DNA of 40,771 nt, taken from NCBI GenBank assembly GCA_002701365.1, contig NZUK01000030.1, positions 1 through 40,771 of the forward strand, given 5' to 3'. A program made the position numbers and the translations under genes. This document shows positions 1 to 40,771 of this stretch, one piece after another (the first letter of the stretch is position 1; each line of letters begins with the position of its first letter). Under the pieces are notes generated by a model. That model saw only the letters and a program-made list of their open reading frames with translations, was not told where the DNA came from and ran no database searches. The DNA comes from Flavobacteriales bacterium (GTDB lineage Bacteria; Bacteroidota; Bacteroidia; Flavobacteriales; TMED113).

Positions 1-90
1 ACACCTGCTGCTGAAGAAACACCTGCTGCTGAAGAAACACCTGCTGCTGAAGAAACACCTGCTGCTGAAGAAACACCTGCTGCTGAAGAA
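1..90 (+). repeat. Five perfect 18-bp tandem repeats in coding sequence
   Basis: The unit acacctgctgctgaagaa is repeated five times without a mismatch, starting at base 1, and encodes TPAAEE. Identity at third codon positions points to recent slippage or expansion rather than selection on the protein alone. The array probably continues to the left of the window. Confidence 0.97.
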
Positions 91-120
91 AATAATTCAT
101 CTGAAAAAGAGGATAAATAA
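1..120 (+). CDS. rpsP: C-terminal tail of a protein, probably 30S ribosomal protein S16 (partial)
   Basis: Only the last 39 codons are in the window, in the frame starting at base 1. They encode five identical copies of a six-residue unit (TPAAEE) and then NNSSEKEDK before the TAA stop at 118-120. No catalytic or folded domain is visible. The call rests on position: the next gene, 3 nt downstream, is rimM, and rpsP-rimM is a standard pair. Flavobacterial S16 proteins are known to carry an acidic Ala/Glu/Pro-rich C-terminal extension of this kind. S16 binds 16S rRNA early in assembly of the small ribosomal subunit; the tail itself has no known job. The body of the gene lies outside the window, so the name is an inference. 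Confidence 0.7.
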   Translation, partial: TPAAEETPAAEETPAAEETPAAEETPAAEENNSSEKEDK

Positions 121-123
121 AAT

Positions 124-651
124 TTGATCTTGAAAAATCAAATGATATACATTGGCCATGTAGCGAAAACTCATGGACTACATGGACATTTAAGTATCAA
201 AATTGACATGCCTCAAGACATGTGTCAATTACTAGATAAAATCAAAAAAATTTATATCTCTAAAAACGAACCTCTTCTAATTACAAAGGCACAATTAAAT
301 AATAAAATATTTTTGAGAGTCAAAATCAAAAGCATTAATAATAGAGAAGACGCAAAAAACATTTTAAGACATTCTATATTTATCAAAAAAGGGGAACACT
401 CTCAATTTGATAATGAATGGGATGAGAAAAATAAATACTTACATTTTAAAATTTATGATAAAACAGAAGGTGAAATAGGAAGTATTGAAAAAATTGATTT
501 CAATAGACCACAACCTTTATTTATAGTCAAAAAAGATGGTAATACAATACTAATTCCATTTGTTAACGAACTAATTACAAATATCAACATGGTTTCAAAG
601 GTTATTAATGTTGAATTACCTGAAAACCTTATACAAATATGTAATCAATAA
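124..651 (+). CDS. rimM: Ribosome maturation factor RimM
   Basis: RimM binds S19 in the 30S head and helps mature the 3' major domain of 16S rRNA. The 175-residue length fits the family. The N-terminal RimM fold is marked by YIGHVAKTHGLHGHLSI near residues 8-24. The C-terminal PRC-barrel-like part begins after about residue 95 and includes the stretch IPFVNELI near residue 140, a position conserved in the family. The start is uncertain: TTG codons lie at 124 and 130 and an ATG at 142. A TTG start gives a few residues before the conserved IG motif, as other flavobacterial RimM proteins have, and sits 3 nt after the upstream stop. The ATG would leave the conserved region at the very N-terminus. 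The gene follows the presumed rpsP closely, so the two are likely cotranscribed. Confidence 0.93.
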   Translation: MILKNQMIYIGHVAKTHGLHGHLSIKIDMPQDMCQLLDKIKKIYISKNEPLLITKAQLNNKIFLRVKIKSINNREDAKNILRHSIFIKKGEHSQFDNEWDEKNKYLHFKIYDKTEGEIGSIEKIDFNRPQPLFIVKKDGNTILIPFVNELITNINMVSKVINVELPENLIQICNQ

Positions 652-683
652 TTTTTTATTTTATTTTTAATAAAAATTAAACC

Positions 684-1232
684 ATGAAACACACTTTATT
701 TATTTTAATATTTTTGATATTTTTTATCTGTTTTTCTCAAGACAATACAGTAAGTTTAGGAACTAATAATCTTAGTAATATCAATATTAACTACGAAATT
801 GAAACCAATAATAATTATAACTTAAGAATTGGCATATCTAGAAACTTAATTAATGGTAATAACTCTAATAAAAAATTTACATATAATTTCGGATCTATAT
901 CTGCCAAAGTATATGACAGGGAAATATGGGATTTTGAAATATATCACGGTCCAGGGTTATTAATTGGATATTTTTATGAGTATACAAATTTTAGAAGCAA
1001 CACACTATACTACCCTATTTATAATGGTGATTATCAAAGCTCAGCAATGATTTCTACACAATATAGTTTAGGAGTAGAAAGAGAAATGGGAGACAATATT
1101 TACTTGTCTGGAGAATTAGCCGCCGGATCCCATATTTTATTCAATGATGACATGACAATTTTAGAAAAATATAATTTAGGAAATTTTATTCCATATCTTG
1201 GACTAAATATATATGTGGGTTATAGATTTTAA
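684..1232 (+). CDS. Small exported outer-membrane beta-barrel-like protein, function unknown
   Basis: The 182-residue product starts with a clear signal peptide: Lys-2, a hydrophobic run to about residue 17, and a Ser-Gln cleavage region. The mature part alternates polar and hydrophobic residues in strand-like segments and ends in an aromatic residue (GYRF), as outer-membrane beta-barrels do. I recognise no family. It lies 32 nt after rimM on the same strand and ends 4 nt before a convergent gene. It could be an outer-membrane beta-barrel domain protein or a periplasmic beta-rich protein; the terminal Phe favours the former. Confidence 0.6.
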   Translation: MKHTLFILIFLIFFICFSQDNTVSLGTNNLSNININYEIETNNNYNLRIGISRNLINGNNSNKKFTYNFGSISAKVYDREIWDFEIYHGPGLLIGYFYEYTNFRSNTLYYPIYNGDYQSSAMISTQYSLGVEREMGDNIYLSGELAAGSHILFNDDMTILEKYNLGNFIPYLGLNIYVGYRF

Positions 1233-1236
1233 AGAA

Positions 1237-1851
1237 TTAATGTTTTTCACCATAAAGGACCAAAGTTCCTGACCAATCATTTTTTTGCCCAAATTGCTCA
1301 ACAATTATATTCTTAAAACCTACACTTCGAAATAAGGCTTCCCATTGTAAAATAGAATATGTCCACATATGTACATTTAAATCAATTGGCCATTTTAAAG
1401 ATGGTTTGTTTTCTAAATAGTGATCTATCCCTATAATAAAACATCCATTTTTATTTAATAGATGATTAAAAATATGATTGATAGTTATTTGTGGATTTGT
1501 TAAATAATAAAAAACCTCCATACTAAAAACAATATCAAAACTATCGGTATAAGCATTTAAATTATTAAGATCCATTTGTAGATATGTTGATGTCATATCT
1601 TTTGAAATTGCTTTTTTAATCATGTTTTCTGATCCATCTATACCAACTGCACTCACACACTCTTTCATAGATGATGTTTTTTTAACTACCCAGCCATTAC
1701 CACAACCAATATCTAAGAAAGTAAAATTTGATTTGAGTATTTTTTTAGGAATTAAATTAAACATATAATCTACGGAAGGAGTATGATTTACTTCCATGCC
1801 ATCATCCTTACCTAATTCTACCCATTTATTAAAAAGATTAATTGCTTTCAT
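1237..1851 (-). CDS. Class I SAM-dependent methyltransferase, last gene of the heme operon
   Basis: The 204-residue protein has a Rossmann-fold methyltransferase signature: motif I FLDIGCGNGW at residues 45-54, an acidic loop GIDGSENMI near 75-83, and MDLNN before a hydrophobic strand (DIVFSMEVFYYL). No signal peptide, so it is cytoplasmic. Its ATG overlaps the stop of the upstream HmuY-like gene by 4 nt, implying translational coupling. The N-terminal stretch with GKDDGME resembles a family of small methyltransferases of unknown substrate. The substrate cannot be read from the sequence. Its place at the end of a heme-uptake operon could mean a role in tetrapyrrole or iron-ligand handling, but that is inference. 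Confidence 0.85.
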   Translation of the reverse strand: MKAINLFNKWVELGKDDGMEVNHTPSVDYMFNLIPKKILKSNFTFLDIGCGNGWVVKKTSSMKECVSAVGIDGSENMIKKAISKDMTSTYLQMDLNNLNAYTDSFDIVFSMEVFYYLTNPQITINHIFNHLLNKNGCFIIGIDHYLENKPSLKWPIDLNVHMWTYSILQWEALFRSVGFKNIIVEQFGQKNDWSGTLVLYGEKH

Positions 1852-2903
1852 AATGTTATTTTTTCAAGTTGAAACATAGGTGCCCCCTTTTCTCCGTTAT
1901 TATTATAAAAATCAAGAAATAATAACTTATAATAATCTTTGTAGTGTGTTTTAATAATATATACTGGAGATACAATTGAATAAATACCTGCAGGACCATC
2001 ATATACTTTCCAATCATATCCAATTGAATTGCGATCTGTTTTAAATACATAATCTTCAATATTAGAACTATTAATATTTGAAAAATCATTAATACTATCC
2101 ACCGCAACCGACACATGATGATTTTGCAGAACTCCTACCACCCTATATGTAGGTAATGTAGCCGAGGGGTTTCCAGGAGAAGGTACATTAAATTCAGTGT
2201 ATTGAGAAAAACACAAATCCCATTCAAAATTTACGACATCTACTATATTAGTATTATTAAGAGAAAAATATGTAAAATTATTACCATCCTTTTTTTCAAT
2301 ATCAATAATACTACTAAAAGACCAATTAATAAAAGGCTGAAATATATTATTAATAATTTGAACAGAGTAAGTGTTTTCATTTGAACTATGTAATCTAACA
2401 ATACACATTCCTAAATGATTGTTTTCACAATCATAACCTTTATCAATTAAATAATCGCCATATGTATACTGTTCTATTAAATTATTATCAGATTGACAAT
2501 AATTTAATTCTTGATCATCATTCATAAAAGCAGTCAAAAATAAATTGCCATTTGGATCATCAAATTTCCAATCATTGAATTTTAACATCTCATCTAAAGA
2601 AAGTGGGACACTAGGGTTCGTATTTAATATATTATTTAATGGCAATACTCTCATGTATTTAGACGAGTTAAGAATAATAGATTTGGAATCTGGAAAATTA
2701 GAAAAAGCAATATCCCAATTTGAAGTTAAATTCTCTCCTACAACTAAATCCTCTTGAATACTATAATATTTTTGGATACAATAATCTGAACCTAAATCAA
2801 TCTGAGTGTAATTAATCACACCCTCAATATCAACAGGAATTTCATCTGGTTCACATGATATAAAAAAAAGAATTACTAAAAAATAGCTAATATTATTAAT
2901 CAT
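1848..2903 (-). CDS. hmuY: HmuY-like heme-binding lipoprotein
   Basis: The 351-residue product has a lipoprotein signal peptide with Cys-17 (FFISC). It shows several features recalled from the HmuY family: an early NWDIAFSN segment (about residues 62-69) and a C-terminal block with KLLFLDFYNNNGEKGAP, close to the family's ending. HmuY proteins sit on the outer-membrane surface, bind heme and pass it to a TonB-dependent receptor. Here the receptor gene overlaps by 8 nt upstream and a heme oxygenase precedes that, which supports the role. At 351 residues it is longer than the classic Porphyromonas protein (about 215), but flavobacterial members are often longer. The heme ligands cannot be assigned by eye. 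Confidence 0.75.
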   Translation of the reverse strand: MINNISYFLVILFFISCEPDEIPVDIEGVINYTQIDLGSDYCIQKYYSIQEDLVVGENLTSNWDIAFSNFPDSKSIILNSSKYMRVLPLNNILNTNPSVPLSLDEMLKFNDWKFDDPNGNLFLTAFMNDDQELNYCQSDNNLIEQYTYGDYLIDKGYDCENNHLGMCIVRLHSSNENTYSVQIINNIFQPFINWSFSSIIDIEKKDGNNFTYFSLNNTNIVDVVNFEWDLCFSQYTEFNVPSPGNPSATLPTYRVVGVLQNHHVSVAVDSINDFSNINSSNIEDYVFKTDRNSIGYDWKVYDGPAGIYSIVSPVYIIKTHYKDYYKLLFLDFYNNNGEKGAPMFQLEKITL

Positions 2904-4890
2904 AACTAATATTAAATTTTAATGATGTATAAAAATGTCTGCCACACGACAGTGGTATCCCTGCTTCAGCATTATGGAAACTCGAAATTAATGTTTCGGA
3001 ATCAATGTTGGTTACATTAAATAAATTATTAATTCCGATGGAAAACTTAGTCTCTTTCGATAAATTTAAAGCATATGAAACATCTAACATATTGTAGCTA
3101 GATATATCTTGTAAAGTAATTTCCCCAATTGCATTTTTAGACAAAACAGATTTTGCCCCATTAAAACCAAAAAATGCTGAAAAAGTATGTTTGGCACTAA
3201 TATGATATTTAAACATAGCATCCAACTTGATGTGAAAATTTATATCTGAATTATAAACAGAACTTTGGCCTAAGTAAGCGGTATTGAAATGAAATTCTAA
3301 GTCATTATTATTAAATTTTAAACCTATTTTAGAGCCTAATATTCTATAATTGCCAATATTGACATACTGAAAATTGGTTGTGTTATCATTTTGAACTAAC
3401 ATAATGAAATTATCAATTTTATTATATAGTAACTTAAAAGTTAAGTTATAAGTATTAGAAAATTTTGAATTTAAATTAATTTGATAACTGTTAGATGTTT
3501 CTGATCTCAAACTAGAATTACCTTGAATATTATGGTTAATATCTACGAAATTAAAATACATTTCTTTTAATGATGGTATTCTAAAACCAGAAGCATAAGA
3601 AAATCTCAGTGATATGTTTTTATGAAAGTTATATTTCAAATTCAAGGCTGGAGTAAAAGCATTGTTATTTTCATCACTATATAAGTATCTAAAAGAAGAT
3701 CTAATAATAAAATTATTAAATCTGTAATCTAATGAAGAAAAACCAGAAAAATCTACTCTTTTCTTTTCTAAGTTTAAGACTCTTGGAGTATTTAATTTTT
3801 CATAATTAATAGCATAACCATATTGATAATTTAATTTCTTTCTTTTAACATTCGAGCATGTAACTCTGTGTGTGAATAAATTAATAATTGTAGTATCAAC
3901 ATTATCAAGCAAGGACTCTGTTAAATCTGTCAAATCTACATAATACTTATTCTTGATTCTATTATATCTATTGTGATGAAATACAACATTAATAATCCTA
4001 TTCAAAAAAGGCCCTTCAATAAGTATTCCCTTATCAAATCTGGTGGTATTATAATACTCATCAAATGCATAATGCAAGAATGCTCCTTGAGGTAAACCCT
4101 TATTCACTACCCGCTCATTTAAATAATCTAAATATGGTTTAATAGTTAATTGGCTCTTTGTCTTGAAAATATAATTTGATTTTATAAACCATTGTTCTTT
4201 CGGTTTCCAATAATGGAAACGAGTACTATCAGCATAATAATCATTAGGAAATTCTAAAAAGCTATCATCTGAAGACCATCCATCAAAATAATGTCTACCA
4301 ATCGATGTTGATAGTGTATTACCACCCAATTCAAATCCAACATTCCCATTCAAATTATACTGCCCTATCGATTCAAAATATGATTCTGCTGAAAAACTAA
4401 CCTTTTTATTTTGATTAGTTTTAGAAATTAAATTAATGGTTGCACCTAATGCATTATTTCCATATATATTACTTAAAGGTCCTTCAATAATTTCTATTCT
4501 TTCTATATTATTAATACTAATCTGAGAAAAATCAACACTACCATTATGTAAACCTGACATTTCAATTCCATCAATCAATACTTTAATATTTTCACCAGAA
4601 ATCCCCTGAAAATCTATATAATTACCTAAAAAGGGATCATGGAAAACATCAATACCTGTATGACGACTCAAAACATTAGATAAATTTTGAGAACCAAAAT
4701 CAGATAAACTCTCTTGAGAAATAATTTCAATTGAATATATTGAACTATCAATATGTGTTGGAATATATTGAGCTGTTAAAACAATTTGATCTAATAAAGT
4801 ACTATTTTGAAATTTATCTTGAGAAAAAGCAGATAAATAAATAAAAAAAAAGAAAAATTTTAAATTATTATAAATTAGTAACTTACTCAT
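2896..4890 (-). CDS. TonB-dependent outer-membrane receptor, probably for heme
   Basis: The 664-residue protein begins with a signal peptide rich in Phe (residues 10-24, ending FSQ). A plug domain follows at about 35-160, with typical segments: LSNVLSRHTGIDV, a GENIKVLIDGI-like strand, IERIEIIEGPLSNIYG, and NALGATINLIS. The remaining residues form a 22-strand-type barrel that ends in FNISYD. It lacks the carboxypeptidase-like regulatory domain found at the start of SusC proteins, so it belongs with the shorter siderophore and heme receptors (HmuR, CirA-like). The gene overlaps heme oxygenase upstream and the HmuY-like lipoprotein downstream by 8 nt each. That context is the main evidence for heme as the ligand; import is powered by TonB-ExbBD, not in this window. 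Confidence 0.88.
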   Translation of the reverse strand: MSKLLIYNNLKFFFFFIYLSAFSQDKFQNSTLLDQIVLTAQYIPTHIDSSIYSIEIISQESLSDFGSQNLSNVLSRHTGIDVFHDPFLGNYIDFQGISGENIKVLIDGIEMSGLHNGSVDFSQISINNIERIEIIEGPLSNIYGNNALGATINLISKTNQNKKVSFSAESYFESIGQYNLNGNVGFELGGNTLSTSIGRHYFDGWSSDDSFLEFPNDYYADSTRFHYWKPKEQWFIKSNYIFKTKSQLTIKPYLDYLNERVVNKGLPQGAFLHYAFDEYYNTTRFDKGILIEGPFLNRIINVVFHHNRYNRIKNKYYVDLTDLTESLLDNVDTTIINLFTHRVTCSNVKRKKLNYQYGYAINYEKLNTPRVLNLEKKRVDFSGFSSLDYRFNNFIIRSSFRYLYSDENNNAFTPALNLKYNFHKNISLRFSYASGFRIPSLKEMYFNFVDINHNIQGNSSLRSETSNSYQINLNSKFSNTYNLTFKLLYNKIDNFIMLVQNDNTTNFQYVNIGNYRILGSKIGLKFNNNDLEFHFNTAYLGQSSVYNSDINFHIKLDAMFKYHISAKHTFSAFFGFNGAKSVLSKNAIGEITLQDISSYNMLDVSYALNLSKETKFSIGINNLFNVTNIDSETLISSFHNAEAGIPLSCGRHFYTSLKFNISYD

Positions 4891-5443
4891 CTTGTTGTAT
4901 CATAACATCATACATTTCAATAAATAATTGCGTTGCAAAGTTAAAGACTTTTTTTGCCTCTTCAGCCATATCATCATTTAATTTACTATATATATCTTTT
5001 GCTAAATTATTTGAATCTTCAAATTGATAATAAAAACCATTTCCTGGCACTTTTTTAGCAATCATTTGACCACCTCTCAAATCACCTAAATAACGCACGT
5101 AAACGTGAGCTATGAAATCATTCTCCGAGCTTATTTTTTGTACGTAATCAACATATTCAAGAGTGCTTTCTGTAAGCATATTTGACAAATTATCTGAAAA
5201 TTCTAGTTTTAAGTCCAGTTTTAATTCATTTATATCCTTAATTATATTTTCACTTCTTTCTAACTTTTTGTTAGGTAGTGAAAATGATGTATTTTCTATG
5301 GCACTATAACACGCATGTTGATTAACTAGGTATCTTAAATAAGTTTTTTTTGATATCTTGCCACTCATTAAGACTCCAGCAAATTTTTGACGCTCAGCAT
5401 CACGATGTTGCTGCATAGTTAATTCTTTGAGACTCATATACAA
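4883..5443 (-). CDS. hemO: Biliverdin-producing heme oxygenase
   Basis: The enzyme opens heme to biliverdin, CO and ferrous iron, releasing iron from imported heme in the cytoplasm. Signature features are visible in its 186 residues: the probable proximal heme ligand His-13 in the N-terminal helix (MQQHRDAE), the segment FAGVLMSGKISKKTY, and the distal-helix motif RYLGDLRGGQ at 117-126 with its flexible glycines. The length matches bacterial HemO/HmuO. ATG codons at residues 1 and 3 are both possible; the second (5437) gives the usual MSLKEL beginning. It is the first gene of the minus-strand operon (hemO, receptor, hmuY-like, methyltransferase), diverging from the nitroreductase across a gap of about 44 nt that must hold both promoters. 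Confidence 0.92.
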   Translation of the reverse strand: MYMSLKELTMQQHRDAERQKFAGVLMSGKISKKTYLRYLVNQHACYSAIENTSFSLPNKKLERSENIIKDINELKLDLKLEFSDNLSNMLTESTLEYVDYVQKISSENDFIAHVYVRYLGDLRGGQMIAKKVPGNGFYYQFEDSNNLAKDIYSKLNDDMAEEAKKVFNFATQLFIEMYDVMIQQDE

Positions 5444-5487
5444 AAATTTTAAGGGGTAAAAATATAATAAATTAATTGAAAAATTAT

Positions 5488-6045
5488 ATGATTAAAAAAG
5501 AAGTTTCCCAAATTATTGCAAAAAGAAGATCAATTTTCCCTCATCAGTTTAATGGTCAAACAATTAATAAAAAAATAGTTTTACAATTACTGATAAACGC
5601 AAATACTGCCCCTACTCATAGACTCACACAGCCATGGTTTTTTAAAGTATTTTCTGGCAATTCAAAACAAAAATTAGCAGATGAATTAATTCATTCTAAT
5701 ACTACTGCTTCCGAATTGTTTAAAAAAAAAATTACAACGAACTTTCAACTATCTAGCCATATAATATGTATTTGTATGCGTAGAGATCATACAGAATCAA
5801 TACCAGAATGGGAAGAAATCGCATCTGTGGCAATGGCGGTTCAAAATATTTGGCTATCATGTGTTGATGGTAAAATAGGTGGATATTGGAGTACACCTAA
5901 AGGGATAGAGAAATTAAATAATTTTTTACATTTAAAGACTAAAGAGCGTTGTTTAGGATTATTTTATCTAGGAGTATATGACTCTTTACAAGATAGGGTT
6001 TTAAATAGAAAAAGTATTGAACAAGATGTTCAATGGTTAAATTAG
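5488..6045 (+). CDS. Nitroreductase family FMN oxidoreductase
   Basis: This protein of about 185 residues has the nitroreductase fold signature: an N-terminal RRSIFPHQF that positions the FMN phosphate, a THRLTQPWFF segment, and the helical stretch VAMAVQNIW followed by GGYWSTP. It resembles the YdjA-type minimal nitroreductases. The enzymes use NAD(P)H to reduce nitro compounds or quinones; the natural substrate is unknown. I chose the ATG at 5488 over the in-frame TTG at 5476, as it gives the usual short N-terminus before the RRS motif. It is divergent from hemO and lies directly before the FTR1 gene; its 3' end is followed after 6 nt by a Fur-box-like sequence, so FTR1 probably has its own promoter. 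Confidence 0.88.
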   Translation: MIKKEVSQIIAKRRSIFPHQFNGQTINKKIVLQLLINANTAPTHRLTQPWFFKVFSGNSKQKLADELIHSNTTASELFKKKITTNFQLSSHIICICMRRDHTESIPEWEEIASVAMAVQNIWLSCVDGKIGGYWSTPKGIEKLNNFLHLKTKERCLGLFYLGVYDSLQDRVLNRKSIEQDVQWLN

Positions 6046-6051
6046 TGATCT

Positions 6052-6070
6052 ATTTAGAATAATTATAAAT
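6052..6070. promoter_or_regulatory. Fur-box-like operator, copy 1
   Basis: The 19-mer ATTTAGAATAATTATAAAT is a near inverted repeat. From memory, it matches 17 of 19 positions of the Fur box described for the flavobacterium Riemerella (ATTTAGAATTATTCTAAAT). An exact second copy lies 42 bp downstream, and both precede an iron permease gene. The match to a published consensus is recalled, not searched. Confidence 0.6.
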
Positions 6071-6093
6071 AAATATTAATATATTTCTACATT

Positions 6094-6112
6094 ATTTAGA
6101 ATAATTATAAAT
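6094..6112. promoter_or_regulatory. Fur-box-like operator, copy 2
   Basis: This site is identical to the copy at 6052 over 20 bp when the preceding T is counted. The spacing between copies is 42 bp, about four helical turns, so two repressor dimers could bind on the same face. It ends 8 nt before the ATG of the FTR1 gene, which would block transcription or initiation when iron-loaded Fur is bound. Confidence 0.6.
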
Positions 6113-6120
6113 TGCAAAAC

Positions 6121-7002
6121 ATGAATGAATTTATTATAACATTTAGAGAGGGACTAGAAGCAACATTAATAGTTGGAATTGTATATACATTTTTATCTAA
6201 AACAAATATGCATGAACAAATAAAACATCTTTGGTCAGCAGTAATAGCGGCCATAATTGGTAGTATAGCCGTTGCATTCTTAATTATATCTCTTAATAAT
6301 CAAATTGGTAATACAGCAATTGCAAAGCTATTTGAAGCAATTTTTATGTACATAACTGCAGGACTGCTTCTCTATGTAGTGTTTTGGCTGTCTAAATCAA
6401 TAAGCGACAAGAAGAAATTAGAAGAATTAGCATCCAAAGCTAGTAGATCCAGTAAATGGGGAATATTTTTATTGATTTTTTTTGCAATACTAAGAGAAGG
6501 TTTTGAAACAGTAATGTTTCTTATTAGCGGCGTGATTCAAACTGGAAGTTTCTCATATTTTGGATTTTTTTCGGGCTTAATTTTATCATGCTTAATTGGC
6601 TACTTGATTTTTAGTCAAGGTAAAAAAATTAACCTAAAGCCGTTTTTTGCAGCAACTACATTTTGCCTTGTATTATTTGCAGCAGGAATGAATGCATACG
6701 GAACTCATGAGATAGAATCATTTTTAACAAAACAAGAGTATATCTCAAAAGATATTTCAAGACCTTGGGATATTTTACAACCCAAACCTGAACTGAGTTC
6801 AAATGACAATCGTATACTATACACTTATAATGACGAGAAAGCGAAATACTTTCATATTCTTCATGATAAAGGTGCGATTGGAGCATTTTTAAAAGGTTTT
6901 TTTGGATATAATTCAAATCCAAATTGGATTGAATTATTTGTCTGGATTACCACGTTAATATTTGGATTTAAAATATGGAGACAGTTTTATATAAAAACAT
7001 AA
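6121..7002 (+). CDS. FTR1-family high-affinity iron permease
   Basis: An inner-membrane iron permease of the EfeU/FTR1 type, 293 residues. Both REGxE iron-binding motifs are present: REGLE at residues 9-13 in the first membrane helix and REGFE at 125-129 in the fourth. About seven hydrophobic helices can be picked out (near 7-25, 38-58, 68-92, 113-135, 140-160, 170-190, and the C-terminus 268-286). A soluble loop of about 75 residues precedes the last helix. The in-frame TTG at 6112 is a possible earlier start, but it overlaps a Fur-box-like site; the ATG at 6121 gives the normal family N-terminus. No EfeO or EfeB gene is adjacent, so its partner oxidase, if any, is elsewhere. Regulation by iron is suggested by the paired sites upstream. 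Confidence 0.92.
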   Translation: MNEFIITFREGLEATLIVGIVYTFLSKTNMHEQIKHLWSAVIAAIIGSIAVAFLIISLNNQIGNTAIAKLFEAIFMYITAGLLLYVVFWLSKSISDKKKLEELASKASRSSKWGIFLLIFFAILREGFETVMFLISGVIQTGSFSYFGFFSGLILSCLIGYLIFSQGKKINLKPFFAATTFCLVLFAAGMNAYGTHEIESFLTKQEYISKDISRPWDILQPKPELSSNDNRILYTYNDEKAKYFHILHDKGAIGAFLKGFFGYNSNPNWIELFVWITTLIFGFKIWRQFYIKT

Positions 7003-7022
7003 TTACAAAAAATATATATATA

Positions 7023-7040
7023 TTAGAATACTTATTCTAA
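7023..7040. promoter_or_regulatory. 18-bp perfect palindrome upstream of the hydrolase gene
   Basis: TTAGAATA-CT-TATTCTAA is a perfect inverted repeat located 10 nt before the ATG at 7051. The half-site TTAGAAT is shared with the Fur-box-like repeats before FTR1, but the spacing between the half-sites is 4 instead of 1. It may be an operator for Fur or another dimeric regulator, or a short hairpin. Confidence 0.45.
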
Positions 7041-7050
7041 ATTATTAAAA

Positions 7051-8370
7051 ATGCATATCTACGTATATTCAATTATTATCCTTACATCATTTAACTTATT
7101 ATACAGTCAAATTATCTCCTATGAATTAATGGCAACATGGTCTTTAGATGAAGTAAGCGATCTGTACGATGAATTTGGAATTCCTGAATCAGCTAGTCAA
7201 ATAAACTATCCCGTGGATGGTTATAAAATACTATATATGACTCCCGATTATAATGGAGAATTAACAATATGTTCTGGTGCAATTTTTCTTCCTGCAGGAA
7301 TTAATTGTCCTCCACCTTTAATAAGTTGGCAACACGGCACTGAATCAAATGACGAAGGAGCTCCGTCTAATGTTGGAAATAGCTACAATGATCTGATTGG
7401 TGTAGTCTGTGCTTCAGGTGGATACATTGTAACTATGAGTGACTTTATTGGATTGGGAGAAGGTGAGGGAATTCATAATTACATGCACGCGCAAACCGAA
7501 GCAACCGCAACAATTGATCTAATTATGTATGGAAAAGAATTTGCTAATGATATGCTAGGAACACCAACTAACGATCAATTGTTTTTATTTGGATATTCTC
7601 AAGGAGGACACGCAACTATGGCTACAGTAAAAGAAATTGAGGCTAATTACTCTGAAGAATTAACAATTACTGCATCTGCACCAATGGCAGGACCTTATAG
7701 CATGTCTGAAATACAAAGTGAAATGCTGGAATCAGGACTACCCTACCCAAATCCTGGGTATTTACCCTATTTAATATTTTCTTATAATAAGATCTACAAT
7801 ATCTATGATGATATTAATGATGCATTAATATCTCCTTACAATACATTTTTATATGACATGTATGATGGGTCTTATGACATGTGGGAAATTAATAACACAT
7901 TACCTTCTACACCAATTGATATTTTTCAAGAAGATTACTACCAAGAATACTTAAATAATAATAATCACCCACTAAGACTAGCTCTAATTGACAATGACGT
8001 CTATGATTTTGTCCCTCAATCTCCAATGAGATTAATTCATTGTAGTGGTGATGACAATGTAGCGTATGAAAGTTCTGAACTTGCCTATAATTACTTTATA
8101 ACAAACGGAGCAGAAAATATTGAATTAATCGATGGAGGTAATTTTAATCATGAACAATGTGCTTCCCTTGCTATTTTAGGAGGTAAATTATGGATAGACA
8201 CCTATGCTGAACTTTGTCAACCAAGTCAGGTAATAGAGCTTAATGATCAAGGGAAAAAAACTATCATTAAAACCATAGACCTAATTGGAAGGAAAAACCA
8301 AAAAGATAATCCATTTTTAATAAATATTTATAGCGATGGAAGCTATCAAAAGAAATTCCAAACTAATTAA
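7051..8370 (+). CDS. Secreted alpha/beta hydrolase with a short C-terminal sorting-type tag
   Basis: The 439-residue protein starts with a signal peptide (residues 1-20, ending LLYSQ). The hydrolase core has an oxyanion-region segment ISWQHGTES near 91-99, DFIGLGEGEG at 131-140, and the nucleophile elbow GYSQGGHA with Ser-183. A later SGDDNV and a NHEQC segment probably carry the Asp and His of the triad. This pattern fits secretory lipases and prolyl-oligopeptidase-like esterases; the substrate is unknown. The last 45 residues contain IDLIGR followed by IYSDGSYQKK, a pattern shared with three other exported proteins here, which suggests secretion by the type IX system. A palindrome precedes the gene, and it ends 1 nt before the convergent aldehyde dehydrogenase. 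Confidence 0.82.
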   Translation: MHIYVYSIIILTSFNLLYSQIISYELMATWSLDEVSDLYDEFGIPESASQINYPVDGYKILYMTPDYNGELTICSGAIFLPAGINCPPPLISWQHGTESNDEGAPSNVGNSYNDLIGVVCASGGYIVTMSDFIGLGEGEGIHNYMHAQTEATATIDLIMYGKEFANDMLGTPTNDQLFLFGYSQGGHATMATVKEIEANYSEELTITASAPMAGPYSMSEIQSEMLESGLPYPNPGYLPYLIFSYNKIYNIYDDINDALISPYNTFLYDMYDGSYDMWEINNTLPSTPIDIFQEDYYQEYLNNNNHPLRLALIDNDVYDFVPQSPMRLIHCSGDDNVAYESSELAYNYFITNGAENIELIDGGNFNHEQCASLAILGGKLWIDTYAELCQPSQVIELNDQGKKTIIKTIDLIGRKNQKDNPFLINIYSDGSYQKKFQTN

Positions 8371-8371
8371 T

Positions 8372-9754
8372 TCAGCGTAACATTTTAGTTATTTTCTGCT
8401 TTAAACTACTATATGGTGGATAAATCAGTTTTGCAATTGAAAAACCAGACATTTGGAACAATACTGACTTTGCATTTGAAAATTCTAAAAACCCATACTT
8501 GCCTCCATTTTTACCTAAACCACTTGAATTAACACCACCAAAAGGTAAGTAAGGATTGGCATATTGAAGCATGCATTCATTAATAGCAACCGTACCTGAA
8601 CTTGTACTATTTAAAAAATAATTTATTTCTTTTTTGGACTTGCTAAATAGATATAGTGCAAGTGGTTTATCATCTTGATTAATAAACTCAATCACAGAGT
8701 TAAAATCGTTGTATATTATGATAGGTAAAATAGGTCCAAATATTTCATTATGTAAAATAGGATTCTCTAGACTAACATTATTTAAAATAGTAAGTGGCAC
8801 TGATTTATTATTATTTGCTCCATTGGAAGACTGTATCTCAATATTTGCACCATAATCAATAGCATCATTTAAAATTTTATGAAGTCTATTCATATGGTTA
8901 CTATTGACAATTTCACCAAAATCTGATTTATTTTTAAAAAAATTATCCAAAACAATTTTAGCATGTAGAATGAATTTTTCATATTGATCTATATGTACAA
9001 ATACATGATTAACGGCAATACATGTTTGACCGCAATTAACAAATTTAGACCACATAATCTTTTCAACAGCATCTTTTATGTTAGCACTTTTGCCCAAAAC
9101 AGCGTGGTTTCTGCCTCCTAATTCTAAAGTGACAGAGGATAAATTTTTTGAAGCAGCACGCATTACTAATTTTCCGACATCAGGGGAACCAGTAAAAAAA
9201 ATATGATCATATTTTAAATTAATTAGGTAGCTCCCTATGTCAGCACCTCCCTCTACTACAGCAACTTCACTTTCTGAAAAGAGAGAGGATAGCATCTTTA
9301 AAATTAAAGCACTAGTATGTGGAGTAAACTCAGATGGTTTAACTGTAACACAATTACCAGCAGCAATAGCAGAAATTACTGGATTTAATGTTAAATTAAA
9401 AGGATAGTTCCAAGGAGAAATAATTAAACAAACTCCCTTTGGCTCATGATAAATTCTAGACCTTGTTCCAATAAGTTGAATAGGAGCCCAAACTGACTTA
9501 GTAGACGTCCATTTATTAATATTGGCTAAAGTGAATTTAATATGCTGTAAAACAGTATTTAATTCCGTGGAATTAAATTCAGCTATGGGTTTTTTATAAT
9601 CACGAACACATGTAGAATATATTAAATCTTCATTTTTAAGAATCCAATTTCGAATGCTTTTAATTTTATTAATTCGATCTTTAACACTAGAATAAATTAT
9701 CTTTTTATGAAAATATATTTTTTGAGCATGAAATATATTGTCTAGTTTTTTCAT
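8372..9754 (-). CDS. Aldehyde dehydrogenase (class 3-like)
   Basis: A cytoplasmic NAD(P)-dependent aldehyde dehydrogenase of 460 residues, a length typical of the class 3/fatty aldehyde group rather than the longer (about 490) classes. Key motifs are seen: PWNYPFN at 114-120, cofactor-binding KPSEFTPHTS at 139-148, FTGSPDVGK near 187-195, catalytic Glu-211 in LELGG, and nucleophile Cys-245 in GQTCIA. The EIFGPILP segment is also present. It oxidises aldehydes to carboxylic acids; the exact substrate is not readable. Its start overlaps the stop of the upstream copper monooxygenase gene by 4 nt, so the two are translationally coupled, although that enzyme is exported and this one has no signal peptide. 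Confidence 0.93.
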   Translation of the reverse strand: MKKLDNIFHAQKIYFHKKIIYSSVKDRINKIKSIRNWILKNEDLIYSTCVRDYKKPIAEFNSTELNTVLQHIKFTLANINKWTSTKSVWAPIQLIGTRSRIYHEPKGVCLIISPWNYPFNLTLNPVISAIAAGNCVTVKPSEFTPHTSALILKMLSSLFSESEVAVVEGGADIGSYLINLKYDHIFFTGSPDVGKLVMRAASKNLSSVTLELGGRNHAVLGKSANIKDAVEKIMWSKFVNCGQTCIAVNHVFVHIDQYEKFILHAKIVLDNFFKNKSDFGEIVNSNHMNRLHKILNDAIDYGANIEIQSSNGANNNKSVPLTILNNVSLENPILHNEIFGPILPIIIYNDFNSVIEFINQDDKPLALYLFSKSKKEINYFLNSTSSGTVAINECMLQYANPYLPFGGVNSSGLGKNGGKYGFLEFSNAKSVLFQMSGFSIAKLIYPPYSSLKQKITKMLR

Positions 9755-12093
9755 TGGCTAAAAATAAATTGTTTTTCAATACGTCCACTCTTATATATAA
9801 CGATGACAGGCCCAAATGTTTGATCATAAATTTTTCTTCCTAAGGGATCTACAATAGTAATTATACCATCTGTTAATTGAATACTGTTTAAATCAAATGT
9901 CATACATGCATTTTGACAATCTTCGATTGTCATAAAAGGTACAATTCCATTACACCCTCCCCATAAAAATTCTTCACATTGATTATTTTGTTGATTAAAA
10001 TAATAGATTAGAATTGCACCATCACAATTCCCTACTTCAGGAAGTAAATCACAGTTTTCGGTAATAAAAATATTATCCCACTGACATTGAATAAAATCAT
10101 AAAAATCAGTATAAAGCTCCAAAGAAACATCTTCAGTAAAAATTGCACCGTCTTGAATTTCTAAATAATGAGTGCTTTCATCAACAAGAGCGTAATAATT
10201 TACATTTTCAATAGCAAGTGTATCCCCAAATGAATTAAATAATACAAAACCCGGATAAGAAAAAACGTCATCCCATGAAGAGTTTGTAACATTAACGACA
10301 AATTGCGACGATCCGCTCTGATATATAGATGTGATTTCCAAATTTGAACAGTCTTGTTGTTCATATTCATCACAAATATTATTATTATTTATATCGTTGA
10401 TACAAACACAATCCCCCAGTATGCATTCATACCACTCATCACAAAGTACAGTTGCACACTCTATTTCATCACAAATTCCATCTAAATCTAAATCATTTAT
10501 ACAATTATCAAAACAATCATAAAACTCCTGAGCATATTCACATGAACCATCATTTTCTGTTGCATTCATATCAAAATTACAAGCATCTATATCTGTACAA
10601 CCTAAAGTACAACTGGTGTTCCAAAATATATTTTGGTCTGGATCAGAGATAATACTGTAATCAGCCCAAAAGTTTTGACATTCTTGCTCAGAAACACTAT
10701 AATCACATATTTGTGTAGATAAATTAAAACAACAAGGAGTGTGACAGACACCACAATCATCTAGAATACCACATGTTCCATCATCAATAGTTGAATTTGG
10801 ATTAAAATTACATGCACTAGCGTCGGTACAGCCGAAATCATCTGTATTTCCTAGATAGATATTCTCATCTCCTTCTTGGTAAGGTACATAAGCAAAAGGC
10901 AGAAAGAACATTTCACAAGTTGTGTAATCACACCAATACATATCTTGAGGTGGAGAATTAGGATTGGTTGGATTACTAGCTGTATTGTCGTATGTAGCAT
11001 AAGCATGTATTGTATAACCTGCTGGCAACTTTAACATATATTCTGGCTGATAAAATGTTTGCCAATTAAAATCCCAATCTGGGATACTAATTATGGGAAT
11101 AGTATCTCCATTATTTTCTGCATATATAAGCCATGATTTACCTATTAGGTGCATATGAGGAAGAACACTAATAATACTCATGTCAAAATCTACATAATAA
11201 GAATTATAATGTGTATAAATCTGATTTGCAGGAATTGCAAGTTGAGTATCTAATAAAGTAAGTACTTCTATTTCTCTTTCCACCTCTTCTTCTTTAAAGA
11301 ATAAATTTATTGAGCTCTGATCATATTGATCAATGGAACTTGGAGCATAATGCATTTGTATAGCAATATCAGCTCCTGCCGGCAAAAGTAAACCAATGTC
11401 ATTATTCCAAGTTGGCGCTACCATTCCTGGAGTATAACCAGCCGCAAATTGAGGAATAGCACCGGTACAAAAACCACTTTCACATTCATAGCCATATTCA
11501 GGAGTTGATGCGTCTAATGCCGCCATTTCTCCAGAATTATCAATACTAATTAAAGTGTGATGAACTGCTTCTAAATTACCTGGCATAATCTCAATAGACT
11601 TGAGGTACTTATCCTCTGAAAAATTGGTAGAAAAAACAAAAACTCTGTAATCATCTTGATTATTTCCTTCAATTAAATACTCTTCTGACATAGTTAAAAC
11701 AAAGTCTGGATTACCAATGGCAGATCCTTCAGGAAAATCAGGAATAGATGCTTCTAAAGCAGGATCTCCTTGAATCATACCACCATCAACCCAATCAGAT
11801 ATTAATTGCTTATCATTTTCTGACAATACACGTTCACCTATGAAACTTGAATACTCACTGTCCGCATGCCATGGCGGCATATATCCAGATTGCGTAACAT
11901 ATTTAATCATCATCCCAAGTGAAGCTACTTCCTCGTAACTAGTAAATGGCATGGGGCCAGATTGTCCTACACGATGACATTCAGTACAGTTATTATAAAT
12001 AATAGCCGACACATCTTCACTAAAATTTACTTGTGAAAATAAAACCGCTGGAAAAAATAAAATATAAAAAATGTTTTTCATAGTTTTGGGCAT
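9751..12093 (-). CDS. Exported cytochrome c / type II copper monooxygenase with Kunitz domain
   Basis: A multidomain exported protein of 780 residues. The signal peptide covers residues 5-20; an internal ATG at residue 5 (12081) would give a more normal start. Residues 24-110 form a cytochrome c-like domain with heme motif CTECH (36-40) and a probable Met ligand in GYMPPWH. Residues 125-400 resemble the PHM/DBM-type copper monooxygenase core: VHHT (177-180), MHY (247-249), HMHLIGK (313-319) and Met-395 as candidate copper ligands. Two Cys-rich ACNF modules follow (about 420-545), then a YECILGDCVC stretch (556-564). A Kunitz/BPTI-type domain occupies 681-730 with all six cysteines. A tag with DPLGRK...IYKSGR ends the protein. 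Substrate unknown; such enzymes hydroxylate activated C-H bonds. The fusion of a heme domain suggests electrons arrive through it. Confidence 0.85.
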   Translation of the reverse strand: MPKTMKNIFYILFFPAVLFSQVNFSEDVSAIIYNNCTECHRVGQSGPMPFTSYEEVASLGMMIKYVTQSGYMPPWHADSEYSSFIGERVLSENDKQLISDWVDGGMIQGDPALEASIPDFPEGSAIGNPDFVLTMSEEYLIEGNNQDDYRVFVFSTNFSEDKYLKSIEIMPGNLEAVHHTLISIDNSGEMAALDASTPEYGYECESGFCTGAIPQFAAGYTPGMVAPTWNNDIGLLLPAGADIAIQMHYAPSSIDQYDQSSINLFFKEEEVEREIEVLTLLDTQLAIPANQIYTHYNSYYVDFDMSIISVLPHMHLIGKSWLIYAENNGDTIPIISIPDWDFNWQTFYQPEYMLKLPAGYTIHAYATYDNTASNPTNPNSPPQDMYWCDYTTCEMFFLPFAYVPYQEGDENIYLGNTDDFGCTDASACNFNPNSTIDDGTCGILDDCGVCHTPCCFNLSTQICDYSVSEQECQNFWADYSIISDPDQNIFWNTSCTLGCTDIDACNFDMNATENDGSCEYAQEFYDCFDNCINDLDLDGICDEIECATVLCDEWYECILGDCVCINDINNNNICDEYEQQDCSNLEITSIYQSGSSQFVVNVTNSSWDDVFSYPGFVLFNSFGDTLAIENVNYYALVDESTHYLEIQDGAIFTEDVSLELYTDFYDFIQCQWDNIFITENCDLLPEVGNCDGAILIYYFNQQNNQCEEFLWGGCNGIVPFMTIEDCQNACMTFDLNSIQLTDGIITIVDPLGRKIYDQTFGPVIVIYKSGRIEKQFIFSQ

Positions 12094-12098
12094 GTTTT

Positions 12099-12126
12099 GT
12101 TAATACTCTATAGTTAATACTCTATA
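12099..12126. repeat. 14-bp tandem direct repeat upstream of the copper monooxygenase gene
   Basis: The unit GTTAATACTCTATA occurs twice in a row without mismatch, between the start codon (12093, minus strand) and a TAnnTTTG box at 12129. It could be an operator or a slippage product. Confidence 0.85.
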
Positions 12127-12128
12127 AC

Positions 12129-12136
12129 CAAATTTA
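12129..12136 (-). promoter_or_regulatory. Possible TAnnTTTG promoter box for the copper monooxygenase gene
   Basis: On the minus strand the sequence TAAATTTG matches the Bacteroidota -7 element TAnnTTTG. It lies 35 nt before the first possible start. No good -33 element is evident, and such 8-mers occur by chance in AT-rich DNA. Confidence 0.3.
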
Positions 12137-12182
12137 ATGAAAAAATAAAAAAAACTCTTATTGAAAAATTAAAAAAAGAATT

Positions 12183-13469
12183 ATGAAAAGTACAATAACA
12201 TGCGACATGGAAGGCGTAATACTTACAATGAATAGTGATGCCGAAAAAATTTTTGGATATAAAAAAGACGAATTAATTGGAAAAAAAAGAGTTTCTCTAT
12301 TTTCACCAGGTGAAATTGTTCTTCAAAATGTGGAAGGATGGTTAAATACTGCTATTAAAGAGGGTGAATATAAAGGTGAAACCTATTTTTTAAAGAAAAA
12401 TGGTGAAAAATTTAATGCTCGAATTAGAATAACACCAACTTTTGCAAATGGTAAAGACAAACCTCAAACTGGATACTGTGGTGTAACTGAAGTGATCGAC
12501 AAAAATGTTGAAGTGCCTATTAAATTTTCAACTAAATTAATTAAAATGTTAGCGATTACTAGAATGCCATTTACATCCGCTTCATTACTACCAATATTTG
12601 TTGTAGGTGCTTATTTTGCTGGTTCAGGTGACGGTTTATTTAGTATTCAACAATTTACACTTACAATTGTAGGTATCTTGATTGCTCACCTAGGAATTAA
12701 TGTATTTAATGATTATTTTGATGGTAAGGACGGTACTGATGAAGCAAATGCTGAATACTTCCAACAAGTTTCAGGAGGAAGTAGGGCCATAGAACTTGGA
12801 CTAATCACTCTTAAAGGAACTCGTAAACTAGGTATTATATTAACAATCATCGCACTTAGTATAGGTGGACTAATACTATCTAACATTAACGAAGCTAATT
12901 TTACAGGAGCGATGCAAATAACAGTTGCAGGTTTATTATTAGGCTATTTTTATACTGCTCGACCAATAAGATTAGTGGCCAGAAGAGGTTTAGGAGAAAT
13001 AGCTATTTTCTTAGCATTTGGACCACTTTTAACACTTGGTACTGGGTATGCAATATTTAACGGTGCATTTGAAGAATCAGTACATTTTGTAAATTGTTTG
13101 CTAATGGGTATACCTCTAGGATTATTAACAACTAACATATTACTTATTAATGAATTTCCTGACATGAAGAGCGATGCAACTACAGGAAAAAATCATCTTG
13201 TTGTTACTTTTGGAAAAAAAGCAAGTAGATGGATTTATCTTGTTTTATTGTTTCTAGCTGTTGGCTCATCTTTCTACATGTATCAAGAGATGAACAATAT
13301 ATATCTTTTAATTCCTACAATATTTTGTTTATTATTTGGCTTATATATCTTTAAACATATTCTCAAGCATTATGAACTAAGAAGCCTGGTAGACGCAAAT
13401 TGGAAAACAATTGGACTTCAAGCTTTGTACTCAATAATACTATGTATTTGCTTAATGCTAGGTTTTTAA
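12183..13469 (+). CDS. PAS domain fused to a UbiA-family prenyltransferase
   Basis: This 428-residue protein joins two domains. Residues 1-108 form a PAS sensor domain, with DMEGVILTMNSDAEKIFGY, a central helix, and FLKKNGEKFNARIRITP as the C-terminal strands. It lacks the LOV photoactive-cysteine motif. Residues 116-428 are a UbiA-type membrane prenyltransferase with about eight to nine helices. The two Mg-diphosphate binding motifs are intact: NDYFDGKDGTD at 176-186 and NEFPDMKSD at 323-331. UbiA enzymes attach prenyl chains to aromatic acceptors; the pattern suits the MenA (menaquinone) branch, but the acceptor is not certain. I know of no standard UbiA with a PAS domain, so the fusion is unusual. 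It is followed after 13 nt by a cytochrome c gene, likely in the same operon. Confidence 0.88.
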   Translation: MKSTITCDMEGVILTMNSDAEKIFGYKKDELIGKKRVSLFSPGEIVLQNVEGWLNTAIKEGEYKGETYFLKKNGEKFNARIRITPTFANGKDKPQTGYCGVTEVIDKNVEVPIKFSTKLIKMLAITRMPFTSASLLPIFVVGAYFAGSGDGLFSIQQFTLTIVGILIAHLGINVFNDYFDGKDGTDEANAEYFQQVSGGSRAIELGLITLKGTRKLGIILTIIALSIGGLILSNINEANFTGAMQITVAGLLLGYFYTARPIRLVARRGLGEIAIFLAFGPLLTLGTGYAIFNGAFEESVHFVNCLLMGIPLGLLTTNILLINEFPDMKSDATTGKNHLVVTFGKKASRWIYLVLLFLAVGSSFYMYQEMNNIYLLIPTIFCLLFGLYIFKHILKHYELRSLVDANWKTIGLQALYSIILCICLMLGF

Positions 13470-13482
13470 GTATATTATTTAT

Positions 13483-14148
13483 ATGAAACAAAACTTATTT
13501 TTTGTAATTATTGTATTGTGGAATTATAGTATTACATGTCAATCTATTGATTACGAAACTGAAATTCAACCTATTTTTGATAATAGTTGCATGCCATGTC
13601 ATAGTGGATCTAATCCAAGTAGCGGTTTAGATTTAACATCATATGACGGGGTAATGACTGGCAGTAATAGTGGACTAGTTGTTATATCCGGTGATTTTGA
13701 AAATAGTCTATTATGGCAAGAGATAATCTCTGGAGACATGCCAAATAATGTTGCAAATAATAATCTAGGAATACCCGATTTAAATAATCAAGAAATAGAA
13801 TTAATTGAAAATTGGATCCTAGAATTGCAATGTGAATTAGTTGATTGTGAAACAGGCTATGAGTGTGTCTTAGGAGAATGTATTTGTATTTCTGATAATG
13901 ATCAAGATGAAATATGTGATGAATTAGATAATTGCCCTAACACTTACAACCCTAATCAAGAAGACTCAGATAATGATGGATTAGGTGATGATTGTGATCC
14001 AATGCCATTAAATATTTATGAATTAACTCATAGTAAAGAGATAATTAAAATACTGAATCTTTCAGGTCAAGAAAGCATAAAAAATAAAAACACGTTAATC
14101 TACATATATAACGATGGATCTATTCAAAAAACTAGACAATTAGAATAG
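13483..14148 (+). CDS. Exported cytochrome c with calcium-binding thrombospondin type 3-like repeats
   Basis: The 221-residue protein begins with a signal peptide (residues 1-20). Residues 22-115 form a cytochrome c-like domain of the planctomycete type, with the heme motif CMPCH at 36-40 and a candidate Met ligand in SGDMPNN. A Cys-rich segment with YECVLGECIC follows at about 124-133, matching a segment in the copper monooxygenase upstream. Residues 137-175 carry Asp-rich repeats (NCPNTYNPNQEDSDNDG) typical of thrombospondin type 3 calcium repeats. The C-terminal tag contains LNLSGQ...IYNDGSIQK, the same type as in three neighbours. It probably acts at the cell surface as an electron carrier. 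It ends 1 nt before the convergent arylsulfotransferase-like gene. Confidence 0.82.
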   Translation: MKQNLFFVIIVLWNYSITCQSIDYETEIQPIFDNSCMPCHSGSNPSSGLDLTSYDGVMTGSNSGLVVISGDFENSLLWQEIISGDMPNNVANNNLGIPDLNNQEIELIENWILELQCELVDCETGYECVLGECICISDNDQDEICDELDNCPNTYNPNQEDSDNDGLGDDCDPMPLNIYELTHSKEIIKILNLSGQESIKNKNTLIYIYNDGSIQKTRQLE

Positions 14149-14149
14149 T

Positions 14150-15733
14150 TTATTTTATTGAATACATTTTCTTAAAAGTACCGTCATTATAAATTTCAAA
14201 GTAAAGAGAATTAGATTTTTTCATTTCGCGACCTAGAAAATCAATTTTATTAATTAGAGATCTCTGTTTAGCTATTTCTTTTAATGAAACATTATTACAT
14301 AAATCAGGATAAATATAGGGAGGACCTTCAATTGGTGAACCTGGAGTTAAATCATAATTACTTAAACCAATATAATCTGCACTAAACCTTTCACACCTAA
14401 ATGCACTGTTAGAAGGTGAATTAGGTATTCCACCAAAAATTTCATTATCAGGTGGGAGTTCACCTTGATTTAAAATAAGATTACCACTATATACAGGGTT
14501 AATGTATTCCCAGACAATATCCCCGAAATTAGTAACTTCAAAAAACCTTCCTTGCGGACCACTACAAATTAAAGTATTTCCGTTAGGTAATCTTTGACAA
14601 CCAGAAATATGATCAGCATAAAAATCAGAGGGATTTGGAGCAGAATATGTCCAAAATAAATTTAAAGGGCCATAAGCAGAGTCTTCATTTAAACTATAAT
14701 TATAACCAGATGTAGGTGGCTGTATCTCATCGACACTAGAAAAGTTTCCATTAGGCCTTCCTTGTCCATTGTTAAAAATTAAAATATTATTTGCCCCAGG
14801 TAAATCTTCATCAACCCACTGTACGTGATGTGGTCCAAATAAAACTCTATCAATAGAATCTCCTCTATTGTAAGCCATTGGATTTCCCCATCTATATAAA
14901 ATATCTCCACCCATCCCAGCGTTACCACCAGAATTGTTAGCAGCTTCTTCAGTAGTAGTACTGTGATCAATAATCCAGAACTCACTAATTGCTCTTGAAG
15001 TAATTATTATTTGATCAAGTTCTTCATTATAATCTAATGAATTAGCATGAATCCAATCTGCCTTACCACCAGCAGAATTTTGACCAGGTCCCATGTAATT
15101 AATATTAAAACGTTCAGGATGATCAGAAATATTTCCATAGTTAGGAAGTGAAGAATCAAAATCTTGAATCAAATGATCCCAAAGATGCCATTCCCAAACA
15201 ATATTAGCACTATTAGTTCCCACCGGCTCTATCTCAATAATATGCTCAGGCCAAAGTTCATTATCTTGCAATAAATCAGGATTCCTACCCATGGCAATAG
15301 CTTCTTCAAATGTTTTACGTTCCCAGGCAAGAATTAAAATATTCCCATTAGGTAAAACCTCAACATCATGGTGTTGATGATAATTATCACTATTATAATC
15401 AAAAGACCATATCACATTACCTTCCCAATCTAATTTTTCTAAAGCACCACCGATTCCGCCTCCTTGAAAAACCTGACTAGAAATACGATTAGTTCTTAAA
15501 AGCATTCCATCTTCTAAAAGATATACTGCTAATCCAGAACGATAATCACTTTGCCATTCATTTACTAGATTTCCACAATTATCAATCAAATAAGTTTTTT
15601 TTGTTGGACTAAACAATGTAAAGCCTTCATAAGCATCTTGATCATATGAAAAAACTCCAACAGTCTGATTTTGAGTTAATAATAGATACGGAAAAAACAA
15701 GACTAAGAATGTGCTAAAAATAAAATACTTCAT
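14150..15733 (-). CDS. Exported arylsulfotransferase-like protein
   Basis: The 527-residue protein has a signal peptide (residues 1-20). Its body looks like the arylsulfotransferase (ASST) six-bladed propeller family: GFTLFSPTKKTYLIDNCG, LEKLDWEGNVIWSFDY, HHDVEVLPNGNILILAWE, DWIHANSLDYN, and FGPHHVQWV are spaced along the chain, with the His-rich segments that carry the active site. Such enzymes transfer sulfate between phenolic compounds; many marine relatives are of unknown substrate and might not be active. The tail KIDFLGR...IYNDGTFKK fits the shared short C-terminal tag. It lies between the convergent cytochrome gene and, 39 nt upstream, the DUF423 gene on the same strand. Confidence 0.8.
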   Translation of the reverse strand: MKYFIFSTFLVLFFPYLLLTQNQTVGVFSYDQDAYEGFTLFSPTKKTYLIDNCGNLVNEWQSDYRSGLAVYLLEDGMLLRTNRISSQVFQGGGIGGALEKLDWEGNVIWSFDYNSDNYHQHHDVEVLPNGNILILAWERKTFEEAIAMGRNPDLLQDNELWPEHIIEIEPVGTNSANIVWEWHLWDHLIQDFDSSLPNYGNISDHPERFNINYMGPGQNSAGGKADWIHANSLDYNEELDQIIITSRAISEFWIIDHSTTTEEAANNSGGNAGMGGDILYRWGNPMAYNRGDSIDRVLFGPHHVQWVDEDLPGANNILIFNNGQGRPNGNFSSVDEIQPPTSGYNYSLNEDSAYGPLNLFWTYSAPNPSDFYADHISGCQRLPNGNTLICSGPQGRFFEVTNFGDIVWEYINPVYSGNLILNQGELPPDNEIFGGIPNSPSNSAFRCERFSADYIGLSNYDLTPGSPIEGPPYIYPDLCNNVSLKEIAKQRSLINKIDFLGREMKKSNSLYFEIYNDGTFKKMYSIK

Positions 15734-15772
15734 TGAGTAAAGATATTCATAGTTTTTGAAAACTAAAAAAAA

Positions 15773-16147
15773 TTAGTCCGCTTTCGCAATAGATAAGAAA
15801 AAACAAATCCAGGACATTATTAAAGCAAGACCACCAAAAGGAGTTATTAGACCTAAAGAACCATTATTTGTAAAACAAATAAGATATAATGATCCTGAAA
15901 ACAATAATATACCAGTTAAGGCAAGTAAAAAAGCATATTTTAATATCTTTTTATTAAAGATATCATAAACCAAGCCTATAAACAATAAAAAAAAAACATG
16001 ATAGAATTGATATCTGACAGCAATTTCAAAAGTGTTTAATCTATCGTTTTGAAGAAAAAAATCTTCAAAAACATGAGCCCCAAAAGCACCTATAATTATT
16101 GATAAAGCACCTAAAAAAGAAGCTATGTAAAATATAAGATTTTTCAT
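15773..16147 (-). CDS. DUF423 family inner-membrane protein
   Basis: The product is 124 residues from the ATG at 16147, with four predicted membrane helices. The first (FLGALSIIIGAFGAH), a central YQFYHVFFLLFIG segment, and the glycine-rich TPFGGLALI at the end are hallmarks of the DUF423/YgdD family. The function is unknown. An upstream in-frame extension to 16195 is open but would overlap the preceding gene, so I chose 16147. The start codon shares one base with the upstream stop (TAATG), which suggests translational coupling. Confidence 0.85.
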   Translation of the reverse strand: MKNLIFYIASFLGALSIIIGAFGAHVFEDFFLQNDRLNTFEIAVRYQFYHVFFLLFIGLVYDIFNKKILKYAFLLALTGILLFSGSLYLICFTNNGSLGLITPFGGLALIMSWICFFLSIAKAD

Positions 16148-16335
16148 TAAAAAATCTCCTTTAATACATACATTAAATATGGTATTAACAACCACATTAA
16201 ACCTTTACCTAAAAAAAATAAAAATAAAATTAAGCCAACGACCCATCCTTTTTCTTTAATAAGAGCTTTAAAACCCCTGTCTTTATAAATTTTTATATAG
16301 TCTTTAATTAATTTAAAAAGAAAAAAATTCTTCAT
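16147..16335 (-). CDS. Small membrane protein, function unknown
   Basis: A 62-residue protein from the ATG at 16335 (an upstream in-frame ATG at 16356 is less likely). It has a basic, amphipathic N-terminal half (KLIKDYIKIYKDRGFKALIK) and one hydrophobic hairpin or helix (about 33-58), with the gene stop overlapping the DUF423 start. It resembles short Bacteroidota membrane proteins of unknown role that share a YIKxxGF pattern and a C-terminal LLIPYL, but I cannot name a family. A strong terminator for the upstream gene lies just before it. Confidence 0.65.
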   Translation of the reverse strand: MKNFFLFKLIKDYIKIYKDRGFKALIKEKGWVVGLILFLFFLGKGLMWLLIPYLMYVLKEIF

Positions 16336-16357
16336 CGCATTTAATAATATAATCAAT

Positions 16358-16383
16358 AAAAAAGGGGCAAAGGCCCCTTTTTT
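16358..16383 (-). terminator. Rho-independent terminator after the 1028-residue repeat protein
   Basis: A G/C-rich stem GGGGC...GCCCC with a four-base loop (AAAG) is flanked by A6 and T6 runs, so it can act in both directions. It lies 20 nt past the stop of the 16404-19490 gene on the minus strand. Confidence 0.85.
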
Positions 16384-16403
16384 ATATTAATAATTCAAAT
16401 TTA

Positions 16404-19400
16404 TCATTTAACTATAATTGATTTATTGATAATCTCATTATCTGAAATTAATGTTACTTGATATAGACCTGGAACATAATCACTTACATCAAACATAATA
16501 TCAGACTGAGTATAACCAATCTTAGTATCAACAAGCTGACCAAGTGAATTTATTATTCTTATTGTAACATCATTTGGAATGTCTAAAGAATAATTAACTA
16601 CTATATAGTCATTAGCTGGATTCGGATAAACATCAAACCTTAAATCATTTTCTTCTAATTCAATATTAGGAAAATCATCTTCACAGTTTGGCAATCCATC
16701 GTTATCATCATCAAGAGGACTTAAACTACCAGCATTTCCACCAGAAATAGTTCCTGTAAGAGATCCATTTTCTAGTACTGGTACTGAAGTATTTGAACTC
16801 ATTGAGAACTCATAGCCATTGATAGTAAACAAAGGCTCACTTGAAAAAGTTGTATTTCCTAACGTATCAACTGATTGACTAAAACTAATAGAAATATCAG
16901 CCATTCCTGTATAACAATTCGATTGAATAGCTCCCATGAAAAATACTGTTGATGTACTTCCACCTTCATATTCTTCTGTAGAACCTGAAACATATTCTCC
17001 ATCAACAAGCTCCCAATCGTCACCTGTTGCACTTAATGTAGGATTAGACGGATAGTTTTCTATTACCCAATCTCCTGCACTAAACTTACAGCATTCATCA
17101 CACCAGGCCATTAATTCTTCACTGTAGCTTATATATACACATTCTTCATTATCAACTGTTGCAGCTGCATTATAATTACAAGCTTCTTCAATCATACATC
17201 CATAGACATCATCACAATCTGCTGTTCCAGTGCCATTTTCATCTAACATCATAATTGTCATCATACCATTTTCATCTGCAGTAGAGCATGTTTCACAACC
17301 AAGGCTAACAGGACTTTCAATATTAGTATAATTACCCGAAACAGTTCCTGAAGCAGTAATTGCTACAAAATCAAAACCACTAAGCTGAGACATAGAGCTA
17401 AATATAAAATCTTGACCAGTCATGGTAAAGGTGAAATCTGTTAAAAACGTACCCGTTGAATCAGCATCAAAAGACACAGTCATCATCACTTCACCATCAA
17501 AGCAATCACTAGTTAAAAAAGACGTATTTTCTCCGTACGCAGCCCAAGTCTGAGTAAAAGAAAATAAATTCGTATTTAAGTCACCATTTTCATCAAAATT
17601 ATATGTAGTATCTACTGCTACAATCGATGCAGAAGAAAAAGACCAATTATCTCCTGAACCTGTTATTGCTGCTGTTTGCATTCCATAATCATTGATTATC
17701 CAAGAACCGTCAGAAAGCATACATCTTGCATAAGTACATGATCCATCATCTGTATTTGCAGATTCATTATAATTACATGCAGTTGAATCAATACAACCAG
17801 GGCTCCAATCTTGACAGTTTTCATTCTCAGCTAATACTGCGTTTTCAAAACACGCAGAAGAAGGATCATAATTTGACATCCACTCTAAGTTACAACCAAC
17901 AACAGTGTCACAAGAACCATCATCACATCCTGCGTCTGGGTCATAATTACAATATGTCATATCTATACAACCTGGCATAACACATGAATTATCATCAGCA
18001 TTTGCAAAAGGATTGTAGTTACATGCATTTTGGTTGGTACATCCATATACATAACCAGTACAAATATCATTGTAATCATTTATTGCATTAGAGAAACAAT
18101 CTGCATTAGGAGTATAATTAGATGCAGCTGGATCATTACATCCAATATATCCATCGTCATCACAAGATCCATCATCTGTTAATGCAGTTGGATTGTAGTT
18201 ACATGCCGTCACATCCATACATCCAGTAAATTCAACATCGTCACACTCACCATTAGAACCACCAATGACATCGTTATCAATAATATAACCTGAACCATCA
18301 CTAGATCCAGAACAATAATCACAATCAGATACTGTACCATTCTCATTAGGATCAACTCCTGCGAAAATACAAAGACCACTATCATCTGTCGCTATTTCAC
18401 TATAGTTACACGCAGTTTCATCCATACAACCAATAATTTCATCATTATTACATACACCATCGTCATCCGCATCATTATCAATAATCGATCCTGAACCATC
18501 AGTTATTGGATTACCTTCAGCATCCAATGCACATTCATCACAACCTTCAGCATAAACACATGAACCATCGTCACCTGCTGCATCCATATTATAATTACAT
18601 GCCGTGTCATCTGTACAACCAGGATTCCAGTCAGTACATAACTCATTGTCTGCATACATTTCGTTTGATATACAATCAGCATCTGGATCATAATTAAACA
18701 TCCATGCTAAATTACAACCAACTGTACCTTCACATTCTGCGGGCTCAGTTGACATAGAATTATAATTACATGCCATAGAGTCTTGACAACCAAATACTTC
18801 TAACTCATCACAAACGCCATCACCATCAGTATCTACTAAACAATTACCGTCACAGTCGTAAAATTCTACAGCATATACACAATCACCATCATCCGTTGCC
18901 GTCGCATCATAATTACATGCTGTGTCATCTGTACAACCAAATACTTCTAACTCATCACAAACGCCATCAGCATCAGCATCTACTAAACAATTACCGTCAC
19001 AGTCATAAAATTCTGCAGCATATACACAATCACCATCATCCGTTGCCGTCGCATCATAATTACATGCTATGTCATCTGTACAACCTACAGCCTCTAATTC
19101 ATCACAAACACCATCACCATCAGTATCTACCAAACAATTACCGTCACAGTCGTAAAATTCTGCAGCATATACACAATCACCATCATCCGTTGCCGTCGCA
19201 TCATAATTACATGCTGTGTCATCTGTACAACCCAGAACTTCATCGTCATTACAAATACCATCTCCATCATCGTCATTACTTATAATAGCTCCACTTCCGT
19301 CTGTAAAAGCATTACCATCTACATCAGTAGAGCACTCTTCGCAGCCAGATGGATACACACAATCTAAAGCTTCAGTAGCTAGATCATCATAGTTACATGC

Positions 19401-19490
19401 CGCCATATCATTACATTGAGCAATTAAATTAGACGGGAATAATAAGATTCCTGTAAAAAGAACCATAAAAAATACATACATTTTTTTCAT
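16404..19490 (-). CDS. Large secreted Cys-rich repeat protein with canonical T9SS domain
   Basis: The 1028-residue protein has a signal peptide (1-25, ending LIAQ), then about 13 modules of the type GCTDDTACNYDATATDDGDC, alternating with EF-hand-like DTDGDGVCDE segments that likely bind calcium. These Cys/Asp repeats are common in marine Bacteroidota surface proteins. Two unique regions with beta-rich character interrupt them (about 580-690 and 790-900). The last 84 residues are a typical type IX secretion sorting domain: YPNPANDYIVVNY, an INSLGQ strand and PGLYQVTLISDN, ending KSIIVK. The product is likely surface-attached or an adhesin; no enzymatic motif is seen. Three repeat modules are nearly identical at DNA level. 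It follows tRNA-Asp in the same direction but has its own possible promoter box. Confidence 0.88.
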   Translation of the reverse strand: MKKMYVFFMVLFTGILLFPSNLIAQCNDMAACNYDDLATEALDCVYPSGCEECSTDVDGNAFTDGSGAIISNDDDGDGICNDDEVLGCTDDTACNYDATATDDGDCVYAAEFYDCDGNCLVDTDGDGVCDELEAVGCTDDIACNYDATATDDGDCVYAAEFYDCDGNCLVDADADGVCDELEVFGCTDDTACNYDATATDDGDCVYAVEFYDCDGNCLVDTDGDGVCDELEVFGCQDSMACNYNSMSTEPAECEGTVGCNLAWMFNYDPDADCISNEMYADNELCTDWNPGCTDDTACNYNMDAAGDDGSCVYAEGCDECALDAEGNPITDGSGSIIDNDADDDGVCNNDEIIGCMDETACNYSEIATDDSGLCIFAGVDPNENGTVSDCDYCSGSSDGSGYIIDNDVIGGSNGECDDVEFTGCMDVTACNYNPTALTDDGSCDDDGYIGCNDPAASNYTPNADCFSNAINDYNDICTGYVYGCTNQNACNYNPFANADDNSCVMPGCIDMTYCNYDPDAGCDDGSCDTVVGCNLEWMSNYDPSSACFENAVLAENENCQDWSPGCIDSTACNYNESANTDDGSCTYARCMLSDGSWIINDYGMQTAAITGSGDNWSFSSASIVAVDTTYNFDENGDLNTNLFSFTQTWAAYGENTSFLTSDCFDGEVMMTVSFDADSTGTFLTDFTFTMTGQDFIFSSMSQLSGFDFVAITASGTVSGNYTNIESPVSLGCETCSTADENGMMTIMMLDENGTGTADCDDVYGCMIEEACNYNAAATVDNEECVYISYSEELMAWCDECCKFSAGDWVIENYPSNPTLSATGDDWELVDGEYVSGSTEEYEGGSTSTVFFMGAIQSNCYTGMADISISFSQSVDTLGNTTFSSEPLFTINGYEFSMSSNTSVPVLENGSLTGTISGGNAGSLSPLDDDNDGLPNCEDDFPNIELEENDLRFDVYPNPANDYIVVNYSLDIPNDVTIRIINSLGQLVDTKIGYTQSDIMFDVSDYVPGLYQVTLISDNEIINKSIIVK
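18787..19227 (-). repeat. Three near-identical 147-bp tandem coding repeats
   Basis: Units at 18787, 18934 and 19081 are each 147 bp (49 codons) and differ at only a few bases. They encode the GC..D..ACNYDATATDDGDC ... DGVCDELE module. A fourth, diverged unit starts at 19228. The high identity suggests recent unequal crossing-over within the gene. Confidence 0.95.
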
Positions 19491-19521
19491 AATAAATTGA
19501 TTTATATGTTTTTAGCTGCTG

Positions 19522-19529
19522 CAAATTTA
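19522..19529 (-). promoter_or_regulatory. Possible TAnnTTTG promoter box for the repeat protein
   Basis: The minus-strand sequence TAAATTTG lies 31 nt before the ATG at 19490, a suitable distance for the Bacteroidota -7 element. No convincing -33 element was found. Confidence 0.35.
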
Positions 19530-19620
19530 GTAAAAAAGAGACATAAATCATTTTTTTTAAGAACCGAATGAAAGATTTGTGTTAACATTGAAATGTTCAA
19601 TACTTTTGGGAAAGAACACA

Positions 19621-19647
19621 AAAAAAGCCGTAAAAAACGGCTTTTTA
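19621..19647 (-). terminator. Rho-independent terminator after tRNA-Asp
   Basis: The minus strand reads AAAAAGCCGT-TTTT-ACGGCTTTTTTT: a stable stem followed by a T run. It begins a few bases after the 3' end of the tRNA. Confidence 0.85.
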
Positions 19648-19649
19648 AG

Positions 19650-19723
19650 CGGTCTGGACGGGACTCGAACCCGCGACCCCCTGCGTGACAGGCAGGTATT
19701 CTAACCAACTGAACTACCAGACC
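19650..19723 (-). tRNA. tRNA-Asp (GTC)
   Basis: A full cloverleaf can be drawn on the minus strand: acceptor stem GGTCTGG/CCAGACC, D arm with AGTTGGTTAGA, anticodon stem-loop CCTGC-CTGTCAC-GCAGG with anticodon GTC, and T arm GCGGG-TTCGAGT-CCCGT. The discriminator base is G, as expected for tRNA-Asp. The 3' CCA is not encoded, which is usual in Bacteroidota and implies addition by the CCA enzyme. A terminator follows at once. Confidence 0.97.
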
Positions 19724-19765
19724 AAGGAAATGCAAATATATATTAAATTAAATTTTTAACAAATA

Positions 19766-20182
19766 CTATCCACTAATTATGTGATCAATAGCTAAATTAT
19801 AACTATTTAAACCTAGCCCCACAATACATCCCACACAATGTTTACTTAAAAGAGATTTTTGTCTAAAAGTTTCCCTTGAATAGATGTTAGAAATGTGTAC
19901 TTCTATTACGGGACAAGAAATTAATTCTACGCAATCAGCAATTGCAACAGATGTATGAGTATAACCACCGGCATTTAAAATAATATAATCATAAGTAAAA
20001 CCAATCTCCTGAATTTTATCAATTAATTCTCCCTCAATATTAGATTGATAATAATCTATCTGAATAGCATATTGCTGTTTTAATTTTAAATAATAATCAT
20101 CAAAAGATACAATTCCATAAACATCTTTATTACGATGTTCTAGTAAATTTAAATTAGGTCCGTTGATGATAATAACTTTCAT
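19766..20182 (-). CDS. aroQ: Type II 3-dehydroquinate dehydratase
   Basis: This enzyme dehydrates 3-dehydroquinate in the shikimate pathway. From the ATG at 20182 the protein has 138 residues, normal for the dodecameric type II class. Visible motifs are IINGPNLNLLEHR at the N-terminus, with the first Asn-rich loop; the Tyr of DVYG, on the flexible lid; QSNIEGELID; and ILNAGGYTHTSVAIAD and EVHISNIYSRETFR, which carry the substrate-binding and catalytic His residues. The open frame extends upstream to 20218, but that would overlap the divergent xerD start. aroQ next to xerD is a common arrangement in Flavobacteriia. Confidence 0.95.
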   Translation of the reverse strand: MKVIIINGPNLNLLEHRNKDVYGIVSFDDYYLKLKQQYAIQIDYYQSNIEGELIDKIQEIGFTYDYIILNAGGYTHTSVAIADCVELISCPVIEVHISNIYSRETFRQKSLLSKHCVGCIVGLGLNSYNLAIDHIISG

Positions 20183-20216
20183 TGTTATAAATTTATCACA
20201 AATAAATTTATTTAAC

Positions 20217-21104
20217 ATGGTTTGGGAAACAAGTTTAAATAATTACTACAGCTACATTGCTCTTGAAAGAAACCTTTCAAAGAATAGTGTAGAGTCCTAC
20301 ATGAGAGATATAACTCAATTTAAAAAATACAACTATAAAACACCTCCTCTAGAAATCAAGAGAAAAAATATTTTAGAATACATTAATCATATTAATGATC
20401 ATAATATTAGTGCCAGATCTCAAGCACGTATATTGTCAAGTATTAGAAGTTTTTATAATTTTTTAATTTTTGAAAATTTATTAGCAAATGATCCTTGTGA
20501 ACAAATTCATACTCCAAAAATCGGATCTACAATACCAACTACATTGACAATACAGGAAGTTGATGACATAATTACTGCAATAGATCTCAGTAAAGATCAC
20601 GGAGAAAGAAACAGAGCAATTATTGAATGCCTATATTCATGCGGACTTAGAGTCTCTGAACTAACATCATTGAAAATATCTAATATATTATTTCATGAGG
20701 ACATTATACAAGTAACAGGAAAAGGTAACAAACAACGTATTGTGCCATTAAGTAAATCTTTAAAAAGATACTTCAAGTATTACATTGAACATGTTCGAGC
20801 GAAACAAAATATTAATAAAAATGCAACAGATATTCTATTTTTAAATAGACGTGGCAATAAAATATCAAGAGTTATGATTTTTAATATAGTAAAGAATCTG
20901 AGCAAAAAAGTACTAAACAATAAAAATGTAAGCCCACACACCTTTAGACATTCTTTTGCCACGCACTTAGTTGAAGGTGGAGCAGACTTAAGAGTAGTAC
21001 AAGAAATGCTTGGTCACACAAACATTACAACTACTGAAATATACACTCACCTAAACACCGATTACCTAAGACAAGAGATTGTTAATTATCACCCTCGCTC
21101 ATAA
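20217..21104 (+). CDS. xerD: Site-specific tyrosine recombinase XerD
   Basis: With XerC, XerD resolves chromosome dimers at dif during cell division. The ATG at 20217 gives 295 residues, the usual size. An N-terminal SAM-like domain (about 5-90, with NYYSYIALERNLSKNSVESY) precedes the catalytic domain. Catalytic residues are visible: Arg in CGLRVSEL, Lys in GKGNKQR, His/Arg in HTFRHSFATHL, His in LGHTNI, and Tyr in TEIYTHLN. XerC and XerD are hard to separate by eye; the aroQ neighbour favours XerD. An open frame upstream to 20163 was rejected because it runs into divergent aroQ. The 3' end overlaps the convergent nitronate monooxygenase gene by 23 nt. It is not a phage integrase: no att repeats or phage genes are near. 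Confidence 0.92.
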   Translation: MVWETSLNNYYSYIALERNLSKNSVESYMRDITQFKKYNYKTPPLEIKRKNILEYINHINDHNISARSQARILSSIRSFYNFLIFENLLANDPCEQIHTPKIGSTIPTTLTIQEVDDIITAIDLSKDHGERNRAIIECLYSCGLRVSELTSLKISNILFHEDIIQVTGKGNKQRIVPLSKSLKRYFKYYIEHVRAKQNINKNATDILFLNRRGNKISRVMIFNIVKNLSKKVLNNKNVSPHTFRHSFATHLVEGGADLRVVQEMLGHTNITTTEIYTHLNTDYLRQEIVNYHPRS

Positions 21105-22059
21105 ATGGCCTTAAAATATCTGCCACAACTTGAGAAACATGTCGAATCGAATAAACTCCCTCAAGAGAAGGACCAGCACACCAAACACTTTTATATGTTG
21201 CTTGTAAAGCTGATTTTTTAAACATTCGTGTCCCCATAAACCATCTCAGCATTTTAAAATACTTTTTCACCCATTTATTCTTAAACAAGAATCGCTCTAT
21301 CCAATTTGCTTTTAAACTTATTCCCTGAACATAAGGTGTATTAATAATCGTACACTTCGATCCACTAATTCTATCAGTAACAACAATATCTTTAGCTCCG
21401 TAGTCAACAATAGCTTGTTTGTACTCCTCAGAAACTTCTGCTTCATGAGTAGCAATAAATGGAGTACCTACAGAAACACCACAGGCCCCTAATTTTAAAA
21501 TTTTAGCCAGCTGATCTCCATTTGAAACACCTCCTGCAGAAATTACTGGAATACTACAATTATCAACCAATAATGGAATTAAATATTCAGGAGACATTGG
21601 CCCCAGGTGCCCCCCTGCTTGATTATTAACAGCAATGATAGCATCTGCCCCAAGGGACTCAACTTTTTTAGCCTGTTCTAAATCAACAACATCACAAAAA
21701 ACTTTTATCCCTTTTGGCCTACATGTATCAATTGTAGACTTTGGATTACCTAAGGATGTTATAATATAATCAACCCCCAACTCTACACAAACATCTAACT
21801 GCTGCATCATTGAGTTGTTAAATTTATTGACAATTAAATTAATGCCAAGAGGACCATCGCAATTAGTCTGAACATTAATAATAGCTTGACGAAGGTCTTC
21901 AATAGTACGATAATTTAAAGCAGGGATACATCCAGTAATTCCAGAATTAGCAGCTTCTATAGCCATGCTGACATTTGACACCAAAAACATAGGTGCTTGA
22001 ATAATAGGAAAATCTATTTTGAGCATTTTTGTTAATTGAGTATGGAGTATTTTGTTCAT
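21082..22059 (-). CDS. Nitronate monooxygenase / 2-nitropropane dioxygenase family FMN protein
   Basis: The 325-residue protein is a TIM-barrel flavoprotein. Supporting motifs are FPIIQAPMFLVSN near the start, GINLIV, DYIITSLG, a NNQAGGHLG loop with the catalytic His, PVISAGGVSNGDQLA, and ACGVSVGTPFIA, which binds the FMN phosphate. These enzymes oxidise nitronates to carbonyl compounds, though close relatives act as enoyl-ACP reductase II (FabK), so the role is uncertain. The start codon overlaps the stop of a possible 59-codon gene by 3 nt. It is convergent with xerD. Confidence 0.88.
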   Translation of the reverse strand: MNKILHTQLTKMLKIDFPIIQAPMFLVSNVSMAIEAANSGITGCIPALNYRTIEDLRQAIINVQTNCDGPLGINLIVNKFNNSMMQQLDVCVELGVDYIITSLGNPKSTIDTCRPKGIKVFCDVVDLEQAKKVESLGADAIIAVNNQAGGHLGPMSPEYLIPLLVDNCSIPVISAGGVSNGDQLAKILKLGACGVSVGTPFIATHEAEVSEEYKQAIVDYGAKDIVVTDRISGSKCTIINTPYVQGISLKANWIERFLFKNKWVKKYFKMLRWFMGTRMFKKSALQATYKSVWCAGPSLEGVYSIRHVSQVVADILRPFMSEGDN

Positions 22060-22235
22060 TTTCTATACTTAAGATAATTTTTAGTAACCCAATACTTATA
22101 TCCCAGTATTCCAATCTGGAAAGCATTAAAGTTTTGTAAATTTTTCCCACTAAAACGTGGCAAGAAAATTTGATTTAAAGAAGAAAGACCAGAAAAAAAA
22201 ATATAAAATAATAACTTTAACATAACATAATGCAT
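22056..22235 (-). CDS. Possible small protein, translationally coupled upstream of the nitronate monooxygenase gene
   Basis: A 59-codon frame opens at 22235 (a second ATG at 22223 gives 55 residues) and ends with a TGA that overlaps the next ATG as ATGA. It starts with a hydrophobic segment MLKLLFYIFFSGLSS and ends with the basic, aromatic stretch YKYWVTKNYLKYRK. I recognise no family. The tight overlap and the otherwise unexplained 210-nt gap before the divergent ZIP gene favour a real gene, but a chance frame cannot be excluded without conservation data. Confidence 0.45.
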   Translation of the reverse strand: MHYVMLKLLFYIFFSGLSSLNQIFLPRFSGKNLQNFNAFQIGILGYKYWVTKNYLKYRK

Positions 22236-22269
22236 TAAATTTACATCTAAGTTAAAAAATAAAAAAACA

Positions 22270-23127
22270 TTGGAAAATATAGCGCACTATTTAAAAGATT
22301 TTTTTATACAACTTGAAAATCCCATACTACAGGCTTTTGTTGGAGGATTATTTACATGGATATTAACCGCTCTTGGAGCTGGACTTGTGTTTTTTTTTAA
22401 ATCTACCGACAGAAAAACACTTGACATGTGTTTGGGGTTTACCGGAGGTGTAATGATCGCAGCTAGCTTTTGGTCTTTACTATCACCTGCCATTGCAGCA
22501 GTAGAAACTCAACAAGAACTTGGCATAACAAATTTACCAATATGGTTTGCTCCAGCAACAGGTTTTTTGCTAGGCGCATTATTTTTATACTTTTTAGATA
22601 AAAAAATACCACATCTACACCTATTCGAAAAAATTGAAAATGCAGAAGGCCCAAAAAGTAATTTAAAAAAAACTGAATTACTTGTTTTAGCAATTGCAAT
22701 ACATAACATTCCGGAAGGATTAGCAGTTGGTGTTGCATTTGGTGCTTTAGCACATAGCATGGATATAGGAATGGAATTGGGAGGAGCCATTGCACTTGCA
22801 ATTGGAATGGGTATACAAAATGCACCGGAAGGATTTGCAGTATCTATGCCACTAAGAAGACATGGTTTAAGTAAATTTAAATCATGGCAGTGGGGGCAAT
22901 TATCTGCTATAGTAGAACCTATCTTTGCCGTAATTGGCGCGGCCATAGTAATATCTATTTACCCTATTCTACCTTACGCACTAGCCTTTGCAGCCGGCGC
23001 AATGATATTTATTGTAGTCGAAGAAGTTATTCCCGAAAGTCAAAGTGGAGGAAACACAGACCTTGCAACAATGGGACTCATATTAGGTTTTATTGTAATG
23101 ATGATACTTGATGTTTCTTTAGGTTAA
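22270..23127 (+). CDS. ZIP-family divalent metal transporter
   Basis: An inner-membrane metal importer of 285 residues, probably for zinc or a similar ion. About eight membrane helices are visible. The signature helices are present: HNIPEGLAVGVAFG around residues 142-155, and NAPEGFAVS near 183-191, which together form the binuclear metal site. Soluble region 108-135 has the His-rich segment PHLHLFEK. The start is TTG at 22270; no ATG is in frame nearby, and the N-terminal residues align with relatives from memory. smpB follows after 3 nt on the same strand, so they are likely cotranscribed. Confidence 0.92.
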   Translation: MENIAHYLKDFFIQLENPILQAFVGGLFTWILTALGAGLVFFFKSTDRKTLDMCLGFTGGVMIAASFWSLLSPAIAAVETQQELGITNLPIWFAPATGFLLGALFLYFLDKKIPHLHLFEKIENAEGPKSNLKKTELLVLAIAIHNIPEGLAVGVAFGALAHSMDIGMELGGAIALAIGMGIQNAPEGFAVSMPLRRHGLSKFKSWQWGQLSAIVEPIFAVIGAAIVISIYPILPYALAFAAGAMIFIVVEEVIPESQSGGNTDLATMGLILGFIVMMILDVSLG

Positions 23128-23130
23128 AAA

Positions 23131-23589
23131 ATGACTTCCAAAATTAAAATAATTGCTACAAATAAAAAAGCTTCCTTTTCCTATATCTTATCTGATCGTT
23201 TTTTATGCGGCATTCAACTTAAAGGTTCTGAAATCAAATCTATTAGAGCAAAACAAGTAAACATAATAGACTCTTATTGTATTTTTGAGAACGAAGAAGT
23301 TTGGTTAAAAAATTTAGATATTATTCAGTATAAATTCAGTCAAGAAGAAGCATATCAACCTAAAAGAACACGAAAACTACTACTGAATAAAATTGAGATT
23401 AAAAAGATAAAAAGAAAAATAGATGAGAAAGGAATGTCTTTAATTCCGACTAAAATGGTGATTAACGAGAAGGGGTTAGCAAAAGTCGAAATATCTGTTG
23501 CAAAGGGAAAAAAAACATATGACAAAAGAGAATCACTAAAAGCAAAAGATGCTAAACGAGAAATGAATCAAAAAAAAAGGGAGAAATGA
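23131..23589 (+). CDS. smpB: SsrA-binding protein SmpB
   Basis: SmpB binds tmRNA and takes part in trans-translation, rescuing stalled ribosomes. Its 152 residues have the family's usual size. Conserved segments are IIATNKKASFSYIL at the start, GIQLKGSEIKSIRAKQVNI near 30-48, and the C-terminal tail GKKTYDKRESLKAKDAKREM, which enters the mRNA channel. It starts 3 nt after the ZIP transporter. The tmRNA gene itself was not found in this window. Confidence 0.95.
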   Translation: MTSKIKIIATNKKASFSYILSDRFLCGIQLKGSEIKSIRAKQVNIIDSYCIFENEEVWLKNLDIIQYKFSQEEAYQPKRTRKLLLNKIEIKKIKRKIDEKGMSLIPTKMVINEKGLAKVEISVAKGKKTYDKRESLKAKDAKREMNQKKREK

Positions 23590-23598
23590 ATCTCCCTT
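23577..23598 (+). terminator. Hairpin overlapping the end of smpB
   Basis: AAGGGAGA-AATGAA-TCTCCCTT forms an 8-bp stem with a 6-nt loop that contains the TGA stop (23587-23589). The T run after it is short and interrupted, so termination strength is doubtful. Confidence 0.45.
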
Positions 23599-23713
23599 AA
23601 TATTCAATACAAAGATTGAGTAGCGATTATATCTGTAAGCAAATTTGAAAAAAAAAAAACCTCTATTAATATTAATAACATAAAAATACAAACACCCGCA
23701 TGTTAATATGTAT

Positions 23714-23745
23714 AAAAAAAGGGCTGTTTTCGAGCCCTTTTTTTT
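23714..23745. terminator. Bidirectional Rho-independent terminator
   Basis: AAAAAAAGGGCT-GTTTTCG-AGCCCTTTTTTT is a stable stem with A and T runs on both sides. It lies between smpB (plus) and the outer-membrane protein at 23766 (minus) and can serve both convergent genes. Confidence 0.85.
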
Positions 23746-23765
23746 ATACATATATCTTTTATATT

Positions 23766-24275
23766 TTAAAAAGTATATCTAAAAGCCCAATCTAAACCTA
23801 AATGCGGTTGAGAATCATTTGTTCCCATAGGGCTCACATCAGTGCCAGGCATATCATATCGTATCATAGGCTCAAACCATAATCTACCATCAAATCCTAA
23901 TTCTAAAGACACGCCTCCAGCAAAAAATGTGTCTAAATTATCTTCACCGTTTGTATGTAAACCTGCTTCAATAAATAAATTATCTTTGCCATAGTAGCGT
24001 ATAGAACCTCCCCATTCAACATCACCCTCATGTTTAATTTTATCATTACATTCTGCGGGGTCAGCACCATCACAACTAGCCTCTCTATATTCCATTCCCA
24101 TACTAAAATCAAAGCTCAACATTAAGCCATCTAATGCAAAATAACCAATATTAGCATTTGCATCTGGAGCAGTAAAGTCACCTCCTGCACCAAAAGAAAA
24201 TTGCCCAGCATTACCCTGAGCAAAAGAAAAAGCTGTAATCAAAGATGCTACAGCAAATAAAGTTAACTTTTTCAT
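23766..24275 (-). CDS. Outer-membrane beta-barrel protein
   Basis: The 169-residue protein has a signal peptide (1-19, ending SFAQ), then alternating strand segments and a terminal FRYTF, a standard outer-membrane insertion signal. Segments such as ANIGYFALDGLMLSFDF, RYYGKDNLFIEAG and WFEPMIRYD identify it as a small beta-barrel of the OmpW/outer-membrane beta-barrel type. A loop of about residues 65-85 contains two cysteines (CDGADPAEC) that may form a disulfide. It shares ANIG.F..D...SF and FEPMI with the next gene, so the two are paralogues. The function is unknown. Confidence 0.75.
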   Translation of the reverse strand: MKKLTLFAVASLITAFSFAQGNAGQFSFGAGGDFTAPDANANIGYFALDGLMLSFDFSMGMEYREASCDGADPAECNDKIKHEGDVEWGGSIRYYGKDNLFIEAGLHTNGEDNLDTFFAGGVSLELGFDGRLWFEPMIRYDMPGTDVSPMGTNDSQPHLGLDWAFRYTF

Positions 24276-24377
24276 AATATATTTTTTTTTTAATTAATTA
24301 ATGATTCAAAAATCGAAAAAATTAATAAACAAGAAGTGATGTTAAGAATATATATACAAACATTAGATTGTTAATAC

Positions 24378-24405
24378 AAAAAAAAGGGGCAAAAAGCCCC
24401 TTTTT
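24378..24405 (-). terminator. Rho-independent terminator after the 24425 gene
   Basis: A 5-bp G/C stem GGGGC...GCCCC with a 5-nt loop of A is flanked by long A and T runs. It is placed 20 nt after the stop of the outer-membrane protein on the minus strand. Confidence 0.85.
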
Positions 24406-24424
24406 ATTAAAGTTGTGTAGATGT

Positions 24425-24838
24425 TTACAGATTAAATCTTAATCCCCAAGCTAAGTGAGGTGTGAAATCTTGAATATTATCTAACACGATCATTGGTTCA
24501 AACTGTAGCTTCCAAATACCAAGGGCCTTTGTCCAGCCAACAGCAGCTCCGATTGTGTAATCAGAACCATCGCCTGCCGCATTATCCCTTGCTTCAGTAT
24601 TAGCTTCAAAGAACATATTACCCATCATACCTGTGTAATATCTTGCGCTAAGATCAAAGTCTTCCCAATCTCTCATACCGAAAGAAACTAAAATATCATC
24701 AGTCATAAACCATCCGATATTCGCATCTGCTTCAGCACCCATTGGGTTCGCTAAGTCAAGGTTCGTTATACTAAACGACATTTGACCAAAAGTTAAAGCA
24801 CTAAACATAAGTGCACATACAATAATTAAATTTCTCAT
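24425..24838 (-). CDS. Outer-membrane beta-barrel protein, paralogue of the 23766 gene
   Basis: The 137-residue protein has a signal peptide (1-18, ending TFGQ) and strand-rich repeats, ending WGLRFNL. It matches its neighbour in ANIGWFMTDDILVSFG, FEANTEAR and FEPMIVLD. It is shorter, with fewer loops. A terminator separates the two genes, so they are transcribed separately; a possible promoter box lies 28 nt before the start. The higher G+C than the neighbours at third positions and compact strands suggest a well-expressed protein, but the function is unknown. Confidence 0.75.
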   Translation of the reverse strand: MRNLIIVCALMFSALTFGQMSFSITNLDLANPMGAEADANIGWFMTDDILVSFGMRDWEDFDLSARYYTGMMGNMFFEANTEARDNAAGDGSDYTIGAAVGWTKALGIWKLQFEPMIVLDNIQDFTPHLAWGLRFNL

Positions 24839-24865
24839 AATTAAATTTTTTTATGATTAATGGCA

Positions 24866-24873
24866 CAAATATA
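24866..24873 (-). promoter_or_regulatory. Possible TAnnTTTG promoter box for the 24425 gene
   Basis: TATATTTG on the minus strand fits the Bacteroidota -7 box and sits 28 nt before the ATG. A clear -33 element is not seen. Confidence 0.4.
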
Positions 24874-24966
24874 ATACTGTATTGCATTGGTATGAAAAAC
24901 TTAAGGTTCTTTTCTACTAACATAAGAGTGTTAAAAAGGTGTCGCAAAGAGACGTTTTCATATCTG

Positions 24967-25623
24967 TTACTCCTTGTCTCTTAACATGGGTACAAATTGG
25001 AAATTATGGTATTCTTTTTTTTTGATATTACCATCTAAATCCTTCGAAAACAGTGTCATTATTTGGTTTTTAAAGCCAATTGGAATCACCATCTCTCCAC
25101 CTAGTCTTAACTGTTCCAGCAATAAAGGAGGAACTTCTACGGCACCACAAGTCACCAATATCTTATCAAAAGGAGCTAACCGACTAAGACCAAGATGCCC
25201 ATCGCCATGAAACAAGTTAGCCCGATAATTCAACATAGATAATAATGTTTTTGCAGTTTTATACAAATTGTGATGTCTCTCAATAGAATACACTTCAACA
25301 TTACACTGAGTTAATACTGCTGTCTGATAGCCTGATCCTGTTCCTATCTCAAGTACTTTTTCTCCAGGGGCTAAGTTTAAAAGTTGTGTTTGAAATGCAA
25401 CAGTATATACACTTGATATTGTCTGCTGACTTCCAATTGGAAAAGCCTTGTCTTCATAAGCGAATTCTAAAAAAGAAGACTCTAAAAAAAGATGTCTTGG
25501 AACATTCATCATAGCTTTCAAAACAGAATCACTATCTATACCGCGCTTAACTGACAAGTAATCTATCATCCTTTTCCTTAAACCCTGGTGCCTTAAATTA
25601 TCAATCATGAAAACTTTAAACAA
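24967..25623 (-). CDS. pcm: Protein-L-isoaspartate O-methyltransferase
   Basis: This enzyme methylates isoaspartyl residues in aged proteins using SAM, so that they can be repaired. The 218-residue length fits the family. Family features are VPRHLFLESSFLEFAY near 36-51, the substrate-loop SQQTISSVYTVAFQTQ (69-84), motif I VLEIGTGSGYQTAVL near 93-107, and DKILVTCGAVEVPPLLLEQL around 155-174. An alternative start (MIDNLRHQG) lies at residue 6, position 25608, and fits the family as well. It stands alone on the minus strand, divergent from the Gfo/Idh operon. Confidence 0.95.
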   Translation of the reverse strand: MFKVFMIDNLRHQGLRKRMIDYLSVKRGIDSDSVLKAMMNVPRHLFLESSFLEFAYEDKAFPIGSQQTISSVYTVAFQTQLLNLAPGEKVLEIGTGSGYQTAVLTQCNVEVYSIERHHNLYKTAKTLLSMLNYRANLFHGDGHLGLSRLAPFDKILVTCGAVEVPPLLLEQLRLGGEMVIPIGFKNQIMTLFSKDLDGNIKKKEYHNFQFVPMLRDKE

Positions 25624-25691
25624 TTAGTTAGTGTGTTAAATATAAAAATAAACTACTTTTACTCAACATTATAAATAACAATATATTAACA

Positions 25692-26591
25692 ATGAATATT
25701 GGGATTTTTGGAGTTGGCAGTTTTGGGCAAAAACACATACATGTCCTAAAAAGCATAAAGTCATTTAATATTGTAGGTTTTTTTGACCCAAATATAGAAT
25801 TATCACAAACCATTGAAAACGAGTTCAAAATCAAGTCATATAAAAATAAAGAAGAACTCATCAAGGAATGTGACGCTCTAGACATTGTCAGTGAAACAAG
25901 TACACATTATAATTTGATTAAAAAAATTGCTCATTACAATAAGCATATGTTTATCGAAAAACCTATCTGCTCTTCGAAGGATGAAAGCAAATCTCTTATT
26001 AAAGAATTAAAAAATTATAAACCTATTATTCAAGTTGGTCATGTGGAGAGGTATAACCCTACAATAATGGATGAGTTACAAAAAATCAGTAATATCAAGA
26101 CAATTGAATCTAAAAGAGTTGGCATACTAAATCATCGAAATAAAAACACATCTATTACGTTAGATTTAATGATTCACGACATTGATTTAATTACACAGAT
26201 GACTAAATCTAATATAAAAAAAATACAAGCTTTTAGTGATGATAAAAAAAAGCCACTTAATCACATAGAATGCACACTAATATTTGACAATGGAACTCAA
26301 GCAAAATTAGCTGTAAAAAGAACTACAAGTTCTAATAGTGTAAGGACAATGAAGATTGCTTGTGAAGATAAAAAAGTTGAGATAGATTTGCTTAAAAGAA
26401 AGAAAAAAATCATAACAAAAAATAGACAAAAAACGCAACAATACTCAGATAATATAAATCCATTAAAAGAAGAATTAATCGACTTTTATCAGAAAATAAA
26501 AAATCAAAAAAAACCATTGGTTGGATTAACAGAAGCTTGCCACGCTGTTAATGTCGCAATAGACATCGAACATAAAATCAATCAAACATGA
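25692..26591 (+). CDS. Gfo/Idh/MocA family oxidoreductase
   Basis: An NAD(P)-dependent sugar or cofactor oxidoreductase of 299 residues. The N-terminal Rossmann segment IGIFGVGSFGQKH (residues 3-15) binds the cofactor, and FIEKPICSSKDES (about 92-104) holds the usual EKP lysine. HVERYNPT follows near 117. The C-terminal beta-sheet domain is short. The stop overlaps the start of the next gene as ATGA. In this family the substrate varies, so I cannot name it. It opens an operon with a lipoprotein and an exopolysaccharide sugar transferase, which points to cell-surface sugar metabolism. Confidence 0.88.
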   Translation: MNIGIFGVGSFGQKHIHVLKSIKSFNIVGFFDPNIELSQTIENEFKIKSYKNKEELIKECDALDIVSETSTHYNLIKKIAHYNKHMFIEKPICSSKDESKSLIKELKNYKPIIQVGHVERYNPTIMDELQKISNIKTIESKRVGILNHRNKNTSITLDLMIHDIDLITQMTKSNIKKIQAFSDDKKKPLNHIECTLIFDNGTQAKLAVKRTTSSNSVRTMKIACEDKKVEIDLLKRKKKIITKNRQKTQQYSDNINPLKEELIDFYQKIKNQKKPLVGLTEACHAVNVAIDIEHKINQT

Positions 26592-27472
26592 AAGGAATAA
26601 TTGCAAAAATAATGACAATCACAATTTCCACCATCTTTACATGCCTAAATATATCTTGTAACGATAATTTAATTGCTGAAATCCCCTCTTATATAGAAAT
26701 TACACAATTTAACTACTATCAAAACAATGTACTTAATAACGAGAATGCTCAAATAACTGATGCATGGGTAACAATGGATAACCAAAATTTAGGAGCTTTT
26801 GAAATACCATTTAGAATTCCCATATTAAATAATGAAACAGAGAATAATGCACACTCATTCATTATATACCCAGGAATCAAAGTGAATGGAATATCTGCAA
26901 CACGAATCAAATACCCTTATTACGAGAGATTTGAAATTGATACAATACTAGAAAAAGATGCAATAATTCACCTTACCCCATCTACTTCATATACCGAACA
27001 AACAAATCTATATTTTACACAACCTGAAAGTCAATTTGAAAATGGAAACAATATACTTGCAGCTTCACTACTAAGTGACACAATGCCCATCACACAAAGT
27101 CAAGTTGTTTTGCAAGGAGAAAAAAGCCTAGGGATATTTTTAGAACAATCAAATGATTATTTCCATATAACCAATACTGAAGCATTAAACCTATCAGACA
27201 ACACATTTTTAGAGTTAAATTTTAAATCAAGCATTCAATTTAATGTCGGATTAATGATCATTAGCAACATACCAAACGTATCTGATCAAAAGCAAGAATT
27301 AATTCAATTATATGCATCCGATGAGTGGAAAAAAACATATTTAGACCTAGCTCCTCTGATTAATATGGGAAACAAAAACTCTCAGTATAAAATTTATTTT
27401 GAAGGATTTTATGACGAAAATCAAGTAGTTAATGCAGTATATTTAGATAATTTAAATTTAGTATCCAATTGA
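26588..27472 (+). CDS. Lipoprotein, Bacteroidota-specific hypothetical
   Basis: The 294-residue protein begins with a hydrophobic signal segment and a candidate lipid Cys at 24 (NISC). The rest is beta-rich with no enzyme motif. From memory it resembles conserved flavobacterial lipoproteins of unknown role that have an early DAWVTMDNQ-type segment and IYPGIKVNGISATR near residue 95. The start codon overlaps the previous stop (ATGA) and its stop overlaps the next start (TTGA), showing tight translational coupling between oxidoreductase, lipoprotein and glycosyltransferase. It may anchor or assist an envelope polysaccharide step, but this rests only on position. Confidence 0.7.
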   Translation: MKGIIAKIMTITISTIFTCLNISCNDNLIAEIPSYIEITQFNYYQNNVLNNENAQITDAWVTMDNQNLGAFEIPFRIPILNNETENNAHSFIIYPGIKVNGISATRIKYPYYERFEIDTILEKDAIIHLTPSTSYTEQTNLYFTQPESQFENGNNILAASLLSDTMPITQSQVVLQGEKSLGIFLEQSNDYFHITNTEALNLSDNTFLELNFKSSIQFNVGLMIISNIPNVSDQKQELIQLYASDEWKKTYLDLAPLINMGNKNSQYKIYFEGFYDENQVVNAVYLDNLNLVSN

Positions 27473-28860
27473 TAAGACTAGAAAGATTAAAGAGGATTTT
27501 ATCAGACTTCATAGCCGGAGGAATATCTTGGGTGTTATTTTTTGTATACAGAAAAATAATTATTGAAGAATCAGTATTTGAAATATCTGAAACCTTAATC
27601 TACGGAACAATTGCAGTAGCATTTTTTTGGATTCTAATATATATATGTTCAGGAAACTATATTGAAGTTCGAAGAGTTTCAAGACTTAATGAATTATATA
27701 GAACTGCCATACAATCAATTTTAGGTTCTATACTAATCTTCTTTTTCTTAATTATAGATGATATTGAAAATTACTCAAATTACAAGTCCTACTATAATGC
27801 ATTATTAATTTTAACAACTCTACACTTTTCAACAACTTTCATAGAAAGATACATATTGACAAGTCACATGGTGCATAAAATACAAAATAAGAAAGTTCAA
27901 TTTTCAACAATTTTAATTGGCAATACTAAATCTATCATTAAAACATTTAATATGCTAGATAACATGTCTAGATCCATGGGGCATGATTTTATTGGATATA
28001 TAAACACTGAGAACAAGGCAATAGATGAGGTTGAAATACAAAACCTAGGACACATACATGAATTAGAAAAAATAATAAAAAAATACCCAATAGAAGAAGC
28101 AATTATTACATTTGACAACAACACTAATGATACTAGTCAAATTATGCATGCACTAGCATACCATAACATAATTACTAAAATATCACCTAATTTATCTGAT
28201 GTTTTTTTAGGAAAAATAAAACCACAATCTTTTTTCAGTATTTCTTTAATTGAGATTCCAAAAATTCAAATGCCATTTTTTCAATATGTTGTAAAAAGAT
28301 TAACTGATATTATAACATCTGCTATTGCCCTTTTAATTCTTTCTCCATTATTTGTTTTCATATCAATAATGGTTAAACTCTCATCTTCTGGTCCTGTATT
28401 TTATTTTCAGAAACGACTAGGATACAAAAAAACTACATTTAATATTATTAAATTTAGATCAATGTATACAAATGCTGAAAGCAAGACCCCTTTATTATCA
28501 AGTTCAAAAGATACGCGAATAACACCATGGGGTAAAATCATGAGAAAATATAGACTAGATGAACTGCCACAATTTTACAACGTTCTAATTGGAGAAATGT
28601 CAATAGTTGGCCCAAGACCCGAGAGAGCTTTTTTTGCAAATAAAATACTATTAACGGCTCCACACTACAAGTTAATATATAAGGTAAAACCTGGAATAAC
28701 ATCATGGGGGATGGTAAAATTTGGATATGCTGAAAACATAGACGAAATGATAAAAAGACTAAGATATGATATAATATATCTTTATAATTTATCCTTATTC
28801 CATGATATTCAAGTTCTGATATGGACTATATTTATAGTTTTACAAGGAAGAGGAAAATAA
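27469..28860 (+). CDS. Polyprenyl-phosphate sugar-1-phosphate transferase (exopolysaccharide initiating)
   Basis: An inner-membrane initiating glycosyltransferase of 463 residues. The first 130 residues carry four membrane helices, a CoA_binding-like domain follows, and the C-terminal catalytic domain (about 275-463) has the bacterial sugar transferase signatures: VKRLTDIITSAIALLILSP, GPVFYFQKRLGY, FNIIKFRSMY, RKYRLDELPQFYNVL, and MSIVGPRPE. It transfers a sugar phosphate from a nucleotide sugar to undecaprenyl phosphate. The start is a TTG that overlaps the upstream TGA (TTGA); no ATG lies close, and the encoded N-terminus (Arg/Lys-rich, then a helix) is as expected. It ends 22 nt before the 3-hydroxyacyl-CoA dehydrogenase. 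Confidence 0.92.
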   Translation: MIRLERLKRILSDFIAGGISWVLFFVYRKIIIEESVFEISETLIYGTIAVAFFWILIYICSGNYIEVRRVSRLNELYRTAIQSILGSILIFFFLIIDDIENYSNYKSYYNALLILTTLHFSTTFIERYILTSHMVHKIQNKKVQFSTILIGNTKSIIKTFNMLDNMSRSMGHDFIGYINTENKAIDEVEIQNLGHIHELEKIIKKYPIEEAIITFDNNTNDTSQIMHALAYHNIITKISPNLSDVFLGKIKPQSFFSISLIEIPKIQMPFFQYVVKRLTDIITSAIALLILSPLFVFISIMVKLSSSGPVFYFQKRLGYKKTTFNIIKFRSMYTNAESKTPLLSSSKDTRITPWGKIMRKYRLDELPQFYNVLIGEMSIVGPRPERAFFANKILLTAPHYKLIYKVKPGITSWGMVKFGYAENIDEMIKRLRYDIIYLYNLSLFHDIQVLIWTIFIVLQGRGK

Positions 28861-28882
28861 AAAATAATTAAAATTAGATGTC

Positions 28883-29770
28883 ATGAAAGAAATAACAGTT
28901 ATTGGAGGAGGAACAATGGGAAATGGTATTACTCATTGTTTTGCTCAAAAAGGTTTTAAAGTAAATTTAGTTGACTTATCATCTGAAATTTTAAACGCTG
29001 CTAAGAAAAATATTTCCAACAATCTAGATCGAATGATTAAAAAAGAAATTATTACCTCTAAGCAAAAGGTACAAATCCTATCACTAATATCATTCCATAC
29101 CCAAATGTCAAGTTGTGTAAAAAATAGTGACTTAGTAATAGAGGCGGTAACTGAAACAGAAACAGTAAAGATGAAAATATTTCAAGAGCTAGATCAATTA
29201 TGTAAAAAATCTACAATACTAGCTAGTAATACGTCATCAATTTCAATTGAAAAAATTGGTAAATCGACAAATAGAAAAGATAAAGTTATTGGAATGCACT
29301 TTATGAATCCAGTTCCAATTATGAAATTAGTTGAGGTAATAAAAAGTAACTCAACGAGTACAGAAACATATGAAAAAATCATGTCCTTATCCCAAGATTT
29401 AGGTAAAATACCTGTATTAGTAAATGATGCTCCTGGTTTTGTGGCTAATCGGATTCTTTTACCTATGATAAATGAGGCTATTCACACATTAACGGACAAT
29501 GTCTCCGGAGTTAAAGAAATTGATACAGTAATGATCCTCGGAATGTCTCACCCAATGGGACCACTACAACTCGCAGACTTCATTGGATTAGATGTTTGTC
29601 TATCAATTCTGAACGTATTATATGATGGTTTTAAGAATGAAAAATACAAACCCAATACAATACTTGAAAAAATGGTAACCGCAGGCGAATTAGGCGTAAA
29701 AACAAAAATAGGATTCTATGATTACTCATTAGGAATAAAAGAAAAAACTATCAATAATAGATTTTTATAA
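28883..29770 (+). CDS. 3-hydroxyacyl-CoA (hydroxybutyryl-CoA) dehydrogenase
   Basis: The 295-residue enzyme oxidises L-3-hydroxyacyl-CoA with NAD in fatty-acid or butyrate-type metabolism. The NAD-binding loop IGGGTMGNGITHCFA is at 5-19, followed by an acidic residue after GFKVNLVD. The catalytic His lies in GMHFMNPVPIMKLVE, and LVNDAPGFVANRI then GPLQLADFIGLD mark the C-terminal dimer domain. It is a single-domain protein, like Hbd or PaaH, not a FadB fusion. It is on the same strand as the sugar transferase and ends 3 nt before a convergent gene. Confidence 0.92.
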   Translation: MKEITVIGGGTMGNGITHCFAQKGFKVNLVDLSSEILNAAKKNISNNLDRMIKKEIITSKQKVQILSLISFHTQMSSCVKNSDLVIEAVTETETVKMKIFQELDQLCKKSTILASNTSSISIEKIGKSTNRKDKVIGMHFMNPVPIMKLVEVIKSNSTSTETYEKIMSLSQDLGKIPVLVNDAPGFVANRILLPMINEAIHTLTDNVSGVKEIDTVMILGMSHPMGPLQLADFIGLDVCLSILNVLYDGFKNEKYKPNTILEKMVTAGELGVKTKIGFYDYSLGIKEKTINNRFL

Positions 29771-29773
29771 AAT

Positions 29774-30331
29774 TTATTGATCTATATACTTATTAATAAT
29801 TAATTCTATATATATATCCTCCTGATTTGTATAAGGCGAATACTCTGATTTTAAATTACCGTCATATATTCTAGAAATTTTTTGCCAAAAGAAGGCTTGA
29901 AAAGGTCCTCTGTACTTTTTTATAAGTTCATACGCTGAATATTGAAACTGACGATATAGAAGTTTTGAAAGAATGAGACCTTCTTTCCTAGATAATTGCG
30001 TTATTTTTTGACTAAACTGATTAATTAACTCTTTTTGAATACGTCTAGAATACTTGTTCGATAATCTTTTTTTATTTATTGTATTTAAAATACTATCCGT
30101 TTCTGACATAATTTGCACAATAGTATCAACATAAGGATAAACCTTTAAAACTCTTCTTTTTAATAAAAAAAAATCTTTTGCGTTAAAATCAGTATGATCT
30201 GATGTCAATACAACTTCATTTAAAAAAATATTATCAATATATAGATAAGATGAGTCATTTTGAGAAATAAGATTGAAAGAAAGACTAAACCAAATTAACA
30301 ATGTATATTTAAAGTAAAAATATCTGAGCAT
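29774..30331 (-). CDS. DUF4294 family exported protein
   Basis: The product has 185 residues from the ATG at 30331 (an open frame reaches 30355). It has an N-terminal signal segment ending NLISQ, and the rest is rich in basic and helical sequence. Segments typical of DUF4294 are LKVYPYVDTI, SRRIQKELINQFSQKITQLSRKEG in separated parts, and LLYRQFQYSAYELIKKYRG with FQAFFWQ after it. The family is restricted to Bacteroidota and has no known function. It is divergent from the nuclease gene across about 43 nt. Confidence 0.88.
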   Translation of the reverse strand: MLRYFYFKYTLLIWFSLSFNLISQNDSSYLYIDNIFLNEVVLTSDHTDFNAKDFFLLKRRVLKVYPYVDTIVQIMSETDSILNTINKKRLSNKYSRRIQKELINQFSQKITQLSRKEGLILSKLLYRQFQYSAYELIKKYRGPFQAFFWQKISRIYDGNLKSEYSPYTNQEDIYIELIINKYIDQ

Positions 30332-30374
30332 ACTATTCAAATTGCTGGCATGCAATTTATAAAATTAAATACTA

Positions 30375-31109
30375 ATGTATAAATCTATTATTGAAACGCA
30401 TCATAAAATTAAACTAGAAGAAGAAAGCCATACATATACAATGTCTAATTCTAGCTTAGAATTTCAAAGTGTAACTGAATTTATTGGTGTTTTTTTTCAA
30501 GAATTTAATGAAGGGAAAATCGCTCGAAAATTAATTCAAACTAAAAAATATGCACAAATGTCCATTGAAGACATTTTAAATGACTGGAAAGAAAGACGAG
30601 ATCGTGGCACTATTATTCATCAACAAATTGAACATTTTTTACTATCAAAAAATTACAATCAAAACATAGATCTATTAGACGAAAAATCCAAACAAGGGAT
30701 TTCTTTTTTAAAAGAAAAATGCATTCCTAATACAGATAATTATTTGTTTCCAGAAATAAAAATTTGCTCTGAAAAACTGCAAATTGCTGGTACTATTGAC
30801 CTATTGATTTATAATAAAAAAAAACATCAAATATATTTAGTTGATTGGAAAACAAATTTAGCCATTAAAAAATCTGGATATAAAAAAGGGTTAAAATATC
30901 CAACAACTGAAATTGAGGATTGCAATTATAATAAATATAGACTTCAATTATCAATGTATAAATACATATTAGAAAAGTTTTATTCGGCAAATGTTGGAGG
31001 GTTATATATACTACATTTAAAAGAGAGTAATTATGATGTTATAAATTGTGAATACCAAAATCAGATGATAATAGAAATGCTAAAAGTTGAAAAAAATATT
31101 CAACATTGA
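30375..31109 (+). CDS. PD-(D/E)XK superfamily nuclease
   Basis: This 244-residue protein has the RecB-type PD-(D/E)XK core: a helix with GTIIHQQIEHFL, then PEIKIC, AGTIDLLIYN, and LVDWKTNLAIKK, which supply the catalytic Glu, Asp, Asp and Lys. A later helix has YRLQLSMYKYILE. It is a standalone nuclease domain rather than a full RecB or AddB subunit, and no helicase gene is close. Such small proteins may process DNA ends, possibly in repair; the actual substrate is unknown. A 31-nt gap separates it from the large fusion gene downstream. Confidence 0.82.
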   Translation: MYKSIIETHHKIKLEEESHTYTMSNSSLEFQSVTEFIGVFFQEFNEGKIARKLIQTKKYAQMSIEDILNDWKERRDRGTIIHQQIEHFLLSKNYNQNIDLLDEKSKQGISFLKEKCIPNTDNYLFPEIKICSEKLQIAGTIDLLIYNKKKHQIYLVDWKTNLAIKKSGYKKGLKYPTTEIEDCNYNKYRLQLSMYKYILEKFYSANVGGLYILHLKESNYDVINCEYQNQMIIEMLKVEKNIQH

Positions 31110-31140
31110 AAAACTAGAAACACTTTATTATTTTTAAGCC

Positions 31141-33924
31141 ATGCTAAAATCACAATATCAAACTAACGAATCCATATTTATTAATCAATTGACACGTGAT
31201 ATTGAATTACTAGAACAATTAATCTCTGAAAACATCCTGGAAGATTATGACAGAATTGGCGCTGAGCAAGAATTTTGCCTAATAGACGACAACTTTAGAC
31301 CAAATCCTATCAACAAACAAGTACTTAAAAAGTTGAAAGATCAAGGATTTGTTGCAGAAATTGCAAAATTCAATATGGAACTTAACATTGATCCTATTGA
31401 CCTTGGAGCAAATGCACTTAGAAAAATGGAAGAAGTTCTAATCCAAAAAATGAATATTGCAAGAAAAGAAGCTCAAAAACACAATGCAGATATCATCCTA
31501 ACTGGAATTCTTCCAACTGTTAGAAAACACGACTTGCGATTTGACAACATTACAGATAATCCAAGATATTTTGATTTATGTAATGCCATCAGCAAATATC
31601 GAGGTCAAAAATATAAAATTCGAATCTCTGGCATGGACGAATTAATCTTTCAACATGACTCACCTCTAATTGAAGGATGCAATACAGGCTTTCAATTTCA
31701 TCTACAAATAGCCCCTAAAATATTTCACAAAATGTATAATTTTGCACAATTGATTGCAGCACCTGTTTTAGCAACAAGCGTAAATTCCCCTATGTTGTTT
31801 GGTAAAAGACTATGGAATGAAACAAGGATCGCAGTTTTTCAACAAGCTACTGACACTAGAATTATAGGAAACTATCACTTAGAGAGTTTACCAAGGGTTA
31901 CATTTGGGAATAATTGGCTGCAAAAATCATTAATTGAAATTTTCAAAGAAGACATTACTAGATATAAAATTCTATTAAAATCTTTTAGCCAAAAAAATAA
32001 ATCTAAAATTAACAGACAGTTACCTGAACTGGATGCTCTAACTCTACATAACTCAACTGTTTACCGATGGAATAGACCATGCTATGGTATTTACCAAAAA
32101 AAACCTAGTATTAGAATAGAAAATAGGATGCTACCATCTGGACCAACAATAGTTGACGAAGTTGCAAACTCAGCTTTTTGGCTAGGTTTACTAATGTTTT
32201 ATAAAAATAGTGACATTGAAAACATAAATAAGTTAATGAAGTTTGATGACGCAAGAATTAATTTTTATAGTGCAGCACAACAAGGAATTGATGCTACTTT
32301 TAAATGGTTTGGAGGAAAAAGGATAGAAGCAAGAAAATTAATTTTAAACGAACTTATACCAAAAGCTGCAATAGGACTATCCAGTATTAACATAAAACCC
32401 AAGGATATTGAAAAGTATTTAAATATCATTAAAGAGAGAACATCTACAAGACAAAATGGTTCAAGGTGGATAATTGACTCATTTGACACTTTAAATTCAA
32501 AGTTTTCAAAACAAAATGCTTTAACAACAATCACATCTGAGATCATCAGGAATCAACAAAACAATACACCTGTTCACAACTGGGAAAAACCAAAAAATAG
32601 TGTAGTAATAAATAATCCCTCAAAACTATTAATTGAAGAATGTATGGATAGAGATATAAGTTCTATTAATGAGAATGATGTTTTTTCTCTTGCATACCAA
32701 ATTAATAGCTGGTCTAAAAAAGACTACATGACTGTAGTAAATGACAAAGGCCAAATCACAGGCCTACTAGATGGTGAAATTTTTAATAACAAAAAATATG
32801 CTGATGAAAAAACTTCTATTCAAATTAAAAAAATTATGAAAAAAAACCCAATTACAATAAAGCCCGAAGGAACAATTGAAGATGCTTTAAATGTAATGGA
32901 AAAACATTCCATAAATATATTGCCTGTCGCTGAGAACAAACTATTTATTGGAATAATACAAAAAAAACACTTACTTCAATATGAAATCCATGAAGAAAGT
33001 AATCAATCTATAAAAAATATTCTCAATAATTACGAGAGAGTCATAGGCAATTACCATAGTAATACAAAAAGAACTATGATTTTTGTTGCAGCAATACACG
33101 GTAATGAAAATTCAGGAGTTATTGCATTAAAAAAGTTTTTTCGTGAAATTGAACAAAATAACACTAAGGTAGATGGAACAATTATTGGTTTAATTGGCAA
33201 TCTTAATGCATTAAAAGTTAATGCCAGATATATTGAAAGTGACTTGAATAGAATGTGGTCTACAAAAATTATTAATAGCAAATCCAATAATCTTGTTTCA
33301 GAAAAAAAAGAATTATTAGTTCTTAAAAGTTTAATTAATCAAATAATAATCAAAAAATCTAAAAAAAATATCTCCATCATTGACTTACATAACACATCTT
33401 CTCCAAGTGGTGTTTTTACAATCGTTAATAATAAAAAAGAAGAACAGATTGCCAAACATTTAAATGTCCCTGTTATATCTAATTTATTTTCAAAAGTCAA
33501 AGGTTCATTCTCAAATTATTATCACGAACAAAAAATTAATAGCATTGTGTTTGAAGGTGGTGCGATTGGTGACCCTGCATCAATTAATAATCATGAAGCG
33601 GGGATTTGGAAACTATTAACAAAAACCAATTTTATTAACAAAAAAAGTATTCCAAAACATGTCGAAAAAAACTTTGCAGCTATGAAGTCTTTTTCAAAAA
33701 AAACAAAAGGCAAATATTCTGTAAAATACATACATAAAATTACTCAAAATGATCATTTTTTAATGCATCCTAATATTCAAAACTTTGAAAAAATTCAAAA
33801 AAACCAAATAATTGCAGAAGACATAAATGGCAAGGTAGCAGCACCTATTGATGGACACATATTAATGCCATTATATCAAGAAAAAGGTACAGAAGGATTC
33901 TATATTATCAAAAAGGAGCTTTAA
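31141..33924 (+). CDS. Three-part fusion: GCS2-type ligase, CBS pair, AstE/AspA-type zinc hydrolase
   Basis: The 927-residue protein has three parts. Residues 1-480 resemble the glutamate-cysteine ligase GCS2 family, beginning with GAEQEFCL (40-47), FNMELNID (77-84) and later VYRWNRPCYG and IRIENRMLPSGPT (325-337). Residues 495-625 are a pair of CBS domains (EECMDRDISSINEND; IMKKNPITIKPEGTIEDAL), likely a nucleotide-binding regulatory unit. Residues 635-927 match the succinylglutamate desuccinylase/aspartoacylase group, with zinc ligands HGNE (653-656) and DLH (748-750), DLNR (701-704), and a catalytic FEGG (804-807). Making and hydrolysing an amide bond in one chain suggests a controlled cycle on a small metabolite or peptide. 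The substrate is unknown. Its stop shares TTAA with the convergent gapA stop. Confidence 0.85.
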   Translation: MLKSQYQTNESIFINQLTRDIELLEQLISENILEDYDRIGAEQEFCLIDDNFRPNPINKQVLKKLKDQGFVAEIAKFNMELNIDPIDLGANALRKMEEVLIQKMNIARKEAQKHNADIILTGILPTVRKHDLRFDNITDNPRYFDLCNAISKYRGQKYKIRISGMDELIFQHDSPLIEGCNTGFQFHLQIAPKIFHKMYNFAQLIAAPVLATSVNSPMLFGKRLWNETRIAVFQQATDTRIIGNYHLESLPRVTFGNNWLQKSLIEIFKEDITRYKILLKSFSQKNKSKINRQLPELDALTLHNSTVYRWNRPCYGIYQKKPSIRIENRMLPSGPTIVDEVANSAFWLGLLMFYKNSDIENINKLMKFDDARINFYSAAQQGIDATFKWFGGKRIEARKLILNELIPKAAIGLSSINIKPKDIEKYLNIIKERTSTRQNGSRWIIDSFDTLNSKFSKQNALTTITSEIIRNQQNNTPVHNWEKPKNSVVINNPSKLLIEECMDRDISSINENDVFSLAYQINSWSKKDYMTVVNDKGQITGLLDGEIFNNKKYADEKTSIQIKKIMKKNPITIKPEGTIEDALNVMEKHSINILPVAENKLFIGIIQKKHLLQYEIHEESNQSIKNILNNYERVIGNYHSNTKRTMIFVAAIHGNENSGVIALKKFFREIEQNNTKVDGTIIGLIGNLNALKVNARYIESDLNRMWSTKIINSKSNNLVSEKKELLVLKSLINQIIIKKSKKNISIIDLHNTSSPSGVFTIVNNKKEEQIAKHLNVPVISNLFSKVKGSFSNYYHEQKINSIVFEGGAIGDPASINNHEAGIWKLLTKTNFINKKSIPKHVEKNFAAMKSFSKKTKGKYSVKYIHKITQNDHFLMHPNIQNFEKIQKNQIIAEDINGKVAAPIDGHILMPLYQEKGTEGFYIIKKEL

Positions 33925-34904
33925 GTAATTTTACATAATAAATCAGCTAACCTTGAACAATAACCGTATTCATTATCGTACCAACCAACGATTTTAATCG
34001 TATTGCCAGAAACATATGTCAATAATGAGTCAAATATACAAGAATAAGAACTCGAAGTTACATCAACAGAAACAATAGGATCTACATTATACTCTATAAT
34101 ATTTTTCATGTTCCTTTCAGATGATTTTTTAAATGTACTATTTACTAATTCTATATTAGTATTTTCATTTACAACACACGTAATATCTGTTAAAGAACAA
34201 TTGGAAACAGGAACCCTGATACCACATCCACCTAATTTGATTTCTGGAAAAATATATGATAAAGCTTTAGCAGCACCTGTAGTCGTTGGTATAATAGATT
34301 TTGCGGCAGATCTTGCGCGTCTAAGATCAGAATGCACACCATCATGCAAATTCTGATCAGAAGTATATGAGTGTACGGTTGTAACATACGCACTTTGCAC
34401 GTTAAAATTATCATTTAGAACCTTAATCATAGGGGCTGCACAATTAGTTGTACATGATGCATTAGATATCATTTGCATGGAGGGAGTTATAATATCATCA
34501 TTGACCCCAACAACAACCATAGGAACACTACTATCCAAAGGAGGAGCAGATAGTATTACTTTTTTAGCACCTGCATTAAGATGCTTTTGAAGATCGCTTG
34601 TTTTTTTAAACAAACCGGTACATTCAAAAACAACATCAATATCAAACTGATGCCAATCTAAGGAAGAGAGATTTGGGTTATTCAAAATAGTAATTTTTTG
34701 ACCATCAAAATCAAGGTATCCATCACCAAAATCAATATCTGATGACATTTTACCATGAATTGAGTCATATTTCAATAAGTGACTTAAAACTTTTGGACTA
34801 GAAATATCATTAATCACCAATACCTTACAATCATTTCTTTGGCTCAGAATTCTAAATAAAACTCGGCCAATTCGACCAAATCCGTTAATAGCAATTTTCT
34901 TCAT
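33921..34904 (-). CDS. gapA: Glyceraldehyde-3-phosphate dehydrogenase, type I
   Basis: The enzyme converts glyceraldehyde 3-phosphate to 1,3-bisphosphoglycerate in glycolysis (and the reverse in gluconeogenesis). Its 327 residues include the NAD site INGFGRIGR (6-14), VINDI with Asp-33 favouring NAD, the nucleophile Cys-151 in SNASCTTNC, a His in TVHSYTSDQN, RRARSAAKSIIPTTTGAAK, and the C-terminal WYDNEYGYCSRL. The start lies 4 nt after the lipA stop, so it is in an operon with lipA and the small lipoprotein. The stop overlaps the fusion gene's stop on the other strand. Confidence 0.96.
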   Translation of the reverse strand: MKKIAINGFGRIGRVLFRILSQRNDCKVLVINDISSPKVLSHLLKYDSIHGKMSSDIDFGDGYLDFDGQKITILNNPNLSSLDWHQFDIDVVFECTGLFKKTSDLQKHLNAGAKKVILSAPPLDSSVPMVVVGVNDDIITPSMQMISNASCTTNCAAPMIKVLNDNFNVQSAYVTTVHSYTSDQNLHDGVHSDLRRARSAAKSIIPTTTGAAKALSYIFPEIKLGGCGIRVPVSNCSLTDITCVVNENTNIELVNSTFKKSSERNMKNIIEYNVDPIVSVDVTSSSYSCIFDSLLTYVSGNTIKIVGWYDNEYGYCSRLADLLCKIT

Positions 34905-34908
34905 TTAA

Positions 34909-35859
34909 CTAAAATAAATGTTTTTCAGCATGATATGATGATCTAACAAGTGGACCAGATTCAACATATTTAAAACCCATATTAAGACCCTGTGTCTTAA
35001 GCTCTTTAAATTCATCTGGAGTAACAAACCTATCAACAGGTATATGTTTTTTAGTAGGCTGCAAGTATTGACCTAATGTTAAAATATCTACATTAACTTT
35101 TCTTAAGTCTTGCATTGAACTAATGACTTCTTCCTTTGTCTCACCTAATCCTAACATTATACCAGATTTTGTTCTTTTAACCCCTTCTTTTTTTAAAGTA
35201 TCTAAAACAAACAAACTTCGATCATATTTAGCTTGGATCCTAACATGTCTAGTAAGACGTTGAACCGTCTCCATATTATGAGAGACAACTTCAGGGTGAA
35301 TAATAGCAATTTTTTTAATCAAGTCTTTTTGCCCTTTAAAGTCAGGTATCAATGTCTCTAAAGTAGTAGTTGGAGATAATCTTCGAACTGCATTAATTGT
35401 ATTTAGCCACATGGAAACACCTCCGTCTTCTAAATCATCTCTGTCTACAGAAGTAATAACACAATGCTTAACATTCATTAATTTAACTGATTCTGCAACT
35501 CGTTCAGGTTCAGACCAATTAACAGGCTGTGGTTTTCCCGTATTAACAGCACAAAAACCACATGATCTTGTACAAATATTGCCTAAAATCATAAAAGTAG
35601 CTGTTCCTGCCCCCCAACATTCACCCATGTTAGGACAATTTCCACTTTCACAAATAGTATGTAACTTATGTTTATCAACTAATTTTCTTAGGTCTCGGAA
35701 ATTTTCACCTGTTGGCAATTTAACACGCAACCAATTAGGTTTTTTCTTAAAAATTTTTTTTTCTGAATTATCACTAAGCTTAATATCTTCTGCTAATTTT
35801 GAAGAACGCAAATTAATTTTTGTCCATTTAACACTATTATCCGAAATTGTTGTACTCAA
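34909..35859 (-). CDS. lipA: Lipoyl synthase
   Basis: LipA inserts two sulfurs into octanoyl groups on the lipoyl domains of 2-oxoacid dehydrogenases and the glycine cleavage H protein, using SAM and two iron-sulfur clusters. The 316-residue protein has the auxiliary cluster cysteines C70, C75 and C81 in [12 protein letters not shown], and the radical-SAM CxxxCxxC at C96, C100 and C103. VLSHNMETV-like and GLGETKEEV segments follow, and the C-terminal Arg-Ser-Ser (VRSSYHAE) supplies the third ligand of the auxiliary cluster. It lies between the 46-residue lipoprotein gene (22 nt upstream) and gapA on the minus strand. Confidence 0.97.
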
Positions 35860-35880
35860 TTGAAAAGAAAATAATAATAA

Positions 35881-36021
35881 TTAATAATTTAAAGCCGTGC
35901 TTTCTTCGGTAATATCTAAATCAACTAAACCGGGACATGGTTGAGGATGTGAAATAGTATAACAGGAAGAAAGTACTAAAAACAAAAAAGACAAAATAAG
36001 TAGTGATAATTTCTGCATCAT
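35881..36021 (-). CDS. 46-residue lipoprotein upstream of lipA
   Basis: Two ATG codons at 36021 and 36018 open a short frame that ends at 35881. It reads as a short signal (LSLLILSFLFLVLSSC) with a textbook lipobox (LSSC, Cys-19), followed by a 27-residue mature part with HPQPCPGLVDL and an acidic tail. The frame starts 20-27 nt after a TAnnTTTG box and ends 22 nt before lipA on the same strand. The lipobox and the spacing make it a real gene, likely a tiny outer-membrane lipoprotein. Its role is unknown. Confidence 0.72.
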   Translation of the reverse strand: MMQKLSLLILSFLFLVLSSCYTISHPQPCPGLVDLDITEESTALNY

Positions 36022-36040
36022 AATAAAATTTTTAATATAT

Positions 36041-36048
36041 CAAATGTA
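36041..36048 (-). promoter_or_regulatory. Possible TAnnTTTG promoter box for the lipoprotein-lipA-gapA operon
   Basis: TACATTTG on the minus strand lies 20 nt before the ATG at 36021. A second box, TAAATTTG, lies at 36095-36102. Either could be the -7 element; no good -33 element was found. Confidence 0.35.
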
Positions 36049-36134
36049 ATCATTTTCAAAGAAAGATTATGTTTATATTTAAATATATAAAAAACAAATT
36101 TATCTTCATTAATTGATTTGAGATATTTTAATAT

Positions 36135-36875
36135 ATGGAAAAAAAATTAAGTATTTTTGGGGTAAGACCCGTTACAGAACTCATAGATTCTGGCAAAGAA
36201 ATAGATACTATTTATCTTCAAAAAGATATTAAAACAGATTGGGCTTTAGAAATTAAAAAAAAATGTAAGGAAAAAAATTTTAATCTAAAACTCGTACCCA
36301 GATATAAACTAAATAGATTAACAAGGAAGAACCACCAAGGCGTTGTAGGTTTAGCTTCAAGTATTGTGTTTCAGAACTTTGAAAATTTATTAGCATCAGT
36401 ATTTAGCAAAGGTGTTTTTCCGTTTTTCATATTATTAGATCGTCTAACAGATGTTAGAAATTTTGGATCAATTTGCAGAAGTGCCGAAGCCATGGGTGTT
36501 CATGGTGTAATTATTCCAAAAAAAGAATCTGCACAAATAAATGAAATTGCGATTAAAGCATCTGCAGGATCAATTTCAAATATCAATATATGCAGAGAAA
36601 ATAGTTTAGATAAAACCATCCAAATTGCAAAAGATAGTGGATTGACAATTATTGCTTGCTCTGAAAAAAGTAAACAAAATATTTTTGAAACAGATTTAAA
36701 TAAACCTACATTAATTATAATAGGATCTGAAAAAAATGGAATCTCACAGAAATTACTAAACCTCAGTGACTACATTTGTAAAATACCAATAAAAGGTAAA
36801 ACTGAATCACTCAACGCTTCTGTGGCCGCAGGAATTGCACTATATGAAGCTAATAGACAGATGACAACTAATTAG
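36135..36875 (+). CDS. rlmB: 23S rRNA (guanosine-2'-O)-methyltransferase RlmB-type (TrmH/SpoU family)
   Basis: A 246-residue RNA 2'-O-methyltransferase of the SPOUT class. An N-terminal substrate-binding domain (1-75) contains [11 protein letters not shown]. The knot domain carries motif 1 ([19 protein letters not shown]), motif 2 ([12 protein letters not shown]) and motif 3 ([20 protein letters not shown]). The domain order and size match RlmB, which methylates G2251 of E. coli 23S rRNA. A tRNA methyltransferase of the same family cannot be excluded. Motif 1 has VRNFG where many members have PRNLG, within the normal range. The gene is convergent with gltA; their ends overlap by 8 nt. Confidence 0.88.
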
Positions 36876-38172
36876 AAAACTTTTTAATCATAATGTCCGT
36901 AGTTGTTGAACCTGGTCTTTCGATAGGCATACCTAATGCTCTACTCCATATCAACTGAGCCATTATCCCTAACGATCTTGAAACACCAAATAAAACAGTA
37001 AAGAAATCATATTCCTTCATTCCATATTTTAGCAACAAAACTCCCGAATGAGCATCAACATTTGGCCACGGATTTTTTACTTTTCCAGTAGCTTCTAATA
37101 TCGGGGGAACAACTTCAAAGACTCTACTCACTAATAAAAACAACTCATCATCTGGTAAATATTTCAAGGCAAATTCTCTTTGAGCTGTATACCTAGGGTC
37201 TGTTTTCCTTAATACTGCATGACCAAATCCAGGTATAACATTACCTGAGTCTAAAGTTTTTTGAACATATTCTGCTATTTCTTCTCTAGAAGGAAGACCT
37301 CCTCCCAGATCTTTTTGCATCGATAGCAACCATCTAACAACTTCTTGATTAGCTAATCCATGAAGAGGACCAGCTAACCCATTCATTCCTGCTGAAAATG
37401 ACAAGTATGCATCACTAAGAGCAGATCCAACTAAATGAGAAGCATGCGCGGAAACATTACCACCCTCATGATCAGAATGAATCGTCATATACAAACGAAT
37501 TAAATCAGTAAACTCTGAATCAGAAAAACCCAACATGTGTGCAAAATTAGCTGACCAATCTAAACCTTTTTTAGGTTTTATATGTTGGTCATTATGATAA
37601 TTTCTTCTATATATATATGCTGCGATTCTTGGTAGTTTTGCAATTAAATTAAGAGAATCTTCAAATACTGATTCCCAATAATCTTTTTTAGAAACACCAG
37701 ACTTATATGCTTCTGAGAACTTACTTTCATTACGTAAAGCTAAAATAGCTATAGAAAATTGTGTCATCGGGTGCATTGATTTCGGCAAATTATTAATAAC
37801 ATCAAACACATAATTTGGAACAATAGACCTTTCTTCAAGTTCTACACTAATGAGTTTAACATCCTTCTCTGTGGGAAGTTCACCGATCAACATTAAATAA
37901 AACATTCCTTCAGGTAAAGGCTGATTAGAACCTTTAGCTCTAGGTAAAACATCTTGTATTTCAGGTAAAGAATAACCTCTAAATCTGATACCTTCATCAG
38001 GATCTAGTTTAGATGTTTCTGTAACCATACTCAACATTCCTCTCATCCCTGAATATATTTGACGCAAACTAATTTCACCAACAACTTTATCTCCATAATT
38101 AGAAACTAGTTCTTTTACTCGAATTCTTGATTCATTAATTTTTTCCTCAAACTTTTGTTTTAATTTCTTCAT
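36868..38172 (-). CDS. gltA: Citrate synthase, mitochondrial-like type
   Basis: The enzyme condenses oxaloacetate and acetyl-CoA at entry to the citric acid cycle. Its 434 residues match the eukaryotic (mitochondrial-type) form: [20 protein letters not shown] (231-250) and [16 protein letters not shown] are close to the animal enzyme. The catalytic residues are His-271 (PLHG), His-318 (GFGHAV) and Asp-373 (NVDAHSG). Most well-studied flavobacteria carry the shorter-start, E. coli-like form here instead, so this is a variant of that locus. It sits 13 nt after eno on the minus strand. Confidence 0.95.
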
Positions 38173-38185
38173 TTTTATTTTTTAT

Positions 38186-39457
38186 TTATAATAGAGAAGG
38201 AAAACCAAGATAAAGCGCTTTTTTACCTAATTTTTCTTCGATTCTTAATAGTTGATTATATTTCGCCACCCTATCTGATCTTGAAATAGAACCAGTTTTA
38301 ATTTGACCAGATGCACAAGCAACAGATAAATCAGCAATTGTCACATCTTCTGTTTCGCCTGATCGATGACTAATAATAGTGGTAAATTTATGATTTTTTG
38401 CTAATTCTATTGTTTCAAGTGTTTCAGTTAAAGTTCCAATTTGATTTAACTTAATTAAAATAGAATTTGCTGATTGCTGCTCTATACCTAACAGTAATCT
38501 TTCTTTATTAGTAACAAACAAATCATCTCCTACTAACTGAACTTTAGAACCTATTTTATGCGTAAGAGAACTCCACGCAGTCCAATCATCTTCGTCTAGC
38601 GCATCCTCAATCGACACAATTGGGTATTTAGCAACTAAATTTACCCAAAAATCAACCATATCACTAGATGTAAGTTTTTTGTCGCCATTTATGCAATAAA
38701 GATTATTTTTTTTATCATAGAATTCTGTCGCAGCAGCATCTAAAGCAATAGCAATATCAACTTCTATTCTATAACCTGCTTTCTCAATAGCTAACAATAA
38801 TAATTCTATGGCTTCTTCATTCGAATCTAAATTGGGAGCAAAGCCTCCTTCATCACCAACATTAGTAGAGAGTTTTTTATCCTTTAAGATTCTCTTAAGA
38901 GAATGAAAAACTTCGACCCCCATTTGTAAAGCTTTAGAAAAAGAATTTGCAGATATAGGAACAATCATAAATTCTTGTATATCTATTTTATTATCTGCAT
39001 GTGCACCACCATTTAAAATATTCATCATAGGCACTGGTAACACAAAATGATCATTGGATAAATACTCATATAGACCAATGTTTTTTTCTGCGGCGGCGGC
39101 TTTTGCAACTGCTAATGAAACTGGAAGAATAGCATTGGCACCAAGTTTCGACTTATTAGCTGTACCATCAATTGAAATCATCATTTGATCAATCACATCT
39201 TGTTGGAAAATAGAAAAGTTAAGTAAAGTCGGTTTGATAACACTATTTACATGATTGACTGCATTAAAAACACTTTTTCCGCAAAATTTAGGTTGATTAT
39301 CTCTAATTTCTATGGCCTCATACATACCTGTTGAAGCGCCTGATGGCGCAGATGCTCTACCACAAAAACCTAAGTCAGTAAACACATCTACCTCAACAGT
39401 TGGATTGCCTCTGGAATCTATAATTTGACGCGCTATAATATCTTTAATTCTTGGCAT
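38186..39457 (-). CDS. eno: Enolase
   Basis: Enolase converts 2-phosphoglycerate to phosphoenolpyruvate. The 423 residues have the family's standard features: [17 protein letters not shown] at the start; [30 protein letters not shown]; a GDEGGFAPN loop; the metal site EDALDEDDW and VGDDLFVTN; and [15 protein letters not shown] near the end, with the catalytic His. The 3' end is 13 nt before gltA and the start overlaps carA by 14 nt, which supports a single transcript. Confidence 0.97.
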
Positions 39458-40559
39458 TATCGTCTTTTATATACACATCCATATCAAGAATGAATTCATC
39501 AAATAAATACCTAGAATCGTGAGGACCTGGTGATGATTCAGGATGATATTGAACAGAAAAACAGCGTCTATCTGTAAATTTAATCCCTTCAATGGAATCA
39601 TCATTCAAATTTCTATGAGTGACTTTAATGTTTAGATTATTATGTAAACTATTTTCATCAATTACAAAACCATGATTTTGTGATGTTATTTCACACTTTT
39701 TAGTTTTTAAGTTAATGATAGGATGATTGATTCCTCGATGACCATTATGCATTTTAAAAGTTTTTAAACCTCCCGCTAAAGCAATTAACTGATGGCCTAA
39801 ACATATTCCAAAAACAGGAACTTCACCATTAATAATACTTTTAACGATAGCAATAGATTCTTGCATAATACCTGGATCTCCAGGACCATTTGACAGAAAA
39901 ATACCTGTTGGGTTAAATGCTAAAATTTTATCTAAAGAAGTATTTAAAGGAAAAACTTGCATAAAAACTCCTCTCTCCTCTAAGCACTTTAAAATACTTT
40001 TTTTAACACCAAAATCTAAAACTGCGACTCTATAAATTGCATTATCTGATCCTAAAAAATAGGGTTTTTTTGCGGTAACAAAAGAAGATAATTCCAAACC
40101 TTCCATGGGTGGAACTTTAGATAATTTGATCTTTAAACTTTCAACATCAAGATTAATAGTGGATATAACTGCATTCATAGCGCCCTTATCCCTAATATGA
40201 GTAACTAATGCACGAGTATCAACATCATAAATAGCAACTATTTTTTCATTCTCAAAATAAGTCTGAAGATCTCCAACAGAAGAATAACGTGAATTATGAA
40301 AATTAAAATCTTTACATACTAATCCTGATATTTTAATAGAATCTGATTCAATTTCATTATTCGAATAACCATAATTTCCAATATGAGCATTGGTAGTAAC
40401 CATGATTTGACCATAATATGATGGATCTGTAAAAATCTCTTGATAACCTGTCATTCCAGTATTAAAACATATCTCACCAAAAGAAATACCACGAAAACCG
40501 GCACTCTTTCCAAACAGGGTAGTGCCATCTTCTAAAATTAAAACTGCATCATCTTTCAC
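39444..40559 (-). CDS. carA: Carbamoyl-phosphate synthase small (glutaminase) subunit
   Basis: The protein hydrolyses glutamine to supply ammonia to CarB for pyrimidine and arginine synthesis. The 371 residues contain the small-subunit N-terminal domain ([30 protein letters not shown], then [16 protein letters not shown]). The glutamine amidotransferase domain follows, with LSNGPGDPG, the nucleophile loop [17 protein letters not shown] and the catalytic His/Glu in [12 protein letters not shown]. CarB is not in the window. The gene lies between the presumed rplQ (74-nt gap) and eno. Confidence 0.96.
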
Positions 40560-40633
40560 AATAAAAAAAATTAAATATTTACACTTTTTTTAATAAAGCA
40601 ATCAGATGATTTCAAAAGATAATACTATAAATA

Positions 40634-40771
40634 TTATACTTTTTTATCTAAATCTTCTTCAACTTCATTATTATTTTCCGACTCATCAGACGACGGGGCT
40701 TCAGCTACTACCTCATCAGACGACGGGGCTTCAGCTACTACCTCATCAGACGACGGGGCTTCAGCTACTAC
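40634..40771 (-). CDS. rplQ: C-terminal tail of a protein, probably 50S ribosomal protein L17 (partial)
   Basis: Forty-five codons and a stop (40634-40636) are visible on the minus strand: three copies of a ten-residue unit (VVAEAPSSDE), then SENNNEVEEDLDKKV. The acidic, Ala-rich tail and the position before carA, eno and gltA are what one expects of L17 in flavobacteria, which carry such extensions. No L17 core is in the window, so the name is inferred from gene order. L17 binds 23S rRNA near the exit tunnel region. Confidence 0.65.
   Translation of the reverse strand, partial: VVAEAPSSDEVVAEAPSSDEVVAEAPSSDESENNNEVEEDLDKKV
40682..40771 (-). repeat. Three perfect 30-bp tandem repeats in coding sequence
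   Basis: Units start at 40682, 40712 and 40742, all identical, and encode VVAEAPSSDE. They are clearly richer in G+C (17 of 30) than the surrounding DNA. The array probably continues beyond the window. Confidence 0.97.

Follow-up and report, generated by a model that had tools for sequence, protein, structure and literature searches.

A conserved fusion of a PAS domain to a MenA/UBIAD1-like UbiA prenyltransferase and its possible role in quinone salvage

The window, that is, the whole stretch of 40,771 nucleotides of flavobacterial DNA that was analysed here, contains a gene that joins a PAS domain to a complete UbiA prenyltransferase in a single open frame. This PAS-UbiA gene is, with very little doubt, a real and conserved fusion. 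The explanation that we favour, if only tentatively, is that PAS-UbiA, a MenA/UBIAD1-like enzyme, adds a prenyl chain to a (naphtho)quinol that the cell salvages or acquires in some other way, and that its PAS domain is obligatory and binds a ligand; the substrate and the ligand are both predictions. The gene and its parts are as follows:

12183..13469, + strand: PAS-UbiA fusion gene, one ATG-to-stop frame, 428 aa
12186..12494, + strand: PAS domain, residues 2-104 (Pfam PAS_9, AlphaFold2, foldseek and alignments)
12495..12554, + strand: linker, residues 105-124, the least conserved part, leading to the N-terminal helix that precedes the transmembrane core
12555..13466, + strand: UbiA prenyltransferase domain, residues 125-428, MenA/UBIAD1-like (Pfam, NCBIfams and profile)
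12699..12740, + strand: first Asp motif, N173-xxx-D177-xx-D180-x5-D186 (sequence and alignment)
13149..13175, + strand: second Asp motif, N323-xxx-D327-xxx-D331 (sequence and alignment)

An initial annotation of this DNA had recognised a PAS domain ahead of a full UbiA enzyme with both Asp motifs, and this architecture is borne out by Pfam, AlphaFold2 and sequence alignment. Pfam assigns residues 5-91 to PAS_9 (E = 8.6e-10, 39.3 bits against a gathering threshold of 27) and residues 137-395 to UbiA (E = 2.3e-27, 96.3 bits against 34.2). The full-length AlphaFold2 model, made with 36 homologous fusion sequences (mean pLDDT 87, pTM 0.81), begins with the PAS fold (residues 2-104, with strands at 2-8, 12-16, 63-70, 76-87 and 95-104), which a short linker and then a helix at 115-126 connect to the UbiA transmembrane helices; an AlphaFold2 model of the PAS domain alone has a pLDDT of 92. 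In foldseek searches the UbiA half of the model matches UbiA structures and UBIAD1, and both Asp motifs are invariant across the 36 aligned fusion sequences.

The annotation had also allowed for two genes being joined by a frameshift or an assembly error. Two copies with an in-frame stop (one in locus L015, the other a TAA flagged in genome G134) are all that speaks for such a join or for a chance ORF fusion, and its probability is practically nil: the same open frame is found in more than 40 independently assembled genomes, all 13 fusions in a tree of 42 UbiA domains form one clade (support 97/100), and purifying selection acts on the PAS and UbiA halves alike (pN 0.05-0.17 against pS 0.54-0.75, covering both domains). 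A single origin is the best explanation for PAS-UbiA. The database search that the annotation had proposed did recover the same architecture elsewhere: a scan of the genome collection returned 74 loci, and more than 40 further genomes have full-length PAS-UbiA, at 43-85% identity. The PAS domain is kept in every relative above ~43% identity, except where a contig end cuts the gene (L016, L048, L051).

The hosts, the majority of which are represented by incomplete MAGs, include Flavobacteriales MAGs, Marinoscillum-like bacteria, Saprospirales, Kapabacteria, Ignavibacteria and one Marine Group II-like contig (L050); the bulk belong to Bacteroidota and Ignavibacteria, and many are marine or freshwater bacteria. 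Two loci labelled Methanomethylicia (L025) and Bradyrhizobiaceae (L049) stand very close to bacterial fusions from other groups, which for L049 the tree shows as well, and are probably mis-binned. In a phylum-wide sample the fusion occurs in 12 of 395 genomes, its own genome included. The fusion is more widespread than the initial annotation had expected. Searching the full text of open-access papers for PAS together with UbiA brought up no published account of it. No relative of PAS-UbiA was found in IMG/VR, so viral carriage is not seen there. On the Marine Group II-like archaeal contig, the protein encoded at L050:4665-6290 has a pair of EF-hands ahead of the PAS domain (2.1e-11), so that its order is EF-hand-PAS-UbiA.

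The UbiA domain is closest to the MenA group. Its top NCBIfams matches are MenA families (2e-28 and 1e-27), with the chlorophyll synthase and archaeal-lipid synthase families far weaker. With MenA (TIGR00751, NF004751, TIGR02235) it shares the UbiA fold and both the DXXDXXXXXD and NxxxDxxxD motifs; the first MenA motif has been given as DXXDXXXXXD (PMC9235831), and D177-xx-D180-x5-D186 fits this form. In contrast to MenA, PAS-UbiA has an N-terminal PAS domain, falls below the MenA cut-offs (TIGR00751, 70.1 vs 102.15; NF004751, 99.6 vs 264; TIGR02235, 96.8 vs 225) and occurs in several lineages that lack MenD or MqnA/D. Nor does it group with canonical MenA in the tree of 42 UbiA domains, where the MenA proteins of its relatives and of Kapabacteria form a separate clade (100/99); the deeper branches of this tree lack resolution, and its outgroup, CyoE, is very long. 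The best solved relative of the family profile is UBIAD1 (E = 1.4e-14), the vertebrate MK-4 synthase (PDB 8djk), which also ranks second by E-value in foldseek (TM 0.76). UBIAD1 has no PAS domain and only ~20% identity to the fusion, whose activity is predicted; what the two enzymes would have in common is a naphthoquinol acceptor that is not made de novo. The UbiA half probably carries out MenA/UBIAD1-type prenyl transfer: its anatomy is directly observed and its chemistry is predicted from the family. In such a reaction the domain would move a polyprenyl chain from its diphosphate onto a hydroquinone-type acceptor.

The host genome (1.55 Mb, 86.6% complete) contains CyoE, PAS-UbiA and one very weak UbiA. 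A standard menA, which the initial annotation had suggested locating elsewhere in the genome, was not found there, leaving PAS-UbiA as the sole MenA-type UbiA. The weak match, at G000:C19:8689-9216 (L003:1282-2115), is a very divergent UbiA-like membrane protein encoded beside a kynureninase-like gene; it scores under the Pfam threshold, and none of the MenA models matches it. We searched for the two known menaquinone routes by way of MenD and of MqnA/MqnD. MenD is absent above the cut-off from all 12 genomes of family f1 (G000-G011, the host included), and MqnA/MqnD are absent from all 10 f1 genomes that were searched for them, the host again among them. Similarly, the Marinoscillum-like genomes G065-G067 have no MenD or UbiE over the cut-off and no MqnA/D, with two UbiA matches each. 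Alternative complex III oxidises quinol; its NrfD/ActC subunit is encoded in 11 of the 12 f1 genomes as well as in G065 and G066, and an ACIII-cox cluster is visible in G065. Whatever PAS-UbiA does, the source of quinone in family f1 and in G065-G067 is unexplained by MenD, MqnA and MqnD.

One reading of these data would be that PAS-UbiA simply replaces MenA in the ordinary menaquinone pathway, with the PAS domain as a passenger. The MenA-like family and motif, the lack of any other MenA-type UbiA in the host, and UbiE, which is present in the host genome and, in L033, immediately precedes the fusion, are all in its favour. However, family f1 lacks MenD, and MqnA/D where searched; the PAS domain is conserved above the enzyme; and the fusion also occurs alongside known routes, with MenD in the Saprospirales genome G069, canonical MenA beside UbiE in Kapabacteria, and MqnA/D in f11 genomes, so that it is not simply a missing MenA. 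We consider such a replacement unlikely.

The fusion persists in genomes in which MenD, MqnA/MqnD and any other MenA-type UbiA go undetected, and coexists elsewhere with canonical MenA, which makes the prenylation of a naphthoquinol obtained by the cell its most likely job. Such survival of a paralogue where the de novo routes have been lost is in keeping with its working on a ring from another source, in salvage or remodelling. The naphthoquinol acceptor would be salvaged, or made by a route that the search did not recognise. Human gut bacteria, for comparison, prenylate menadione that is given to them, and MenA has been suggested to catalyse this step (PMC7928036). Counting against salvage is the presence of UbiE in the host and in G001, G006, G007 and G008: salvage of a menadione-like ring would need no methyltransferase, whereas salvaged DHNA would need one. 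Nor did an uptake gene come to light. Quinone salvage or remodelling is accordingly put forward as a possible role and not as a probable one. A broader and rather unlikely version would make PAS-UbiA the signature enzyme of an unrecognised route of quinone salvage or biosynthesis, in which the PAS domain takes up the quinone head group or some other ligand; it would serve those streamlined Bacteroidota of the sea, and perhaps also those Marine Group II archaea, whose respiration uses quinones although both known menaquinone pathways are lacking.

The acceptor could instead be a non-quinone or another phenolic compound and the product a prenylated metabolite, such as an antioxidant, a pigment or a lipid. 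The fusion clade is distinct, known quinone routes coexist with it in some genomes, and the UbiA-297 enzyme of a marine flavobacterium offers a precedent, as it prenylates quinolines such as 8-HQA (PMC9235831). A homogentisate dioxygenase encoded near the gene in Kapabacteria points in the same direction. Nevertheless, the nearest families make quinones, and we regard a non-quinone acceptor as doubtful. Homogentisate itself, considered because of this dioxygenase and of the pterin dehydratase that adjoins the fusion in L010-L014, was rejected as a general acceptor because HPPD, although present in the host genome, is missing from several fusion genomes: it is absent from G065-G068, and none was found over the cut-off in G073, G074, G081, G171 and G313, the last two of which are 100% complete.

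The PAS domain is the better conserved half of the protein. Across the 36 sequences, mean pairwise identity is 68% in the PAS domain, 54% in the UbiA domain and 47% in the linker, and the PAS residues C7, R36, S41-P42-G43, W53, C99 and T102 are invariant in the alignments. A search of 60 related genomes for PAS-only proteins gave a single weak match (E ~5e-6), which suggests that this subtype of PAS goes with the fusion. The usual sensor PAS is exchangeable, a pattern from which the conservation seen here departs; a domain that is conserved above its enzyme and never separated from it looks more like a functional component that the protein requires than like a sensor that can be swapped.

The initial annotation had proposed control of the enzyme by oxygen or redox state through the PAS domain, and sensing of these or of light by a bound haem or flavin would gate prenylquinone synthesis directly. 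The hosts are aerobic, and in foldseek the PAS model resembles the FAD-PAS domains of NifL and Aer, the haem-PAS domain of DosP, and LOV domains. Its best structural match, however, is 3lyx (Colwellia CPS_1291; TM 0.80-0.87), whose title names no cofactor. The PAS fold is common to the fusion, 3lyx, Aer and NifL (TM 0.66-0.87), but the fusion carries its PAS domain on a membrane enzyme and not on a kinase, a cyclase or a chemoreceptor. The flavin contacts of Aer include R115, H53, N85, R57 and W70 (PMC9668731). In an alignment to Aer of E. coli K-12, H53, N85, R115, R57 and W70 correspond to R36, F69, T102, F40 and W53, respectively, so that one of these five contacts is matched (W70, by W53) and four are replaced. 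A conserved His of the kind used for haem in FixL and DosP is absent from the PAS domain across the 36 sequences, and the PAS domain of the present protein has no His at all. The photoactive Cys of LOV domains sits in the E-alpha region, in the motif GxNCRFLQ; the corresponding position in the alignment reads GKKRVSLF and has no Cys. Judged from these residues, the canonical FAD, haem and LOV readings are not supported, nor is control by oxygen or redox state, and cofactor-based sensing appears improbable. The domain may still use a cofactor in some uncommon way, or C7 and C99 may act as a redox switch. These two invariant cysteines lie on the first and the last PAS strand, respectively, and might, speculatively, make a redox or metal site.

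The domain might also be structural, dimerising the enzyme or presenting its substrate without any signal. It is never found apart from the enzyme, is highly conserved, has no known cofactor motif and has almost no N-cap, all of which such a role would accommodate; we nonetheless find it rather unlikely, since conserved residues, T102 and F69 among them, fall where Aer contacts its ligand, which suggests a bound ligand. On balance, control by the PAS domain through a small ligand seems somewhat the more probable, as opposed to a purely structural role. In the favoured explanation the domain would be an obligatory ligand-binding or regulatory module outside the known haem, FAD and LOV kinds, with its ligand and its coupling to catalysis both predicted. 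It precedes the first transmembrane helix and would lie on the cytosolic face, where the topology of UbiA enzymes in general places the active site.

If quinone salvage is the correct interpretation, a whole marine bacterial family respires with a quinone whose head group comes from neither known route, and PAS-UbiA is a handle on the origin of that head group. Independently of this, a PAS domain on a membrane prenyltransferase, conserved above the enzyme that it adjoins, would be a new coupling of a ligand to quinone-type chemistry, accessible as one soluble domain and one membrane enzyme.

The cytochrome genes that the initial annotation had placed next to the fusion are indeed there:

13483..14148, + strand: PSCyt1-domain protein, 221 aa, 14 bp downstream of the fusion
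9751..12093, - strand: CxxCH cytochrome-like protein with a Kunitz/BPTI domain, 780 aa, divergent, upstream of the fusion

The PSCyt1 gene is possibly co-transcribed with the fusion. These neighbours are kept in close relatives only (L005-L007); elsewhere the fusion is accompanied by a pterin dehydratase, an SDR gene, pantothenate-kinase-like and phosphatase-like genes, or a divergent purH (the last three named by eye), and in Kapabacteria it stands alone between opposing genes. As neighbours vary by lineage, the context leaves the function of the fusion undefined, and an assignment of function from operons was dropped for this reason. In L036 the genes upstream of the fusion include one of the split-barrel/DUF2470 (HugZ-like) type and an ABC transporter of the periplasmic-binding-protein kind; a haem-linked role drawn from this context was likewise dropped, as other genomes do not have it. 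The divergent neighbour at 9751-12093 encodes a secreted-looking protein with a CxxCH cytochrome-like start and a Kunitz/BPTI match (Pfam, 8.2e-11), a domain best known from animals. Four exported-looking neighbours (7051-8370, 9751-12093, 13483-14148 and 14150-15733) have in common an LGR/LIGR-like motif followed by a C-terminal tail with the pattern ...IY.(S/D)G...K....., perhaps a sorting signal.

Among other UbiA proteins in the collection, one from Heimdallarchaeota (L062) has a long N-terminal extension with no Pfam match. One archaeal MAG and one Dehalococcoidia MAG encode MenA-like UbiAs (L053:4362-5999 and L054:4428-5981) that, like PAS-UbiA, have a small N-terminal domain; unlike in PAS-UbiA, this domain is a pyridoxamine-phosphate-oxidase-like (PNPOx-like) split barrel in place of PAS. 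In the tree of 42 UbiA domains both group with a Thioploca UbiA, with no resolution of their placement relative to the PAS clade. These proteins indicate that small N-terminal domains have been added to MenA-like UbiAs in other ways as well.
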